A DNA stretch of 64,000 nucleotides from Moritella sp. PE36 (GTDB lineage Bacteria > Pseudomonadota > Gammaproteobacteria > Enterobacterales > Moritellaceae): the NCBI RefSeq assembly GCF_000170855.1, contig NZ_ABCQ01000011.1:1-64000 (forward strand), given 5' to 3'. The notes under the pieces are model-generated. The model saw only the letters and a list, made by a program, of their open reading frames with translations. It searched no databases and was not told the origin of the DNA. Of the stretch, positions 1 to 64,000 are shown one piece after another (position 1 is the stretch's first letter; each line of letters starts with the position of its first letter). The translations under genes and the position numbers were made by a program.

Positions 1-90
1 AAAATTTGCACCAAGATGGTGACAAAATGTGAGCAATGTATCATTTTGTGAGCAAGATCTCTAAACTCAGACATAGCAACAAACAGGCAG

Positions 91-116
91 CAAAAAGCCC
101 GCTACATAGCGGGCTT
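91..116 (-). terminator. Rho-independent terminator of pstS
   Basis: An 8-bp stem (AAGCCCGC paired with GCGGGCTT) with a 6-nt loop is followed on the minus strand by a T-run. It lies about 30 nt past the pstS stop codon. Confidence 0.85.
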
Positions 117-143
117 CGAATCATTTAACCTTAGTAACCAATA

Positions 144-1121
144 TTACAGTGTAATACCCGCTTTCTTAAGATCTTTTGATGTTACTGAGTTCGGTAGTGG
201 CACGTAACCATCTTTCGCTACGATTTTCTGACCTTGTTTCGATAACATGAATTTTAAGAACTCTGTTTGCATTGGTGATAATGACTTATTTGGGCTCTTG
301 TTAACATAAACGTATAGGTAACGAGACAGTGGGTATTTACCTGATGCAGCGTTATCGAGTGATGCTTCAATGTAGTTCGTGCCTTTTTTCGCCAGTGGTA
401 CTGCACGTACGCCCGATGTTTTGTAACCGATACCAGAGTAACCGATTGCATTTAGCGATGATGATACCGACTGTACAACAGATGCTGAACCCGGTTGCTC
501 ATTGACGTTGTTTTTAAAATCACCTTTACACAGTGCTTTCTTCTTAAAGTAACCGTAAGTACCCGATACTGAGTTACGACCAAATAATTGGATATCACGC
601 TCTGCCCAAGAACCTTGTAGGCCAAGTTCACCCCAACGTTCAACACGCTTAGCTTCACCACATTTTAGTGTGCTTGAGAAGATTGCATCGACATCAGCAA
701 TGTTTAAACCTTTAATCGGGTTATCTTTATGGACGAATACCGCAAGTGCATCGATAGCAACACGGATAGCGGTTGGCTTGTAACCATAACGTTTTTCAAA
801 CGCTTCTATTTCTTTAGACTTCATCTTACGGCTCATTGGACCGAATTGTGAAGTACCTTCAGTAAGTGCCGGTGGCGCAGTAGAAGAGCCAGCGGCTTGA
901 ATTTGAACGTTAACACTCGGGTAAGTATATTTGAATTCTTCAGCCCACAACGTCATCATGTTTGCTAATGTATCTGAACCAACTGTAGATAGATTACCTG
1001 AGATTCCGCTTACTTTTTTATATTCTGGTAATTTAGGGTCTAGACCTGCTGCAAATGCGCTTTGTGAAGCGATTGCTGTCATTGATATCCCTAATGCTAC
1101 AACAATTTGTTTAATATTCAT
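144..1121 (-). CDS. pstS: Periplasmic phosphate-binding protein PstS
   Basis: 325-residue substrate-binding protein that captures phosphate in the periplasm for an ABC importer. Residues 1-24 form a Sec signal peptide ending AFA; the mature part carries the family's ligand-loop signatures, including VGSDT near residue 48, AGSSTAPP near 77 and the [10 protein letters not shown] loop near 182. It follows phoB-phoR on the same strand but has its own Pho-box array, a long repeat-containing leader and its own terminator, so it is probably a separate PhoB-induced unit. No pstC, pstA or pstB is next to it; the permease genes must lie elsewhere, or to the left of the window. Confidence 0.93.
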
Positions 1122-1151
1122 TTTTACTTCTCCAAGTATAATTTTTATTTT

Positions 1152-1285
1152 GTGTCTATGACTACAAGGTATATAAGCTTTGTATTTAGTGTCTACGACT
1201 ACAAGTGATATAAGCTTTGTATTTAGTGTCTACGACTACAAGTGATATAAGCATGTATCTCGTTTCTGTGACTACAAGTATTCAA
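1152..1285 (-). repeat. 37-bp tandem repeats in the pstS leader
   Basis: Three copies of a 36-37-bp unit (1152-1188, 1189-1225, 1226-1261) and part of a fourth (1262-1285) sit between the Pho boxes and the pstS start codon. Units 1 and 2 differ at only a few positions, and divergence grows toward the promoter side. Each holds the shared core GACTACAAG. They would be transcribed as part of the pstS 5' leader. Confidence 0.85.
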
Positions 1286-1292
1286 TAAACTG

Positions 1293-1332
1293 ATGACAAT
1301 AATATGAATGAAACATGACGGTTTGATGACAG
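1293..1332 (-). promoter_or_regulatory. Pho-box array upstream of pstS
   Basis: Reading the minus strand, four 7-bp half-sites occur at an exact 11-bp period: CTGTCAT (1332-1326), CCGTCAT (1321-1315), CATTCAT (1310-1304) and TTGTCAT (1299-1293). This is the repeat geometry of tandem PhoB boxes. A -10-like TGAATACT lies about 10 bp further on. Confidence 0.85.
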
Positions 1333-1345
1333 TGCGCAATTAATA

Positions 1346-1375
1346 CTAAAAAACCCATCACAGCGGGATGGGTTT
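1346..1375 (-). terminator. Terminator downstream of phoR
   Basis: A 9-bp stem (AAACCCATC with GATGGGTTT, 7-nt loop) followed by T6 on the minus strand, 26 nt past the phoR stop. It separates phoBR transcription from pstS. Confidence 0.82.
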
Positions 1376-1400
1376 AATAACGAGGTTAAAGGCGATAACG

Positions 1401-2699
1401 TTAGTGACGTTTTACATAAAGAACCAAGGGTAGCGTAAAGCTAAAACAACTCCCTTCGTTTACTTTACTATCAATGTCCAACACGCTGTCATGATTGCTT
1501 AATACATGCTTCACAATCGACAAACCGATACCTGAACCACCAGAGTCACGTGAACGCGCATCATCAACACGATAAAAACGCTCAGTTAAATGATGCACAT
1601 GCTCCGCAGAGATACCATCACCATTATCGGTCACGCTAAATGAGCCACCAGCAGACGTTTGTTTCCACTCAACGACAACTTTACCTTGTTCAGGTGTATA
1701 GCGTACCGCGTTGTAAATTAAGTTAGATACTGCACTGCGTAATTGCGATTCATCACCCATGGCAAACAACCCATGTTCGACATGGAATTCCACTTTTAAG
1801 GCTTTATCCGCCCCTAAAATTAATACTTCTTGCTCTAACATCGACAGCATAAACGGAATATCAACTTGCTTTTCAAAGTCGACCGCTTGTGCGGCTTCAA
1901 TACGCGATAAGGCGAGCAGCTGATTTACTAATGAATCCATACGCGCCGTTTGTTCAGACATCACTTTATGCGCACGGGCAAACATTTTATCCCCCTCATC
2001 CGGTTCAAGCATTTCCAGATAACCCTTTAATACGGTTAACGGGGTACGTAATTCATGAGAAACATTGCCCATAAAATTACGTCTCACTTGTTCCAGTTGA
2101 CGCAGTTCGGTGACATCACGAGCCACCAGCATCGATTGATCATCGGTATAAGTCATCACCCGAATTTCTAACGTCTTGGCATGATGGATTGGCGAGGTGA
2201 TCTCTAACGGTTCTCGATAATCTTTGGAGTTTAAATATTGAATAAAATCCGGCGTTCGGATCAAATTACCAATATGTTGATGGGCATCTTCAGGCCATTT
2301 CAAGCCAATCATTTGTTGCGCTAATTTATTACACCACATAATAGAAAAATCCGTATCTAACGCCACCACCGCATCCGGCAAAGCCTCTGCACCTTCACGG
2401 AAACGGCGGATAACCATACGTAATTCTTTACGTTTACGCTTATGTCGTCGCTGCAAACGATAGATACCATTGAAAATAGATTCCCAACTGCCTTTACCTT
2501 CTGGTGGTGTCGCACTGCGCTCAACCCACAACCATTTATGCAATACATACTGACTACGATACAGAGCAATGACATTTACCACAGTGGCAATGAGTAAACT
2601 CAATGTAATGTTATCAATGATCAAACCAACAAGAAAAAACGGGATATACCAATAAACTAGTCGCCATAAGCCACTGACAAAAACATTCGTTTTATTCAT
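1401..2699 (-). CDS. phoR: Phosphate-regulon sensor histidine kinase PhoR
   Basis: 432 residues, matching the usual PhoR length of about 430. Two N-terminal membrane segments lie at about 12-28 and 32-48, followed by a positively charged linker, a PAS domain (about 100-195), the HisKA dimerisation domain with phosphoacceptor His215 in SHELRTP, and a HATPase domain with N-box NLIYNAVRY and G-boxes DNGDGI and GGSGIGLSIV. It senses Pi status through the Pst system and phosphorylates or dephosphorylates PhoB. It starts 22 nt after phoB, so the two form one operon. Confidence 0.95.
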   Translation of the reverse strand: MNKTNVFVSGLWRLVYWYIPFFLVGLIIDNITLSLLIATVVNVIALYRSQYVLHKWLWVERSATPPEGKGSWESIFNGIYRLQRRHKRKRKELRMVIRRFREGAEALPDAVVALDTDFSIMWCNKLAQQMIGLKWPEDAHQHIGNLIRTPDFIQYLNSKDYREPLEITSPIHHAKTLEIRVMTYTDDQSMLVARDVTELRQLEQVRRNFMGNVSHELRTPLTVLKGYLEMLEPDEGDKMFARAHKVMSEQTARMDSLVNQLLALSRIEAAQAVDFEKQVDIPFMLSMLEQEVLILGADKALKVEFHVEHGLFAMGDESQLRSAVSNLIYNAVRYTPEQGKVVVEWKQTSAGGSFSVTDNGDGISAEHVHHLTERFYRVDDARSRDSGGSGIGLSIVKHVLSNHDSVLDIDSKVNEGSCFSFTLPLVLYVKRH

Positions 2700-2721
2700 A
2701 TTGAAACTTCAACTCTCATGA

Positions 2722-3408
2722 TTAACGTATCGAGAAGCGATAACCTGCACCACGCACGGTTTGTACATATTTGTCATGTTCACTCGGTGTTAATGCTTTA
2801 CGTAGACGACGGATATGCACATCAACCGTACGGTCTTCAACATACACATTCATACCCCAAACATTATCTAATAACTGCTCTCGGCTATATACGCGTTCTG
2901 GATGAGTCATAAAAAAGTGTAATAATTTAAATTCAGTGGGACCAATATCAATCACGGTATCATTCGCTGAGACGCGATGAGCCACAGGATCAAGTTGTAA
3001 ACCATGGATATCAATCACAGTATCTTGTGTCATAGGGGCAACGCGACGCATTACCGCATTTAAACGGGCAATCAATTCTTTTGGTGAAAATGGTTTGGTA
3101 ATATAATCATCCGCGCCCACTTCCAAACCTTTAACCTTATCCTCTTCTTCACCACGTGCGGTTAACATCACCACCGGGATCGCGGATAAATGCGGTTGAG
3201 ATTTCAGGTGTTTAATATATTTAATACCACTACCACCCGGTAACATCCAATCTAATAAGATTAAATTAGGGTAAGGTTCGACCAGCCGGTCTACCGCTTC
3301 GTTATAATCCCCTGCTTCGACAACATCAAATCCTTTTTGCTCTAACGCAAAACACAGCATTTCTCGGATCGCTAGTTCATCTTCAACTACTAAAATTCGC
3401 TTAGACAC
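2722..3408 (-). CDS. phoB: Phosphate response regulator PhoB
   Basis: 228-residue OmpR/PhoB-type regulator. The receiver domain holds the acidic pocket at Asp10-Glu11, phosphoacceptor Asp53 in LLDWMLPG and the conserved Lys in TKPFSP; the C-terminal winged helix ends with the DNA-recognition region [14 protein letters not shown]. It binds the Pho boxes seen at pstS and at the Na+/Pi transporter in this window. The start codon is GTG, preceded on the minus strand by AAGGA at 8-nt spacing. A Pho box for autoregulation is not obvious in the upstream region. Confidence 0.95.
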
Positions 3409-3756
3409 TTTGAATATCCTTTACTATTAGTCCCTTTATTAACTGTTGCCAGTCAGTAAAGTAATGATGAAAGACCCATTTATCTTCCGACTTTAACTGA
3501 AAGCAATTATCAGCTCAATATGTTTCAGAATTATTACATTAATGAATTTTTTATTAAAAATTAGCTTCATAGCTAATAAACGTCATAAATAAGGTATAAA
3601 TATAACATTTAATTAAAGTGCTGATATTATTAATCAAAACTAGCTTTTCCATTATTCATTTATACTTTTAAATAACACCAATCAGTATTGGGTGAAAATG
3701 TTGATTGCTGCATGTTTAGCCAAGTGCCAAACTTGTATTTCCAACATCCTTGAGTA
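3409..3756. other. Intergenic region between divergent phoB and rdgC
   Basis: About 350 nt of AT-rich DNA that should carry the phoB promoter on the left and the rdgC promoter on the right. I see no convincing ORF, repeat or strong Pho box; CTTTCAT-like pieces near 3460 do not keep the 11-bp period. Confidence 0.6.
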
Positions 3757-3776
3757 TACTGGTTATCCAAACAGTT
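3757..3776 (+). promoter_or_regulatory. Candidate LexA (SOS) box upstream of rdgC
   Basis: TACTGGTTATCCAAACAGTT keeps the CTG-N10-CAG core of gammaproteobacterial LexA sites, with flanking TA on the left. The left half is CTGG instead of CTGT, a variant also found in the E. coli ruvA site. It ends 20 nt before the rdgC start codon. Confidence 0.45.
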
Positions 3777-3796
3777 GATACCAAGGTCCTGCTATA

Positions 3797-4714
3797 ATGT
3801 GGTTTAAAAACTTACTAATTTATCGTTTCACTCGTCCATTTGAATTAGATATTGAACAACTTGAAACCAAGTTAGCTGATTTTCCTTTTACCCCTTGCGG
3901 TAGCCAGGATTTATCCAAGTTCGGTTGGGTCAAGCCACTGGGTAAATCAGGTCAGGCTTTAACGCATGGCATTACAGATAACATCCTGATCTGTGCGAAA
4001 AAAGAAGACAAAGTATTACCAGCATCCGTTGTCAAAGACATGCTACAAGAAAAAGTTGATACGATTGAAGCAGAACAAGGCCGTGGTCTAAAGAAAAAAG
4101 AAAAAGATGCACTAAAAGAAGATATCGTTCATCAACTATTACCACGTGCATTCCCGCGCAGTAGCCAAACATTTGCTTGGATCTGTCCGTCACAAAACTT
4201 ATTAGTGGTTGATGCATCAAGCGCGAAAAAAGCCGAAGACCTCATTGCTTTATTACGTAAGTGTGTCGGTAGCCTACCCGTTGTGCCTGTTGCTTTAACG
4301 ACACCAGCAGATATAACCATGACCGAATGGTTAAATAGCGGCAGTGCGGCACCGGGTTTTGAATTAGGTGACGAAGCTGAATTACGCTCTGCACTTGAAC
4401 ATGGCGGCATTATCCGTTGTAAAGAACAAGACTTAACCAGTGAAGAGATCAAACACCATCTTAACGCAGATAAATTAGTCACTAAATTAGCCCTAGACTG
4501 GAGTGAGTCACTGTCTTTCTTACTTGGCGAAGACATGTCGGTAAAACGTCTTAAATTTAGTGATCTCATCAGAGAACAAAATGATGATGTTGCAACCGAT
4601 GATTACGCAGCTAAATTTGATGCCGACTTTGCCTTAATGACTGGCGAGTTAATGCGCTTTATCCCAGACCTGATCACAGCATTAGGCGGCGAAGAAGCAA
4701 CCACATCAAAATAA
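3797..4714 (+). CDS. rdgC: Recombination-associated protein RdgC
   Basis: 305 residues, close to E. coli RdgC (303). It aligns over its whole length, beginning MWFKNL and including FTPCGSQD, the charged GRGLKKKEKDAL stretch, LLPRAF, SSAKKAEDLIALLRK and FDADFALMTGEL. RdgC is a ring-shaped DNA-binding dimer that restrains RecA. A TATAAT overlaps the start codon, but AAGG about 10 nt upstream and the match with the family N-terminus support this ATG. It is transcribed divergently from phoB. Confidence 0.95.
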   Translation: MWFKNLLIYRFTRPFELDIEQLETKLADFPFTPCGSQDLSKFGWVKPLGKSGQALTHGITDNILICAKKEDKVLPASVVKDMLQEKVDTIEAEQGRGLKKKEKDALKEDIVHQLLPRAFPRSSQTFAWICPSQNLLVVDASSAKKAEDLIALLRKCVGSLPVVPVALTTPADITMTEWLNSGSAAPGFELGDEAELRSALEHGGIIRCKEQDLTSEEIKHHLNADKLVTKLALDWSESLSFLLGEDMSVKRLKFSDLIREQNDDVATDDYAAKFDADFALMTGELMRFIPDLITALGGEEATTSK

Positions 4715-4726
4715 TAATGCACGCTT

Positions 4727-4752
4727 GCAGTATACAGGTTTCTGTATACTGC
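4727..4752 (+). terminator. Hairpin after rdgC
   Basis: A perfect 11-bp stem (GCAGTATACAG with its complement) and 4-nt loop starts 12 nt past the stop codon. No T-run follows, so it may protect the 3' end or terminate only weakly. Confidence 0.5.
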
Positions 4753-5016
4753 ATCTTCAACCAAACATGCTCAGCCTAGCGCTCTCATTTGCTATTCTTT
4801 AATTCAATTTCTATTTTATTCCCTATCCCCCCCATTTTGACCACACAATTAACATAACAAGACTGTCACAATTGCTATTTATGGCCTATAAAAGCCAACA
4901 AAACAGTCCATTCGCACATCAAGCCACACTAATACAAAAAATAAACACGACAAATTAATAAATATAAAACAGTAGCTTAAATAGTAATGCTAAATTTTTA
5001 TGACATTAAGAATTCA

Positions 5017-5050
5017 CTGTAATATTTCTGTCACATAACTTTGTTTTAAT
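5017..5050 (+). promoter_or_regulatory. Pho box and -10 of the Na+/Pi cotransporter promoter
   Basis: CTGTAATATTTCTGTCAC (5017-5034) is two half-sites 11 bp apart and agrees with the PhoB consensus at most positions. A -10-like TTTAAT lies at 5045-5050, 10 bp after the box, which is the spacing expected when PhoB replaces the -35 element. The rest of the 4753-5109 gap shows nothing else recognisable. Confidence 0.82.
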
Positions 5051-5109
5051 CCCCCTCGTCAACTAATTAAACAATCTGTCATTTGATACAGATAAAATGG
5101 TATTTAGAG

Positions 5110-6261
5110 ATGAAAAATAACGAAGCAATTGAATTAAACCCAAGCATGATGAAAAAAATATTTAGCTGGGTAAGTGTAGCCGCATTGGTATACTTAGTGC
5201 TAGTTGCAGTATCTACGGTGAGCGGAGGTTTCAAAATGTTCTCCGGTGGTAGCGCTGGTGCAGAACAAATTTTCGCTTTCGCAACCAATCCATTTGTAGC
5301 CTTATTATTAGGTATCCTAGTAACAGCATTAGTACAGTCTTCAAGTACAGTAACATCAGTAATCGTTGGCCTAGTAGCCGGTGGCTTACCAATCTCAATC
5401 GCAATTCCGATGGTGATGGGTGCCAATATGGGCACGACAATCACCAATACCTTTGTCAGCATGGGTCATATCCGAGACAAAGAAGAGTTCCAGCGTGCAT
5501 TTAGTGCGGCAACTGTACATGATTTCTTTAACATTCTTGCCGTTGCTATCTTCCTACCACTAGAAATTGCCTTTGGTATGCTTGAAAAAATGGCAACTTA
5601 CCTAGCCGAGTTCTTTGTTGGTGGTAGCAGCTTAAGCATTAAAGAATTCAACTTTATTAAACCGTTAACAAAACCTGCGGTAAACCAAATTAAAGAACTT
5701 GCATCCGCATTACCATTCGAAAGCAGCACAACGGGGCTGGTTATGGTATTCATCGGTATCTTCATGATTGGCTTCTCGGTGACCTTCCTGGGCAAAGTAT
5801 TAAAAGCTGTGATGGTTGGTCGTGCTAAAGCCGTGTTACACAATGCTATTGGTCGCGGTCCAATCGGTGGTATTCTATCGGGTACAGCGGTAACCGTGAT
5901 GGTGCAATCATCATCAACAACAACCAGCTTGATGATCCCACTAGCGGGTAGCGGCGTGTTTACCACACGTCAGATTTTCCCATTCACCTTGGGTGCGAAT
6001 ATCGGCACCACAATTACCGCATTACTGGCAGCAACATCAATCAGTGGTGATACAGCCCAACTAGCAATGACTATTGCACTGGTACACGTTATGTTTAACG
6101 TATTCGCAGTCGCGCTTATTTACGGTATCCCAGTACTACGTGAGATTCCAATTAAGTGTGCAGAAGCATTAGCACGCCAAGGTACTGAAAATAAATTCAT
6201 CGCTTTTGGTTATGTCATTGGTGCCTTCTTCGCACTACCTGGCCTGATGATTATATTCTAG
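5110..6261 (+). CDS. nptA: Na+/phosphate cotransporter, NptA type
   Basis: Integral inner-membrane carrier of the Na/Pi-cotransporter family (PF02690, related to eukaryotic SLC34), about 383 residues, the size of Vibrio NptA. It shows the family's inverted duplication: each half has a QSSST motif (about residues 76-80 and 266-270) followed by a GAN-GTT loop (GANMGTTITN and GANIGTTITA). The reading frame is open from a TTG at 5083, but ATG 5110 gives MKNNEAIELN, the more plausible N-terminus. The Pho box upstream and phoBR nearby support induction when phosphate is scarce. Confidence 0.9.
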   Translation: MKNNEAIELNPSMMKKIFSWVSVAALVYLVLVAVSTVSGGFKMFSGGSAGAEQIFAFATNPFVALLLGILVTALVQSSSTVTSVIVGLVAGGLPISIAIPMVMGANMGTTITNTFVSMGHIRDKEEFQRAFSAATVHDFFNILAVAIFLPLEIAFGMLEKMATYLAEFFVGGSSLSIKEFNFIKPLTKPAVNQIKELASALPFESSTTGLVMVFIGIFMIGFSVTFLGKVLKAVMVGRAKAVLHNAIGRGPIGGILSGTAVTVMVQSSSTTTSLMIPLAGSGVFTTRQIFPFTLGANIGTTITALLAATSISGDTAQLAMTIALVHVMFNVFAVALIYGIPVLREIPIKCAEALARQGTENKFIAFGYVIGAFFALPGLMIIF

Positions 6262-6320
6262 AGAATACAATGACAGATAATGGTGATGACGATTAATCAC
6301 CATTAAACTTTCAAGATTAA

Positions 6321-6350
6321 AAAGCTCAGACTTGCTCTGAGCTTTTTTTG
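6321..6350 (+). terminator. Terminator of nptA
   Basis: A 10-bp stem (AAAGCTCAGA/TCTGAGCTTT) with a 5-nt loop runs into T7, 60 nt past the nptA stop. Confidence 0.88.
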
Positions 6351-6533
6351 TTTCCGACTTTGACATCACTATCTTGCCCCCCTCCCTTGCAAATATCAGT
6401 AACCACTCTCGAGCACGATTAAATAAAAGCTGATCCAGATCAAGGTCAGATCCACAGCCAACACGTAGAATCGCGAACCTTGATGCCCTTAGGGTATTCC
6501 CTGACTTGAACTCAGACAAAAATTGAGGTTGAC

Positions 6534-7934
6534 ATGTTTACTCCAGAATTACTTTCCCCTGCAGGTTCACTAAAGAACATGCGCTATGCTTTCGCTTACG
6601 GTGCAGATGCTGTGTACGCTGGCCAACCACGCTATAGCCTACGTGTTCGTAACAATGAATTTAGCTTAGAAAACCTAGAAATTGGTATCAATGAAGCACA
6701 CGCACTTGGTAAGCAATTCTATGTGGTTTGTAATATCCAACCTCATAACTCAAAGTTAAAAACCTTCATCCGTGATTTAACGCCGATCATCGCCATGCAG
6801 CCTGACGCAATAATCATGTCTGATCCCGGTCTGATCATGATGGTGCGTGAAGCTTTCCCGGATATGGTTATTCACCTGTCAGTACAAGCAAACGCAGTGA
6901 ACTGGGCAACGGTAAAATTCTGGTATACCCAAGGCATCAAGCGGGTGATCTTATCGCGTGAATTATCCCTTGATGAAATTGAAGATATTCGTTTCCACTG
7001 CCCTGACATGGAAATCGAAGTATTTGTGCATGGCGCACTGTGCATGGCTTACTCGGGTCGCTGCCTGCTGTCTGGTTACATTAACAAACGCGATCCGAAC
7101 CAAGGTTCATGCACTAACTCATGTCGTTGGAAATACGATGCCCATGAGGCCACCGAAAATGAAAACGGTGATATTGTGGCAACCAACCCAGAAATTTATA
7201 TACCAGAAACTAAGTCACCAGAGACTAAATCACCAGAAACTGAGTCACCAGCGCCGACATTAGGTAAAGGTAAACCGACCGACCAAATCTTCTTATTACA
7301 AGAACAAGGTCGTCCAAATGAATATATGCCTGCGTTTGAAGATGAGCATGGTACGTACATCATGAACTCAAAAGACCTGCGTGCGATCCAACACGTTGAA
7401 CGTCTGACTAAAATGGGCGTACATTCATTAAAAATTGAAGGTCGTACTAAATCGTACTACTACTGTGCGCGTACCGCACAAGTATATAAACAAGCGATTA
7501 ATGATGCTGTTGCAGGCCGTGACTTTGATCCCTCGCTATTGGGAACACTAGAACACCTTGCACACCGTGGTTATACCGAAGGTTTCTTAAGCCGTCATAC
7601 CCACGATGCATACCAAAACTACGATTACGGTTATTCAATCAGTGAAACCCAGCAATTTGTCGGTGAGTTCAATGGTCGTAACGATAAAGGCCTTGCTGAA
7701 GTGATCGTGAAGAACAAATTCTTAGTGGGTGACTCATTAGAATTAATGACACCACAAGGTAACATGACCTTCAAGCTGGAAGAATTAGAAAACCGTAAAG
7801 GTGAAGCAATGGACGTTGCGCCAGGTTCTGGCCACATTGTTTACTTGCCAGTACCAGAAGAAGTCACACTGGATCACGCATTGTTAATGCGTAACTTTCA
7901 TAACAGTGAAGATACGCGTAACCCGCATAAATAA
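6534..7934 (+). CDS. trhP: tRNA uridine-34 hydroxylation protein TrhP (YegQ), U32 family
   Basis: 466 residues; E. coli YegQ has about 453. The U32 core is very well conserved: LLSPAGSLKNMRYAFAYGAD at the start, IHLSVQANAVN, and the cysteine-bearing segment EVFVHGALCMAYSGRC...GSCTNSCRW (about residues 163-200) that holds an Fe-S cluster in this family. TrhP makes 5-hydroxyuridine at the tRNA wobble position using prephenate. The extra length is mainly a loop with three PET(K/E)S repeats encoded by 15-bp tandem units (7203-7247). GAGG about 6 nt upstream supports the start. yfhL follows after 26 nt. Confidence 0.93.
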   Translation: MFTPELLSPAGSLKNMRYAFAYGADAVYAGQPRYSLRVRNNEFSLENLEIGINEAHALGKQFYVVCNIQPHNSKLKTFIRDLTPIIAMQPDAIIMSDPGLIMMVREAFPDMVIHLSVQANAVNWATVKFWYTQGIKRVILSRELSLDEIEDIRFHCPDMEIEVFVHGALCMAYSGRCLLSGYINKRDPNQGSCTNSCRWKYDAHEATENENGDIVATNPEIYIPETKSPETKSPETESPAPTLGKGKPTDQIFLLQEQGRPNEYMPAFEDEHGTYIMNSKDLRAIQHVERLTKMGVHSLKIEGRTKSYYYCARTAQVYKQAINDAVAGRDFDPSLLGTLEHLAHRGYTEGFLSRHTHDAYQNYDYGYSISETQQFVGEFNGRNDKGLAEVIVKNKFLVGDSLELMTPQGNMTFKLEELENRKGEAMDVAPGSGHIVYLPVPEEVTLDHALLMRNFHNSEDTRNPHK

Positions 7935-7960
7935 TCCATTAGGAAAGAAGACATAACCTT

Positions 7961-8224
7961 ATGGCATTATTAATTAATGATAAGTGTATTAACTGTGACA
8001 TGTGTGATCCGGAGTGCCCGAATGGTGCAATCACCTTTGGCGCGAAGATTTATGAAATCGACCCGCTGTTATGTACCGAGTGCGTGGGACATTATGATAA
8101 ACCGACCTGTAAAACTGTTTGCCCGATTAACTGCATAATTACCGATCCGAATTATGTCGAAAAAGAGGAAGCATTATGGGAAAAATTTGTCATGATCCAA
8201 GAAGCGATAAAAGCCGCACGCTAA
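7961..8224 (+). CDS. yfhL: YfhL-type 2[4Fe-4S] ferredoxin
   Basis: 87-residue ferredoxin. Cluster ligands are visible as C9-x2-C12-x2-C15-x3-C19 and C38-x2-C41-x8-C50-x3-C54; the eight-residue insertion between the second and third ligands of the second motif is typical of the Alvin/YfhL-type ferredoxins. Its position directly behind trhP, probably co-transcribed, suggests it delivers electrons for TrhP-dependent tRNA hydroxylation; that partnership is inferred from context and my recollection of the E. coli pathway. Confidence 0.92.
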   Translation: MALLINDKCINCDMCDPECPNGAITFGAKIYEIDPLLCTECVGHYDKPTCKTVCPINCIITDPNYVEKEEALWEKFVMIQEAIKAAR

Positions 8225-8251
8225 TCATAGTGTAGCCTGGGTATAAAAACT

Positions 8252-8281
8252 AAAACTGCGAGCTTATAGCTCGCCGTTTTT
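8252..8281. terminator. Bidirectional terminator between yfhL and rimJ
   Basis: A 6-bp GC-rich stem (GCGAGC/GCTCGC) flanked by AAAA on the left and TTTTT on the right serves both converging genes. The rimJ stop codon (8264-8266) lies in its loop. Confidence 0.75.
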
Positions 8282-8842
8282 CGCTGACCAATCTTCATGC
8301 AGTAATGCCGTTAATACATGGTCTTGCCAGCTTCCGGCAATCCTAAGATATTTTCGAGCATACCCTTCTCGTTCAAAACCAAGTCGCTGTAATAACGCAC
8401 CGCTACGCTCATTGGCCGGAATATAATTGGCCATGACGCGATTAAGGCCCATATTTTCAAACATGAAAGCTAAACAGCTTTGCAAAAACTCGACCATCAG
8501 CCCCTGCCCTTCATAAGCCTTGGAAATTGAATAACCGAGATAACAGGACTTGAACACACCTTGAATAATATTACTAAAATTGGCCACCGCGACGATCTCA
8601 GATTTATCCGGCGTCAAAGCGATAAAGTTGATCGCACTGGCATCATTAAATTCCGCATGAATTTGCTGAATACGTAATGTCCACCAACGCAATGTATAAT
8701 AAACGTCACTACGAATCGGCTCCCAAGGTGCAAGATGAACTTGATTACGAGCATAATACAGGCATAATTTTTCAGCATCACTCGCCATCGCCACTCGGAT
8801 AACTAAACGCTCAGTAACAAATTGGGGAAATTTTGATAACAT
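8264..8842 (-). CDS. rimJ: Ribosomal protein S5 alanine N-acetyltransferase RimJ-like
   Basis: 192-residue GNAT-fold acetyltransferase; E. coli RimJ has 194. Matching blocks are TERLVIR at the start, LAPWEP, VAVANFSNI, CYLGYSI (acetyl-CoA core), GQGLM, the VMANYIP-N-RSG-LL-RLGFE-EG segment and C-terminal WQDHVLTAL. The probable reaction is transfer of acetyl from acetyl-CoA to the N-terminal Ala of S5; related RimL-type enzymes cannot be excluded from sequence alone. It converges on yfhL. Confidence 0.85.
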   Translation of the reverse strand: MLSKFPQFVTERLVIRVAMASDAEKLCLYYARNQVHLAPWEPIRSDVYYTLRWWTLRIQQIHAEFNDASAINFIALTPDKSEIVAVANFSNIIQGVFKSCYLGYSISKAYEGQGLMVEFLQSCLAFMFENMGLNRVMANYIPANERSGALLQRLGFEREGYARKYLRIAGSWQDHVLTALLHEDWSAKNGEL

Positions 8843-8881
8843 CCAACACCTCAGCCAAACTAGATCAACACTAGATAAAAA

Positions 8882-9460
8882 CTAAGCGAGATGTAACCGT
8901 GCTGCAGATAATAAACCACCATTATCAACCAGCTGCTTCATCAAGCCTAAATTAGCCAGTATACGTTCTACTAATGGTGTTTCAAATGGATAATAAGTTT
9001 CTTTGCAATTATTCACCGAATCGATAGTCGCGACAATAAAATGTTCCAAGATCAAGCAAGTGCGATTTTTACTAAAATTGGCCATTGATAGCTCTGTTGG
9101 TGAATAAGCCCCACGGCAATTACTACCAACACGTAGTACCACACTGGGTAATAAAGATAAATTGTCACTTTCACAAAAGGCATAGAAGTTATCTAGGCTT
9201 TCTTCTTCCCACTCAGGACTAACAATAATAATCGCATCTGCGAGTCGCATTAATTCAGCGGTTTCCTGCCATTCGTCTTGCCAGTCGGCAATTTCATGTT
9301 TTAATGCTTTATCCCAAATAGGCAAAGCCACTTTAACAAAATCCAATAAATTCACTTTCTTAAACAATTGGGACTGCTGGGCTAATTGTAATACAGACTG
9401 TGCAACCTTGATGGTTGTCGACCGATTTCGAGTACTACCACTAATAACAACTAGTCTCAC
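8882..9460 (-). CDS. NAD(P)H-dependent FMN reductase-like flavoprotein
   Basis: 192 residues with a flavodoxin-like fold. The phosphate loop GSTRNRSTT (residues 8-16) and the MRLADAIIIVSPEW strand fit the FMN_red family. The normal flavin-contact motif, PEYN-S-P--LK in typical members, is replaced here by PEWEEESLDNF, so the usual reductase chemistry is uncertain. It starts with GTG preceded by AAGGAG at 6-nt spacing. It lies upstream of rimJ on the same strand with a 39-nt gap, so co-transcription is possible. Substrate is unknown. Confidence 0.65.
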   Translation of the reverse strand: MRLVVISGSTRNRSTTIKVAQSVLQLAQQSQLFKKVNLLDFVKVALPIWDKALKHEIADWQDEWQETAELMRLADAIIIVSPEWEEESLDNFYAFCESDNLSLLPSVVLRVGSNCRGAYSPTELSMANFSKNRTCLILEHFIVATIDSVNNCKETYYPFETPLVERILANLGLMKQLVDNGGLLSAARLHLA

Positions 9461-9520
9461 CTTATGCTCCTTGCATGAAAGACACTCACAACTGAGTTAT
9501 GCCTATATCCGTATGGCATT

Positions 9521-9544
9521 TATACCCAAGTTATTTCAACATGC
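9521..9544. repeat. Solo end of the MITE-like repeat
   Basis: This 24-bp stretch differs at two positions from the left inverted end of the whole element at 52930. No matching right end is recognisable before ubiT, so it is a fragment. The rest of the 9461-9741 gap shows no gene. Confidence 0.6.
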
Positions 9545-9741
9545 TTGGATATACATTAATCTATTGATGATATGAGGGAAGCATCCATAAGGTCTATAGC
9601 GATCGCGCAAAGCAATACTATAACCATACTAAGGCATGGTACTAAAGAGTAAATAGGAATGAGTATGAAGCGAATACCCACTTCGCCATCGCCATGGCAG
9701 TAAATAACAGTCAATGACAAAGTTGAGTATTCAGTCTGTGT

Positions 9742-10269
9742 TTATGCCGTTACTTTACCTTTCACGGTACTACTTAGTACTGGCTCAGCTAAACCTTGCT
9801 GAATAAACTCAGCAACATAAGCCAGTAATGTTGTTACCGCTTTTGGTAGTTCATCCAGATCAAAACTATCCAGCATGTTTTTTACTTCAAGGCCAAGTTC
9901 GGTATCGCCTTCGATTTTTAAACGACGCTGAAAAAATAACGTATCCGGGTCTTCTTTACGTGCGGTAATGAGCACTAATTCATTTATGTTACCTTTAAAG
10001 CTAACATCTACCGAGGCTGCATTGGGTGCAATAACCAGCTTATTGTCTACGCAACTAATAAACCAATTAATGCCTAAGTCAGTAATTTCAACCTGTAACC
10101 ATTTTTTCTCAAGAAACTCAAACTCATCATCCGCTAGCGCTTCAGCAAATACTCTATTCAATACCTGTGATAGTACTTTCTCTTGCAGTGAAAACGGTAA
10201 TACTTTAGCTGGGATCGCTAATAATCCAGGTACAGTATGTACCAACTTACGGTGTAGAGTATGTAACAT
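9742..10269 (-). CDS. ubiT: UbiT, SCP2-domain accessory factor of anaerobic ubiquinone synthesis
   Basis: 175 residues, matching E. coli UbiT/YhbT (174). The SCP2 lipid-binding fold is recognisable from the PFSLQEKVLSQVLNRVF entry, LEKKWLQVEITDLG and the DTLFFQRRLKIEGDTELGLEVKN core. SCP2-family UbiT is thought to hold the hydrophobic ubiquinone intermediates for the UbiU-UbiV hydroxylase that works without O2. It is transcribed divergently from ubiU, as in E. coli, with a 173-nt shared promoter region in which I could not identify a convincing FNR site. Confidence 0.9.
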   Translation of the reverse strand: MLHTLHRKLVHTVPGLLAIPAKVLPFSLQEKVLSQVLNRVFAEALADDEFEFLEKKWLQVEITDLGINWFISCVDNKLVIAPNAASVDVSFKGNINELVLITARKEDPDTLFFQRRLKIEGDTELGLEVKNMLDSFDLDELPKAVTTLLAYVAEFIQQGLAEPVLSSTVKGKVTA

Positions 10270-10442
10270 CAGGGTCTAGTCCTTGCATAAAAAAACTATT
10301 TTAGCGTGCCATTGGCGAACATATCCTAAGCAAAGTCAATTTAAAGTAAATTAACTCAGATAATCCTGCCCTAAATCAAATCCAATAAAACATCGATGCC
10401 TTACAATTTTTACCAATATTCATCGTTCAAGATACTATAACA

Positions 10443-11438
10443 ATGGAATTACTCTGCCCTGCTGGTAATTTACCGGCCCTAAAAACCGCTGTTGATCATG
10501 GCGCTGACGCAGTTTATATCGGTTTTAAAGACGATACTAATGCCCGCCATTTTGCCGGATTAAACTTTACCGATAAGAAACTCGACAAAGCAGTCGACTA
10601 TATCCGCAGTCACAATCGCCACTTACACGTCGCGATCAATACCTTTGCTCACCCAGGTAAACTAGAACGTTGGCAACGTGCGGTTGACCGCTGCGCAGAC
10701 ATGGGCGTCGATGCTGCCATAATTTCAGATATTGCTGTGCTTGATTATGCCACCAAAAAACATCCCGATTTAGAATTGCATTTATCCGTGCAAGCCTCGG
10801 CAACGAATGTTGAAGCAATTAACTTTTATACCAATAATTTTAATGTCAGCCGGGTGGTATTACCGCGCGTATTGTCGATCCATCAAGTAAAGCAGTTAGC
10901 GCGTAATACCGATGTTGAATTAGAAGTTTTTGCCTTTGGTAGCTTATGCATCATGGCCGAAGGCCGCTGCTATTTATCATCCTATTTAACTGGCGAATCA
11001 CCGAATACGGTTGGCGCTTGCTCACCAGCAAAATATGTCCGCTGGGAAGAAACAGAGCAAGGCTTAGAATCACGTTTAAACGGCATATTGATTGATCGTT
11101 ACCAACCGGAAGAGAAAACCGGCTACCCGACACTTTGTAAAGGTCGCTTTAATGTTGATGGCAAAGTTTTTCATGCTTTAGAAGAACCAACCAGCTTAAA
11201 TACCCTTGAATTAGTGCCGGAACTGGCACAAGCCAATATTGCGGCAGTGAAAATTGAAGGTCGCCAGCGTAGTCCAGCCTATACTGAACAAGTGACTAAA
11301 GTATGGCGTGCTGCGCTTGATCGCTACCAACAAAACCCAGAAAAATATCAGGTTGAAGCCGCTTGGAATAGACAACTCGATCGGCTTTCTGAAGGCACCA
11401 GTACCACGCTAGGCGCCTACCACAGGGATTGGCAATAA
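10443..11438 (+). CDS. ubiU: UbiU, U32-family Fe-S subunit of O2-independent ubiquinone hydroxylation
   Basis: 331 residues, the same length as E. coli UbiU. The four cysteines that ligate its [4Fe-4S] cluster stand at the expected positions: C169 and C176 (FGSLCIMAEGRC), C193 (GACSPAK) and C232 (LCKGR). UbiU forms a heterodimer with UbiV and hydroxylates ubiquinone precursors under anoxic conditions. The N-terminus MELLCPAGNLPALK and C-terminus LGAYHR-WQ are family-typical. ubiV follows after 69 nt on the same strand. Confidence 0.95.
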   Translation: MELLCPAGNLPALKTAVDHGADAVYIGFKDDTNARHFAGLNFTDKKLDKAVDYIRSHNRHLHVAINTFAHPGKLERWQRAVDRCADMGVDAAIISDIAVLDYATKKHPDLELHLSVQASATNVEAINFYTNNFNVSRVVLPRVLSIHQVKQLARNTDVELEVFAFGSLCIMAEGRCYLSSYLTGESPNTVGACSPAKYVRWEETEQGLESRLNGILIDRYQPEEKTGYPTLCKGRFNVDGKVFHALEEPTSLNTLELVPELAQANIAAVKIEGRQRSPAYTEQVTKVWRAALDRYQQNPEKYQVEAAWNRQLDRLSEGTSTTLGAYHRDWQ

Positions 11439-11507
11439 CCTATATTTGCAAGAACCGTTACGGGTAACAACTTAAACTGGCAACCACAGTCAGCAGCGAG
11501 AATAAAC

Positions 11508-12389
11508 ATGAAATACGCATTAGGGCCAATCTTATATTATTGGCCAAAACAACAAGTTGAAGATTTCTACGCAGCCGCAATGAATTCACAGGCTGATATT
11601 ATTTATCTTGGTGAAACAATTTGCAGTAAACGCCGAGAACTGAAACCCAAAGACTGGCTAGGACTAGCGAAAGAGATTGCCGATTCTGGTAAGCAAGTCG
11701 TGATCTCAACCATGGCATTACTCGAAGCGCCATCCGAGGTCAATATACTGCGTAAATACTGTGAAAATGGTGACTTTATTGTTGAAGCGAATGATTTTGG
11801 CGCGATCAATTTATTAGCTGAAGCCAAAACCCCCTTTGTCTGTGGCCACGCGCTTAATGTCTATAACGCACAAGTATTGCAGCTACTCGTGAATAAAGGC
11901 ATGCAGCGTTGGGTCATGCCGGTTGAGTTATCGCGAGATTGGTTAGTACAATTACAAGAAGACAGCAGAATACTCAATATCCGTGATCAATTTGAAATCG
12001 AAGTATTTGCCCATGGTCACTTACCACTGGCCTACTCTGCACGCTGCTTTACCGCCCGTTCAGAAAACAGAGCAAAAGATGATTGCGAACTTTGCTGTAT
12101 TAATCACGCCAATGGCAAACCCGTCTATAGCCAGGACAATAAAGAACTGTTTACCATTAATGGCATTCAAACCATGTCAGGTTACAAATATAACCTGTTA
12201 AATGATGTGGCAAGCATGCTCGATTTAGTCGATGTGGTACGTGTCAGTCCGCTAGGAGATTCAGCGTTTCAGACCCTAGATCAATTTAAACAAGCGGCAG
12301 AGCAAGACATTAAGTTCGACTTGCAGTTAGATCGGGAATGTAATGGTTATTGGCATCAGATTGCCGGATTCGATACGGTGACTAGCTAA
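11508..12389 (+). CDS. ubiV: UbiV, partner U32-family Fe-S protein of UbiU
   Basis: 293 residues. Cysteines C39, C180, C193 and C197 match the four ligands known for E. coli UbiV, with C180 in SARCFTARS and the pair in the DDCELCC segment. Together with UbiU it catalyses the O2-independent hydroxylations of ubiquinone synthesis. That the whole UbiT-UbiU-UbiV set is present implies this organism makes ubiquinone without oxygen. A GC-rich palindromic repeat follows 0-130 nt past the stop codon and may end transcription. Confidence 0.95.
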   Translation: MKYALGPILYYWPKQQVEDFYAAAMNSQADIIYLGETICSKRRELKPKDWLGLAKEIADSGKQVVISTMALLEAPSEVNILRKYCENGDFIVEANDFGAINLLAEAKTPFVCGHALNVYNAQVLQLLVNKGMQRWVMPVELSRDWLVQLQEDSRILNIRDQFEIEVFAHGHLPLAYSARCFTARSENRAKDDCELCCINHANGKPVYSQDNKELFTINGIQTMSGYKYNLLNDVASMLDLVDVVRVSPLGDSAFQTLDQFKQAAEQDIKFDLQLDRECNGYWHQIAGFDTVTS

Positions 12390-12518
12390 CCCCACCCTAG
12401 CCCTCCCCTTAAAAAAAAGGGAGGGAACAGAGAACTTAGCTCCTCCGCCTTACTTTAAGTAGGAGGCAGAGAACTTGCTCCTCCCCTTTAACTTCAAGGG
12501 GGAGGCTGGGAGGGGGTT
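12388..12518. repeat. GC-rich palindromic intergenic repeat between ubiV and nlpI
   Basis: The outer arms (12388-12410 and 12496-12518) are imperfect inverted copies rich in CCCTCCCC/GGGGAGGG. Inside are two similar GAGGCAGAGAACTTGCTCC-type units. It overlaps the ubiV stop codon and ends just short of the nlpI stop, so it fills the space between two converging genes and could fold into a strong RNA hairpin. Confidence 0.75.
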
Positions 12519-12525
12519 TATCTTA

Positions 12526-13416
12526 TTAACTATTATTTGCTAATCTCAATAACTCTAGACGTGCATAACCATGCTCGATAAATTCATACACATTATTGCT
12601 TAATGCTAATTTGAAATAGCTTGCTGCCGCGCGATCATCATTCATCAATACTTTGTACTTACCAAGATAAAAGTAGGTTTCGGTTAAACGATGCGCGAGT
12701 ATTTTGTTATAACTCGGGTCATTCTCATCTAACCCATCAAGTAACTTGTCCAATAATTCTGTTTCATTTATCGCTTGGCTATAGAGCGCAACAATATTCC
12801 ATGACCAAATGTCATCAATATGTTGATTATAACGCCCTTGAACTGATTTTAACGCGTCATCAGCATTAACTTGGTATTCTGGGTAATATAACCATAGCGT
12901 TCTAAATGGGTCGTTAGGCGCTTCATTATAAGCACTAACAAGATCATCAATCGCTAATGAATAGCGTTCGCCATAATACAGCGCAATACCGCGATTGAGT
13001 AATACATAATTATTATCAGGATCTAACTGGGCAATTGAATCATAAGCATCAAATGCTTCATCAAACTGCTCGGTTTGGGTCATATACAAGCCAATAAAAT
13101 TATAAGCAGGCACAAAGTCAGGTTGTAAGGTTAATGAACGTTGAAAGTCAGCGTGTGCCAGTGAACGTAGTCCCATGCTATCCGCCAATAAACCACGTTC
13201 ATAAAAATAGCGTGCTTGACGACTACGATCGTCTTTGGCATCAAGAATAAGCTGACTATAACGCATCAACATAATTTCGGTTTGATAATTAACTTGTAGT
13301 GGTTCAGCAAGGACTAGCTCAGAGGGCGTGCGAATATCTGCAGAGAAAGGCCCTGATAATGAGCTACAGCCAGAAAGTAAGGCTACAGAAATGAATAAAC
13401 TTAAACATCTTTTCAT
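12526..13416 (-). CDS. nlpI: Outer-membrane lipoprotein NlpI (TPR protein)
   Basis: 296 residues from ATG 13416; the frame is open further upstream, but this start gives a lipoprotein signal, MKRCLSLFISVALLSGC, with the lipidated Cys at 17, and fits the E. coli length of 294. Several TPR helix pairs follow, for example ADFQRSLTLQPDFVPAYNFI and AYDSIAQLDPDNNYVLLNRG. NlpI scaffolds peptidoglycan hydrolases and the Prc protease at the outer membrane. It lies downstream of pnp, as in E. coli, but behind the pnp terminator. Confidence 0.92.
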   Translation of the reverse strand: MKRCLSLFISVALLSGCSSLSGPFSADIRTPSELVLAEPLQVNYQTEIMLMRYSQLILDAKDDRSRQARYFYERGLLADSMGLRSLAHADFQRSLTLQPDFVPAYNFIGLYMTQTEQFDEAFDAYDSIAQLDPDNNYVLLNRGIALYYGERYSLAIDDLVSAYNEAPNDPFRTLWLYYPEYQVNADDALKSVQGRYNQHIDDIWSWNIVALYSQAINETELLDKLLDGLDENDPSYNKILAHRLTETYFYLGKYKVLMNDDRAAASYFKLALSNNVYEFIEHGYARLELLRLANNS

Positions 13417-13443
13417 AATTAAACCACTTATTTTTTTACAGAT

Positions 13444-13470
13444 ATAAAAAAGGAGCGTATCAACGCTCCT
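13444..13470 (-). terminator. Terminator downstream of pnp
   Basis: A 7-bp stem AGGAGCG/CGCTCCT with 6-nt loop is followed on the minus strand by T6. It lies 30 nt past the pnp stop and before the nlpI start. Confidence 0.82.
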
Positions 13471-13499
13471 TAAAATAATCAATCTAAATAAACAACAAG

Positions 13500-15617
13500 T
13501 TATTCGCTAACTGGTTGCTCAGCAGGCGCTGCAGGAGCGTCCATTGCTTCTTTAATACTTAGACGGATACGACCTTGACGGTCTACTTCTAGAACTTTAA
13601 CTTTAACTACTTGTTCTACAGACAGGTGATCTGCAACTTTGTTCACACGTTCTTGCGTAATTTGCGAGATATGAACTAAGCCATCTTTACCAGGTAAGAT
13701 GTTAACAAATGCGCCGAAGTCAGCTAGACGTACAACTTTACCTTCGTAGATTTGACCAACTTCAACTTCCGCTGTTAGTTGGTGAATACGTTCGATTGCT
13801 GCTTGTGCTTGTTCGTTGCTTGTCGCTGCAATTTTCACTGTACCATCATCTTCGATTTCGATCGTAGTACCAGTTTCTTCAGTAAGAGCACGGATTGTTG
13901 CGCCACCTTTACCGATGATGTCTTTGATCTTGTCCGTGCTGATTTTGATTGTATGAATACGCGGTGCGAATTCAGATACGTCATCACGGTTAGTTGCGAT
14001 AGCTTGATCCATCACACTTAAGATGTGTAGACGTGCAGCTTTTGCTTGTACAAGCGCTTTCTGCATGATGTCTTTAGTGATACCTTCAATTTTGATATCC
14101 ATCTGTAGTGCAGTGATACCAGCACTTGAACCAGCAACTTTAAAGTCCATGTCACCTAAGTGATCTTCATCACCAAGGATGTCTGAAAGAATAACGCTAC
14201 GGTCGCCGTCAAGTACTAGACCCATTGCGATACCCGCAACAGAAGCCTTGATTGGTACACCAGCATCCATAAGTGCTAACGAAGTACCACATACAGAAGC
14301 CATTGAGCTTGAACCGTTAGATTCAGTAATTTCAGATACAACACGTACTGTGTACGGGAATTCATCTGCGTTTGGCATAACAGCTAAAACACCACGTTTC
14401 GCTAGACGACCGTGACCAATTTCACGACGTTTAGGCGAACCAACCATACCAGTTTCACCAACACAGTAAGGAGGGAAGTTGTAGTGCATTAGGAAGCGAT
14501 CAATCGTTTCGCCAGTTAGACTGTCGATACGTTGTGCATCACGTTCTGTACCTAGTGTTGCAGTTACTAACGCTTGCGTTTCGCCACGTGTGAATAGTGC
14601 GCTACCGTGTGTACGTGGTAGAACGCCAGTCATTACGCTTAGTGCACGGATCATTTCTGGATCACGACCATCAATACGTGGCTCGCCATCTAGAATACGG
14701 TTACGTACGATGTTTTTTTCTAAAGAAGCAAGTAACTCACCCGCTTCACGCGTGTTTAGCTCTGCATTTTCTTCTTGAAGTTTAGCGATTACTGCTGACT
14801 TGATGCCACCAACTTTAGCGTAACGTTCAGTTTTTTCTTGGATTTGGTATGCTTCAGCAAGGTCGCCTGATGCTAGTTCAGCGATTTTCGCTTTAAGCTC
14901 AGTATTTACTACTGGTGCAGTCCAATCCCATTTTGGTGTATTAACTTCTGCTGCAAATTCTTTAATCGCTTCGATAACAACTTGCATTTGCTCGTGGCCA
15001 TACATAACCGCGCCTAGCATTTGTTCTTCGCTAAGAATTTCAGCTTCAGACTCAACCATCAATACTGCATTTTCAGTACCGGCAACAACGAGGTCTAGTT
15101 GGCTTTCTGCTAACTCAGATGTTGATGGGTTAAGAATGTATTCGTCATTTTGGAAACCGATACGTGCAGCACCAATTGGGCCATTGAACGGCATACCAGA
15201 GATACTTAATGCCGCTGAAACACCAATTAATGCAACCAAATCAGGTTGGATTTCTGGGTTAACAGATACAACAGTAGCGACTACTTGTACTTCATTTTTG
15301 AAGCCAGCAGGAAATAGTGGACGGATTGGACGGTCGATAAGGCGACAAGTTAATGTCTCGCCTTCACTTGGACGGCCTTCACGTTTAAAGAAGCCACCAG
15401 GGATCTTACCTGCAGCGTAAGTACGTTCTTGGTAATTCACTGTTAGCGGGAAGAAATCACGACCAGCTTCAGCTTGTTTTTTACCAACAACACTTACTAA
15501 AACAGAAGTATCACCGATGCTTGCCATTACAGCTGCTGTTGCTTGACGTGCAATAACACCTGTTTCTAATGTAACTGTATGTTGACCATACTTAAACGAT
15601 TTTACGATAGGATTCAC
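13500..15617 (-). CDS. pnp: Polynucleotide phosphorylase
   Basis: 705 residues (E. coli 711). Two RNase PH-like domains flank a helical linker (about 1-210 and 310-545), with [11 protein letters not shown] and [12 protein letters not shown] in the first and the catalytic-core segments [13 protein letters not shown] and [12 protein letters not shown] in the second. C-terminal KH ([17 protein letters not shown], about 560-610) and S1 ([23 protein letters not shown], about 622-690) domains follow. It degrades RNA 3' to 5' with phosphate and joins RNase E in the degradosome. The 210-nt rpsO-pnp gap is where a pnp leader hairpin would be expected. Confidence 0.97.
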
Positions 15618-15760
15618 TCTTTGTCCTTAATCTTTAATGTCTCTTTAATTTCGTCGCTAAGTATACTGCATAAAAAAATTAAAGGGCAATGTAAGTATTG
15701 GAAATAGTGAAATAAGTTGGAAAATAATTTGAAGAGGAAAAGTTTGCAGGCAAATTTAAA

Positions 15761-15788
15761 AACAAAAAGGAGCCAATTTGGCTCCTTT
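15761..15788 (-). terminator. Terminator downstream of rpsO
   Basis: A 9-bp stem AAAGGAGCC/GGCTCCTTT with 5-nt loop, followed on the minus strand by a T-rich tract, 40 nt past the rpsO stop. Confidence 0.85.
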
Positions 15789-15828
15789 CTTATAATCTGT
15801 TGTCCGTAGACGTCAAATTAATTGTCGA

Positions 15829-16098
15829 TTAACGACGTAGACCTAGACGAGCAATAAGGTCTGCATAACGTACGTTTTCAGTACGTTTTAGGTAATCAAG
15901 AAGTTTACGACGGCTAGCAACCATACGTAGTAGACCACGACGGCTGTGGTGATCGTGGATGTGCTTCTTGAAGTGACCTTGAAGGTGGTTGATTTGTGCA
16001 GTTAGTAGTGCAACTTGAACTTCAGTTGAACCAGTGTCGCCTTCTTGGCGTGCGAAATCTGCAACGATAGCTGCTTTAGCTTCAGCGTTTAATGACAT
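15829..16098 (-). CDS. rpsO: 30S ribosomal protein S15
   Basis: 89 residues, the standard S15 length. The open frame extends upstream, but ATG 16098 gives the family N-terminus [15 protein letters not shown], and a GGAGTCTCC sequence on the complementary side of 16100-16110 places a ribosome-binding site there. The rRNA-binding residues lie in [26 protein letters not shown] and [12 protein letters not shown]15 binds the central domain of 16S rRNA early in 30S assembly. It sits between truB and pnp as in E. coli, isolated by terminators on both sides. Confidence 0.97.
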
Positions 16099-16244
16099 AG
16101 TGGAGTCTCCAATATAGATAAATAGCTCATAGCCGACCACTCGTTCAGCTATAAGAAGAACCGCGGAGTATACAGAGGTCAGATAATTCCTGCAATCATT
16201 TTCATCGATCAATTTACAAACGAATATGACGCATAGAAAGTCGT

Positions 16245-16286
16245 ATAAAAAAGGCACTATTACCTGGGTAATAGTGCCTTTTTTCG
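16245..16286 (-). terminator. Terminator downstream of truB
   Basis: A 13-bp perfect stem (AAGGCACTATTAC and complement, 4-nt loop) flanked by A-runs and T-runs on both sides, so it works in either direction. It ends 30 nt past the truB stop. Confidence 0.9.
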
Positions 16287-16315
16287 CATGCATTAATCAT
16301 CACTGAATAATGAAT

Positions 16316-17281
16316 TTATTTTGGTTCGCGCGCCTGCGTTTCGTAATTAACAATACGCTTCGGAGCGACTCGCCCTTGGTCATCAATACTACCAACGCCA
16401 ATGAAAGTACGCTCATCACCAACCGTCATACGGACTAAGCCAGATTCTGGTGTATTAGGAATGACAACAGGTTGCCCGTGTAATACAAAACCGCCAGTTT
16501 CGTCACTCATGTTCGCTTCCGGTAAGTGACTTACCGCTGAATCAAGTGGCAACAGTAATGGATCAAGCACATCTTTCGGCTCAATACCCTCTGCTTTCGC
16601 TTGCTCAACCATCTCTTCCAGCTTTTCAAACGTGATCATACGATCTGCTGGATAAGCGCTAACACCAATACGACGTAGCATAGTCACGTGTGCACCACAG
16701 CCTAATAGCTCACCTAGGTCATCCACGATAGTACGGATATAAGTACCCTTACTCACGTGGATTTCTAGATTAACTTCATCATTTTCATAACTTAATAATT
16801 TAAGTTCAAAAACCGAAATTGGACGCGATGGACGATCGATAAAGATGCCTTGACGCGCATACCAGTACAAAGGTTTGCCTTCGTGCTTCAATGCCGAAAA
16901 CATTGACGGTACTTGCTCGGTGTCACCACGGAAAGTATCAAGAGCTATCAATAACTCAGCATCGCTTACGTTGACTGCCCGTGTTTGCACGATCTCACCA
17001 TCAGAATCTGATGTATCTGTACGTTCACCCAGTTTTGCGGTTACTAAGTAACGCTTATCTGAATCAAGTAAGAACTGTGAGAACTTGGTTGCTTCACCAA
17101 AACATAACGGTAGCATACCGGTAGCAAGTGGATCTAAGGCGCCAGTGTGGCCTGCTTTCGCGGCAAAGAAAATTTTCTTCACACGCTGTAATGCATCGTT
17201 TGAGCTTATGCCTGTCGGTTTATCCAACAAGAATACACCGTGTACATCACGGCCGTTCCATCGACGACGACGTGCAGACAT
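16316..17281 (-). CDS. truB: tRNA pseudouridine-55 synthase TruB
   Basis: 321 residues (E. coli 314). The catalytic Asp50 lies in [16 protein letters not shown]; the KPTGISS loop near 21 and the [16 protein letters not shown] segment are also present, with a C-terminal PUA-like part. It isomerises U55 in the T-loop of tRNAs. The start follows the rbfA stop by 2 nt, so the genes are translationally linked in the nusA-infB operon. Confidence 0.96.
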
Positions 17282-17283
17282 GA

Positions 17284-17709
17284 CTAAGACTCTCCTTCAG
17301 CAGTGTCTTTGTCATCACCTTTGGTTCCAAATTCTTCTTGCAACTTTTTGTCTTTAGCACGTACTTCAGTTACGAGGCTTGACAGACGCATACCTTCAAC
17401 CAGTGTGTTGTCATAGATAAAGCGCAGTTCAGGCACAATACGTAGCTTCATTGCACTACCCACTAACGAGCGGATATAACCACTTGCTGCTGTTAATGCG
17501 GCGATACCTTCTTTGACACGATCTTCATCGTTATCAATATTGAAAAAAGTAACATACACTTTTGCATACGACAGATCACGAGACAGATCAATGCTCGATA
17601 CCGTTACCATACCGATACGTGGATCTTTAACTTCACGCTGTAAAATACGTGCAACTTCTTGTTGTAATTGCTGTGCAACACGACGAGAACGACTGAATTC
17701 TTTTGCCAT
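17284..17709 (-). CDS. rbfA: 30S ribosome-binding factor RbfA
   Basis: 141 residues (E. coli 133). The KH-like fold is recognisable: [43 protein letters not shown] and [22 protein letters not shown]. RbfA helps mature the 16S rRNA 5' end and is important in the cold. The C-terminal tail is charged and variable. It lies between infB and truB. Confidence 0.95.
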
Positions 17710-17731
17710 TTTTAAATTCCTCTAAAGGAAA

Positions 17732-17752
17732 ATGGGGACCGAAGGTCCCCAT
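17732..17752 (-). terminator. UUCG-capped hairpin between infB and rbfA
   Basis: ATGGGGACC and its complement form a 9-bp stem; on the transcribed strand the loop reads UUCG when the closing C-G pair is counted. Only four T follow, so it is more likely an attenuator or processing hairpin than a full terminator. Confidence 0.6.
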
Positions 17753-17785
17753 AAAGTTATTTTAATCGAACCGAGTTATTAACCG

Positions 17786-20485
17786 TTACAGAGTACGTTT
17801 AATTTCAACAGTTTCGAATACTTCGATTTGGTCACCAACACGTACGTCGTTATAGTTCTTAACGCCGATACCACATTCAATACCCATACGAACGTCTTGT
17901 ACGTCATCTTTAAAGCGACGTAATGACTCAAGTTCACCTTCGTAAATAACGATATTTTCACGTAATACACGGATTGGAGCGCTACGTTTAATGACACCTT
18001 CAGTAACCATACAACCCGCGATAGAGCCGATTTTAGGTGATTTGAATACATCACGTACTTCAGCAAGACCAATGATTTCTTGACGGAACTCAGGCGCAAG
18101 CAGACCGCTCATCGCTTGCTTAACTTCATCAATCAAGTCATAGATAACGCTATAGTAACGTAAATCAACACTTTCGTTACTTACAACTTCACGTGCTTTT
18201 GCGTCTGCACGTACGTTGAAACCAAGTACGATTGCGTTAGATGCTGCAGCCAGTGTTACGTCAGTTTCAGTGATACCACCAACACCACGCGTGATGATTA
18301 CAACTTTAACTTCGTCAGTTGAAAGTTTAACCAGTGACTCACAAAGTGCTTCAAGTGAACCTTGAACATCAGCTTTAAGCACGATATTCAATTCAGAAAC
18401 TTCACCCGCTTCCATGTTCGCGAACATGTTATCAAGTTTAGATTTCTGTTGACGAGCCAGCTTAACATCACGGAATTTACCTTGACGGTAAAGCGCAACT
18501 TCACGAGCTTTCTTCTCATCACGCACTACTGTCGCTTCGTCACCCGCTTTTGGTACACCAGAAAGACCTAAGATCTCCACTGGAATAGCAGGACCAGCAC
18601 TGTCGATTGGCTTACCGTTTTCATCACGCATTGCACGAACACGGCCATATTCTAGACCACAAAGAACGATATCGCCTTGCTTCAATTCACCTTGTTGTAC
18701 AAGTACGGTTGCAACAGGACCACGACCTTTATCAAGACGAGATTCAATTACCACGCCCGCAGCTGGACCAGTAGCAACAGCTTCAAGTTCTAAGATGTCA
18801 GCTTGTAGCAAGATGCCTTCAAGTAGCTCATCAATACCCGTGCCTGCTTTAGCAGATACGTGTACAAACATGTTTTCGCCGCCCCAGTCTTCTGGAATAA
18901 CGTCATGCTGTGCTAGTTCGTTTTTAACACGATCTGGATCCGCACCTTCTTTATCCATTTTGTTCACAGCAATGATCAGTGGAACCTTCGCTGCTTTCGC
19001 ATGGTGGATAGCTTCGATTGTCTGTGGCATAACACCATCATCAGCCGCAACAACAAGCACAACGATATCAGTCGCTTTAGCACCACGAGCACGCATAGAC
19101 GTAAACGCCGCGTGACCTGGAGTATCAAGGAAAGTGATCATGCCGTTTTCAGTTTCTACATGATAAGCACCGATATGCTGAGTAATACCACCGGCTTCGC
19201 CAGCAGCTACTTTAGCACGACGAATGTAATCTAGTAGCGATGTTTTACCGTGGTCAACGTGACCCATGATAGTAACAACAGGTGCACGAGTAACTTTAGT
19301 ACCGCCACCTTGCGCTTCAGCTAATACCGCTTCTTCTAGGGCATTTTCTTTAACTAAGATAACTTTATGACCCATTTCTTCTGCAATAAGTTGCGCAGTT
19401 TCTTGGTCAAGTACTTGGTTAATAGTAACCATAGAGCCCTGTTTCATCATATATTTGATGATTTCAGTCGCTTTGATCGCCATTTTTTGTGCTAATTCAC
19501 TAACACTAACCGTTTCACCGATGCGAACATCACGTTCAACTTTAGCAACTGGCTTGTTGAAACCTTGTTGCATAGCTTCTGGTGCGTTAACTGATTTACC
19601 TTGATGACGGCTATAACGGTTATCAGGTTTACGGCCTTTGCCTTTTGCTTTACGCGCTTTGCCTTTACCTTTCGGCGCTGGTTTTGCAGCTTCAACTGGT
19701 GCAACAGGTTTTTTCTTACGTACACCTTTTTGCGCCTGTGCATCAGCATCATCTTCAGCAGCTTGTGCATGAGTTGATGTTGTTACATGGTAATCAGCAG
19801 TTTTCTCTGTTTTTTCACGTGCAGCTTCTTCTGCAGCCCAACGGCCTGAGTTATCTTCTGCTAATTTACGTGCTTCTTCAGTTTTTTGTTGAGCTTCCAG
19901 CTCAGCTTTACGAGTGGCTTCCTGCTCTTGCTTCTGCTTCAACGCTTCCGCTTCGCGCTTCGCCATATCATCTGCCTCTTTTGATTTAGTAGTTTTCTGT
20001 TGCGTTTGACGTTTTGCTTTCTCTGCAACATCACGTTTTTCTTTTGCTTCTGCGTCCGCTTTTGCTTTTGCTTCAGCATCAGCGGTTGCTTTTGCCTCTG
20101 CTTGTGCTTTCGCTTCTGCCTGTGCTTTCAGTTCAGCCGCTTCTTGCGCCGCTTTTTCTTCTGCTAATTTCGCTTCATCTTCAGCTGTAGTACGTTTAAC
20201 GAAAGTACGTTTTTTACGTACTTCTACTGCAACTGATTTTTGCTTACCGCCACCGCTTGCTACGCTAAGCGTGCTTTTGGTTTTGCGTTGTAATGTTAAG
20301 CGACTAGGTTCAGCCGTATCACTACCATGCTGCTCACTTAAGTGCACAAGTAGTGACTGCTTTTCACCTTCCGTTACCGTACTATCGTTCGCTTTTGCTA
20401 TACCAGCATCAGAGAATTGTTGTACTAGGCGATCAACAGTAGTACCGATATCTTCGGCCAATTTTGTAATTGATACATCTGCCAT
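17786..20485 (-). CDS. infB: Translation initiation factor IF-2
   Basis: 899 residues (E. coli 890). An IF2-N domain (about 1-50) precedes a long low-complexity arm rich in Ala, Glu, Lys and Gln (about 70-280). The GTPase domain carries GHVDHGKTS (near 405), DTPGHAAF and NKMD; domains II-IV end with [17 protein letters not shown]-2 brings fMet-tRNA to the 30S subunit. It lies 26 nt after nusA. The arm is the fastest-changing part of the family, so residue matches there carry little weight. Confidence 0.97.
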
Positions 20486-20511
20486 GTAGTTCGATCCCTC
20501 TCTTCGCGTTA

Positions 20512-22011
20512 TTATTCGCTATCACTGAACCAACAGATATTACGTGCAGCCATAATTAATTCGCCAGCACGTTCGTCCGTTAACTCTTCAATTTCACTTA
20601 AATCATCAATGCTTTGTTCTGCTAGCTCTTCCAGAGTTATCACTCCGATGCTGGCAAGTACGTAAGCAAGGTGTTTTTCTAAGCCTTCAAGTGCTAATAA
20701 ATCGGCACTTGGCTCGGCACTCTCTAGCGACTCTTCTGCAGCAAGTGCAGACGTTGTTAATGCGTTTTTAGCACGTCCACGTAATTCATCAACAAGATCT
20801 TCATCAAAACCGTCGATTTGTAAGAATTCGTTTACAGGAACATAAGCGATTTCTTCTAATGACGAGAAGCCTTCTTCGATCAGTAGCTCTGCCATATCTT
20901 CATCGATATCTAATTTATCAGTGAAGATATTCATCAGACGATCGTTTTCTTTTTGATGTTTTTCGTTCGCTTCAGCAACTGTCATTACATTCAGTTCCCA
21001 ACCAGTCAGTTGAGACGCTAAACGTACGTTTTGACCATTTCGGCCAATTGCTTGGGCTAGATTCTCTTGTTCAACAGCAATATCCATTGAGTGCTGATCT
21101 TCGTCAACAATAATAGAAGCAACTTCAGCAGGTGCCATTGCGTTGATAACAAACTGTGCTGGGTTATCATCCCAAAGGATAATATCAACACGTTCACCGT
21201 TTAGTTCATTTGAAACTGCTTGTACACGTGCGCCACGCATACCAACACAAGCACCAACAGGATCGATACGTTTGTCGTTAGATTTAACCGCGATTTTAGC
21301 ACGAGAACCAGGATCACGAGCAGCTGCTTTAAGTTCAAGCATCTCTTCGTTAAATTCTGGCACTTCGATGCGGAATAATTCGATTAGCATTTCGTTACAA
21401 GCACGGCTAATAAATAGCTGTGTGCCACGCGCTTCAGGTTTTACTTCTTTCAGTAAACCTTTAATACGGTCGCCAGTACGGAATGATTCACGTGGTAGCA
21501 TCTCATCACGGAACATTACTGCTTCAGCATTGTTACCCAGATCTAATACTACTGTTTCGCGGTTAGCACGTTTTACTAAACCAGTGATTAGCTCACCTTC
21601 ATGTTTAGCGTAATGCTGAACGATTAAATCACGCTCTGCTTCACGTACTTTTTGGATGATTACTTGCTTAGCTGTTTGCGTTGTTACACGGTCAAATACA
21701 ACTGAATCAATTGTATCTTCAATGTAACCGCCAACTTCGATGGTTTCATCATCATATTTAGCAGCATCCAGGGTGATTTCTGAGAAAGGATTTTCTAGTG
21801 GTTCACCTTTGTCATCAATTACAAGCCAGCGACGAAACGTTTCGAAATTACCGGTTTTACGGTCAATTTCAACACGCACTTCGATGTCGCCTTCATATCT
21901 TTTTTTAGTTGCTGTAGCTAGTGCAATTTCCATAGCTTCGAAAATTTTCTCACGAGGTAGTGCTTTCTCGTTAGAAACTGCATCAACAACTAACAGAATT
22001 TCTTTATTCAT
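20512..22011 (-). CDS. nusA: Transcription elongation/antitermination factor NusA
   Basis: 499 residues (E. coli 495). An N-terminal RNAP-binding domain ([21 protein letters not shown]), an S1 domain near 135-200 ([21 protein letters not shown]), KH1 and KH2 ([33 protein letters not shown], and [13 protein letters not shown]) and two C-terminal acidic repeats ([11 protein letters not shown] and [20 protein letters not shown]) are all present. It regulates pausing, termination and antitermination. It follows rimP after 14 nt. Confidence 0.97.
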
Positions 22012-22025
22012 TCCCGGACGCCTCG

Positions 22026-22484
22026 TTAGTCAAATTTTGGAACAATATTTGCTTTTTGAAAATTTGCGTGTGCGAAGACTTCGTCTTTGCCATCAATGGT
22101 TACCGTGATCATATCACCGTCAACACTTTTGATTACGCCTCTTAATTTACGACGACCATTCACAGCCATACGTAATAATGCTTTAATTTCAGAACCACAA
22201 TACTCTTGGTAATGTGCGACTTTAAATAATGGACGTTCCATACCAGGTGAAGACACTTCTAAGAAGTACTCTGTGCTGATTGGATCTTCAACATCCATAA
22301 TAGCGCTAAGTTGGTGACTTACTTTCGAGCAATCATCAACGAAAATACCGTTTTCATGATCGATATAAACAAGTAATGTCGAGTGTTTACCAGCTCGTGT
22401 AAACTCAATACCAACAAGTTCAAAACCTAACATTTCAACTGTTGGTTCTAACAAATCAGTTAGTGTTTGTTCTAGACTCGCCAA
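22026..22484 (-). CDS. rimP: Ribosome maturation factor RimP
   Basis: 152 residues (E. coli 150), beginning [14 protein letters not shown] and including [30 protein letters not shown], the SSPGMERPL signature and a C-terminal beta-barrel. It is needed for 30S maturation. The start codon appears to be TTG: AGGGGG lies 5 nt upstream and no nearby ATG or GTG keeps the family N-terminus. A weak start would fit low expression of the first gene of the nusA operon. Confidence 0.94.
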
Positions 22485-22532
22485 AACAACCCCCTAAAAA
22501 CAAAAAAAGGGCAAATGCCCGTAATTTAAAAA

Positions 22533-22562
22533 ATAAAAAGCCCCGACTATAAGGCGGGGCTT
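22533..22562 (-). terminator. Terminator between metY and rimP
   Basis: An 8-bp GC-rich stem AAGCCCCG/CGGGGCTT with 9-nt loop and a long T-rich tract on the minus strand. It can end the tRNA-fMet transcript or attenuate read-through into rimP-nusA. Confidence 0.85.
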
Positions 22563-22724
22563 CTTACTACTAGACCTTGTATGTCACTTGCGTGACGCTT
22601 ATTAAATGAATAACAAGCAAGAAGCCAATAGTATTACGTAAATTACATTTACCAGAGATAAAATTAAATTTAAGTAATGCTATTTGCACACTGTTGACTA
22701 GCCTTATCAACAGGTATAAGAAAA

Positions 22725-22801
<77 letters not shown>

Positions 22802-22930
22802 ACAACTATCTTACTTGCGCTGATTATAGGCCATTGCAACTACAATATGCAAGGCTAAATTCACATAAATAGTGAATCTGCTGTGTGGAAGTAATGAATA
22901 ACGCTAAATCATTTTGCAATCAAACTAATA

Positions 22931-22970
22931 TATACCCAAACTACGTCAAGATGCCATATCAGAGACTAGC
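22931..22970. repeat. Left part of the MITE-like repeat
   Basis: The first 24 bp match the inverted end of the element at 52930 with three differences, and the next bases (CATATCAGAGACTAGC) also match its interior. No good right end is visible before leuU. It lies in the 277-nt metY-leuU gap, which holds no gene. Confidence 0.6.
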
Positions 22971-23037
22971 TTAGATATAAGACTAAAAATAGTGGGTTAG
23001 TCATATCTGATGGTCACGATTTAGCTGAAAATCAGGT

Positions 23038-23072
23038 AAAAAAAAACCTTAGTAGTTACTACTAAGGTTTTT
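23038..23072 (-). terminator. Terminator downstream of leuU
   Basis: A 12-bp stem (AAACCTTAGTAG and complement) with a 3-nt loop and T8 on the minus strand, right behind the tRNA. Confidence 0.9.
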
Positions 23073-23078
23073 CTTATT

Positions 23079-23165
23079 TGGTGCCGTGGGCGGGACTTGA
23101 ACCCGCACGTCCTTTCGGACACCAGCCCCTCAAGCTGGCGTGTCTACCAATTTCACCACCACGGC
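23079..23165 (-). tRNA. leuU: tRNA-Leu (GAG), CCA encoded
   Basis: 87 nt with the long variable arm of class II tRNAs (TGTCCGAAAGGACG), acceptor GCCGTGG paired with CCACGGC, and anticodon GAG in the loop CTTGAGG. It follows secG, the same order as E. coli leuU. Confidence 0.97.
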
Positions 23166-23186
23166 TTTATTCTATTGAGGTGATTT

Positions 23187-23507
23187 TTATTGAGGTACGT
23201 CGCTGTTGTTTACTGGTGACACTGGAATATCACTTGTGATTGCTGGTTTCTCAGCATCTAAAATCACATCAGTTTCCGATTGCGAAGATAAGTTACCAAG
23301 TAGTAAACTTAACGCAAAAAACACCACAGCAAGGATCGCAGTAACGCGAGTTAAAAAGTTACCTGAACCGCCAGCACCAAATACTGTATTTGAGCCACCA
23401 GAACCAAAGCTAGCACCCATATCAGCGCCTTTGCCTTGCTGCATTAGAACGAATCCGATGATTGCAAGTGCAACAATTAAATAAATAACAATAATAACTT
23501 CGTACAT
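23187..23507 (-). CDS. secG: Protein-export membrane protein SecG
   Basis: 106 residues (E. coli 110). Two membrane helices (about 2-22 and 50-72) flank the conserved cytoplasmic loop VLMQQGKGADMGASFGSGGSNTVFGAGGSGNFLTR. SecG assists SecA-driven export through SecYEG. The tail after the second helix is short and polar. It lies between glmM and leuU. Confidence 0.95.
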   Translation of the reverse strand: MYEVIIVIYLIVALAIIGFVLMQQGKGADMGASFGSGGSNTVFGAGGSGNFLTRVTAILAVVFFALSLLLGNLSSQSETDVILDAEKPAITSDIPVSPVNNSDVPQ

Positions 23508-23755
23508 TTTAATACCTAAATCTCAAAAGGTTTAATATAGCTTTATCGAACATCCTTACCCGAGGTAAGGGACACTTAAATCATACAGAGTCATTTTATA
23601 ACTCAATAATGTTAAGTGGTAAAGCGGGGGAGATATTATCTAACCTCCACCTTAGTTGCAAGCTGATTATCAAAAAAACAATGAATAAAAGGCTTTAGCA
23701 CAAAACAACACCAGTTGCCGTATGCTAATAAGCCTAAGTGCTGTTCTAAACCAGT

Positions 23756-25090
23756 TTAGAATGTCGCTTTCACGGCATCAGCAATTTTATTTGCTAATGC
23801 TAATACATGCGTTTCATCTTCACCTTCAACCATCACACGAATAAGTGGTTCGGTGCCCGATTTACGCAATAACACCCGACCGCGATCGGCAAGTTCCTGC
23901 TCTACATCCTTAACAGCCTGTAGTACTGATTCGGCTAATAATGGATCGGTATCACCATTAAAGCGAACGTTAACCAATACTTGTGGGAATTTGCTCATAC
24001 CAGAGCGTAATTCTTTCAGCGTTAAACCACTATTAACCAGTGCCGCTAATACCAATAAGCTTGATACAATGCCGTCACCTGTTGTGGTGTGATCCAGAGA
24101 AATAATATGGCCTGAATTTTCACCACCGATACGCCAACCTTTCTCAAGCATCATTTCGACCACATAGCGATCGCCAACCGCACTACGGGCAAACGGAATA
24201 CCCAGTGACTTAAGTGCTAGCTCTAAGCCCATGTTCGCCATTAATGTACCAACAACGCCGCCTTTTAATTCGCCGTTGCGCAGTGCATCACGTGCGATAA
24301 TGTAAAGAACTTCATCACCATCAATCACATAACCGGTATGATCAACCATCATCAGGCGATCACCATCACCATCATAAGCCACACCTAAATCGGCTTTTTC
24401 GGCAAGTACACGTGCGACTAGTGCTTCAGGCGCCGTTGCACCACAACCATCATTAATGTTCAAACCATTTGGCTCCACACCGATAGTAATGATCTCTGCG
24501 CCGAGCTCTGTAAATACGCTTGGTGCGATATGGTAAGTTGCACCATGGGCACAATCGAGCACAATTTTCAGCCCCTTCAAACTTGCGCGTGATGGGAAGG
24601 TACTTTTACAATATTCAATATAACGACCTGCGGCATCTTCAATACGAACTGCTTTACCTAATTGAGCTGACTCAACACAGGTTAATTCTTTTTCTAATTG
24701 CGCTTCAATCGCCAGTTCAACCTCATCCGGTAGCTTAGTACCATTTGCAGAGAAAAACTTAATGCCGTTATCGTGATATGGATTGTGTGATGCACTGATC
24801 ACAATACCCGCTTCCGCTCGGAATGTACGCGTTAAATAGGCAACAGCCGGCGTTGGCATTGGCCCCATAAACGCGACATCAAGCCCCGCCGCAGATAAAC
24901 CCGCTTCTAACGCACATTCCAGCATATAACCTGAAATACGAGTATCCTTACCGATTAGAACTTTTCTTGTGCCTTGTTTTGCAAGTACCTTACCTGCAGC
25001 CCAACCCAGTTTAAGTGCAAACTCAGGTGTGATTGGCGCTACACCTACAAGACCACGAATACCATCGGTACCAAAATACTTTCTTGACAT
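23756..25090 (-). CDS. glmM: Phosphoglucosamine mutase
   Basis: 444 residues (E. coli 445), starting [11 protein letters not shown]. The phosphoserine loop [17 protein letters not shown] (near 100), the metal-binding [11 protein letters not shown] loop (near 240), the sugar-binding GGENSGHI loop (near 322) and the C-terminal phosphate-binding [18 protein letters not shown] are all present. It converts glucosamine-6-P to glucosamine-1-P for cell-wall and LPS precursor synthesis. It follows folP after 91 nt. Confidence 0.97.
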
Positions 25091-25181
25091 ATTTAATCCC
25101 TAATATCTTTTATTACTGGCCGAGATATCACTCAACCAATCTAATTTCGATTCAAACTGTTAGTTATTATTACTTTTATTT

Positions 25182-26045
25182 TTAAATAGCCTGCTTACTA
25201 ACACTGTGCTTAGCAAGCTGTGCCACGATAGCTAAAACATCCGCGGTTGCTCGCACATCATGGACACGTAATATTTGCGCACCATCGATTGCAGCGGCAG
25301 TTGCACAGGCAAGACTACCCGCTAATCGCTGTGATTCATCACACTGCAATAAATTACCTATCATCGACTTTCGTGAAACACCAATCAACACAGGTAGGTC
25401 AAATTGATGAAAGACCGACGTATCAGCCAGTAATTGGTAATTTTGTTCTAACGTCTTACCAAAGCCAAAACCGGGATCGAGGATAATATGTTCACGCTTA
25501 ATGCCTGCATTCACACAATCATCAATACGCTGCTGTAAAAATGCCACCACTTCTGTTGTCACATTTTGATAAGACGGTGCGTCTTGCATGGTACTTGGCT
25601 GGCCTTGCATGTGCATAATACACACAGGCACAGCAAGTTCCGCAGCTGCTTGTAATGCACCCTCTTCCTGCAGCGCTCTCACGTCATTAATGATATGTGC
25701 GCCCGCCGCAATGGCTTGACGCATCACTTGCGCTTTACTGGTATCGATAGAAATGACAACATCGAGCTGTGTGGCTATACGCTTAATAATAGGGATAACA
25801 CGGGAAAGCTCTTCATCTAAACTAACAGCACAAGCACCTGGACGTGTTGATTCACCACCAATATCAATGATCTTAGCGCCATCAGCAACCATCTTTTTTG
25901 CTTGTTCGAATGCCGCATCTAACGCGTGATACTGTCCGCCATCAGAAAACGAGTCTGGTGTTACATTCAAAATCCCCATCACCACTGACTGGCTTAGATC
26001 AAGTGTTTTAACACTGCCACTATTGGTCGTTAATTGTAACTGCAT
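25182..26045 (-). CDS. folP: Dihydropteroate synthase
   Basis: 287 residues (E. coli 282). TIM-barrel motifs: GILNVTPDSFSDGG (near 24-37), DIGGESTRPGA (pterin site), INDVRAL, CIMHMQGQPSTMQ, DPGFGFGKTLEQNY, GVSRKS and RVHDVRAT. It joins p-aminobenzoate to 6-hydroxymethyl-dihydropterin diphosphate in folate synthesis and is the sulfonamide target. It lies downstream of ftsH and upstream of glmM, separated from ftsH by a terminator-like hairpin. Confidence 0.97.
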   Translation of the reverse strand: MQLQLTTNSGSVKTLDLSQSVVMGILNVTPDSFSDGGQYHALDAAFEQAKKMVADGAKIIDIGGESTRPGACAVSLDEELSRVIPIIKRIATQLDVVISIDTSKAQVMRQAIAAGAHIINDVRALQEEGALQAAAELAVPVCIMHMQGQPSTMQDAPSYQNVTTEVVAFLQQRIDDCVNAGIKREHIILDPGFGFGKTLEQNYQLLADTSVFHQFDLPVLIGVSRKSMIGNLLQCDESQRLAGSLACATAAAIDGAQILRVHDVRATADVLAIVAQLAKHSVSKQAI

Positions 26046-26060
26046 TATCGTTTCATCCCT

Positions 26061-26090
26061 AAAAAAAAACCCCGAGTTATACTCGAGGTT
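26061..26090 (-). terminator. Terminator between ftsH and folP
   Basis: A 10-bp stem with one G-U pair (AAACCTCGAG/CTCGGGGTTT on the minus strand, 5-nt loop) runs into a long T-tract, 50 nt past the ftsH stop. Confidence 0.82.
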
Positions 26091-26139
26091 TATTCTATCA
26101 TGAATTAATAGCTATAAAGTAATACTGAATAAGCGAGGC

Positions 26140-28077
26140 TTATTCTGTATCTTTTTTATCACTTTCTTTTTTGCTATCATCTTCATTATCAACGTTAGTT
26201 TCTTTTTTCACGTCTTTGGCAGTGTCGCTATCTTTAGTACTATCAAGAGTACCATAGCCTTCACCCCAATCTGCAGGCGCTCGCACTTCAACACGCGCCA
26301 TTAGATCATCAATTTGCTTGGCATCAATAGTTTCATACTTCATCAATGCATCTTTCATTGAATGAAGAACATCCATATTGTCCGATAATAGTTGATGCGC
26401 ACGTTTATAGTTGCTTTCAACTAAATAACGAATTTCATCATCAATCATTTTAGCTGTATCATCAGACATACTTGCCTGCTGACTACCACCACCACCAAGG
26501 AAAATTTCGCCTTGCTCGTCAGCAAATTTCATTGGACCTAATTTTTCAGATAGACCCCATTGCGTGACCATTTTACGAGAAATATCCGTGGCACGTTCAA
26601 TATCATTTGATGCGCCTGTTGATACGCTGTCTTTACCAAAGATAATCTCTTCAGCAATACGGCCACCGTAAAGGCTTGAGATCATGCTTTCTAAATGACG
26701 TTTCGAGTGACTAAGACGATCTTGTTCAGGTAAGTACATAGTCACACCTAACGCACGACCACGTGGAATGATACTCACTTTATAAACAGGATCATGATCC
26801 GGTACTAAGCGACCAACAATAGCGTGACCCGCTTCATGGTAAGCCGTCATCGTTTTCTCTTCTTCGCTCATTACCATGCTCTTACGCTCGGCACCCATGA
26901 GGATCTTATCTTTGGCTTTTTCGAATTCAGCCATAGATACAGTACGTTTATTATGACGTGCAGCAAATAATGCAGCTTCATTCACTAAGTTAGCCAGTTC
27001 TGCACCAGAGAAACCCGGTGTACCACGCGCAATAAGTACAGTTTCAACATCATCGCTGATTGGCACTTTACGCATATGGACTTTCAAGATCTGTTCACGA
27101 CCACGGATATCCGGTAGACCAACAGTTACTTGACGGTCAAAACGACCAGGACGTAATAATGCAGGATCAAGTACGTCTGGACGGTTAGTCGCCGCAATAA
27201 CAATGACACCCTCATTACCTTCAAAACCATCCATTTCAACCAGCATTTGGTTTAGCGTTTGCTCACGTTCATCATGACCGCCACCCATGCCAGAGCCACG
27301 TTTGCGGCCTACAGCATCGATTTCATCGATAAAGATGATACAAGGTGATGATTTTTTCGCTTGTTCGAACATGTCACGCACACGAGATGCACCGACACCC
27401 ACAAACATTTCAACGAAATCAGAACCTGAAATAGTGAAAAATGGTACTTTTGCTTCACCGGCAATCGCTTTAGCAAGTAAGGTTTTACCTGTACCCGGAG
27501 AACCAACTAATAAGATACCTGTTGGTATTTTACCGCCGAGTTTCTGGAAGCGACTTGGATCTTTTAAGTAATCCACTAATTCAGCAACTTCTTCTTTTGC
27601 TTCATCACAACCAGCAACATCTGCAAACGTCGTTTTAATTTGGTCTTCACTCATTAAGCGTGCTTTACTTTTGCCGAATGACATAGCGCCTTTACCGCCG
27701 CCACCTTGCATTTGACGCATAAAGAATACCCAAACACCGATCAGTAATAGCATTGGGAACCAAGAGATGAAGATAGAAGTCAATAAACTTGCTTCTTCTT
27801 CAGGCTCACCAAATACTTTAACGTTATTGTTTAACAAGTCATTTAATAGCTGTGGATCTTCCGCTGGTAAGAAAGTAACGAACTTCTGTCCACCTTGGGT
27901 AACACCACGGATAGTACGTCCGTTGATCTTAACCTCGTTAACCTGTTTATTTCTAACTTGTTGCACAAATGAACTGTAATCTAACTGATTACTTGAACTC
28001 TCATTTGGTCCGAAACTCTGAAATACTGACATTAATACGACTGCAATAACCAGCCATAAAATCAGATTTTTTGCCAT
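26140..28077 (-). CDS. ftsH: Membrane ATP-dependent zinc metalloprotease FtsH
   Basis: 645 residues from ATG 28077, which gives the family N-terminus [16 protein letters not shown]; an in-frame TTG 9 nt upstream is less likely. Two membrane helices (about 4-22 and 100-120) flank a periplasmic domain. The AAA+ module has Walker A GSPGTGKT (Ser for the more common Pro), Walker [12 protein letters not shown] and [24 protein letters not shown]; the protease has HEAGH near 414. It degrades LpxC, sigma-32 and SsrA-tagged membrane proteins. Confidence 0.97.
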
Positions 28078-28373
28078 ATCACTCAAAATCTAGCCTCTCC
28101 GGGTCTTAAGTTCCCTGAAAAAAAACAGTTGAAATACTAAATATATTCTAAATATAGACAGTTTAACAACAACTTACATTTTAAATTTTCATCCTGTGAG
28201 CCTTACAATTAAAATGCAAGCTTGCAGAACCCTTTAGATATTCTCTACTGTCTGCTTAAATATATCAAGACTTGACTATTTATTAACATAATTAAATGTT
28301 TATTGAGACCAAATCTAGATTTTATTCTTCAATAACAGCAGTGATATTATCATTTGTAACAGGTTACAATAAT
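28078..28373. other. rlmE-ftsH intergenic region
   Basis: About 296 AT-rich nt with a 12-bp palindrome TGCAAGCTTGCA at 28215-28226. I see no gene and no firm promoter; it should carry the ftsH promoter, since rlmE and ftsH are farther apart here than in E. coli. Confidence 0.5.
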
Positions 28374-29018
28374 TTAGCCTTTATAACCTTTCGCAACGAT
28401 GAAAACTTCGCGTGAACGAGCACGTGATGAATCCGGTTTTCTAGTTTTAACGACATTAAACATACTACGTACATCTTTCATGTATTGCTCAAAACCTTCA
28501 CCTTGAAATACTTTGACCACAAAACTGCCATTTGGTTTAAGTACTTCTCGACACATTTCCAATGCAAGTTCGACCAAGTACATTGAAGCAGGCTGGTCAA
28601 CACCGATATTACCACTCATATTGGGGGCCATATCAGAAACAACCACATCAATCTTACCATCACCGACTTTCGCCAGTAATGCTGATAGTACTTTTTCATC
28701 TCGAAAATCACCTTGCAAGAAATCAACCCCTGCAATTGGATCCATCGGTAAAATATCACAAGCAATAACACGACCTTTATCACCTAAGTGCTTAACAGCA
28801 AATTGTGACCAGCCACCAGGAGCAGCACCAAGGTCCACAATATTCATACCCGGTTGTAATAATTTATCTTTTGCTTGGATTTCTTCAAGCTTAAAAGTCG
28901 CACGTGAACGCAACCCTTGTTTTTTAGCATCTTTAACATATTTATCGTTGTGATGCTCTAGCAGCCAATTTTTAGAACTGCCCTTTTGGGTACTTTTTTT
29001 CTTCGGTGTCGGGGTCAT
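28374..29018 (-). CDS. rlmE: 23S rRNA 2'-O-methyltransferase RlmE (FtsJ/RrmJ)
   Basis: 214 residues (E. coli 209). SAM-binding motif [13 protein letters not shown], the catalytic K-D-K-E set (Lys in [10 protein letters not shown], Asp in SDMAPNMSG, Lys in [11 protein letters not shown] and Glu in SREVFIVA) and [11 protein letters not shown] at the end. It methylates U2552 of 23S rRNA in the 50S subunit. It is divergent from yhbY. A TTGAAA near 29100 on the minus strand hints at a heat-shock-type promoter but the match is weak. Confidence 0.96.
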
Positions 29019-29132
29019 CTGAAAGCCTGTTTATAATATTTTTTTAAACCATTACCATAATGGCATGGTATTAAGATGAAGATGAAGCTAAAATTACTCT
29101 TTTTCAACCCTAAGTAATAAGAAATTTAAAAT

Positions 29133-29429
29133 ATGGCATTAAGCAACAAACAAAAGCAACACCTAAAAGGTTTAGCACATTCATTAAAACCTGTCATCTT
29201 ACTAGGCCAGCACGGCTTAACTGAAGGTGTAATGGCTGAAATTGAAGTCGCACTAGCACATCATGAACTAATCAAAATTAAAGTTGCGTCTGCAGACCGT
29301 GACCAAAAAGCATTAGTAATGGATACCATTGTTAAAGAAGCTAACGCAGAAAAAGTACAGAGTATTGGCCACACATTGGTTATTTATCGTACAAGCGATG
29401 AAAAGAAAATCATACTGCCAAAGAAATAA
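29133..29429 (+). CDS. yhbY: YhbY, CRM-domain RNA-binding protein
   Basis: 98 residues (E. coli 97). A single CRM/YhbY domain with LSNKQKQHLKGLAHSLKPVILLGQHGLTEGV, the HHELIKIKV strand and QSIGHTLVIYR. It binds pre-50S particles and is proposed to assist ribosome assembly. It is divergent from rlmE with a 114-nt shared promoter region; no strong terminator follows. Confidence 0.95.
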   Translation: MALSNKQKQHLKGLAHSLKPVILLGQHGLTEGVMAEIEVALAHHELIKIKVASADRDQKALVMDTIVKEANAEKVQSIGHTLVIYRTSDEKKIILPKK

Positions 29430-29544
29430 TAGCTTTGTGAGTATCCAGCTGGGCAAGGAATCCCAGCTCGACTATACCCAGCATTAAAACTGGGTCACAG
29501 TACACCGTAATGCGTGTCTGTATCTTCATGCAGTGTGTCGATAG

Positions 29545-30024
29545 TTAGATATATTCTACCGATACAATTTCAAATTCAATCGCGCCGCCAGGTGTCTTCA
29601 CCATCGCCACATCATCGACACTTTTACCCACTAAACCACGTGCAATTGGTGAGTTAATTGAAATACGATTTTCTTTAATATTAGCTTCATCATCACCGAC
29701 CAGATTATAAGTGATCTCTTCTTCTGTTTCAGTATTATAAATTTTAACTGTACAACCAAAAATAACACGACCATTATTTGCTATTTTTGTCACATCAATA
29801 ATCTGACAATTAGACAGTTTCCATTCGATATCTTGAACACGGCCTTCACAGAAACCTTGCTCTTCACGTGCAGCATGGTATTCCGCGTTTTCTTTCAAAT
29901 CGCCGTGCTCACGCGCTACCGCAATCGAACTTACAATTTCAGGTCGACGAACCGTTTTTAAATGTTCTAATTCGATACGTAAATTTTCTGCACCACGTGC
30001 AGTCATTGGGATCATATTACTCAT
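29545..30024 (-). CDS. greA: Transcript cleavage factor GreA
   Basis: 159 residues (E. coli 158). The N-terminal coiled coil holds [39 protein letters not shown], whose tip carries the acidic residues that enter the RNAP secondary channel; the C-terminal FKBP-like domain ends [27 protein letters not shown]. It rescues backtracked RNA polymerase. It converges with yhbY. Confidence 0.96.
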
Positions 30025-30486
30025 AATGCTTATAGCCTTTCAATCAATTCATTATCATGACATTACTGAACGTCCAGTGCTGATAATGTTTACAATCATA
30101 ATGCCACTATTGTAATACGAATATGACGACACTTCACCCTATTCAAACCATTAAACACATTTAATCTTATTAATGAGATCTATATTTGAGCATTGTCTAT
30201 TCGCCTTAAAATTCAACTTAACATGCAATCCACACCTCATTTCACCCAACCCGAGCAAAGTTACGATCGTGACAACTAAAACAACACTTTTACATGTGAT
30301 TTATAACTATAAAAAACAACAACAGGAGCAAACGCCAAGTAATAGACCAATAAAAATTGAAATAAACATACTAATCAGCACTTCACCAACCTAGAGAGCC
30401 CAAAGCACCAAAAGTTACAGTTTTCTTATAAAAAGCTAGCCAAGTGAATAGGATGTGTGCATAATGTAGTCAATGCAGCAGCCCAC
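30025..30486. other. Intergenic region upstream of greA
   Basis: About 460 nt of AT-rich DNA that should hold the greA promoter (leftward) and the promoter for the small gene at 30498. A 73-codon frame exists on the plus strand, but its composition and lack of a ribosome-binding site make it unlikely to be a gene. A CATAAT at 30461-30466 may be the -10 for the small gene. Confidence 0.5.
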
Positions 30487-30497
30487 AGGACATTATC

Positions 30498-30581
30498 ATG
30501 AAAGAATTTGTAGCCGTTTTTACTGTTTTAACTACTTTAGCTATCACAAGTGGTGTTTTACCATCAATCGCTAGCCTATAG
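30498..30581 (+). CDS. 27-residue hydrophobic peptide
   Basis: A very short frame with strong gene-like signals: AGGA 7 nt before ATG, 27 codons reading MKEFVAVFTVLTTLAITSGV and a short tail, then TAG, followed 13 nt later by a long terminator-like hairpin. Residues 4-25 could form one membrane helix after a short Lys-Glu start. I do not recognise the family. It resembles the single-span small membrane proteins often missed in annotation. There is no partner in the same operon. Confidence 0.5.
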   Translation: MKEFVAVFTVLTTLAITSGVLPSIASL

Positions 30582-30594
30582 TTTTAAAGTTCCG

Positions 30595-30669
30595 AAAACA
30601 GCATGGAAAAGTTTCTTGTTTTATAATGATATATTATAAATAGTCAAAAACTTCTCTATGCTGTTTTTT
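30595..30669 (+). terminator. Terminator after the 27-residue peptide gene
   Basis: Two 20-nt arms (30595-30614 and 30648-30667) pair with few mismatches around GCAT...ATGC and AAGTTT...AAACTT, enclosing an AT-rich loop that can itself fold; the right arm ends in T6. Confidence 0.65.
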
Positions 30670-30732
30670 ATACCTATTAGATAACCCCATTTCTCGCACT
30701 TCCCGCTCTATTTCACCTGAAAGATAATATTT

Positions 30733-30937
30733 TACACCCAAGCTACTTCAAGATGCTATATCAGCGACTAGCAGGGATATATCCTCTACTTCTACCTCAT
30801 CAATAGTTCAAATTTTATTTATATTCTGCAACTTTATTTGTTAGAACTTCGATATAGCTACAAGAAATCATTTTCTCTATCCGTATACTCTGCCCTTCTT
30901 AATTATGGACAAATATACTTAAAGTAGTTTGGGTATA
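30733..30937. mobile_element. MITE-like element, copy upstream of the TRIC-type gene
   Basis: The left end (30733-30756) and the inverted right end (about 30915-30937) match the ends of the element at 52930, and the next bases (GACTAGCAGGG) match its interior too. It is about 205 bp with no coding capacity. Its right end lies 24 nt before the start codon of the next gene, so it forms part of that gene's upstream region. Confidence 0.7.
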
Positions 30938-30961
30938 GAGCAAGGATCAATAAATTTTCTG

Positions 30962-31594
30962 ATGATGAACATGGATATTATTTATTTACTCGATTTAGCG
31001 GGTACCGCCGTTTTTGCAATCTCAGGCGTGCAAGTCGCTGGCCAGATGCGCATGGACCCATTTGGCGCAACAGTATTGGCTGCAGTAACCGCGATTGGCG
31101 GAGGTACGATACGTGATGCTGTTTTGGATGTAGGTCCTGCATTCTGGGTACACGATCCCACTTACCTCACCGTTATTATTTTAACCTCCTTGCTAACGAT
31201 TCTGTTTGCGAATCGTAGTCACCGCATGCCGCCAATATTATTACCGCTTGCCGATGCCGCAGGTTTAGCCTTATTCACCGTGATCGGTACACAGAAAGCT
31301 TTAGCTTATGGTGCGCCGGGTATGACTGCAGTGGTCATGGGCGTGATCACAGGTGTCGCTGGAGGTATTATCCGCGACCTATTGGCAAGCCGCGTGCCGA
31401 TGGTATTACAAAAAGATATCTATGCGACAGCGTCAGTGCTGGGAGGCGTGGTATATACTGGTTCACTGGCGATTGGTATAACTGAAGGTTTGGCAATGTT
31501 ACTCGCCATGACAGGGGTATTTACACTCCGAATGGCCGCAGTGCATTGGCATTTACGCTTACCGATGTTTGTTTTAAAACATCACCGTGAGTAA
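30962..31594 (+). CDS. TRIC-type small-molecule/ion channel family membrane protein (YicG/YadS-like)
   Basis: About 210 residues with seven predicted membrane helices in two repeated halves. Each repeat carries the UPF0126/TRIC signature: [15 protein letters not shown] in the first and [16 protein letters not shown] in the second. Prokaryotic TRIC proteins form trimeric cation channels, while some YicG-type members have been tied to glycine transport; I cannot choose between these. I picked ATG 30962 because the frame's earlier TTG (30929) lies inside the MITE-like end. AAGGA at 30942 is rather far away. Confidence 0.82.
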
Positions 31595-31612
31595 TGCAGC
31601 AAGTTAATCGTT

Positions 31613-31652
31613 AAAAAGCCCGTTATGACAAAAATCATAACGGGCTTTTTTT
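31613..31652. terminator. Bidirectional terminator between the TRIC-type gene and tyrS
   Basis: A 16-bp perfect stem (31613-31628 with 31635-31650) built on AGCCCGTTATGA, flanked by A5 and T8, lies between two converging genes. Confidence 0.92.
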
Positions 31653-31702
31653 TATAAACGCTCAATGATAAGCATTTACTTATAACGACTAGCTAGTCAA
31701 TA

Positions 31703-32899
31703 TTAAGCTAATGTAATACGAGCAAACTTGCGTTTACCAACTTGGTATACCGCGGTACCCGCTGTAGGAACAAGTCGAGTATCATCTATTTTTACGCTAT
31801 CAATTTTAACCGCACCTTGCTTGATCATACGCATCGCTTCTGAAGTACCAGATACAAGACCCGCTTCTTTTAATAAATTCGCGATAGCCATTGCATCACT
31901 CACTGCAAAATCAAATTCCGGCATTTCATCTGGGATCGAATTTTTAGAAAAACGCTGAGTGAAATCATTATGTGCGCTTTCTGCAGCCGCTTCATCATGA
32001 AAACGGGCAATGATTTCTTTTGCTAATGAAATTTTAACATCACGTGGATTAACGGCGTCAGCCGCGATATCAGCTTTGAATTTTTCAATTTCAGCTAATG
32101 GACGGAATGATAATAATTCAAAGTAGTTCCACATCAACTCATCCGTGATCGACATGATCTTACCGAACATCTCGTTTGGCGCATCTGTTACACCAATATA
32201 GTTGTTCGATGATTTAGACATTTTCTTCACGCCGTCTAGACCAACAAGCAGTGGCATCATGATCACTGTTTGGGGTTTTTGACCTTCTGCTTTTTGTAAT
32301 TCACGACCCATTAATAGGTTGAATTTTTGATCTGTACCGCCAAGTTCAACATCAGCTTTCAGTGCAACTGAATCATAACCTTGTAATAATGGGTACATAA
32401 ATTCGTGGATCGCGATACCTTGACCAGACGCATAGCGTTTTTTGAAGTCATCGCGCTCTAGCATACGCGCAACAGTTTGCTGCGACGCTAAACGGATAAT
32501 TCCCGCAGCACCTAATTCGTTTAACCACGTTGAGTTAAACTCAATGCGGGTTTTTGATTCATCTAAAATTTTGAATACTTGGTCGGTATATGTTTTCGCA
32601 TTAACCAGTACATCTTCACGTGTTAATGGTGGACGTGTTGAGTTTTTTCCTGACGGATCACCGACAGTTGCAGTGAAATCACCAATCAAGAAGATAACTT
32701 CATGACCAAGGTCTTGGAATTGACGTAACTTGTTTAAGATAACAGTATGGCCCAAATGCAGGTCAGCACCGGTTGGATCAGCACCTAATTTAATTCTTAG
32801 CGGACGACCTTCTTTAAGTTTTGCTACTAGCTCTTCTTCAACTAGGATTTCTTCTGTACCACGTTTAATTTCGCGTAACGCATCATTGATTTGCGTCAT
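31703..32899 (-). CDS. tyrS: Tyrosyl-tRNA synthetase
   Basis: 398 residues from ATG 32899, which gives [14 protein letters not shown]; five extra codons upstream are open but less likely. Class I motifs are HLGH (48-51) and KMSKS (near 226), with the S4 RNA-binding domain at the C-terminus ([18 protein letters not shown]). The sequence is of the shorter TyrRS type with [13 protein letters not shown] that is common in Vibrio and Pseudomonas, unlike E. coli TyrS. It charges tRNA-Tyr. It is divergent from the M23 peptidase gene. Confidence 0.95.
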
Positions 32900-33139
32900 A
32901 ATGTTAAGCTCCACACTTATTACCTAAATATAATCACTCTATAGTACTGGATAGCGTTACAATTGAAAACCGTTGCCCACTGGCAATACCGTTAATTTAA
33001 TTACAAATACTGTTTCCCGGCTACTTTTGCTGAGACATTGAAAACCAGAAGCACGGCGTTACAAATTTTTTTTGCACAGTCCTTAGTATTTGTTAGAATA
33101 TGTGACTTATTTTAAATTTCCACAAGGCAGTGCTTTCTT

Positions 33140-34438
33140 ATGTCATTCGGTAACCGTTTTAAGCAATTACCAAAGCAACACCGAACCTTCATTCTCGTTA
33201 TTTTCGGTTTGATCATTACACTGCTGTTCCTGCCTGTATCCACCAGCGCACCACAATCTTCTGATGCTGGATCGTTCTACATTTATCAGATAGGCGATCG
33301 TTACAGTTTAAAATTACCGACGATAACCACAAGTGCAAATAAACCAGTTAAAACCCGACTCAACAGTAAAGAGATAATTGTTAAATCTGGCGATAACTTG
33401 TCATTAATCGGCAAACGCGGGCATTTATCAGCGAAAACCATTTATGAAATAGACCGACTAGCATCTGCCAAACGCTTACGCAACATTTATCCTGGACAAA
33501 AACTGACCATCACCACGAATGATGCAGGCCAATTTATGGGGCTTATCTATCCTTATAGCGCGACAGAGTCGTTGTATATCAATAAAACCAGCGATGGTTA
33601 CGTTGCCAATACTGTAAAAAGTAAAATCGAAATACGCGAGCAATTTGCCCGTGCAGATATCACCAGTAATTTCTGGAATGCAGGTGTAAAAGCAAACATG
33701 CCAGCAAAACAAATTATGAACTTAGCTACCATATTTGGTTGGGATATTGATTTCGCCTTGGATATTCGCGCTGGCGATAGTTTTGCCGTCATTTATGAAG
33801 AACAATTTATTGATGGTGACTTTGTCTCTACCGGTAATATTTTAGCCGCCGAATTTATTAACCAAGGCGATAAGTTCCAAGCTGTGCGTAATAACGATGG
33901 CAGTTATTATACGCCGTCAGGACGCTCGATGCGTAAAGCCTTCTTACGGGCGCCAGTCAACTTTAAATATATCAGCTCTAGCTTTAATCGTAAGCGTCGC
34001 CATCCAGTGACAGGTAAAGTACGTGCCCATAATGGGATTGATTATGCGGCAAGAACCGGCACGCCGATTGTATCTGCGGGTGACGGCAAAGTGATTGCAT
34101 CTGCTTATAATCGTTTTAACGGTAACTACGTCTTCATTAAACATAATACTAATATCGTCACTAAATACCTGCATATGAATAAGCGCACTGTAAAACAAGG
34201 CCAGCGCGTGAAACAGAACCAGAAAATTGGCACGGTTGGTGCTACAGGGCGGGTGACAGGTGCCCATTTACATTATGAATTCTTAGTGAATGGTAAACAC
34301 AAAAATCCTAAAACGGTATCACTGCCAAAAGCCGATTCATTACGTGGTAATGAGAAAACCAAGTTTGTCGCTAAGGCAAAAGGCATCATAAAACAGTTAG
34401 AAAGCAACGCTAAATTATATGGTTCAATCGCACTATAA
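33140..34438 (+). CDS. MepM-like M23 murein DD-endopeptidase
   Basis: 432 residues (E. coli MepM 440). An N-terminal membrane anchor (about 18-36) is followed by a LysM domain (about 76-127, VKSGDNLSLIGKRGHLSAKT to YPGQKLTI), an OapA-like middle part and a C-terminal M23 domain. The zinc ligands are seen in HNGIDYA (near 296) and HLHYEF (near 375). The family cleaves D-Ala-mDAP crosslinks so that the wall can expand. anmK follows after 29 nt, joining wall cleavage with muropeptide recycling. Confidence 0.9.
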   Translation: MSFGNRFKQLPKQHRTFILVIFGLIITLLFLPVSTSAPQSSDAGSFYIYQIGDRYSLKLPTITTSANKPVKTRLNSKEIIVKSGDNLSLIGKRGHLSAKTIYEIDRLASAKRLRNIYPGQKLTITTNDAGQFMGLIYPYSATESLYINKTSDGYVANTVKSKIEIREQFARADITSNFWNAGVKANMPAKQIMNLATIFGWDIDFALDIRAGDSFAVIYEEQFIDGDFVSTGNILAAEFINQGDKFQAVRNNDGSYYTPSGRSMRKAFLRAPVNFKYISSSFNRKRRHPVTGKVRAHNGIDYAARTGTPIVSAGDGKVIASAYNRFNGNYVFIKHNTNIVTKYLHMNKRTVKQGQRVKQNQKIGTVGATGRVTGAHLHYEFLVNGKHKNPKTVSLPKADSLRGNEKTKFVAKAKGIIKQLESNAKLYGSIAL

Positions 34439-34467
34439 AGATACATCACTGAGCTTAAGGAGCTACA

Positions 34468-35646
34468 ATGCGCGACAAACGTGAGTTATATATCGGCCTG
34501 ATGTCTGGCACCAGCATTGACGGTATTGATGCGGCGTTAGTTGAGTTTAAGGACGGCAAGTGTCAGCTGATTGCCCAGCATTTACAGCCGATGCCTGCGA
34601 CACTGACGGCACAGCTACATCAACTATGTCGTCCTAGTGATAATGAGATATCGGCGCTTGCGATCATAGAACAACCACTTGCTCAAGCCTTCGCACTGGC
34701 CTGTCAGCAATTACTGGCTAAAACGCCTTATACTGCCAGTGATGTTACCGCCATTGGTTCACACGGCCAAACCATACGCCATCACCCTGAGCATGGCTTT
34801 ACCTTGCAAATCGGTGATGCCAATATCCTCGCTGCCTTAACCAATATTGATACAGTGGCTGATTTTAGACGTAAAGACATGGCACTTGGTGGTCAGGGAG
34901 CACCTTTGGTCCCCGCATTTCATCAAGCGGTATTTCAGCATCAGACCATCAACCGCGCTATTGTTAACATTGGCGGCTTGGCTAACATTACTTACTTACC
35001 CAGTCTGCAACAGACTAAGCCCATTATTGGTTATGATACCGGCCCAGGTAATACCTTATTAGATGCTTGGTTTAGCGCGAAGAATAACAATGACAGTCAC
35101 TATGATGTGGATGGTCAATGGGCGAATTCAGGGGTTATTATTGAACCTTTACTCACGTCGCTATTGCAGCATGAATACTTTGCGTTGAATCCGCCGAAAA
35201 GCACAGGTAGAGAATTATTTAACTTAGCTTGGCTCGGCCAGTATCTAGCAATCGGCGCACGAGAATATACTGATGCGGACATACAACGCACCCTGACCCG
35301 TTTTACCGCCGTATCAATAACCAATGAAGTGACTAAATTGCTCCAAAGTGGTCGCGTTAATAAAAGTGGTGACATGAATAACAGTGGCGACGTGAATATA
35401 AACACTGAAGTGTATATTTGTGGTGGCGGCGCTGCCAATCCATTATTAATGGCGGATTTGGCGCAGCTGTTACCCAACAGCCCGGTAATGACAACCGCCG
35501 AGATTGGCATTGATCCTGATTGGGTTGAAGCAATTGCGTTTGCGTGGTTAGCAAAACAGCATATGCATAAGCAGCCTGGTAACTTACCTGCGGTGACCGG
35601 CGCCAGTCGCTTAGCCATTTTAGGTGCATTCTATCCGGCAGGTTAA
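34468..35646 (+). CDS. anmK: Anhydro-N-acetylmuramic acid kinase
   Basis: 392 residues (E. coli 369). Motifs: GLMSGTSIDGIDAALVEF, IGSHGQTIRHHP, NIGGLANITYLP, GYDTGPGNTLLDAW and CGGGAANP. It phosphorylates anhydroMurNAc during peptidoglycan recycling. Much of the extra length is an insertion before the CGGG motif, encoded by two 18-bp tandem units (35359-35376, 35377-35394) giving NKSGDM-NNSGDV. TAAGGAG lies 7 nt before the start. It is co-oriented with the M23 endopeptidase gene. Confidence 0.94.
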   Translation: MRDKRELYIGLMSGTSIDGIDAALVEFKDGKCQLIAQHLQPMPATLTAQLHQLCRPSDNEISALAIIEQPLAQAFALACQQLLAKTPYTASDVTAIGSHGQTIRHHPEHGFTLQIGDANILAALTNIDTVADFRRKDMALGGQGAPLVPAFHQAVFQHQTINRAIVNIGGLANITYLPSLQQTKPIIGYDTGPGNTLLDAWFSAKNNNDSHYDVDGQWANSGVIIEPLLTSLLQHEYFALNPPKSTGRELFNLAWLGQYLAIGAREYTDADIQRTLTRFTAVSITNEVTKLLQSGRVNKSGDMNNSGDVNINTEVYICGGGAANPLLMADLAQLLPNSPVMTTAEIGIDPDWVEAIAFAWLAKQHMHKQPGNLPAVTGASRLAILGAFYPAG

Positions 35647-35710
35647 TATTATATTTAATGTAATGAGTATTAATGTAAATAGCCTGACGACTATTCAATA
35701 CAAAAAAAAG

Positions 35711-35741
35711 ATAAAAAAATAGAGCCCGATGGCTCTATTTT
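35711..35741 (-). terminator. Terminator of grpE (also facing anmK)
   Basis: A 10-bp stem AAATAGAGCC/GGCTCTATTT with 4-nt loop. The minus-strand side continues into a long T-tract; the plus-strand side has only a few T, so it mainly serves grpE. Confidence 0.85.
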
Positions 35742-35817
35742 CATATGCAGATGTTGCTATACCAATGACATTAAATAATTGATCATCAATTTCTTGTCAT
35801 TGGTACTACATTAGCAA

Positions 35818-36483
35818 TTAAGCTTGCGTATCAATTGTTGGTGTTGTTGCAGCTTTTGAGATCATCACCATAGCTGGACGAATTAGACGACCATTTAGTT
35901 CATAACCTTTTTGCATCACAGAAATCACTGTATTTGGTTCAACGTCAGTACTTTCAATCATGCTCATTGCCTGATGTAACTCTGGGTTGAATTTTTCACC
36001 TTCAGGGTTAACAGATTTAACCCCAAACTTTTCTAATGCAGCTTCCAGTGATTTAGCCGTTAGCTCAATACCTTCGATCAGCGGTAGCAATGTTTCATTC
36101 GATTTATCAACATGTAGTAGACCACGTTCCATGTTATCAATAACAGGCAGCAGTTCATTAGCAAATTTTTCTAACGCGAATTTTTTTGCTTTATCCACAT
36201 CAATCGCAGCACGGCGACGAATATTATCAGCGTCAGCTTTAGCACGTAATGCAACATCTTTAAATTCCGCTGCTGATGCCGTTGCTTTTTCAAGTTCAGC
36301 TTCTAATGCAGCGATACGTGCAACAGACTCATCAACTTCCACAGTCGCTTCTTCAACTGTCACTTCTTCAGCTGTAACACCTTCAACGACAGGCTGTACT
36401 TCAGCTTCTGTTACTGACTGCGCTTCAACTTGCTTTTCAGCCTGTACTTTTTGCTCTTCGCTGCTCATTACTTTCTCCGACAT
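35818..36483 (-). CDS. grpE: Nucleotide exchange factor GrpE
   Basis: 221 residues (E. coli 197). The extra length is an acidic N-terminal arm rich in Glu, Val and Thr (about 1-55). The long coiled coil (about 58-130, [20 protein letters not shown] onward) and the beta-wing domain ([23 protein letters not shown] to [17 protein letters not shown]) follow. GrpE makes DnaK exchange ADP for ATP. A sigma-32-like promoter upstream points to heat-shock control. It is divergent from nadK. Confidence 0.95.
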
Positions 36484-36543
36484 TCAATTCAGCATACTTT
36501 AATACAAGTACACTATATTACAATTAATGGGTTATACCGAAAT

Positions 36544-36572
36544 ATAATGGGGATCCTAACACGAGATTCAAG
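36544..36572 (-). promoter_or_regulatory. Sigma-32-like promoter of grpE
   Basis: On the minus strand CTTGAAT (-35) is followed after 13 nt by CCCCATTAT (-10), a near-consensus heat-shock promoter. It lies about 60 nt upstream of the grpE start. Confidence 0.8.
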
Positions 36573-36726
36573 TCAAATTCATCTCTTGTTATTCTCTAAC
36601 GCAAAATAGTGCCAAAAATAGAAGTTAAATGACTTACTAAGCGCCATATATATCGCGTTTATACTTTGAATCTTGAACTCGCTTGAGTATATACTAAACC
36701 TATACTTACTTAGTGGAATCAAGGCA

Positions 36727-37608
36727 ATGAAGAGAGAGTTCAAAACTATCGGGTTAATCGGAAAGCCCAAGCATCCAGAAACAACCAAAACCCTTATTGC
36801 CCTACACAATTTTTTGACCAAACATCAATACAACGTGATAGTTGATAGTCGCGTATCTCAAGATCTTGGCATGGAAGGTGTCATATCTCGTCCACTGATG
36901 AATTTAGGTGAAGAAGCTGATCTGGCAGTGGTTGTCGGGGGCGACGGTAATATGCTGGGCGCTGGTCGGGTATTATCACGCTTTGATATCGCGGTAATCG
37001 GCGTTAACCGAGGTAATTTAGGCTTTTTAACCGATCTCGACCCCGAAGCTTTTGATGAACACTTATTAGGCGTACTCAAGGGCGAATACATTTCGGAAAA
37101 ACGTATTTTATTAAATACCTCGATTTACCGCTACGGCATGTTAAAAGCCACCAACCTAGCATTTAATGAAACCATCTTACACCCGGGTAAGATCCCAGCA
37201 ATGATTGAGTTTGAAGTGTATATCGATGATAGCTTTATGCTCAGTCAACGTGCCGATGGCCTACTCGTCTCAACGCCAACAGGTTCAACTGCTTACTCAT
37301 TGTCTGCAGGTGGTCCCATTGTATCGCCAAATTTAGAAGCAATTTCCTTAATGGCGATGTTCCCCCATACACTATCTAGTCGCCCTATCGTAATAAGTGC
37401 AAATAGTACAGTGAGATTGGTTGTTTCGCTAAACAATGAAGAAAATATGATGGTCAGTTGTGATGGTCATGTCCACATAGGCGTATTGCCTGGAGATGAA
37501 ATAATCATCAAACGTGATAAAAACCACCTGCATTTGATCCATCCAAAAAGCTATGATTACTTTAACGTTTTACGTGAAAAGTTAGGCTGGGGCAGTAAAT
37601 TATTTTAG
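36727..37608 (+). CDS. nadK: NAD kinase
   Basis: 293 residues from ATG 36727 (E. coli 292); 18 codons upstream are open but do not match the family, while [14 protein letters not shown] does. The nucleotide-binding GGDGN motif is at 71-75, with [36 protein letters not shown] and the C-terminal [19 protein letters not shown]. It makes NADP from NAD and ATP. It is divergent from grpE and upstream of recN. Confidence 0.96.
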
Positions 37609-37626
37609 TCTGAGCGCAGCACTATA

Positions 37627-37651
37627 AAGGCTTAACTCGCCGTTAAGCCTT
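37627..37651 (+). terminator. Hairpin after nadK
   Basis: A 10-bp stem AAGGCTTAAC/GTTAAGCCTT with a 5-nt loop, 18 nt past the stop; no T-run follows, so termination is uncertain. Confidence 0.45.
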
Positions 37652-37751
37652 ATCAACCCTCATCACAATATTCAGCCAATCTAGATCACAAATTAAAAAT
37701 AAACCACGCAACTAAACGCAAAGTATTTACACTGACCAGCTCGCACATATA

Positions 37752-37771
37752 TACTGTATATAAAACCAGGC
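37752..37771 (+). promoter_or_regulatory. LexA (SOS) box of recN
   Basis: TACTGTATATAAAACCAGGC has the CTGT-N8-(A/C)CAG core with an alternating-AT left half and ends 22 nt before the recN start. Strong SOS control of recN is known in E. coli. Confidence 0.8.
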
Positions 37772-37793
37772 TGATAAAATAAACAGGATACGT

Positions 37794-39455
37794 ATGCTAA
37801 CGCAACTCACTATTCATAATTTTGCTATCGTTAAATTTCTAGAACTTGAACTGAAATCGGGAATGACCACAGTCACGGGTGAAACAGGTGCCGGTAAATC
37901 CATTGCTATCGATGCATTGGGTCTTGCTTTAGGCTCTCGTGCTGATGCCAGTACCGTTCGTCCCGGTGAAAAGAAAGCAGAAATAAGCGCGATCTTTACC
38001 GTCGAAGCAAGTTCTCTCGCTTATAAATGGTTAGTCGAGCACGAATTAAATAATGAAGATGAATGTATCCTGCGACGTGTTATCACCGCAGAAGGTCGCT
38101 CTAAAGGTTATATCAATGGTATACCAGTGCCATTACAGCAGCTTAAATCCCTGTCGCAATTTTTGGTACAAGTACACGGCCAGCACGCACACCAAGCCTT
38201 GCTAAAGCCTGAAATACAATTAGCGATCCTGGATGGCTATGCCAGTCATCAAAAATTACAAACCAACGTACGTGATAGTTACCGCACTTGGCACAATTTA
38301 TCTAATGAAGAAAAAAAACTACTACAAAATCAACAACAACGTGCGGCGAGACAGCAGTTATTACAATATCAAGTATCCGAACTTGACGAATTTGCCCTTG
38401 CTGACGGTGAGTACAGTCAGATAGAAGCAGAACACAAGCTGTTAGCAAACAGCACAGAGTTAGTACAAGAATGTATGAGCTGTGTCGATACCCTGTATGA
38501 AAACGAAGACAATGCTATCTGCAACATGTTGCAAGTCGTTACCCATCGTTTAGAAAATTTGCTCGACATGGATCCGAAATTAAAATCGATCACCGACACT
38601 TTACAAGATGCTGTGGTACTGGTTGAAGAAGCCGGTAACGAGCTACGCAGCTATACCGATAACCTTGACCGTGATCCGCAACAATTTGAATACTTAGATG
38701 AGCGTTTAGGTAAAGCCCTCGAACTCGCCCGTAAGCATCAAGTACCAGCAGACCATTTAGCAACACATCATCACATGTTAAAAGCAGAACTCGGCAATAT
38801 CGCCGGTGATGATGAACGTATCGACAGCATTAAAATTGAATTACAAGCATCACAAGCCAAGTATCATCAACAAGCAGAAAAGCTATCGCTTAGCCGCCAA
38901 AAATACGCCAAACAGTTAAACAAACTGATCACCGCCAGTATGCATGAACTGAGCATGGAGAACGGTTGTTTTAAGATGGTCCTTGAAAGCAGTGAACATA
39001 AAACCCCTAACCCACAAGGTTTAGACAATATTGACTTCTTGGTATCAACCAACCCAGGACAGCCCTTACAAGCACTGGGTAAAGTCGCATCGGGTGGTGA
39101 ACTATCACGTATCAGCTTAGCAATCCAAGTGATCACCGCACAAAAGATCTCAACCCCGACGTTAATTTTTGATGAAGTGGATGTGGGTATCTCGGGGAAA
39201 ACAGCATCTATTGTCGGCAAGCTATTACGCCAATTAGGCGATAAAACCCAAGTCATGTGTGTCACCCATTTACCGCAAGTGGCATCAAAAGGACATCAGC
39301 AAATGTTTGTGAGTAAAACCACCGACGGCAAAACCACCGAAACCAGCATGAAAGCCTTAACGAAGGAAATGCGTATTGCAGAGTTAGCACGGTTACTCGG
39401 TGGCGATAAGATCACAGCATCAACCCTAAATAACGCTGCCGAAATGTTAGTTTAA
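37794..39455 (+). CDS. recN: DNA repair ATPase RecN
   Basis: 553 residues, identical in length to E. coli RecN. SMC-like: Walker A GETGAGKS at 29-36, a long coiled-coil middle, ABC signature (VASGGELSRISLAIQV) and Walker B (TLIFDEVDVGISG) near the end, then the conserved VTHLPQVAS-GHQQMFVSK. It acts in double-strand-break repair and is one of the most strongly SOS-induced proteins; the LexA box just upstream fits this. Confidence 0.97.
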   Translation: MLTQLTIHNFAIVKFLELELKSGMTTVTGETGAGKSIAIDALGLALGSRADASTVRPGEKKAEISAIFTVEASSLAYKWLVEHELNNEDECILRRVITAEGRSKGYINGIPVPLQQLKSLSQFLVQVHGQHAHQALLKPEIQLAILDGYASHQKLQTNVRDSYRTWHNLSNEEKKLLQNQQQRAARQQLLQYQVSELDEFALADGEYSQIEAEHKLLANSTELVQECMSCVDTLYENEDNAICNMLQVVTHRLENLLDMDPKLKSITDTLQDAVVLVEEAGNELRSYTDNLDRDPQQFEYLDERLGKALELARKHQVPADHLATHHHMLKAELGNIAGDDERIDSIKIELQASQAKYHQQAEKLSLSRQKYAKQLNKLITASMHELSMENGCFKMVLESSEHKTPNPQGLDNIDFLVSTNPGQPLQALGKVASGGELSRISLAIQVITAQKISTPTLIFDEVDVGISGKTASIVGKLLRQLGDKTQVMCVTHLPQVASKGHQQMFVSKTTDGKTTETSMKALTKEMRIAELARLLGGDKITASTLNNAAEMLV

Positions 39456-39609
39456 CCTCTCACAATCGCCATAACGCAGGGAACTAAAGCCTGCTTTTAC
39501 CTTCTAATCAGCGTATCGTTAAGTAAGTCGGCGAAATACACCGATTTACTTCGCTCGCCAGCCGAGTTATTATTTACCTTTCTATATGGACTTAATTAGC
39601 AAAATACTT

Positions 39610-39966
39610 ATGCGCTTAAAACACTTACTTATTGCAGGCTTGGCTATCTTTAGTTTATCAGGCTGCTCAATTCTAGAAAAAATGGTTTATAAAATTGATA
39701 TCCCACAAGGTAACTATGTTGAAGATCGCCAAGTAGACAAATTACGTGTGGATATGACTAAAGAACAAGTAACGTTTGTACTTGGCAGCCCAATGTTAGT
39801 TGATTCGTTCGACCATGATATGTGGAATTATTTGTATCATTTCAAGACGGGCCGAGGCGAAGTAACAACGAAACAGCTGGTATTAACGTTTGCAGGTGAT
39901 AACTTGAAAACTGTGGTTGGTGATTACCCACTAAATCCGAACTTTGCAACGCCGCTAGAAAGATAA
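39610..39966 (+). CDS. bamE: BAM complex lipoprotein BamE (SmpA)
   Basis: 118 residues from ATG 39610 (E. coli 113); an in-frame ATG 24 nt upstream only lengthens the N-region. The signal [19 protein letters not shown] places the lipidated Cys at 19. The mature domain holds the family's [32 protein letters not shown] and the W-Y-YHF stretch. It stabilises the outer-membrane protein assembly machine. It lies beside convergent rnfH-ratA as in E. coli. Confidence 0.94.
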   Translation: [118 protein letters not shown]

Positions 39967-40009
39967 AGCAAGATCGAGAGATCAATCTAATCGACAATGT
40001 TAGATAATA

Positions 40010-40045
40010 AAAATCACAACCTGCACTAGATTGTGATTTTTATTA
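40010..40045. terminator. Bidirectional terminator between bamE and rnfH
   Basis: A 10-bp stem AAAATCACAA/TTGTGATTTT with an 11-nt loop; T-rich on both outward sides, between converging genes. Confidence 0.82.
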
Positions 40046-40056
40046 TGCCTATAGCA

Positions 40057-40386
40057 TTACTTTATTTTTTGACCTGTCTTTTCATGCAGTCGCCCTTCTT
40101 CTTTGGCTTTCAGCGCTCGGCGTTTACGCATCTCTTTTGGATCGGCAATTAACGGTCGGTATATTTCAACCCGTTCACCGGCTTGCAGCACAGTATCAAG
40201 TTTGATTAAACGGCTGTAGATGCCTAATTTGTTCTTATTCAGTTCTATTTCCGGGTATTTAGCTAATATCCCCGATGCTTCAATCGCTTGCTGCGCAGTT
40301 GCACCTTGTTCTACACTTACCGTGAAGGTAATTTGTTCTTTCGGTAAGGCATAAATCACTTCAACATTAATTTTGGTCGACACCAT
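40057..40386 (-). CDS. rnfH: RnfH family ubiquitin-like protein
   Basis: 109 residues from ATG 40386 (E. coli RnfH 96). The beta-grasp fold shows [27 protein letters not shown], the [13 protein letters not shown] strand and [22 protein letters not shown], the family's best-conserved segment. Its role is unclear; it is paired with ratA in many gammaproteobacteria. Its start lies 20 nt inside the ratA 3' end, so translation is coupled. Confidence 0.92.
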
Positions 40387-40810
40387 AAACCTCTTTCGCA
40401 CGCTCGGTAAAAGATTGCACCATGTTATTCACTAAGTCAGTGAAAATACGCCCAAACGCAACTTCCACTAATTTACTGCTAAATACAAAATCTAAATCCA
40501 AGGTTACTTTACATGCGGTTTCATCTAACGCTTTAAACGTCCAACCACCCGTCAATTTTTTAAACGGCCCATCAACTAGGTCCATTTTGACTTCTTGCCC
40601 GGGTATCAAGGTATTCTTGGTGGTGAATGTTTTGCTGATACCAGCTTTAGCAACAACAACAGCCGCTGTCATTTGATTATCATGTTCATCTAAAATGCGT
40701 GTACCAGTACAACCGGGTAAAAAATCTGGGTATGCATTAACATCGTTGACTAAATTAAACATTTGGTCAGCGCTATACATTAACAGTGCGCTGCGCGTTA
40801 TCCGTGGCAT
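40367..40810 (-). CDS. ratA: RatA family START/polyketide-cyclase-like protein
   Basis: 147 residues from ATG 40810, giving [18 protein letters not shown]; the longer open frame has no support. Family matches: [47 protein letters not shown] and [26 protein letters not shown]. coli RatA was reported to block 70S association, and mitochondrial homologue Coq10 binds ubiquinone, so either a ribosome or a quinone role is possible. Operon with rnfH. Confidence 0.92.
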
Positions 40811-41031
40811 ACAAGTCCCTATATTGAAAACAACAATCAAAAAATTAAATCGCTTACTAATAGCTCAATATCTTTCCGCCAGTAGTAATAAGTAGGCAAT
40901 TTTAGCATTTATCTGCATAAAATTCATTTGTTATTCCGCGCAAAGTAAGACTAGTACTAGGATAAAATTCGATTTTGTTATAAGATTTATAACATTAAAT
41001 TCCGTCAATGATGGGTGCATAAAGATAAATT

Positions 41032-41511
41032 ATGGCTAAGAAAAAACCAAAAAAAAGCGAAAACACCATCGCGAGAAATAAAACGGCTAGTTTCGAATAT
41101 AAAATCGAAGATCGCTTAGAAGCAGGATTAGAACTCCAAGGTTGGGAAGTTAAATCATTACGCGCCGGTAAAGTAAACATTACCGAATGTTATGTGTTTA
41201 TTAAAAACGGTGAAGCATTTATGTCTGGTGCGCAGATCATGCCACTTGATACTGCGTCAACCCATGTTGTTTGTAATCCAACTCGAATTCGTAAGCTGTT
41301 ATTAAACAAGCGTGAATTAGAAGTGCTTGCAAGTAAAGTTGAACGCCAAGGTTATACGATTGTGGCAACATCTATGTACTGGAAACAGGCATGGGTTAAA
41401 GTCAACATTGGTCTTGCCAAAGGTAAAAAAGAGCACGATAAACGTTCAGATGTGAAAGATCGTGAATGGAAAATAGACAAAGAACGTATGATGAAGCACA
41501 AAGTGCGTTAA
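41032..41511 (+). CDS. smpB: tmRNA-binding protein SmpB
   Basis: 159 residues (E. coli 160). The OB-fold core includes [40 protein letters not shown] and the C-terminal basic tail ends [17 protein letters not shown], which enters the ribosome's mRNA channel during trans-translation. ssrA follows 41 nt downstream, so the protein and the RNA it binds are adjacent. Confidence 0.97.
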
Positions 41512-41552
41512 TGTGTTGCAATTCTACACTAATGGCGTAGAATTTTAGTTCT

Positions 41553-41911
41553 GGGGTCGATTTAGGATTCGACGAGATTCACGAAACCCTAGGTGCATGT
41601 CGAGGGGCGGTTGGCCTCGTAAAAAGCCGCACTGTTATAGTTGCAAACGACTCTAACTACTCTCTAGCAGCTTAGGCTAGCTAGCCATCATTTAGAACCC
41701 TGCCTGAGGGTCTCTAATATTGTATGGTCATTAAATATCAGGATCGTGTGGACTCTTCGCTCGTAGAGAAAGCACTAAACACAATCGAGCACGCTTTTGT
41801 TCGGCCTGTCACTCGGCTTAATAAAAAGTTAAATTAATAGAGATGACTAAACATGTAGTACCGCGGATGTAGGTTTTTCGGACGGGGGTTCAACTCCCCC
41901 CGACTCCACCA
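41553..41911 (+). ncRNA. ssrA: Transfer-messenger RNA (tmRNA, SsrA)
   Basis: About 359 nt. The 5' end GGGGTCGATTTAGGATTCGA and 3' end with T-arm GGTTCAACTCC and encoded CCA pair as the tRNA-like domain. The resume codon is GCA at 41643; the tag frame (41643-41675) reads ANDSNYSLAA then TAG, close to E. coli ANDENYALAA and ending in the LAA degron read by ClpXP. It rescues stalled ribosomes together with SmpB. Confidence 0.97.
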
Positions 41912-41947
41912 ATCTGTACTTAGAACGGCATTCTTCCTAAATGTCGC

Positions 41948-41982
41948 AGCCCATTGAATAGTTTGATTCAATGGGCTTTTCT
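41948..41982 (+). terminator. Terminator of ssrA
   Basis: A 12-bp stem (AGCCCATTGAAT and complement, 6-nt loop) followed by TTTTCTTT. Confidence 0.88.
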
Positions 41983-42046
41983 TTATCCAAAATTCAACAA
42001 AAACAGGTAAAAGCTTGTTTTTTAAGCGTAAATCTATGGAGTGGTA

Positions 42047-42241
42047 ATGAATAAAATAGTTTTAATGATAGTTCTTTGTCTGTCACTTCAAGGTTGCCTC
42101 ACGACCCCGAATGACTCAAAAAGTGATGAACCCTCTATAATTGGTCAAAAAACTGAAGAAAAAAAACCAGACAAGAATGGTCTGCTTGCCATTACACAAT
42201 TCATGGCTGTAATGACGCTGCTAAAAACCCAAACAGAGTAA
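42047..42241 (+). CDS. Small lipoprotein, unknown function
   Basis: 64 residues. The signal MNKIVLMIVLCLSLQGC ends in a lipobox (LQGC, lipidated Cys at 17); the mature part is short, polar and Lys/Glu-rich (SDEPSIIGQKTEEKKPDKNG) with a weakly hydrophobic end. GGAG lies 5 nt before ATG 42047. I recognise no family. A second small lipoprotein gene follows 55 nt downstream, so they may be one operon. Both lie in the variable stretch behind ssrA. Confidence 0.65.
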   Translation: MNKIVLMIVLCLSLQGCLTTPNDSKSDEPSIIGQKTEEKKPDKNGLLAITQFMAVMTLLKTQTE

Positions 42242-42296
42242 GTCATTGCGAATACAACAAGTCTTTAATAAATAATAATACCTGTATGGGGTGAGC

Positions 42297-42605
42297 ATGA
42301 GATATATACCATTAATCATATTTATCTGTCTGTTGAATCAAGGTTGTAGCACCAATTACAACCTGCCAATCAACCAACCGACAAGCACTATTCAAGCTTT
42401 AGCACCCGCAGCGATTGAAGATGCCACAGAAGTTCAACCAATTAGCGTTGATGACTTTGACGAGCCACAAATACATACAAGTGATGTGGTTGACGCAAAG
42501 GGCAATAAATTAGAAGAACCAAAAACAGAAGAACTAAGTGGTGAACTGAAAAACATGTCGGACGCCATCGACTTTATGCCGAAGCCGCGTTCTTATTGGA
42601 TGTAG
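42297..42605 (+). CDS. Small lipoprotein, unknown function
   Basis: 102 residues from ATG 42297, just after a GGGGTGAG ribosome-binding sequence. The signal MRYIPLIIFICLLNQGC carries a lipobox with the lipidated Cys at 17. The mature part is acidic and proline-containing (PQIHTSDVVDAKGNKLEEPK) and ends MPKPRSYWM. No family recognised. The N-terminal signal resembles that of the gene upstream, but the mature parts do not. Confidence 0.68.
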   Translation: MRYIPLIIFICLLNQGCSTNYNLPINQPTSTIQALAPAAIEDATEVQPISVDDFDEPQIHTSDVVDAKGNKLEEPKTEELSGELKNMSDAIDFMPKPRSYWM

Positions 42606-42684
42606 GTTATAACATGAAAAATATGACCATTACGTAAATCACGGCCAATTCGCAGTCACGATCCTTCTGTTTTGGAGGGATTAC

Positions 42685-42710
42685 GTCAATTGAACATCCA
42701 TTTCAATAGA
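42685..42710. repeat. 26-nt element identical to 45139-45164 (copy 1)
   Basis: This stretch is identical in both duplicated segments and lies about 30 nt past the stop codon of the 40-residue gene. It contains ATTGAA and TTCAAT arms around a 7-nt centre, so it can fold into a small hairpin. It is better conserved than the coding part of the repeat. Confidence 0.75.
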
Positions 42711-42739
42711 TTTCTAAACTAGTGACTAACGATAATATT

Positions 42740-42862
42740 TTAGCTGTTTTTTATTTTTTTTAACTCACCACAACAATTACATTTATAAATACTGCTATAA
42801 AACAGTTTTTGATACCATGTGCGACTTATTTTAGCCAGTCTCGCGTTTTTACAACATCTCAT
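42740..42862 (-). CDS. 40-residue cysteine-containing small protein, copy 1
   Basis: Reads MRCCKNARLAKISRTWYQKL and continues to FYSSIYKCNCCGELKKIKNS. A second copy at 45192-45314 agrees at 27 of 40 positions, with mainly conservative changes (R/K, L/M, Y/F, S/N), which implies selection on the protein. Conserved Cys3, Cys4, Cys28 and Cys31 (the last two in C-x2-CG) suggest a small zinc-ribbon-like fold; the chain is basic. Its ATG overlaps the stop of the upstream small ORF (ATGA), so translation is probably coupled. No family recognised. Confidence 0.6.
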   Translation of the reverse strand: MRCCKNARLAKISRTWYQKLFYSSIYKCNCCGELKKIKNS

Positions 42863-42978
42863 AATGTTTCCTCTATACCACAGATATCCAATGCACGATG
42901 AACGCTCGACTGAGCATCAATACTAAATTCGAACAGCTCATTCTTTATAAAATTATACAAATCGGCTAAAAGAATCAT
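42859..42978 (-). CDS. 39-residue ORF coupled to the 40-residue gene
   Basis: Reads MILLADLYNFIKNELFEFSI and ends DICGIEETL, then TGA overlapping the next ATG. The frame stays open about 27 codons further upstream, so it may be the tail of a longer, decayed gene or use a non-ATG start; the ribosome-binding site (GTGG) is poor. There is no counterpart upstream of the second copy of the 40-residue gene. Function unknown. Confidence 0.35.
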   Translation of the reverse strand: MILLADLYNFIKNELFEFSIDAQSSVHRALDICGIEETL

Positions 42979-43051
42979 AATATTCAACCACTTAAACCAC
43001 GCATTATACTTTATAGGTAGGCGTAAATATATAAATATATCAACTAGTGCA

Positions 43052-43157
43052 ACATGAAATTAACCATAACTGATTAACGTTTATAAATAGGACAGATTCG
43101 GTCCTGAGCTTAAATGCTAGTAAAAATCGTTATTCGCTAATTTAAACATTTCACAAA
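43052..43157 (-). pseudogene. Remnant of an rbsR 3' end and its terminator
   Basis: This stretch aligns by eye with 45605-45706, which holds the rbsR terminator palindrome and the last rbsR codons. Shared blocks are TTAACCA-AACTGATTAAC, TTAAATGCTA and CTAATT...TTTCAC. It marks the far end of a duplicated segment and breaks off where the integrase fragment begins. Confidence 0.5.
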
Positions 43158-43301
43158 GTGGTAGAACGCACAGTATTTGAATTACCCAAAGGGCAAATGA
43201 GCAATGTGTTACGCCATACGCTTGCGAGCTATTTTATGATGAATGGCGGGAATATTCTGGTGCTACAGGATGCAGTTAAGTTGAATTCGTTGGCAGTAAC
43301 C
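43158..43301 (+). pseudogene. Fragment of a P2-type phage integrase
   Basis: The frame reads ERTVFELPKGQMSNVLRHTL then ASYFMMNGGNILVLQ, the box II region of P2-family tyrosine recombinases, and jumps directly to DAVKLNSLA, which normally lies after the catalytic tyrosine. The GH-S-I-MTM-YAH segment with that tyrosine is missing, the N-terminal two thirds is absent, and the box II His of HxxR is Asn. The remaining piece cannot be active. It lies about 1.2 kb behind ssrA, a frequent phage integration site. Confidence 0.75.
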
Positions 43302-43380
43302 TTCAGCGTACTTATTGGATGTATTACAACAGTACAGATAACAGTGGGATTTACCCTAGTACTTATATTTAACGATCAAA

Positions 43381-43412
43381 AAAATCCCGCTTACTGCAAA
43401 TAAGCGGGATTT
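43381..43412 (-). terminator. Terminator between the integrase fragment and the porin gene
   Basis: A 12-bp stem AAATCCCGCTTA/TAAGCGGGATTT with 7-nt loop; T7 follows on the minus strand, so it can end the porin transcript coming from the right. Confidence 0.8.
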
Positions 43413-43545
43413 ATATAAAGGATATATTACTTTATTCTACGGTAAAGACTAAGAAACCGACAGAAGTAGCGAACGCGAACTCTTGGTCACGCGCTGCTCA
43501 GTAGTAGATCGATTTCAATGAATCATTGCATTGAATGAGTCAGAA

Positions 43546-44493
43546 TTAGAAAGAGTAACGCGCACCGACGATGAATTCATCTGCGTTGCTACTATTATAG
43601 TCAGCACCAGCAGTAGTATCGTTGTTAAGTGCAACTTTATAACCAGCATACGCTGCGATGTCACCAATATAACGACCATATTCAAATGCAACAAAGTTAA
43701 CATCGCCAACGCTTGGCTCATCAGCACTTAAGTAGTTATATGAAACACTTACTGTATTTTCACCAAATCCATAAGATGCGAATGCATCAACGGCATCAAA
43801 GTCAGCATCAGCTAAAGTACCTTTTTGTACTAGGCCTGAAACTAAAATACCACCGTTAGTATAACGTGCACCGATCATGTATACATCTGATGATTCAGAT
43901 GCGCCCACAGCAGTTTCAGTTGCGGCATAACCTGCACTTAATTCAACACTTGGAAGCAATTTATAAGCAACCATCAGGCCGCCGCCATTTTCAGTCTCTT
44001 TTAGATTAACTGAAGCATTAAATGTTAAATCGCCTTTTATCACACTATAAAGGATCGTATCTTCTGCTCTGTCACCACTCGCAGTAATGCCTTTGTTTGT
44101 CTCGCCGCTATAAACTTCAGCCACATCAGTGAAGTTAGTTAGATATGTAACAGCATTATCTTGAGTACCGTATGTTAATGTACCGTAAGCAGTCTCAACA
44201 CCAACGTATCCGTAACGAATATTATTTTTAACTGTCGTATCCGATGAAGAGTCTTCTTGTGTTAATTCATACTCGAATTTACCAACAGCTGTTAAAGCAT
44301 CATTAATTTCATGCTTACCTTGGCCATTTAAACGAACACGCGATTTATCATTAAAATCACTATCAGTAAGCGCAGCCCTTGCTTCAATACGTCCACCAAA
44401 AGAAAAATCGTCAGTGTTGATGTTTTCAGCAAGAACAGGCATAGATACGAGTGTAGCCAGTGTAAGAGATAATGCTTTATTTATTTTGTTCAT
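43546..44493 (-). CDS. Outer-membrane general porin
   Basis: 315 residues from ATG 44493, which has GGAA about 7 nt upstream; an ATG four codons earlier lacks one. The signal peptide ends SMPVLA (residue about 22). The mature chain has the trimeric-porin pattern: SFGGRIEARA, GKFEYELTQED, a YGYVGVETAYGTLTYGTQDN stretch typical of loop L2-L3 entry, alternating beta strands and a terminal Phe (VGARYSF), the BAM recognition signal. It lets small hydrophilic solutes through the outer membrane. Its place between repeat copies suggests an acquired or moved gene. Confidence 0.85.
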   Translation of the reverse strand: MNKINKALSLTLATLVSMPVLAENINTDDFSFGGRIEARAALTDSDFNDKSRVRLNGQGKHEINDALTAVGKFEYELTQEDSSSDTTVKNNIRYGYVGVETAYGTLTYGTQDNAVTYLTNFTDVAEVYSGETNKGITASGDRAEDTILYSVIKGDLTFNASVNLKETENGGGLMVAYKLLPSVELSAGYAATETAVGASESSDVYMIGARYTNGGILVSGLVQKGTLADADFDAVDAFASYGFGENTVSVSYNYLSADEPSVGDVNFVAFEYGRYIGDIAAYAGYKVALNNDTTAGADYNSSNADEFIVGARYSF

Positions 44494-44649
44494 GAACATT
44501 TCCATTTTTAGTGAAGCTGATAGCTAAATAATCTAAATCGCAGATTAAACCAAGATTTACGCTATATGTTATTATAAATATTAATAAAATATATAATAAC
44601 AGTACATTCTCTTTACTCTAATTTACTTTGATTACAGCCAGTGTCTTAA

Positions 44650-44952
44650 TTAATGCTGATAAGCTCGCCCTAACTGCTTTGCAACAATGGCTATTAACTT
44701 CCCGCGGCTAAATTTGAACTGCACATCGAATTCACCACCAACAGACGCATGCAAAATATAGTGATTACGTCCAATTCGTTTCGATGATTTCTCTTTATTG
44801 ATCATTATCATCACCTCTGAATGTTGCATTTCAATACCACTAATCAATAACCCGCCACCACTAAGACGAAAGAAGTCCTCGGCTTTGGCGTAAGATAATG
44901 ATGAAAAAGACTGTAATGCGATAAACAATAATCCGATATATTTTGATTGCAT
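44650..44952 (-). CDS. Secreted hypothetical protein
   Basis: 100 residues. Residues 1-22 (MQSKYIGLLFIALQSFSSLSYA) form a Sec signal peptide. The mature 78 residues hold SGGGLLISGIEMQHSEVMIM and a basic second half (KSSKRIGRNHYILHASVGGE). No motif recognised and no cysteine in the mature part. It sits between a porin and the second copy of the 40-residue gene, all on the minus strand. Product likely periplasmic. Confidence 0.6.
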   Translation of the reverse strand: MQSKYIGLLFIALQSFSSLSYAKAEDFFRLSGGGLLISGIEMQHSEVMIMINKEKSSKRIGRNHYILHASVGGEFDVQFKFSRGKLIAIVAKQLGRAYQH

Positions 44953-45138
44953 AAACTAATCCACAAGTTAATTATATTAAATCAATACATTATCATGTAG
45001 AAGCACAGGAGATTAATAAGTATTTCATATGAGCAACGTGTCTTGGACTCATTATGAGTAAGTTAACTTGGAAGAATAAATAAGTAGGCTTAATGCATAA
45101 AATGCACTTAAAAATAATGAAGGAGATAATGGGATTTG

Positions 45139-45164
45139 GTCAATTGAACATCCATTTCAATAGA
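45139..45164. repeat. 26-nt element identical to 42685-42710 (copy 2)
   Basis: Lies about 30 nt past the stop of the second 40-residue gene, the same position as in copy 1. Confidence 0.75.
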
Positions 45165-45191
45165 CCCTCTAAAATAATCAATAACAATATT

Positions 45192-45314
45192 TTAGCTATG
45201 TTTTATTTTTTTAAACTTGCCGCAGCTATTACATTTATAACTACTGCTATAAAACCATTTTTGAAACCATGTGCGATTTATTTTTATCATCTTTCCCGTT
45301 TTACAACATCTCAT
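45192..45314 (-). CDS. 40-residue cysteine-containing small protein, copy 2
   Basis: Reads MRCCKTGKMIKINRTWFQKW and continues to FYSSSYKCNSCGKFKKIKHS. Cys3, Cys4, Cys28 and Cys31 are shared with copy 1, whereas the extra Cys30 of copy 1 is Ser here. GAGG lies 6 nt before the ATG, a better ribosome-binding site than in copy 1, and no coupled ORF precedes it. About 9 Lys and 2 Arg make it strongly basic, so nucleic-acid binding is conceivable. It is encoded downstream of rbsR, past a likely terminator. Confidence 0.6.
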   Translation of the reverse strand: MRCCKTGKMIKINRTWFQKWFYSSSYKCNSCGKFKKIKHS

Positions 45315-45604
45315 ACATGACCTCATACTATTTAAATGTAGACACCGCCTTTAATGCGGTAATGACATCAATATACCAAATAGCATTGAACACATTTTTT
45401 CGTAAGCTTACGTGAGATATGTCGCAATGTTACATTTCGTTGCAAATTGATGATGCATCTTACCGTCTGCAAATGTGGAGCAATATATCGAATTTTAAAA
45501 ATAATTCTTAAACGATATATTTTTTTAAATTAAGTGATGAATAGTTGTATTTTAAAGCACAATAAACCGAGGTGTCATTAAATACAGTGGTTTTGACTAG
45601 GGTG
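45315..45604. other. Non-coding stretch between rbsR and the second 40-residue gene
   Basis: About 290 AT-rich nt without a supported ORF. ACCGCCTTTAATGCGGT (45345-45361) is a short imperfect palindrome. It should hold the promoter of the 40-residue gene (minus strand). Confidence 0.5.
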
Positions 45605-45636
45605 TGAAAAAGTTAACCAGAACTGATTAACTTTTA
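45604..45636 (-). terminator. Probable terminator of the rbs operon
   Basis: A near-perfect 12-bp AT-rich stem (AAAGTTAATCAG with CTGGTTAACTTT on the minus strand, one G-T pair) with a 2-nt centre, then TTTTTCA. It begins about 53 nt past the rbsR stop. A decayed copy lies at 43055-43080. Confidence 0.6.
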
Positions 45637-45688
45637 TAATGAGGAGTGGACGATATTAAATGCTACGATAAAAAATAGTCGCTATCTA

Positions 45689-46693
45689 CTAATTCAATGC
45701 TTTCACGCTATCGCGCTCCACTAAGGTCGGCTCTAATTCGATGATCTGGTTGCTTTCAGTCTTCGAGTTAATTTGTTCAAGTAACATGTCTACCGCCTTT
45801 TTGCCTAAACGGTGCTTAGGCTGGTGAATAGTGGTTAATGACGGGGTAATATATTTTGCCAATTTAATGTCATCATAACCGATAATAGACAGGTCTTCTG
45901 GTACTGAGATACCCTTTTTACTGGCGCTGTTGATCACGCTCATTGCCATCATGTCGTTACAGACAAATAAGGCGGATGGCAATGGGCCGTTAGCAACCAT
46001 TTCAGCAAAGGCTTTTTCGCCACCTTCGCATTCAAAGTTACCCGCGGTCACCCACTTCGGATTAATATCTAAGCCCGCTTCTTCCATTGCTTGGGTAAAA
46101 CCAGCAAAACGTTGTTGTGCGGTTAGCTTATCTAATGCACCGGTAATACAACCAATCTCGGTATGCCCTTTCGCAATTAAATGCTGTGTTGCCATATAAC
46201 CACCGCGATGAGAATTATCTTTGATCTTATCACAAGGAAAATTGGTTGGGCCCCAATCCATCACCACTGTTGGTACCGGTTTGTGACGTTCAAATAGATT
46301 AAAGCCTTGGCTTTCAACTTCACTGCACATCAACATTAAGCCATCAACACGCTTTTGTAATAAGATATCAAGATTAGCATGCATACGGGCGACATCACCT
46401 TCGGTATTACATAGAATAAGGTTATAACCATGTTCATAACAACGACGTTCAACGCCTTTTAATACTTCAGCAAAAAACGGATTGGTTGAGGTTGTTACTA
46501 GCATACCAAAGGTTTTGGTACTCTGGACTTTAAGGCTACGTGCTAATGCCGACGGTGCGTAACGTAACTCGTCAACAGCCGCTTTTACGCGCGCAGACAC
46601 ATCGTCACTCACATAACGAGTTTTGTTTAATACATGACTCACCGTTGACGTTGATACACCGGCATGTTTTGCTACGTCTTTAATTGTTGCCAT
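45689..46693 (-). CDS. rbsR: Ribose operon repressor RbsR (LacI family)
   Basis: 334 residues (E. coli 330). The N-terminal LacI helix-turn-helix reads MATIKDVAKHAGVSTSTVSH with VLNKTRYVS; the periplasmic-binding-like effector domain follows (KTFGMLVTTSTNPFFAEVLKGVERRCYEHGYNLI is typical). Ribose binding should release it from the operator seen ahead of rbsD. It is the last gene of rbsDACBKR, as in E. coli. Confidence 0.93.
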   Translation of the reverse strand: MATIKDVAKHAGVSTSTVSHVLNKTRYVSDDVSARVKAAVDELRYAPSALARSLKVQSTKTFGMLVTTSTNPFFAEVLKGVERRCYEHGYNLILCNTEGDVARMHANLDILLQKRVDGLMLMCSEVESQGFNLFERHKPVPTVVMDWGPTNFPCDKIKDNSHRGGYMATQHLIAKGHTEIGCITGALDKLTAQQRFAGFTQAMEEAGLDINPKWVTAGNFECEGGEKAFAEMVANGPLPSALFVCNDMMAMSVINSASKKGISVPEDLSIIGYDDIKLAKYITPSLTTIHQPKHRLGKKAVDMLLEQINSKTESNQIIELEPTLVERDSVKALN

Positions 46694-46774
46694 CAGCTAA
46701 TCTTGTCCATCATCGTTTATTGTGAAAATAAGGCAGTGATTATATAAAGAGCTCTCCACTGCCTGTTGGCCGCG

Positions 46775-47695
46775 TTAACCTTGTAACGCTAAAAATTCAT
46801 CCACTTCCGCTTTCGTTGGAATCGATGTTTGTGCACCGACACGTGTTACTGAAATGGCCGCGGCAGCATGGGCAAAACGGATAGCATCATCGAGTACTAA
46901 TCCTGCTTGTAACCCTGCGAGTAAACCACCATTGAAGGTATCACCTGCAGCTGTCGTATCAACCGCGTCAACACGGAAACCTTTTACTTGCTTACCAGTG
47001 CCAGCCTGGCTGATCCATACGCCTTGGCTACCTAACGTGATCATCACCTCACTAATACCTTTAGCATGTAATGCATTAGCCGCTACTTGCGCTGACGCCA
47101 TGTCAGTCACTTTAATGCCCGTTAATAATTCCGCTTCGGTTTCATTGGGGGTGATCAAATCAACAACAGCTAATAGTTCATCACTTAATGGCTGTGCAGG
47201 CGCTGGATTTAATACCACACGCGTACCCGCTTGATTCGCTATTTTAGCCGCTTGCGTAATCGTTGTAATCGGCGTTTCTAATTGCATTAACAGTGTATCA
47301 GCTTGTTCAATTAACTTGCTATGTGGTGCAAGGCGTTCAGGCGTTAAGCAGGCATTGGCTTCTGCCGAAATACAAATGCTGTTTTCACCGGTTGCCGCTA
47401 CTTGGATCATCGCGATACCTGTTGGAGTATCTTGTTCCACCATCACGGCTTGGGTATTGATACCATCAAGATCAAACTCGGTGATCATACTAGCACCAAA
47501 ACTGTCATCACCCACACAGGCAATAAACGCAATATCAGCACCTAAACGTGCAGCGGCAACGGCTTGATTAGCCCCTTTACCGCCTGGGATCACAGCATAA
47601 CTATGCCCGAGTAAAGTTTCGCCTGGACGCGGAAAAGAAGCAACTTGTAAAACATGATCAGCGTTAACGCTACCTAACACAACTAATTTATTCAT
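46775..47695 (-). CDS. rbsK: Ribokinase
   Basis: 306 residues (E. coli 309), PfkB family. Substrate-binding N-terminus VVLGSVNADHVLQVASFPRPGETLLG, the GGKGANQAVAAARLGA motif and the catalytic anion-hole motif VDTTAAGDTFNGGLLAGL with Asp as base. It phosphorylates D-ribose at O5 to ribose-5-P, feeding the pentose phosphate pathway and nucleotide synthesis. It lies between rbsB and rbsR. Confidence 0.95.
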   Translation of the reverse strand: MNKLVVLGSVNADHVLQVASFPRPGETLLGHSYAVIPGGKGANQAVAAARLGADIAFIACVGDDSFGASMITEFDLDGINTQAVMVEQDTPTGIAMIQVAATGENSICISAEANACLTPERLAPHSKLIEQADTLLMQLETPITTITQAAKIANQAGTRVVLNPAPAQPLSDELLAVVDLITPNETEAELLTGIKVTDMASAQVAANALHAKGISEVMITLGSQGVWISQAGTGKQVKGFRVDAVDTTAAGDTFNGGLLAGLQAGLVLDDAIRFAHAAAAISVTRVGAQTSIPTKAEVDEFLALQG

Positions 47696-47820
47696 AAAGA
47701 AGCCTTAATACTTTGTAACTGGAGAGAATAAAACATGACTTAATGACACACTCTTAATAAAACGACATTGTCCACAGATGCGATTAAGTCATATTTTTCA
47801 ATATTGAATTGATAGGAGCA

Positions 47821-47849
47821 AAGGGAATAACGGTTAACGCTATTCCCTT
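47821..47849 (-). terminator. Hairpin between rbsB and rbsK
   Basis: AAGGGAATA and its complement enclose a second GTTAAC palindrome. There is no T-run, so it probably protects the rbsB 3' end and lowers rbsKR expression relative to the binding protein. Confidence 0.5.
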
Positions 47850-47856
47850 CCGAACA

Positions 47857-48738
47857 TTATGACTTAGTAATAACTTGTAGTGGTACCGCGATGCTTTTCT
47901 CTACAGACAGACCTTTAAGTACTTTGTCAGCAGTTTCAACACCAAGTGCACCAATTAGCGCTGGTTGTTGTGCAATTGTAGCGCCTAAGATACCGCGATT
48001 AACTGCAGCAATACCGTCTTTAGTACCATCAAAGCCAACGATTAATACGTCTTTACCTGATGCTTGAACGGCACGTAATGCACCTAATGCCATTTCATCA
48101 TTTTGCGCGAATACAGCTTGTACGTCTGGGTTAGCAGCAAGCATGTTTTCCATTACGTTAAGACCTTTAGTTCGATCAAAATCAGCGGGTTGACTCGCAA
48201 GCAGATTCATTTTATTGCTAGCAACAGCCTGCATGAAGCCTTGACCACGTTCACGTGCCGCAGATGTACCCGCAATGCCTTCTAGTTGGATAACTTTTGC
48301 ATTAGCGCCAATGGTGTCACTAATATATTTGCCTGCCATTTCGCCACCAGCAACGTTATCAGACGCAATGTGGCTCACTACTTTACCGCGGCTCGCACCA
48401 CGGTCTAATGTGATCACTGGAATATTAGCGCGGTTAGCCATACGGATAGCGTTCGATACAGCATCGGAATCGGTTGGGTTGATTAAGATTGCTTTTACAC
48501 CACGAACTGTCAAATCTTCAATGTTCGCTAATTCTTTACTTGGATCGTTTTGTGAATCCAGCACAATTAGCTTATAACCTAAGGTTTTTGCTTTCGCTTC
48601 TGCACCTTCTTTCATGGTGACAAAGAAAGGGTTGTTTAACGTCGACACCACCATTGCAATCGTATCTTGCGCCATAACGGTTGCACTGAAAGATGCTGAA
48701 ACGACAGCGGCAGAGATCAAGGTTGCTAATTTTTTCAT
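47857..48738 (-). CDS. rbsB: Ribose ABC transporter periplasmic binding protein
   Basis: 293 residues (E. coli 296). The signal peptide ends SATVMA (about residue 23). The mature protein shows the ribose-binding signature: [74 protein letters not shown] and [12 protein letters not shown]. It delivers ribose to RbsAC and in E. coli also to the Trg chemoreceptor. Confidence 0.95.
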
Positions 48739-48860
48739 TACATATACCTTCTTTTACGTTAATTCTGCTGCCTCAGATAGGGTATTGAGGTTCACAGGCT
48801 TTTTATTACGACTATTTATCGCTAGTTTTATTGTTGTTATTCTTCTCTTTCTTTATTTCT

Positions 48861-49889
48861 TTATTTCTTTTTCGTTTCAACTAATACTGCCAGTAAGATC
48901 ACCACAGCTTTAGCAATCATTTGGAAGTATGAAGATACATCCAATAGATTTAATGCGTTGTTGAGGAAGCCGATAATTAATGCTCCGATCAGCGTGCCCA
49001 TAATTCGACCTTTACCACCCGCAAGGCTGGTACCGCCGACGACGACTGCTGCAATCGCATCTAACTCATACCCCATACCCGCGGTTGGTTGCGCAGATGA
49101 GAGACGAGAGGTCACAATCAGGCCGGCTAGAGCAGCCAGTACACCACAGATTGCATAAACACCAATCTTCACTTTATCGACGTTAATACCCGATAAACGT
49201 GTCGCAGCTTCGTTACCACCAAGGGCATAAACATAACGACCAAAACGGGTATGATTAAGTAAGTACCATACCGAAGCAAAAACAATAACCATTAGCCAGA
49301 CTGGTACTGGCACACCTAATAAATAACCCGTACCGATCCATGAGAAACTATCGGCAACATCCGTAAAACCAGTTGAGATTGGACGACCGTCGGTATATAC
49401 CATAGTCACACCACGCAATAATGTCATGGTCACCAGCGTCGCAATAAAGGCTTGTACCTTACCTATGGCAATAATCATACCGCTCATTGCACCTAATGCA
49501 GCCCCCGCAAATAATGCCACAGGTACGGCTATCATCACTGACACTTCCATTGCGATTAAGGACGCAGCAAAGGCACCACATAGGGCTAATACCGAACCAA
49601 CACCTAAATCAATACCACCGGTTAAGATCACTAAGGTCATGCCCACTGCAATGATCGCGCTCACCGATGTTTGACGTAATATGTTTAAAATATTGCCCAT
49701 TGTGAAAAAGTGCGGATTTAAGAAAGACACCACCACAATCAGCAAAATTAAGGCAATTAATGATTTTTGTTCAAACAACCACTCTTTCGTGAAATATTTT
49801 CGGGTTAAAGTTTTCGTCATAACATCACCGGTCACATTGTTGTTCGAATGGTTATTGGAATTTTTATTAACTGTCTGGTTCTGGCTCAT
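48861..49889 (-). CDS. rbsC: Ribose ABC transporter permease RbsC
   Basis: 342 residues (E. coli 321). The extra length is a polar Asn-rich N-terminus ([11 protein letters not shown]) before the family match [22 protein letters not shown]. About ten membrane helices, with [35 protein letters not shown] and [23 protein letters not shown]. The start overlaps the rbsA stop as ATGA, so I keep this start; an internal ATG (residue 24) would give the E. coli length. Imports ribose with RbsA and RbsB. Confidence 0.94.
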
Positions 49890-51391
49890 AGCCCTGCCTC
49901 ATTGATTTTTTTGCCAACAGCACACGCCATCAGTTTTTCTTGGTTAGCATGTTCAGCCATAAACTCACCGCTGATACGGCCTTCGTGCATCACTAAAATG
50001 CGATCACTCATGCCCAGTACTTCTGGCATTTCTGATGACACTAGGATGATACTCATGCCTTCTGCTTTAAATTGATTGATTAACTGGTAGATTTCTTTTT
50101 TAGCACCAACATCAACACCGCGGGTGGGCTCATCTAAAATAAGGACTTTAGGGCGGGTCATTAAACCTTTGGCAATCGCCACTTTCTGCTGATTACCACC
50201 AGATAAGTTACCAATAATCTGATCGCGACTTGGGGTTTTAATATTAAACTGACGCATAAAATCTTCGACTGCGGTCGCTTCTTTCGCGTGATCTAATTGC
50301 ACACCTTTAGACAGATAATCTAATGCGCACAAAGACATATTTTCTTTTACCGACAAACCAAGGACTAGCCCATCACCTTTACGATCTTCAGAAATATAGG
50401 CAATACCATTGGCCAAGCCGTCGCGTGGGGTTACTGGGCTAACAAGCTTACCGTCTAAGATCACATCACCTGATTCACGAGGTAATGCCCCATAAATAGC
50501 TTTCATTAATTCAGTACGGCCAGCGCCCATTAAGCCCGAGATACCTAATATTTCACCATGGTCTAATTTGAAACTGACATCATGCACACCCGGTGCCACA
50601 ATATTTTCAACTTCCATGCAGGTCGTGCCATGCTTCGCATCAATACGTGGATAAATTTCATCTAAACGACGACCCACCATTTTCTCAATCAGGCCATCTT
50701 CATCGATGTCCGTCACCGCAATTTCGGCAATAAATTGGCCATCACGCAGTACGGTAATATCATCGCAGATCTCGAAGATCTCTTTTAAACGGTGCGAGAT
50801 ATAAACGATACCGCAACCATCATTGCGCAGTTCGTTAATCACTTTAAATAATGATTTAGTTTCACTTTCTGTCAATGCATCTGTTGGTTCATCCATCACA
50901 ATCACTTGTGACTTAAATGACAGCGCTTTGGCAATTTCAACCATTTGCTGTTCACCTAAACTGAGCTCACCCAGTAACTGACGCGAACTGTGCTTTACAT
51001 TTAAACGCTGTAGCAATACATCAGCATCACGATACATCTCAGCCCATTTAATACCGCCAAACGCATTGGTTTTTTCACGGCCTAAATAGATATTTTCAGC
51101 AATCGTTAACTCAGGGATCAAGTTTAGTTCTTGATGAATAATACTAATGCCCATCTCTTGCGAATGACGCGGACCATCAAAACTAACATCACTACCTTGA
51201 TAGTTAATATTACCTTTGTCCATTTGATAGATACCCGTAAGTACCTTCATCAGCGTCGACTTACCGGCACCATTTTCGCCCAGTAATGCCATTACTTTAC
51301 CTGGGTATACATTCAAACAAGCATTATCCAGTGCTTTCACACCAGGAAATGATTTTTCGATACCACTGAGTTTTAAAATTGCTTGCGTCAT
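49886..51391 (-). CDS. rbsA: Ribose ABC transporter ATP-binding protein RbsA
   Basis: 501 residues from ATG 51391, equal to E. coli RbsA; eight codons upstream are open but unlikely. Two ABC modules: the first has Walker [10 protein letters not shown] (38-46), [11 protein letters not shown] and Walker B VIVMDEPT; the second has a degenerate Walker A (GLMGAGRTE) and an intact [15 protein letters not shown]. It powers ribose import. It overlaps rbsC by 4 nt and follows rbsD by 82 nt. Confidence 0.95.
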
Positions 51392-51473
51392 GTCAGTTCC
51401 TACTTTATTCCGCATAAATAGCTGCTATTACGTTTCGGTCAATCAATACCGTGTTGGCTTTAAAACAACTGAA

Positions 51474-51893
51474 TTAAAACACCACGCCAGATTGGAAAAT
51501 CACGTTGGCATAAGGTGTACATTCACCCGTGCGCACAACGGCTTTGCTCTGCTGCGTTCTTTGCTTAAAATCTTCATGGCTAATATAGGTGATTGCAATG
51601 GTTTTACTTGTTAGTTGTTCTTCATTGGCGATCACATCAAGTAAGGCGGTATGTAACTCAGGGCTAACCGAAGCAAACTCTTCCGCTAATACGATGCCTT
51701 CAATTTGCATCTCGCCAAGAATCGCTTTAACCGTGGCGATGAATGTCGGTACACCCGGAATAAGCGCAAGATCGATACGCTGCGTTGAATCTGGAACCGG
51801 TAAACCAGCATCACAAATGGTGATCTCGTTGGTATGGCCAAGTGTTGCAACTAAATAGGATAAGTCTGCGTTGATAAGTGCATTTTTCTTCAT
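51474..51893 (-). CDS. rbsD: D-ribose pyranase RbsD
   Basis: 139 residues, the same length as E. coli RbsD. Matches include LGHTNEITICDAGLPVPDSTQRIDLAL, the HEDFKQRTQQSKAVVRTGECTPYANVI segment and the catalytic His in LGHT. It interconverts pyranose and furanose forms so that RbsK can use imported ribose. First gene of the operon; AAGG stands 8 nt before the start. Confidence 0.95.
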   Translation of the reverse strand: MKKNALINADLSYLVATLGHTNEITICDAGLPVPDSTQRIDLALIPGVPTFIATVKAILGEMQIEGIVLAEEFASVSPELHTALLDVIANEEQLTSKTIAITYISHEDFKQRTQQSKAVVRTGECTPYANVIFQSGVVF

Positions 51894-51954
51894 GGTTCAC
51901 GCCTTACAAGGTGAAAATAACTAAATCTGAATCTTCAATATAATTCATGTTAAC

Positions 51955-51988
51955 GCCATCGAAACGTTTGCGCAAACGTTTCGATGGC
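51955..51988 (-). promoter_or_regulatory. RbsR operator: double LacI-type palindrome
   Basis: A perfect 34-bp palindrome centred on GCGC. It contains two AAACGTTT cores 12 bp apart, each flanked outward by ATCG/CGAT, as in the gammaproteobacterial RbsR motif. A -10-like TATATT lies immediately upstream on the minus strand (51994-51999), so a bound repressor would cover the transcription start. Confidence 0.85.
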
Positions 51989-51999
51989 TTGAATATAGC

Positions 52000-52389
52000 T
52001 AAAAATAAGGATAATTCTAGTACTGAAGTATAAAAATGCGAGTTAGCTCTAAGAACGAGTGAAATTTCTTTCATTTGAAATGGGGAGGTTATTTTTACGA
52101 AGAAAAACGCTTATATCAAAAGTAATAGAGCTGGTTAAATGAAGAATAAAATAAAATAGCGTTAAAAAATTGTACGCTCTACTTTGACAATAAATGCTCA
52201 AATTTAAAGCACTGGCAGCAGTATTTATAAATCACAGTACAGTACAGTACAGTACAGTACATTATATTCCACTGAGTATTTTATTAGAATGCAGATTTTA
52301 ATATCGCATTTACGACAGGCTTCATGGTTTTATTCTTACTTATACTGTAATTTAATCACTAAAATTATTAGTATTTATTAGAGTAAAAC
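52000..52389. other. Intergenic region between rbsD and the DUF1097 gene
   Basis: AT-rich DNA carrying the divergent promoters. Apart from the pentanucleotide repeat at 52234 I see no gene or clear site. Confidence 0.5.
52234..52261. repeat. Pentanucleotide microsatellite (CAGTA)n
   Basis: Five full and one partial uninterrupted copies of CAGTA, about 130 nt upstream of the DUF1097 gene. Perfect short tandem repeats of this kind are prone to slippage. Confidence 0.85.
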
Positions 52390-52854
52390 ATGAAAGATCG
52401 TTACCAAGTAGCAATTTCCGCAGGTCTACTTGCTGCACTGTGGTGTGGTATAGCCGATACGTTTCATCTGGTTACATGGATAGGTTTTTTAGGTTGCAGC
52501 ACTTATTTTGCACAGCCAAAATCCGGATTTCAAGGAGTATTAATGACTTGGTTCACGACGCTGTCAGGGGTGTTCTGGGCCTGGTTAGCTATCACCGGCA
52601 GTGGTTTTGTCGATACTCCATTACTAGGTTATCTGCTCACAGGCATTGTGACCAGCGCCATGTGCTTGCAAGCCAGCTATGCCAAACTGGCGTTTATCCC
52701 CGGTGCCTTCATCGGCTGTTGCATTACCTTTGCCATGGCTGGTGACGTGATACCTATTATACTGCCGCTGCTACTGGGTGCCCTACTAGGTTACGCGATG
52801 ACACAGCTAACAGCCTGGTTTGTTAGTTTTAAAACCACCCCGCAGCACGCCTGA
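52390..52854 (+). CDS. DUF1097 membrane protein (YcdZ-like)
   Basis: 154 residues with about five hydrophobic segments. The layout fits DUF1097 inner-membrane proteins such as E. coli YcdZ (163 residues): AISAGLLAALWCGIADTFHLVTWIGFLGCSTYFA at the start, then FVDTPLLGYLLTGIVTSAMCLQ and IPGAFIGCCITFA. The family's function is unknown. Upstream lies a pentanucleotide repeat, downstream a MITE-like element. It stands alone, divergent from the rbs operon. Confidence 0.75.
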   Translation: MKDRYQVAISAGLLAALWCGIADTFHLVTWIGFLGCSTYFAQPKSGFQGVLMTWFTTLSGVFWAWLAITGSGFVDTPLLGYLLTGIVTSAMCLQASYAKLAFIPGAFIGCCITFAMAGDVIPIILPLLLGALLGYAMTQLTAWFVSFKTTPQHA

Positions 52855-52929
52855 ACGCGACCTTCCAGCAAGCTGCTTGCTCAATCTCCAAAACTATAAT
52901 GAGAGCTAGATGATCCCTAGCTCTTTAGG

Positions 52930-53101
52930 TATACCCAAGTTACTTCAAGATGCTATATCAGAGACTAGCAGGGCAATCCGAATGAAGGCATCTTCGGCGT
53001 TATGAAGTCTTGATTTAGAATAACTAAATCCTCGACTTCATGCCTTGAATATACTCTTCTTTCGGTTTGCTGATTGTGCATCTTGAAGTAGCTTGGGTAT
53101 A
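52930..53101. mobile_element. MITE-like element, most complete copy
   Basis: 172 bp with 24-bp terminal inverted repeats differing at one position: left end starts TATACCCAAGTTACTTCAAG, right end finishes GAAGTAGCTTGGGTATA. TA flanks both ends. An inner inverted repeat (ATGAAGTC...GACTTCAT) makes most of the element foldable. No ORF. The right end stops 15 nt from the end of the first Tsx-like gene, for which it may act as terminator. Confidence 0.8.
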
Positions 53102-53116
53102 TATCCAAACGCAAAC

Positions 53117-53983
53117 CTAGAACTTATATATCGCAGCAAAATAATGGGAAAAACCGGTAGACTCTAACTCGAGTACACCAGCGCCATCTTTGACAGTATA
53201 TACATCGTTATAAATCTTCATTCCATAACCAAGCGAGTAACGGTCTGAGTGCCAGTAAATTCCGTTAAACATCACCCCACCATGTGCCGTCGTTGGCACA
53301 AATACAGCATCATTGGCATCGGCACCAAACTGATAATCAACATAACCCTGATAAGCAATAAAACTGTTATCATCGAAAGTCACAAACGGTTTAAACCAGT
53401 TCATTGAAAACTGATAACCATTCCAGTCTTTGATATTCAGATCATATAAGCCATACAAGTTCATTCCGACCTTACCAAACCAAGGCACCATGACATCACT
53501 GCCTAAGCCCCAGAATGAATTATTTACATCACCACTAATTGAATTACCATCGCCATCAACCCCAGTAATGCCACCACCACCCCAATTAAATAACGTCGCG
53601 ATATAAACTTCTTGCACAGGACCAAAAGACAGATCTTTCCCGGTCATGGCATCCAGTGAAAAACGCGGCGAAAGTTTCATGAATATCTTACTCGCCCCAT
53701 CGGTTTTATCCGAGTCACTCGAATCTGAATTCGCTAAATTAAATACGTCAACATAACCATACAAATCGACAATGCCAGAGCGACCACCAAATTCCAGTTC
53801 TAAATAATCATGATCCAAATTATCTGCAATGCTTGGTTTTTCATTAATTGAATACATAATATTAAACTGCATCCATTTATAGTCATTCTTATGTAGTCCA
53901 TCGCTATAATCAGCCGCAATTGCCGTACTTGATAAAGTGGCTAACGCAGCACTCGACAGTAATAATTTATAGATAGGATTCAT
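53117..53983 (-). CDS. Tsx/OmpK-like nucleoside channel, paralogue 1
   Basis: 288 residues from ATG 53983, with GAGG 7 nt upstream. The signal peptide ends TAIAA (about residue 23). The family pattern is ADYSDGLHKNDYKWMQFN, LELEFGGRSGIVDLYGYVDVF, FSLDAMTGKDLSFGPVQEVYIAT, MVPWFGKVG and the final Phe (AAIYKF). The group forms monomeric 12-strand barrels passing nucleosides. It is followed on the same strand by nothing else, and preceded by a close paralogue. No terminator is seen except the MITE-like hairpin. Confidence 0.88.
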   Translation of the reverse strand: MNPIYKLLLSSAALATLSSTAIAADYSDGLHKNDYKWMQFNIMYSINEKPSIADNLDHDYLELEFGGRSGIVDLYGYVDVFNLANSDSSDSDKTDGASKIFMKLSPRFSLDAMTGKDLSFGPVQEVYIATLFNWGGGGITGVDGDGNSISGDVNNSFWGLGSDVMVPWFGKVGMNLYGLYDLNIKDWNGYQFSMNWFKPFVTFDDNSFIAYQGYVDYQFGADANDAVFVPTTAHGGVMFNGIYWHSDRYSLGYGMKIYNDVYTVKDGAGVLELESTGFSHYFAAIYKF

Positions 53984-54298
53984 CAATCAACCTCACAACC
54001 ATTATGTTATGTATAGACGTTATCAATAAATGCAGTACTGCTAAATCTGATTTTATTGAGCTAAATGCAATTAACACATAATTATAGATCAAGTGATGAA
54101 AATGGCTCTAGAGGGGTTAAAAACCGATACGACAGAAAGAAGGTTACTGTTATATAACAGTGAAATAGGAAAACATAGAATTGATAATAAGGTGCGATTG
54201 AGAAGTTAATGAGAGAGTAGTACGAGGAAAGCTATAACTTGAAGGGAACGTGGAGCCACGCTAAACGTGACTCCACAAATTAGTCTAAGATTAGGTTC
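53984..54298. other. Gap between the two Tsx-like genes
   Basis: 315 nt. A stem of GTGGAG and CACG arms (54250-54276) lies 22 nt past the second paralogue's stop and may end its transcript, though no T-run follows. The rest probably holds the promoter of paralogue 1; no ORF is seen. Confidence 0.55.
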
Positions 54299-55138
54299 TT
54301 AGAATTTGTAAGATGCAGCGAAGTAATGTGCAAAGCCTGTAGATTTAAGACCTACGCTACCAGCTCCATCGTCAATAGTGTAAACGTCGTTATATGCTTT
54401 AAGGCCATAACCCACAGAGTAACGCTCTGAGTGCCAGTAGATACCATTAAACATAACACCACCACTACTTACTTTAGGTACACCTGCATTACCTTTATCA
54501 GTCGCGCCGAATTGGTAATCAATATAACCTTGGTAAGAAATAAAGCTACCATTGTCAAAGTTAACAAAAGGCTTGAACCAGTTCATCGAGAATTGGTAAC
54601 CGTTCCAGTCTTTAGCATTCATATCGTATAAACCATAAAGATTCACACCTACTTTACCAAACCAAGGCACCATCACATCAGAACCTAGACCAACGAAAGC
54701 ATTATTAGTTGTATCTGAGCTGCTGATGTCGCCACCACCCCAGTTAAATTGAGTAGCAACATAAACTTCTTGTACAGGACCGAAAGATAGATCTTTACCT
54801 GTCATACCATCAAGAGAGAAACGCGGAGCAAACTTCATGTAGATTTTGTCACCGCTATTTTTATCTGAGTTACTAGAGCGTGAGTTTGTAAGATTAAATA
54901 CATCAACATAACCGTATAGATCAACAACCCCTGAACGGCCGCCAAATTCCATCTCTAAATAATCATGTTTCAGGTTATCTTCACCGCTTGGCTTTTCACC
55001 AACAGCATACATTAAGTTGAACTGTGACCATTTGTAATCATTCTTGTGGATATCATCAGAATAATCAGCCGCGAATGCGTTGCAAGAGATAGCAGCAAGC
55101 GTTGTTGCAGCTAATGCTGCATTTTTAATGTTTTTCAT
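54299..55138 (-). CDS. Tsx/OmpK-like nucleoside channel, paralogue 2
   Basis: 279 residues from ATG 55138, which sits 5 nt after GGAAG; ATG at 55150 and 55141 are alternatives. The signal peptide ends CNAFA. It matches paralogue 1 across nearly the whole length (for example FGGRSGVVDLYGYVDVFNL, WFGKVGVNLYGLYDMNAKDW and GGVMFNGIYWHSERYS-GYG), differing mostly in surface loops such as residues 150-160. A candidate CRP site lies 126 nt upstream. Likely role: outer-membrane uptake of nucleosides released by the nearby nucleases and nucleotidases. Confidence 0.88.
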   Translation of the reverse strand: MKNIKNAALAATTLAAISCNAFAADYSDDIHKNDYKWSQFNLMYAVGEKPSGEDNLKHDYLEMEFGGRSGVVDLYGYVDVFNLTNSRSSNSDKNSGDKIYMKFAPRFSLDGMTGKDLSFGPVQEVYVATQFNWGGGDISSSDTTNNAFVGLGSDVMVPWFGKVGVNLYGLYDMNAKDWNGYQFSMNWFKPFVNFDNGSFISYQGYIDYQFGATDKGNAGVPKVSSGGVMFNGIYWHSERYSVGYGLKAYNDVYTIDDGAGSVGLKSTGFAHYFAASYKF

Positions 55139-56215
55139 CATTACTTCCATTGTTATGGTGCACAGCTCTGTATGAGTCAGCGCTCTATTTATATTGTGCG
55201 GATTCTAACTAGAATTATTAAAAGTTCAATAAATCTGTCACAAACACAGCAGTAAATATTACAAAATGTGATCACAGGTCGAATTAACTGCATTATGAGC
55301 AACCATCAAACGATTTAACTGTACATGAGTGTTTTTAAAGTAAGTCATTGTTGATAAAAGATTTCTTAACATCTCTTTTATCCATTAAAAATCGACATCT
55401 AATTAAGCGTTTGATTTAAATGGTTTTCAGTGAACGTTTGATTTTAAAGCAGAACCAGCGGCCTATTCACTAGATGTACAAAAAACAACCAAAACAATAA
55501 AAATATATAATAATCAATAATTTACATTAACTTACAAAGTGCATGTCAGAGGTGAAATAAATTCAAGCTAACCTACCGACCAACCAAAACATAAAATTAA
55601 TTATTCATATTAAAGATAAATAAGCAGTACCCCCAACAATTATAAAAATCATTTACCCCCATCTAAAAAGCGCCAGTTACACGTTTAAACACAAAAAACC
55701 AAAACAGCACATTATGCTAATACAAAATCCTTTGAACTCACTCTAAAAACACATAAATAAAGAGCATTGGAAAATGAAATCACACACCTGAATGTTGCGC
55801 TTGAGTTAACAGGAAGTTACAAGGGAAGTAGGCAGAAAAGCAGGTTAAACCAAATCTTGTACACAATACATTGTAATAAAAGACTTTAATCACAATAAAA
55901 TGACACATTTCAATTTAACTTTGTGTACAAAATATTTGACGAATGTTTTATTTTTTTTAAATAAAATGATGAAGCAATCGCTCTAAATCACAGTTTTAGA
56001 ATTTAACCTGCTACGAACTTGGCTATTTAAAACATTGATGTATAGTTGTTTCCCCTACATTAACCATCGACAACAGTCAGATTGATTGGAGTGTCGGTAA
56101 TGGTAACGATTGTCGGCATTCGTGGCATCAGCAATGAAGCTACATAAACCTTATCTTCAATTTAATCTTGAAGGCTTGTATTTCTACAGTAATTAATATT
56201 TTTAGGCGTAAAACT
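55139..56215. other. 1.1-kb non-coding region between the Tsx-like and nucleotidase genes
   Basis: The longest gene-free stretch of the window, strongly AT-rich. It holds a candidate CRP site (55264-55285) and an inverted pair TTGTACACAA (55857-55866) and TTGTGTACAA (55921-55930) whose centres are 64 bp apart. No supported ORF on either strand. Confidence 0.55.
55264..55285. promoter_or_regulatory. Candidate CRP-cAMP site
   Basis: AAATGTGATC followed by TCGAATT at the proper spacing: the left half is a consensus CRP half-site, the right half is weak. It is 126 nt upstream of Tsx-like paralogue 2; tsx is CRP-controlled in E. coli. Confidence 0.35.
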
Positions 56216-57883
56216 ATGACTTATAAAAACCTCGCTTTAACCACGTTAGCACTGGCAATTGCAACTGGTTGTTCCAGTTCAAATATTGACCAATTAGATA
56301 GTACAATTTCTAGCCATGATTGGATCCAAGATAAAGCATACAATCTGACCATTCTGCATACTAACGATAACCACGGTAACTTCTGGCAAAATAAATACGG
56401 TGAACGCGGTATGGCTGCGCGCGCTACATTAATCAATAACATCCGCGCCGAGGTAAAAGCCGAAGGCGGTTCGGTACTGCTGTTATCGGGTGGTGATATT
56501 AATACCGGAGTGCCTGAATCAGATCTACAAGATGCGGAACCCGATTTCATCGGCATGAATATGATTGGTTACGATGCGATGACATTAGGTAACCATGAAT
56601 TCGATAATTCACTAGACGTATTAGCCAAACAAGAAGGTTGGGCAAACTTCCCCTTCATCTCTGCGAATATCTATAAAGATGGCAAGCGCATGTTCGACGC
56701 TTACAAAATCTTTAACAAAGACGGTATCAAGATTGCGGTTATCGGCCTAACGACTGAAGATACAGCCAAGATCGGTAATCCTGAATTTATCGGTGAATTA
56801 GAATTCCGCGATCCAAAAGTTGAAGCCAAAGCAATCATCGCTGAATTGAAAGCAACTGAAAATCCAGATGTGATCATTGCGGCAACGCATATGGGTCATT
56901 ACCTTAACGGTGACAACGGCTCCAATGCACCGGGTGATGTGCAACTGGCTCGTTACTTAGATGAAGGCGATTTAGACATGATCGTGGGTGGCCACTCACA
57001 AGAACCAGTGTGTATGGAGGGTGCTGAATATGCGAAATTCAAACCCGGTCACGACTGTGCACCTGACGTGCAAAATGGTACTTATATCGTGCAAGCACAT
57101 GAATGGGGGAAATACGTAGGCCGTGCTGATTACACCTTTATCAATGGTGAGTTTACACTGCAGTCATACAACCTTATTCCAGTTAACTTAAAGAAAAAAA
57201 TCAAAGTTGATGGTAAGAGAAAACGCGTATTAATCCAAGATGAAATCGCCCAAGATCCGGCCGTATTCGCAAAACTAAAACCCTTCCAAGAAAAAGGCCA
57301 AGCAGCATTAAACATCAAGATTGGTCAGTCTGATGGTCTATTACAAGGTGACCGTAACGTTGTACGTAACAACCAAACCAACCTTGGTCGCTTGATCGCA
57401 ACAGCGCATATGCAACGTGCAAAAGCAGACTTCGGTGTCATGAATTCAGGTGGGGTACGTGCGTCAATTGAAGCAGGCACAATCACTTATAAAGACGTAC
57501 TAACCGTACAGCCATTTGGCAACATCGTGACTTATGTCGATATGTCAGGTGCTGAAGTGATGGATTACTTAAATGTAGTCGGCACGAAGACCAAAGATTC
57601 AGGTGCGTTCGCACAATTCGCCAATATCTCGATGACAGTTGCAAACGGCCAGGTATCTAATGTGGTCATTGCGGGTAACGCTATCGACCTAAAGAAAACC
57701 TATCGTTTCACTATTCCATCGTTTAATGCGGCGGGCGGTGACGGTTATCCAAAAATCACTACACACTCAGCGTTTGTCAACACTGGCTATGTAGATGCAG
57801 AAGTACTGAAAGAATACATCGAAGCAAACTCACCGATCAATGTCGCTGATTTTGCACCAAAAAATGAAATAACTTATCTGTAA
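56216..57883 (+). CDS. 5'-nucleotidase lipoprotein, UshA/NutA type
   Basis: 555 residues from ATG 56216; the frame's earlier start would spoil the lipoprotein signal MTYKNLALTTLALAIATGC (lipidated Cys19). The N-terminal metallophosphatase domain has NLTILHTNDNHGNF, SGGDINTG, LGNHEFDN, THMGHY and GGHSQEP; the C-terminal substrate domain has LGRLIATAHMQ, NSGGVRASIEAG and FNAAGGDGYP. The family removes phosphate from nucleotides outside the inner membrane, giving nucleosides and Pi. It is the first of four rightward genes and has a near-twin at the window's end. Confidence 0.92.
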   Translation: MTYKNLALTTLALAIATGCSSSNIDQLDSTISSHDWIQDKAYNLTILHTNDNHGNFWQNKYGERGMAARATLINNIRAEVKAEGGSVLLLSGGDINTGVPESDLQDAEPDFIGMNMIGYDAMTLGNHEFDNSLDVLAKQEGWANFPFISANIYKDGKRMFDAYKIFNKDGIKIAVIGLTTEDTAKIGNPEFIGELEFRDPKVEAKAIIAELKATENPDVIIAATHMGHYLNGDNGSNAPGDVQLARYLDEGDLDMIVGGHSQEPVCMEGAEYAKFKPGHDCAPDVQNGTYIVQAHEWGKYVGRADYTFINGEFTLQSYNLIPVNLKKKIKVDGKRKRVLIQDEIAQDPAVFAKLKPFQEKGQAALNIKIGQSDGLLQGDRNVVRNNQTNLGRLIATAHMQRAKADFGVMNSGGVRASIEAGTITYKDVLTVQPFGNIVTYVDMSGAEVMDYLNVVGTKTKDSGAFAQFANISMTVANGQVSNVVIAGNAIDLKKTYRFTIPSFNAAGGDGYPKITTHSAFVNTGYVDAEVLKEYIEANSPINVADFAPKNEITYL

Positions 57884-57898
57884 GCTGCAATAAAACAA

Positions 57899-57941
57899 CA
57901 ATAAAAAAACAATAAAAAAACAATAAAAAAACAATAAAAAT
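57899..57941. repeat. A-rich 11-bp tandem repeat and adjacent hairpin
   Basis: Three full copies and part of a fourth of CAATAAAAAAA follow the nucleotidase stop. Immediately after (57946-57965) GCCGCACA and TGTGCGGC form an 8-bp stem with loop ATAA. The T-rich side faces the minus strand, so it is not a normal terminator for the gene before it. Confidence 0.8.
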
Positions 57942-57990
57942 AATAGCCGCACAATAATGTGCGGCAAACCTTAAACGAGGTATAACAACA

Positions 57991-59109
57991 ATGTTAAAGA
58001 AAACAGCTCTTGCCCTAGCAGTCTCTACATTATTTGTAGGCGCAGCAGCCCAAGCCGCAACCATCTATGATAACAACAATGGCGACACCCTTAAACTCTA
58101 CGGCGAAGTCGGTGTTGGTGGCCATTTTGGTCCTAACTACGAATACGGCGAATTTTATCAATCTCCTATTGCTGACAATGAACAAGGTTACGGCAACGAA
58201 TTGGAAAGAAGCTACATCGACGATAGCTTTGCCACTCTGGGTGTGAAAGGTAATTACCAAGAAGTTTACTATCGCCTTGAACTAGATTATGAACGTGAGA
58301 ACTGGGTTGGAGGTTCAGGCGATATGGTACTGAGCATCGATAAGATGTTTGTCGGTTATAACATCACTGAAAACCATGCTATTGAAGTGGGTATCACCGA
58401 TACCGCCTTTGACGATTATGATAAACATGGTGACTTAACATTTGATTCCACAGTAGAAACTGGTGAAGCCGGTGATCAGGCGAATACCATCAAGTATGAA
58501 GGTAAGATCTGGAACATTAAATTAGGTACTTCTTATTCATATCAAGCAGAATCATCATCAGGTGCACCGTTGGGTGATGTCGTTAATGGTTATATCGGTT
58601 ACTTTGGTAACATCGTATCAGCGGTTGTAGGTGTTGAACAACGTGCAGGTTCGAACGGTGAATCTAAATACGGTGAGCAACAATTAGTTGGTTTTGGTAT
58701 GCGTGTAAACGTAACCGACGCAATCACTCTGGGCGTTAATGGTTATATCGAAGATGAAGATAAAGCACAAGAATCAACAACAGTTATTAATAATTCATCA
58801 AATATTAATGATGACGTAAAAATATACAATGACTACCAAACTCTAAGAAATAAAGGTGCATTAGTATCTGCAAGTTACAAATTTACGCCTAAATGGGAAT
58901 TAACTGGTTCTTATAACTACGAAGAATATGAAAAATGGGCAATCAAAAATATTGAATACGACACAACACCATACTCTTGGGGCGACGAACGTACTTGGAG
59001 CACTGTTGGTGTGAACTTCCGACCGTCAAGTTCCGTTATTTTTGCTATTGAAGGCAATTTCGGCGAAGCGGCACAAGATGCTTACGCTTACGCCCGTGTT
59101 TATTTCTAA
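57991..59109 (+). CDS. Outer-membrane porin
   Basis: 372 residues. Signal peptide MLKKTALALAVSTLFVGAAAQA (22). The mature chain begins ATIYDNNNGDTLKLYGEVGVGG and has the alternating strands of a general porin (YYRLELDYERENW, KMFVGYNITENHAIEVGI, ALVSASYKFTPKWELTGSYNY), ending in Phe (ARVYF). It is not closely similar to the porin at 43546. Located between nucleotidase and nuclease genes on one strand, it might pass their products; substrate is unknown. Confidence 0.85.
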   Translation: MLKKTALALAVSTLFVGAAAQAATIYDNNNGDTLKLYGEVGVGGHFGPNYEYGEFYQSPIADNEQGYGNELERSYIDDSFATLGVKGNYQEVYYRLELDYERENWVGGSGDMVLSIDKMFVGYNITENHAIEVGITDTAFDDYDKHGDLTFDSTVETGEAGDQANTIKYEGKIWNIKLGTSYSYQAESSSGAPLGDVVNGYIGYFGNIVSAVVGVEQRAGSNGESKYGEQQLVGFGMRVNVTDAITLGVNGYIEDEDKAQESTTVINNSSNINDDVKIYNDYQTLRNKGALVSASYKFTPKWELTGSYNYEEYEKWAIKNIEYDTTPYSWGDERTWSTVGVNFRPSSSVIFAIEGNFGEAAQDAYAYARVYF

Positions 59110-59161
59110 TATTCCTGTCGTTTAGATACGAGAAACAGTTAAACAAATTTAAGGTAATACC

Positions 59162-61996
59162 ATGAAAAAGAAATTATTAGCACTCGCCATCGGCAGTGTA
59201 TTATCCGCAGGCGCACAGGCGAGCATTAATGATATTATTATCAGCGAATATGTCGAAGGTACTAGTAACAATAAAGCCATTGAACTTACCAATACAGGTC
59301 CTGATAGTTATACCTTTCCAAGTAATATCGAACTGCAATATAGTTCGTTTAGCAACCAAGTTCGAGATGCGGCAGGAGCCAATGTATTAGAAGGCGTTAC
59401 AATTGCAGCAGGAGCAACAGTTGTTATCTATAACGGTAGTGCAGACAGTACGTTAACAGATGCCATTACAGCAAGTGGCGTAACAGGTGTTAGAACGGCA
59501 AGCTTTGCTGAACAAGGTCACAATAGTTTAAATTTTAACGGAGATGATACCGTATCTCTTGTTGATACTACTGCCGGTACGGTTCTTGATGTTATTGGTG
59601 AAAACAGTGATTGGGGTGCCAATATCACTTATCGTCGTAGACTATTAGACGGTGACTTAACACCTGTTCAATCATCAACATTTGTGCAAACAGAGTGGGA
59701 AGGATTTGCGACAGATAGCTTTGATGACCTAGGAACAGCGACATATTCAGCATATCAAGCACCAATCAGTGCTGTAGCATTAGAAATGATACCTGCCGAT
59801 GAAGGTTCATTTAAAGCAATGCTTGCACGCTATGTTGATGTAGAAGTCATCATTAGCGCTGATATTGACCCTAATGAAGCAGGTGATCAAGGTTTAGTGA
59901 TCACGCGTAGTTTTGGATTTAACGTCAACGGCTACAGTAATAACATGAGCGCAGCCTACAAACGTGTAAATATTCAACCAAATCAGGAATTTACTGCAGG
60001 AAGTTCTTTCGCTGTAAATCAAGAAAATGAGAACAAAAATAACACGCTCATCATTGACAGCGCTTCATCAGTTGACGATGGTGAAATAGCTTATTACCCA
60101 ACATTTCATACGGATGCCGCCAATAACGCTATCCGTATTAATGATAAAATTATAACGATACAAGGTAAAATCGTAGAAAGTGAATTTGGCTATAAACTCC
60201 TTGTAACAAAAGAAGTGGATAGTTCCAACTTCGACCGAACTGAGCGACCAGTAAACCCAACGCTTAGTACAACGGTAGAAGATGGACATTTTGCCATCAA
60301 AATTGCGACTCAAAATGTATTGAATTTATTCAACTCTCCATTTGGCGGAGCTGATAACTTGCATGGCGGAAATCGTGGTGCCAATACAGAGCTCGAATAT
60401 TTACACCAAAAAGCCAAACTAGTAGAAGCTGTTTATGGCTTAGATGCTGATATTGTTGGCTTGATGGAAATAGAAAATAATGGTTTCTCAGATACCGGCA
60501 CCATTGCTGAATTTGTAGATGCCATAAATGCTAAATATTACAATCCTAGACCTGAAGATAAAAATGATCCAGAGTCATATGTTAATAAGTATGTATTTAT
60601 TGGCTTCGATTCAAATGATGATACCGTATTGGATGAACTAGATTCTATTGGTTCTGATGTTATCACATCCGGTATTATCTATCGTCCATCAAAAGTCAGT
60701 ATCAAAAGTACTAAGATCATCCCTATGCCACAACAGCATGCGCCAGTAACTCGTGATGAGAATGGTAATGCAGTAATCGACCAAAAAGGTCTGGTATTAG
60801 AAAGTGGTGATAATTACCAACGAGATACAGTGACAGCAACGTTTGTAGTAAACCAAACTGGTAAAAAATTGACAGTTGCAGTAAATCATTTTAAATCTAA
60901 AGGTTCGACTTGCCACGAAGATTGGGCAGGTGTTGACTTCAGCGCAGATCAATTTAACAGCGCTGGCCAGTATACAAATGATGACGGTAACGATGATGCA
61001 CCTGATTTAGATTTTCAGGGACAATGTGAGAATTTCCGTGTTGCCGCGGCAGTACAACTCGGTGACGAATTAGAGAAAATCGGTGGTGATCGTGTCGTAA
61101 TTGGCGATATGAATTCATACGCAAAAGAAGATCCTATTTTAGTTCTGACTAAAAATACAACTAATAAAGTGATCAAAACAGCACGTGATACTTTCATCGG
61201 TAAGACACCTCAGTTTAGTAAGTCAGGTGACCCAGTCGTCGTTGAAAAAACGTATGGCTACATTAGTGCAGTAGGTAAAAAAGATGAGGAACGTGGAGAA
61301 GTTAGCTGGAGTTATGCATACGATGATTCAATTGGTTCTCTTGACCATATCTTAATTACACCGTCATTAGAGTCTCGCCTTATTGATGCAACAGACTGGC
61401 ATATCAATGCAGCTGAATCCGTCTACTACGATTACAGCACTTATCGTCTAGATGAGACAAATGGCCTAGTATTTTCAAAAGGTGAAAATGGATCTACTAA
61501 TTTTGTTGTAGACGATGCATATCGTTCATCAGATCACGATCCAGCCATTATGTCTATGTCATATAAATATGGCGAGGTAAGTGATGGTCAACTTCTCCAC
61601 CTAGTTATTGAAAATGGTGCAGCCAATATTCCTTACAGTATCCCTGCCGCGACATCCGTAAAAGCGGGTGATACTGCAGAAATATCATTATCATCTGACG
61701 TTGATATGAGTGAGGTTTTACTTCCTACAGTCGCTATCACTGCAGATGGCCAATCATTAGCTCATATTGAAGTATATGGCATAAATGCAGGCACTTATAA
61801 CGCGACAATGACATTGGTGCGAGATGGTAAATTGATGTCTGAGTTTACTCAATCAATAACAATTGAAGTGGCAAAAACTGATTCATTGACACCAAAGATT
61901 GTCATACCAGAAAGCGATAAGTCGGGCGGTTCATTCGGTATCTTCGGTATTTTATCACTATTAGGTTTAGGTTTCTTACGTCGTACTAAAGCGTAA
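59162..61996 (+). CDS. exeM: ExeM-like extracellular nuclease with GlyGly-CTERM anchor
   Basis: 944 residues. After a signal peptide (about 1-21) comes a lamin-tail domain (about 22-175, DIIISEYVEGTSNNKAIEL is its hallmark), an OB-like segment (about 230-360), and an endonuclease/exonuclease/phosphatase domain (about 378-805) with KIATQNVLNLF, GLMEIENNGF, VNHFKSKGSTC, GDMNSYAKEDP and SSDHDPAI. The C-terminus has the GlyGly-CTERM form: SGG, a hydrophobic helix (FGIFGILSLLGLGF) and RR. In Shewanella, ExeM degrades extracellular DNA. AAGG lies 7 nt before the start; it follows the porin after 52 nt. Confidence 0.9.
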   Translation: MKKKLLALAIGSVLSAGAQASINDIIISEYVEGTSNNKAIELTNTGPDSYTFPSNIELQYSSFSNQVRDAAGANVLEGVTIAAGATVVIYNGSADSTLTDAITASGVTGVRTASFAEQGHNSLNFNGDDTVSLVDTTAGTVLDVIGENSDWGANITYRRRLLDGDLTPVQSSTFVQTEWEGFATDSFDDLGTATYSAYQAPISAVALEMIPADEGSFKAMLARYVDVEVIISADIDPNEAGDQGLVITRSFGFNVNGYSNNMSAAYKRVNIQPNQEFTAGSSFAVNQENENKNNTLIIDSASSVDDGEIAYYPTFHTDAANNAIRINDKIITIQGKIVESEFGYKLLVTKEVDSSNFDRTERPVNPTLSTTVEDGHFAIKIATQNVLNLFNSPFGGADNLHGGNRGANTELEYLHQKAKLVEAVYGLDADIVGLMEIENNGFSDTGTIAEFVDAINAKYYNPRPEDKNDPESYVNKYVFIGFDSNDDTVLDELDSIGSDVITSGIIYRPSKVSIKSTKIIPMPQQHAPVTRDENGNAVIDQKGLVLESGDNYQRDTVTATFVVNQTGKKLTVAVNHFKSKGSTCHEDWAGVDFSADQFNSAGQYTNDDGNDDAPDLDFQGQCENFRVAAAVQLGDELEKIGGDRVVIGDMNSYAKEDPILVLTKNTTNKVIKTARDTFIGKTPQFSKSGDPVVVEKTYGYISAVGKKDEERGEVSWSYAYDDSIGSLDHILITPSLESRLIDATDWHINAAESVYYDYSTYRLDETNGLVFSKGENGSTNFVVDDAYRSSDHDPAIMSMSYKYGEVSDGQLLHLVIENGAANIPYSIPAATSVKAGDTAEISLSSDVDMSEVLLPTVAITADGQSLAHIEVYGINAGTYNATMTLVRDGKLMSEFTQSITIEVAKTDSLTPKIVIPESDKSGGSFGIFGILSLLGLGFLRRTKA

Positions 61997-62033
61997 TAAA
62001 TGGCTATCTAATTTAACGACAAGACAAGTAATC

Positions 62034-62068
62034 ACTTATTACTGAGATCTAGGATATCAGTAATAAGT
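62034..62068 (+). terminator. Hairpin between exeM and the endonuclease I gene
   Basis: A 12-bp stem ACTTATTACTGA and complement with 11-nt loop, 37 nt past the exeM stop; the following T-content is modest, so some read-through is likely. Confidence 0.5.
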
Positions 62069-62137
62069 TATTTGATGTGATTGCTATTCGTCAATCGTTA
62101 ACAATCCTCTTTAAGCTAAATTTATAGGTAACTAAAT

Positions 62138-63577
62138 ATGAATAACAAAACCAAAATAGCCATTGCGCTATTATCACTTACCTCGCTGGTTGCGTGTGAT
62201 AGCAGTGATGAAACGGCAACAATTAGTAGTAACACAACTGTCGGAGTGACCGCGCCTGCTGGCGTCGATGTAGCTGTTAATGGTAGTTTTGAAAATTGGG
62301 AGGCTGATGGCACACCTACTGCTTGGCCAACCATTGATTCAGGAATAACCGTCACTCAAAATCAAAATATTGATTTTGTTAAAACAGATTTAAATTCTGC
62401 CATTGTTACGCTTACGAGTACTAGTAACCAAGATTTCCGTCAAAATTTAGATGTGGTCGGTGGTAAAACTTACACCATGACTATGTCTATTTATCATACA
62501 GAGGGCGGAATGAAAATACGCGCTTATATGGGGGGGAATTACGCGGATTATAACAATAATCGATCTGATCCTGCCTTAGTGAATCAGTGGCAAGATTATA
62601 GCTTTGAGTATGCAGCGACTGACACTAAGAATATCGAAATTGGTATGCGTTTTTATGATTATGGTTCTTTTGATGGTGAAGAAATTGTCTATATCGATAA
62701 CCTAACCGTAATGGAAACGGGTGAAGATGTAGAGCCTGCACCTCTTCTACCACCACCTCGTATTGGTGATGATCCAGAAGCCCTAAAAGCATATTATCAG
62801 AGTGCTGAAGGCAAAACCGATTTTGAATTAAAAACGGCACTTTATAATATAATTAAAGGTCATACTAACAAAACTTATGGCGATTTATGGACTTTCATGT
62901 CTACTTACTCATTAGATACTTATTATGAAAATGATAATACTATCTTAGATATGTACACAGAGATCCCTTCTGCATCAGATAGTTTCAATTTCAGACCTGG
63001 TGCTACCGATGATGGTGGTAATCAATGCGGTAATTACTCAGCTGAAGGTGACTGTTATAACCGTGAACACTCTTTCCCAAAAAGCTGGTTTAACGATGCT
63101 TATCCTATGTATAGCGATGTTCATCATCTTTTTGCAACAGATGGCTTTGTAAATGGTAAACGTAGTAACTACCCGTATGGTGAAGTTGAAACCGCTACTT
63201 ATACATCATCGAATGGCAGTAAATTAGGCTCACCAACGGCAGCAACAACAACGCTAGGCTTTACGGGCGATACCGTATTTGAACCGATTGATGAATTTAA
63301 AGGTGATTTAGCCAGAACTTATTTTTACATGGCAACGCGTTATGAAGAGACAATTGGCTCATGGGAAACTAACTCTACAAACTCAGATGCTGTATTAGAT
63401 GGTAGTAAAGATGCAGTATTTGAACCTTGGGTAATTGCGATGTTAAAACGCTGGAACGAAAATGATCCAGTAAGCCCGAAAGAACAATATCGTAATGATG
63501 CAGCATTTCAATATCAAGGTAACCGTAATCCGTTTGTAGATCATCCTGAATATGTAAGCGAAATTTGGGGTAACTAA
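62138..63577 (+). CDS. Endonuclease I family lipoprotein
   Basis: 479 residues, much longer than E. coli EndA (about 235). A lipoprotein signal (lipobox SLVAC, Cys20) is followed by a beta-sandwich, carbohydrate-binding-like domain (about 45-190: VNGSFENW to YIDNLTVMETG), a Pro-rich linker, and an Endonuclease_1 domain (about 205-475). The active-site block reads NREHSFPKSWF (near 309) and SDVHHLFATDGFVNGKRSNYP (near 325), containing the metal-binding HH. Likely cleaves nucleic acids at the cell surface; the N-terminal domain may hold it to a polymer. Confidence 0.88.
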   Translation: MNNKTKIAIALLSLTSLVACDSSDETATISSNTTVGVTAPAGVDVAVNGSFENWEADGTPTAWPTIDSGITVTQNQNIDFVKTDLNSAIVTLTSTSNQDFRQNLDVVGGKTYTMTMSIYHTEGGMKIRAYMGGNYADYNNNRSDPALVNQWQDYSFEYAATDTKNIEIGMRFYDYGSFDGEEIVYIDNLTVMETGEDVEPAPLLPPPRIGDDPEALKAYYQSAEGKTDFELKTALYNIIKGHTNKTYGDLWTFMSTYSLDTYYENDNTILDMYTEIPSASDSFNFRPGATDDGGNQCGNYSAEGDCYNREHSFPKSWFNDAYPMYSDVHHLFATDGFVNGKRSNYPYGEVETATYTSSNGSKLGSPTAATTTLGFTGDTVFEPIDEFKGDLARTYFYMATRYEETIGSWETNSTNSDAVLDGSKDAVFEPWVIAMLKRWNENDPVSPKEQYRNDAAFQYQGNRNPFVDHPEYVSEIWGN

Positions 63578-63602
63578 TCGTTACTTTTACTCGAATAAAT
63601 AA

Positions 63603-63638
63603 AAAAAGGCGAATAAACATCAGTTTATTCGCCTTTTT
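63603..63638. terminator. Bidirectional terminator between the endonuclease and the second nucleotidase
   Basis: A 16-bp stem (A5 GGCGAATAAAC with complement and T5, 4-nt loop) between converging genes. Confidence 0.92.
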
Positions 63639-63694
63639 AATCACTTCACTTTATGACCGCATGTGATTGCGATTTAAAAAATTACATATTTATA

Positions 63695-64000
63695 TTAATT
63701 GTAAACCATTTCACTTTTTGGCTCAAAATCAGCGACGTTAATCGGTGAGTTGGCTTCAATGTACTCTTTCAGTACTTCTGCATCTACATAACCAGTATTG
63801 ACAAAGGCAGAGTGTGTAGTGATTTTTGGATAACCATCACCGCCCGCTGCATTGAACGATGGAATAGTGAAACGATAGGTTTTAGCTAGGTCGATATCTT
63901 TACCCGCAATGGCCACGTTAGACACTTGCCCGTTTGCAACAGTCATTGAGATCCCAGCGAATTGTGCGAATGCACCAGAGTCTTTCATCTTAGTGCCGAC
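63695..64000 (-). CDS. 5'-nucleotidase, second copy (C-terminal part, cut by the window edge)
   Basis: 101 codons of the C-terminal substrate-binding domain are visible; the gene continues past 64000. Nearly the same protein as the end of the nucleotidase at 56216: KTYRFTIPSFNAAGGDGYPK and GYVDAEVLKEYIEANSPINV are identical, with differences in the final residues (MVYN instead of ITYL). Long stretches also match at DNA level, so the duplication is fairly recent or kept similar by gene conversion. Orientation is opposite to the first copy. Confidence 0.9.
   Translation of the reverse strand, partial: VGTKMKDSGAFAQFAGISMTVANGQVSNVAIAGKDIDLAKTYRFTIPSFNAAGGDGYPKITTHSAFVNTGYVDAEVLKEYIEANSPINVADFEPKSEMVYN

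Follow-up and report, generated by a model that had tools for sequence, protein, structure and literature searches.

Two 40-codon reading frames on the minus strand of a 64,000-nucleotide stretch of Moritella sp. PE36 DNA (the window) belong to a family in which the frame is conserved under selection and four possible metal ligands are retained; copies are found at conserved places in chromosomes, many genomes have more than one, and phages also encode homologues. From these patterns we infer translation, zinc binding, and a function for the microprotein. The explanation that we favor, held with somewhat better than even confidence, is that both frames are genuine genes, each encoding a zinc ribbon of ~40 residues that forms a stand-alone microprotein with one domain and acts as a small nucleic-acid-contacting regulator. 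Under this proposal, one zinc ion would be held by Cys3, Cys4, Cys28, and Cys31, the Cys3-Cys4 pair would represent a contracted CPxCG knuckle (CC here, CxC or CxH in relatives), and the middle segment together with the many lysines and arginines would form a positive face contacting RNA or DNA, through which the microprotein may act as a small regulator of expression.

Two copies of a frame under purifying selection

The original prediction described minus-strand frames of equal length, and both are open from ATG to stop over 40 codons (Table 1). The claimed residue agreement of 27/40 (68%), the retention of Cys3, Cys4, Cys28, and Cys31 in both copies, and a GAGG located 6 nt 5′ of the copy 2 ATG were likewise recovered. 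Copy 2 can be read from an earlier ATG as a frame of 44 codons (45192-45326), its longest, but the ATG of the 40-codon frame is taken as the start because Met1 is invariant in the family alignment. The copies are identical at 93 of their first 114 nucleotides, and their similarity comprises the gene and ~60 nt on its 3′ side, with short matching patches only on the 5′ side. When the 21 differences were placed at random, 67 of 2000 placements kept as many residues; the window pair alone is weak coding evidence, marginally above chance, and it is the family that is decisive. An orthologue of copy 1 is present in one other Moritella genome (L010), and in another (L025) copy 1 has decayed to a remnant and is thus dispensable there.

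Table 1. Positions of the two copies and of neighboring features in the window
Feature	Position	Strand	Remarks
Sequence 3′ of copy 1 matching the copy 2 hairpin	42685..42710	minus	Within the duplicated unit
Copy 1, 40-codon paralogue	42740..42862	minus	Open frame; orthologue in another Moritella genome
Shine-Dalgarno-like GAGGAA of copy 1	42868..42873	minus	Before copy 1 start
Hairpin 3′ of copy 2, GGTC-T-ATTGAA ... TTCAAT-T-GACC	45138..45166	minus	20/200 shuffles fold as well
Copy 2, 40-codon microprotein gene	45192..45314	minus	ATG at 45314, stop at 45192-45194; downstream of rbsR-like gene
Shine-Dalgarno-like GAGG of copy 2	45321..45324	minus	6 nt before ATG
Leader hairpin/dyad upstream of copy 2, ACCGC ... 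GCGGT	45344..45360	minus	Predicted
rbsR-like LacI-family gene	45689..46693	minus	Syntenic anchor; upstream of copy 2

The proposed purifying selection was borne out across species, with dN/dS values of ~0.1 at three conserved sites. For the copies beside the rbsR-like gene (five sequences), the five unsaturated pairs out of ten gave dN/dS values of 0.06-0.14, and some close pairs with few changes had higher values (0.23-0.65). Throughout the family pN was lower than pS in 275 of 276 pairs, and variation peaks at third codon positions.

Distribution among Moritella, related genomes, and Vibrio phages

In keeping with a conserved gene, a homologue search found the family in Moritella, in the family containing Photobacterium, and in Vibrio phages. 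All 11 Moritella genomes searched had matches (1-5 per genome, one each in G008, G009, and G010), and a broader profile matched 116 of 247 genomes in the Photobacterium-containing family. In 8/11 Moritella genomes a copy is found downstream of the LacI-family gene, which we take from its sequence to be rbsR-like, and the Photobacterium-containing family has a conserved copy site between tatC and tatD. Most chromosomal copies are probably transcribed alone, because the neighbors vary between sites. Phage copies are located within gene arrays and are carried by three groups of Vibrio phages, in two of which the microprotein gene is unannotated; in Vibrio phage 1.253.O its frame and the gene before it overlap, and the copy of Vibrio phage D81 has been annotated as a gene and adjoins the terminase. 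Further scans of viral sequences found no additional relative, and a plasmid search returned no match with the CxH form of the microprotein and one weak, putative match in Vibrio campbellii with the CxC form (E 0.06). Five candidates were dropped from the family after inspection of their translations: L006 (E 0.35, internal stop), L017, L018, L032, and L084.

The earlier view that no known family fits holds for the libraries searched: the window proteins had no match better than E 0.016 in Pfam, NCBIfam, or PHROGs, in which no family covers the microprotein family and the strongest match is partial. Among the papers listed by a literature search, titles and the starts of abstracts showed none on it. 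The analysis contributes a gene family that is conserved, often present in several copies, and missing from these libraries. The CC, CxC, CxH, and CPxC forms among relatives provide a natural series in which to explore the minimum size of a zinc ribbon, and the phage copies open a role in phage-host contact to testing. It is a doubtful extension that an uncatalogued contracted-knuckle microprotein family, common to marine bacteria and phages and multiplying in genomes, might supply small nucleic-acid-binding or transcription-machinery regulators, which phages would have acquired as a means of controlling their host.

A candidate zinc ribbon and competing explanations

The 68 member peptides, which were found by a profile that includes the cysteines, all have four possible metal ligands, arranged as CC, CxC, or CxH and then CxxC. 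The first pair is CC in 33 members, CxC in 21, and CxH in 14; a first knuckle of CxxC(G) form is absent from all 68, and the pair aligns with the CPxC of the outgroup. This outgroup consists of one-domain CPxCG ribbons from a distant bacterial family (f222, L153-L157), which share R-x-H-R and Y-x-C-x2-C with the microprotein but have a complete CPxC first knuckle where the microprotein is contracted. A profile comparison of the two gave a probability of 96.8 over 37 columns (30 column shuffles reached 5.2 at most, and 30 shuffles of the N-terminal half reached 42.3 at most), the five CPxCG ribbons having been found with the family's own profile, of which the comparison is not independent. As the family profile joins these ribbons, the Cys3-Cys4 pair resembles a first knuckle in contracted form, and zinc binding is likely because the four ligands are kept in every member and aligned with the CPxCG ribbons. 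An AlphaFold2 model built from four sequences, of modest confidence (pLDDT 69.4, pTM 0.38), has strands at residues 9-11, 22-28, and 34-38 and a helix at 16-21, and assigns a helix instead of a knuckle to residues 3-6, which include the first cysteine pair.

The predicted small, basic character was confirmed, K+R minus D+E being +11 and +9 in the window copies, and net charge ranges from +4 to +12 with a median of +8 (72 peptides, outgroup ribbons included). Basic charge by itself is no proof of nucleic-acid binding; on our reading the family is a strongly basic, stand-alone zinc-ribbon microprotein that probably binds nucleic acid. The zinc finger micro-proteins HVO_2753 and HVO_0758 of Haloferax volcanii are similarly very small, but they are archaeal and have two C(P)XCG motifs, the first of which no member possesses. 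HVO_0758 is described as binding zinc via four cysteines and as having a positively charged helix (PMC10716476). There was no significant match to either protein, and one outgroup member matched PF07754 at E 0.011. Along with the IS1595 zinc ribbon, the restriction alleviation protein Lar (PF14354) is the Pfam family that matches most of the CPxCG outgroup (4/5 members, best E 0.00071). Membership in Lar fails, since the best outgroup member scores 20.2 bits where the cut-off is 28.6, and none of 22 family members matches Lar with an E value of 0.1 or lower.

A true ribbon could instead serve as a protein-binding adaptor, docking on RNA polymerase or the ribosome and not on nucleic acid, which we regard as possible though rather unlikely. 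TraR docks on RNA polymerase, but the C4 spacing of DksA/TraR (C-x2-C-x17-C-x2-C) does not fit the microprotein, with its 23 residues between pairs and no first CxxC. The Vibrio phage copies are consistent with an adaptor, as are weak resemblances to the archaeal RNA polymerase subunit Rpo12/P, limited to the second knuckle (E 0.017), and to ribosomal protein L32 (E 0.061), and plasmids and phages have been described as encoding small proteins that reprogram host transcription (PMC9239242); the very high charge of the microprotein speaks against it. A mononuclear iron site of the desulforedoxin type, in which CC and CxxC would hold iron for a redox or iron-sensing role, is improbable. Desulforedoxin uses CxxC and an adjacent CC pair, and the best Pfam match among 22 members is the desulfoferrodoxin N-terminal model (5/22 members, best E 0.00042), with a desulforedoxin chain at E 0.026. 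The likeness to PF06397 lies in the YKCxxCG segment and the presence of an adjacent CC with a CxxC; four members score 12.6-15.4 bits against a cut-off of 23. Against this reading, the match is confined to 11-14 residues at the CxxC segment where its extent is shown. Desulforedoxin membership fails on the order of the pairs, since CC precedes CxxC in the microprotein and follows it in desulforedoxin, and CC is replaced by CxC or CxH in relatives and by CPxC in the outgroup.

Derivation from SprT proteases, as a fragment or stand-alone copy of their zinc ribbon, is very unlikely. The SprT ribbon PF17283 resembles the CxC relatives in C-x-C and Y-x-C-x2-C and matches 3/22 members (best E 0.016), and one relative aligned along its length with residues 130-164 of the SprT model NF003421 (E 0.038). 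Conversely, that ribbon is part of a protease, and none of the copies in the microprotein's own genome is listed for PF17283, even with E values as high as 10. The comparison with a profile built from 18/29 SprT loci spans 23 columns, and the probability changes little when the N-terminal half of SprT is shuffled (59.9 observed; mean 57.3 and maximum 82.0 in 30 shuffles), so that the second knuckle alone is in common. SprT membership fails on both counts. Scarcely credible is a dispersed DNA repeat with an incidental frame. Several copies do occur in many genomes, and the window copies have the gene and the following sequence in common, but dN/dS is low, third codon positions are the most variable, copies occupy conserved sites, and inspection by eye revealed neither terminal inverted repeats nor duplicated target sites.

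Signals flanking the copies

Shine-Dalgarno-like sequences precede both window copies, and a loose ribosome-binding motif precedes 21 of 27 Moritella copies, a count made without a shuffle control. Promoter-like sites, counted on both strands, numbered 7 in the copy 2 region against a shuffle mean of 4.5 (sd 1.6) and 1 in the copy 1 region against a mean of 3.0. An Rfam search of 41500-47000 returned tmRNA alone above the gathering score. Folding as good as that of the hairpin 3′ of copy 2 occurred in 20/200 shuffles, and the matching sequence 3′ of copy 1 folds no better than shuffles (99/200 equally good). A search for terminator-like sites called none in the window; at the equivalent site in L007 and L008, a stem and the T run after it resemble, by eye, an intrinsic terminator. 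Additionally, the predicted leader dyad of copy 2 has some compensatory changes among orthologues (n = 5 sequences), a suggestive pattern.

The two window frames and their family

Both minus-strand frames in the window are open: each starts with an ATG, runs on for another 39 codons and ends in a stop. Their products are identical at 27 of 40 positions (68%); the GAGG that the original prediction placed 6 nt ahead of the copy 2 ATG is present, and copy 1 has GAGGAA ahead of its own. The longest ATG frame at copy 2 begins 12 nt earlier, but the 40-codon start is favoured, since its Met1 does not vary across the family. Coding evidence from the two copies alone is weak, and it is the family that decides. 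Across their first 114 nt the copies have 21 differences, seven synonymous and 14 other (dN/dS ~0.36), and random placement of 21 changes kept as many residues as observed in 67 of 2000 trials, with a stop arising in 1416 of 2000.

Positions of the microprotein genes and associated features
Feature	Sequence	Position	Strand	Remark
Copy 1	window	42740-42862	minus
Copy 2	window	45192-45314	minus
Leader hairpin or operator-like dyad	window	45344-45360	minus	ahead of copy 2; some compensatory changes
tmRNA gene	window	41553-41911
Frame presumed SmpB-like	window	41032-41511		just upstream of tmRNA gene
Decayed remnant at copy-1 site	L025 (G003)	near 1501-1596		second half only kept
139-residue frame ending in a member	L077 (G001)	543-962
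Dispersed repeat, ~90 nt	L071	5204-5307		eight further places in own genome

The Moritella sp. PE36 genome carries five family copies, of which the one on C114 is truncated where its contig ends; a sixth match, with an internal stop (E 0.35), was rejected. A search of 59 genomes with copy 2 matched 13, comprising all 11 Moritella genomes in the set together with two others (G037 and G053), both rejected upon reading their translations. Of 28 matches in the genus, 21 were aligned (alignment A1) and seven near-duplicate, cut or decayed sequences were omitted. Met1, Arg14 and Tyr22 are invariant in this alignment, as are Cys3, Cys4, Cys28 and Cys31, the four cysteines whose retention had been noted between the copies. 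Searches with A1 matched 19 of 394 genomes of the order (11 Moritella and eight from one other genus) and two of 369 genomes of the class, namely PE36 itself and a weak, stop-bearing match that was rejected. Alignment A3, which is broader, gave matches in 116 of 247 genomes of a second family, restricted to two of its 13 genera with up to seven matches per genome, and in 11 of 349 genomes of the phylum: PE36, four from the second family and six from f222, a distant family with one-domain CPxCG ribbons used as an outgroup. Photobacterium is one of the two genera (the match in G859 coincides in position and peptide with that in Photobacterium sp. DA100) and the other is probably Vibrio. A weak candidate match also came from Vibrio campbellii (E 0.06). 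The Photobacterium and V. campbellii records examined are megabase replicons with only three and two annotated features in total, and are therefore uninformative on annotation.

Conserved sites and a conserved coding frame

Member copies sit at conserved chromosomal sites, named here for neighbours (rbsR, FabA, tatC, tatD, LysR, YgjP) that we assign from sequence likeness. In eight of the 11 Moritella genomes (L001, L007, L008, L009, L013, L015, L024 and L027) a member sits 3' of an rbsR-like gene in the same orientation; two of the eight (G002 and G004) have an additional copy adjoining a FabA-like gene. A ninth genome, G007, has a copy-1 orthologue with an rbsR-like gene inside the same locus (L091), and G003 has a decayed remnant at the copy-1 site, with intact copies elsewhere. 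The C114 copy shares ~1,090 nt of upstream DNA with G005 at 95% identity. Among the second-family loci examined, a form with CxH as its first ligand pair occupies the tatC-tatD interval in 11 genomes. In 15 genomes a CxC form is found next to a LysR-type gene; in 12 of these the opposite flank within the locus carries a YgjP-like gene, and in five the copies form a close pair. In L065, L067 and L068 two neighbouring microprotein genes lie between the LysR-type and YgjP-like metallopeptidase genes. As the neighbours vary from site to site, the microprotein gene is not bound to one operon. In L077, a member forms the in-frame C-terminal end of a longer frame; this may be a fusion, or an upstream gene may continue into the member.

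The coding frame is conserved and selection on the family is purifying, as had been proposed, with dN/dS ~0.1 at three sites. At the rbsR site, five sequences gave 0.06-0.14 in the five unsaturated pairs of 10, and three further sequences gave 0.07, 0.09 and 0.65, the last from four changes. pN was below pS in 45/45 pairs at the tatC-tatD site (median dN/dS 0.12 in 18 unsaturated pairs; a duplicate peptide was omitted, leaving 10 of the 11 genomes) and in 36/36 pairs among nine chosen sequences at the LysR site (median 0.10 in 15 unsaturated pairs). The remaining close pairs gave 0.23-0.55, with one undefined. Across a set of 24 sequences, from which six rows were dropped (L003, L005, L017, L018, L025 and L029), pN was below pS in 275 of 276 pairs.

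Metal ligands and a predicted zinc ribbon

All 68 distinct member peptides have two ligand pairs, a CxxC in their C-terminal half and CC (33 peptides), CxC (21) or CxH (14) in their N-terminal half, a result that is partly selected since the profile that found them included these residues; the f222 ribbons, L005, L018, L084 and L106 were set aside. This conserved ligand chemistry points to a metal site. Five f222 proteins have CPxC as the first pair, and a profile comparison of the family (67 peptides) with these ribbons gave a probability of 96.8 over 37 columns, compared to at most 5.2 in 30 full column shuffles and 42.3 in 30 shuffles of the N-terminal half. The alignment thus places Cys3-Cys4 at the position of CPxC. 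Comparison with SprT ribbons (18 of 29 loci fitted the pattern, including that of PE36) gave 59.9 over 23 columns without a drop on shuffling the N-terminal half (mean 57.3, maximum 82.0), so that only the second knuckle is common to both.

No family model among the libraries searched covers the microprotein, in line with the original prediction. The window proteins matched nothing in Pfam, NCBIfam or PHROGs better than E 0.016, and matches of relatives with reported scores were all under curated cut-offs. The top Pfam match for 22 members was PF06397 (E 0.00042; matched in five of the 22). The f222 outgroup is nearest to the IS1595 zinc ribbon and Lar, each matching four of five outgroup members (best E 0.00017 and 0.00071, respectively). 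Among solved structures, the best matches were low-E alignments with C2H2 zinc fingers over 12-18 positions at the second knuckle, taken as compositional, and the rest were weak. The copy 2 structure model (mean pLDDT 69.4, pTM 0.38) has strands at 9-11, 22-28 and 34-38 and a helix at 16-21, but also a helix at 3-6, contrary to a ribbon.

The protein is small and basic as described, with a net charge of +4 to +12 in all 72 peptides considered. Its identity as a ribbon is well supported by sequence comparison, and it is most likely a one-domain zinc ribbon bearing a positive face that would contact RNA or DNA in the role of a small regulator; we infer its translation, metal and target. Possible analogies for such a role are a Haloferax volcanii small zinc protein whose deletion mutant has a swarming deficit (PMC10716476) and an F plasmid small protein, with homologues in phages, that reprograms host transcription (PMC9239242).

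Phage members and flanking sequences

Family members occur in three groups of Vibrio phages. In phages 1.235.O and 1.253.O the member matches no annotated gene, and in 1.253.O it occupies a gap with an 8-nt overlap with the preceding gene. Marilyn, Fayden, Baybae and Vaitephage also carry a member, which falls in an annotation gap in the two records examined. Members are likewise present in D81, D82, D93 and D71, and in D81, the record examined of this group, the member is annotated as a hypothetical protein adjoining the terminase large subunit.

Five rbsR-site orthologues have a common leader with a hairpin and some compensatory changes. The copy 2 leader folds better than all but one of 200 shuffles, and the copy 1 leader no better than shuffles (131/200 as good). 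In L007 and L008 the stop is followed by a stem and then a T run; 3' of copy 2 the stem is kept without the T run (20/200 shuffles fold as well), and 3' of copy 1 a stem is unsupported (99/200 as good). A dispersed repeat has nine matches in the PE36 genome, and in L004, L016 and L028 it lies 3' of the microprotein gene.
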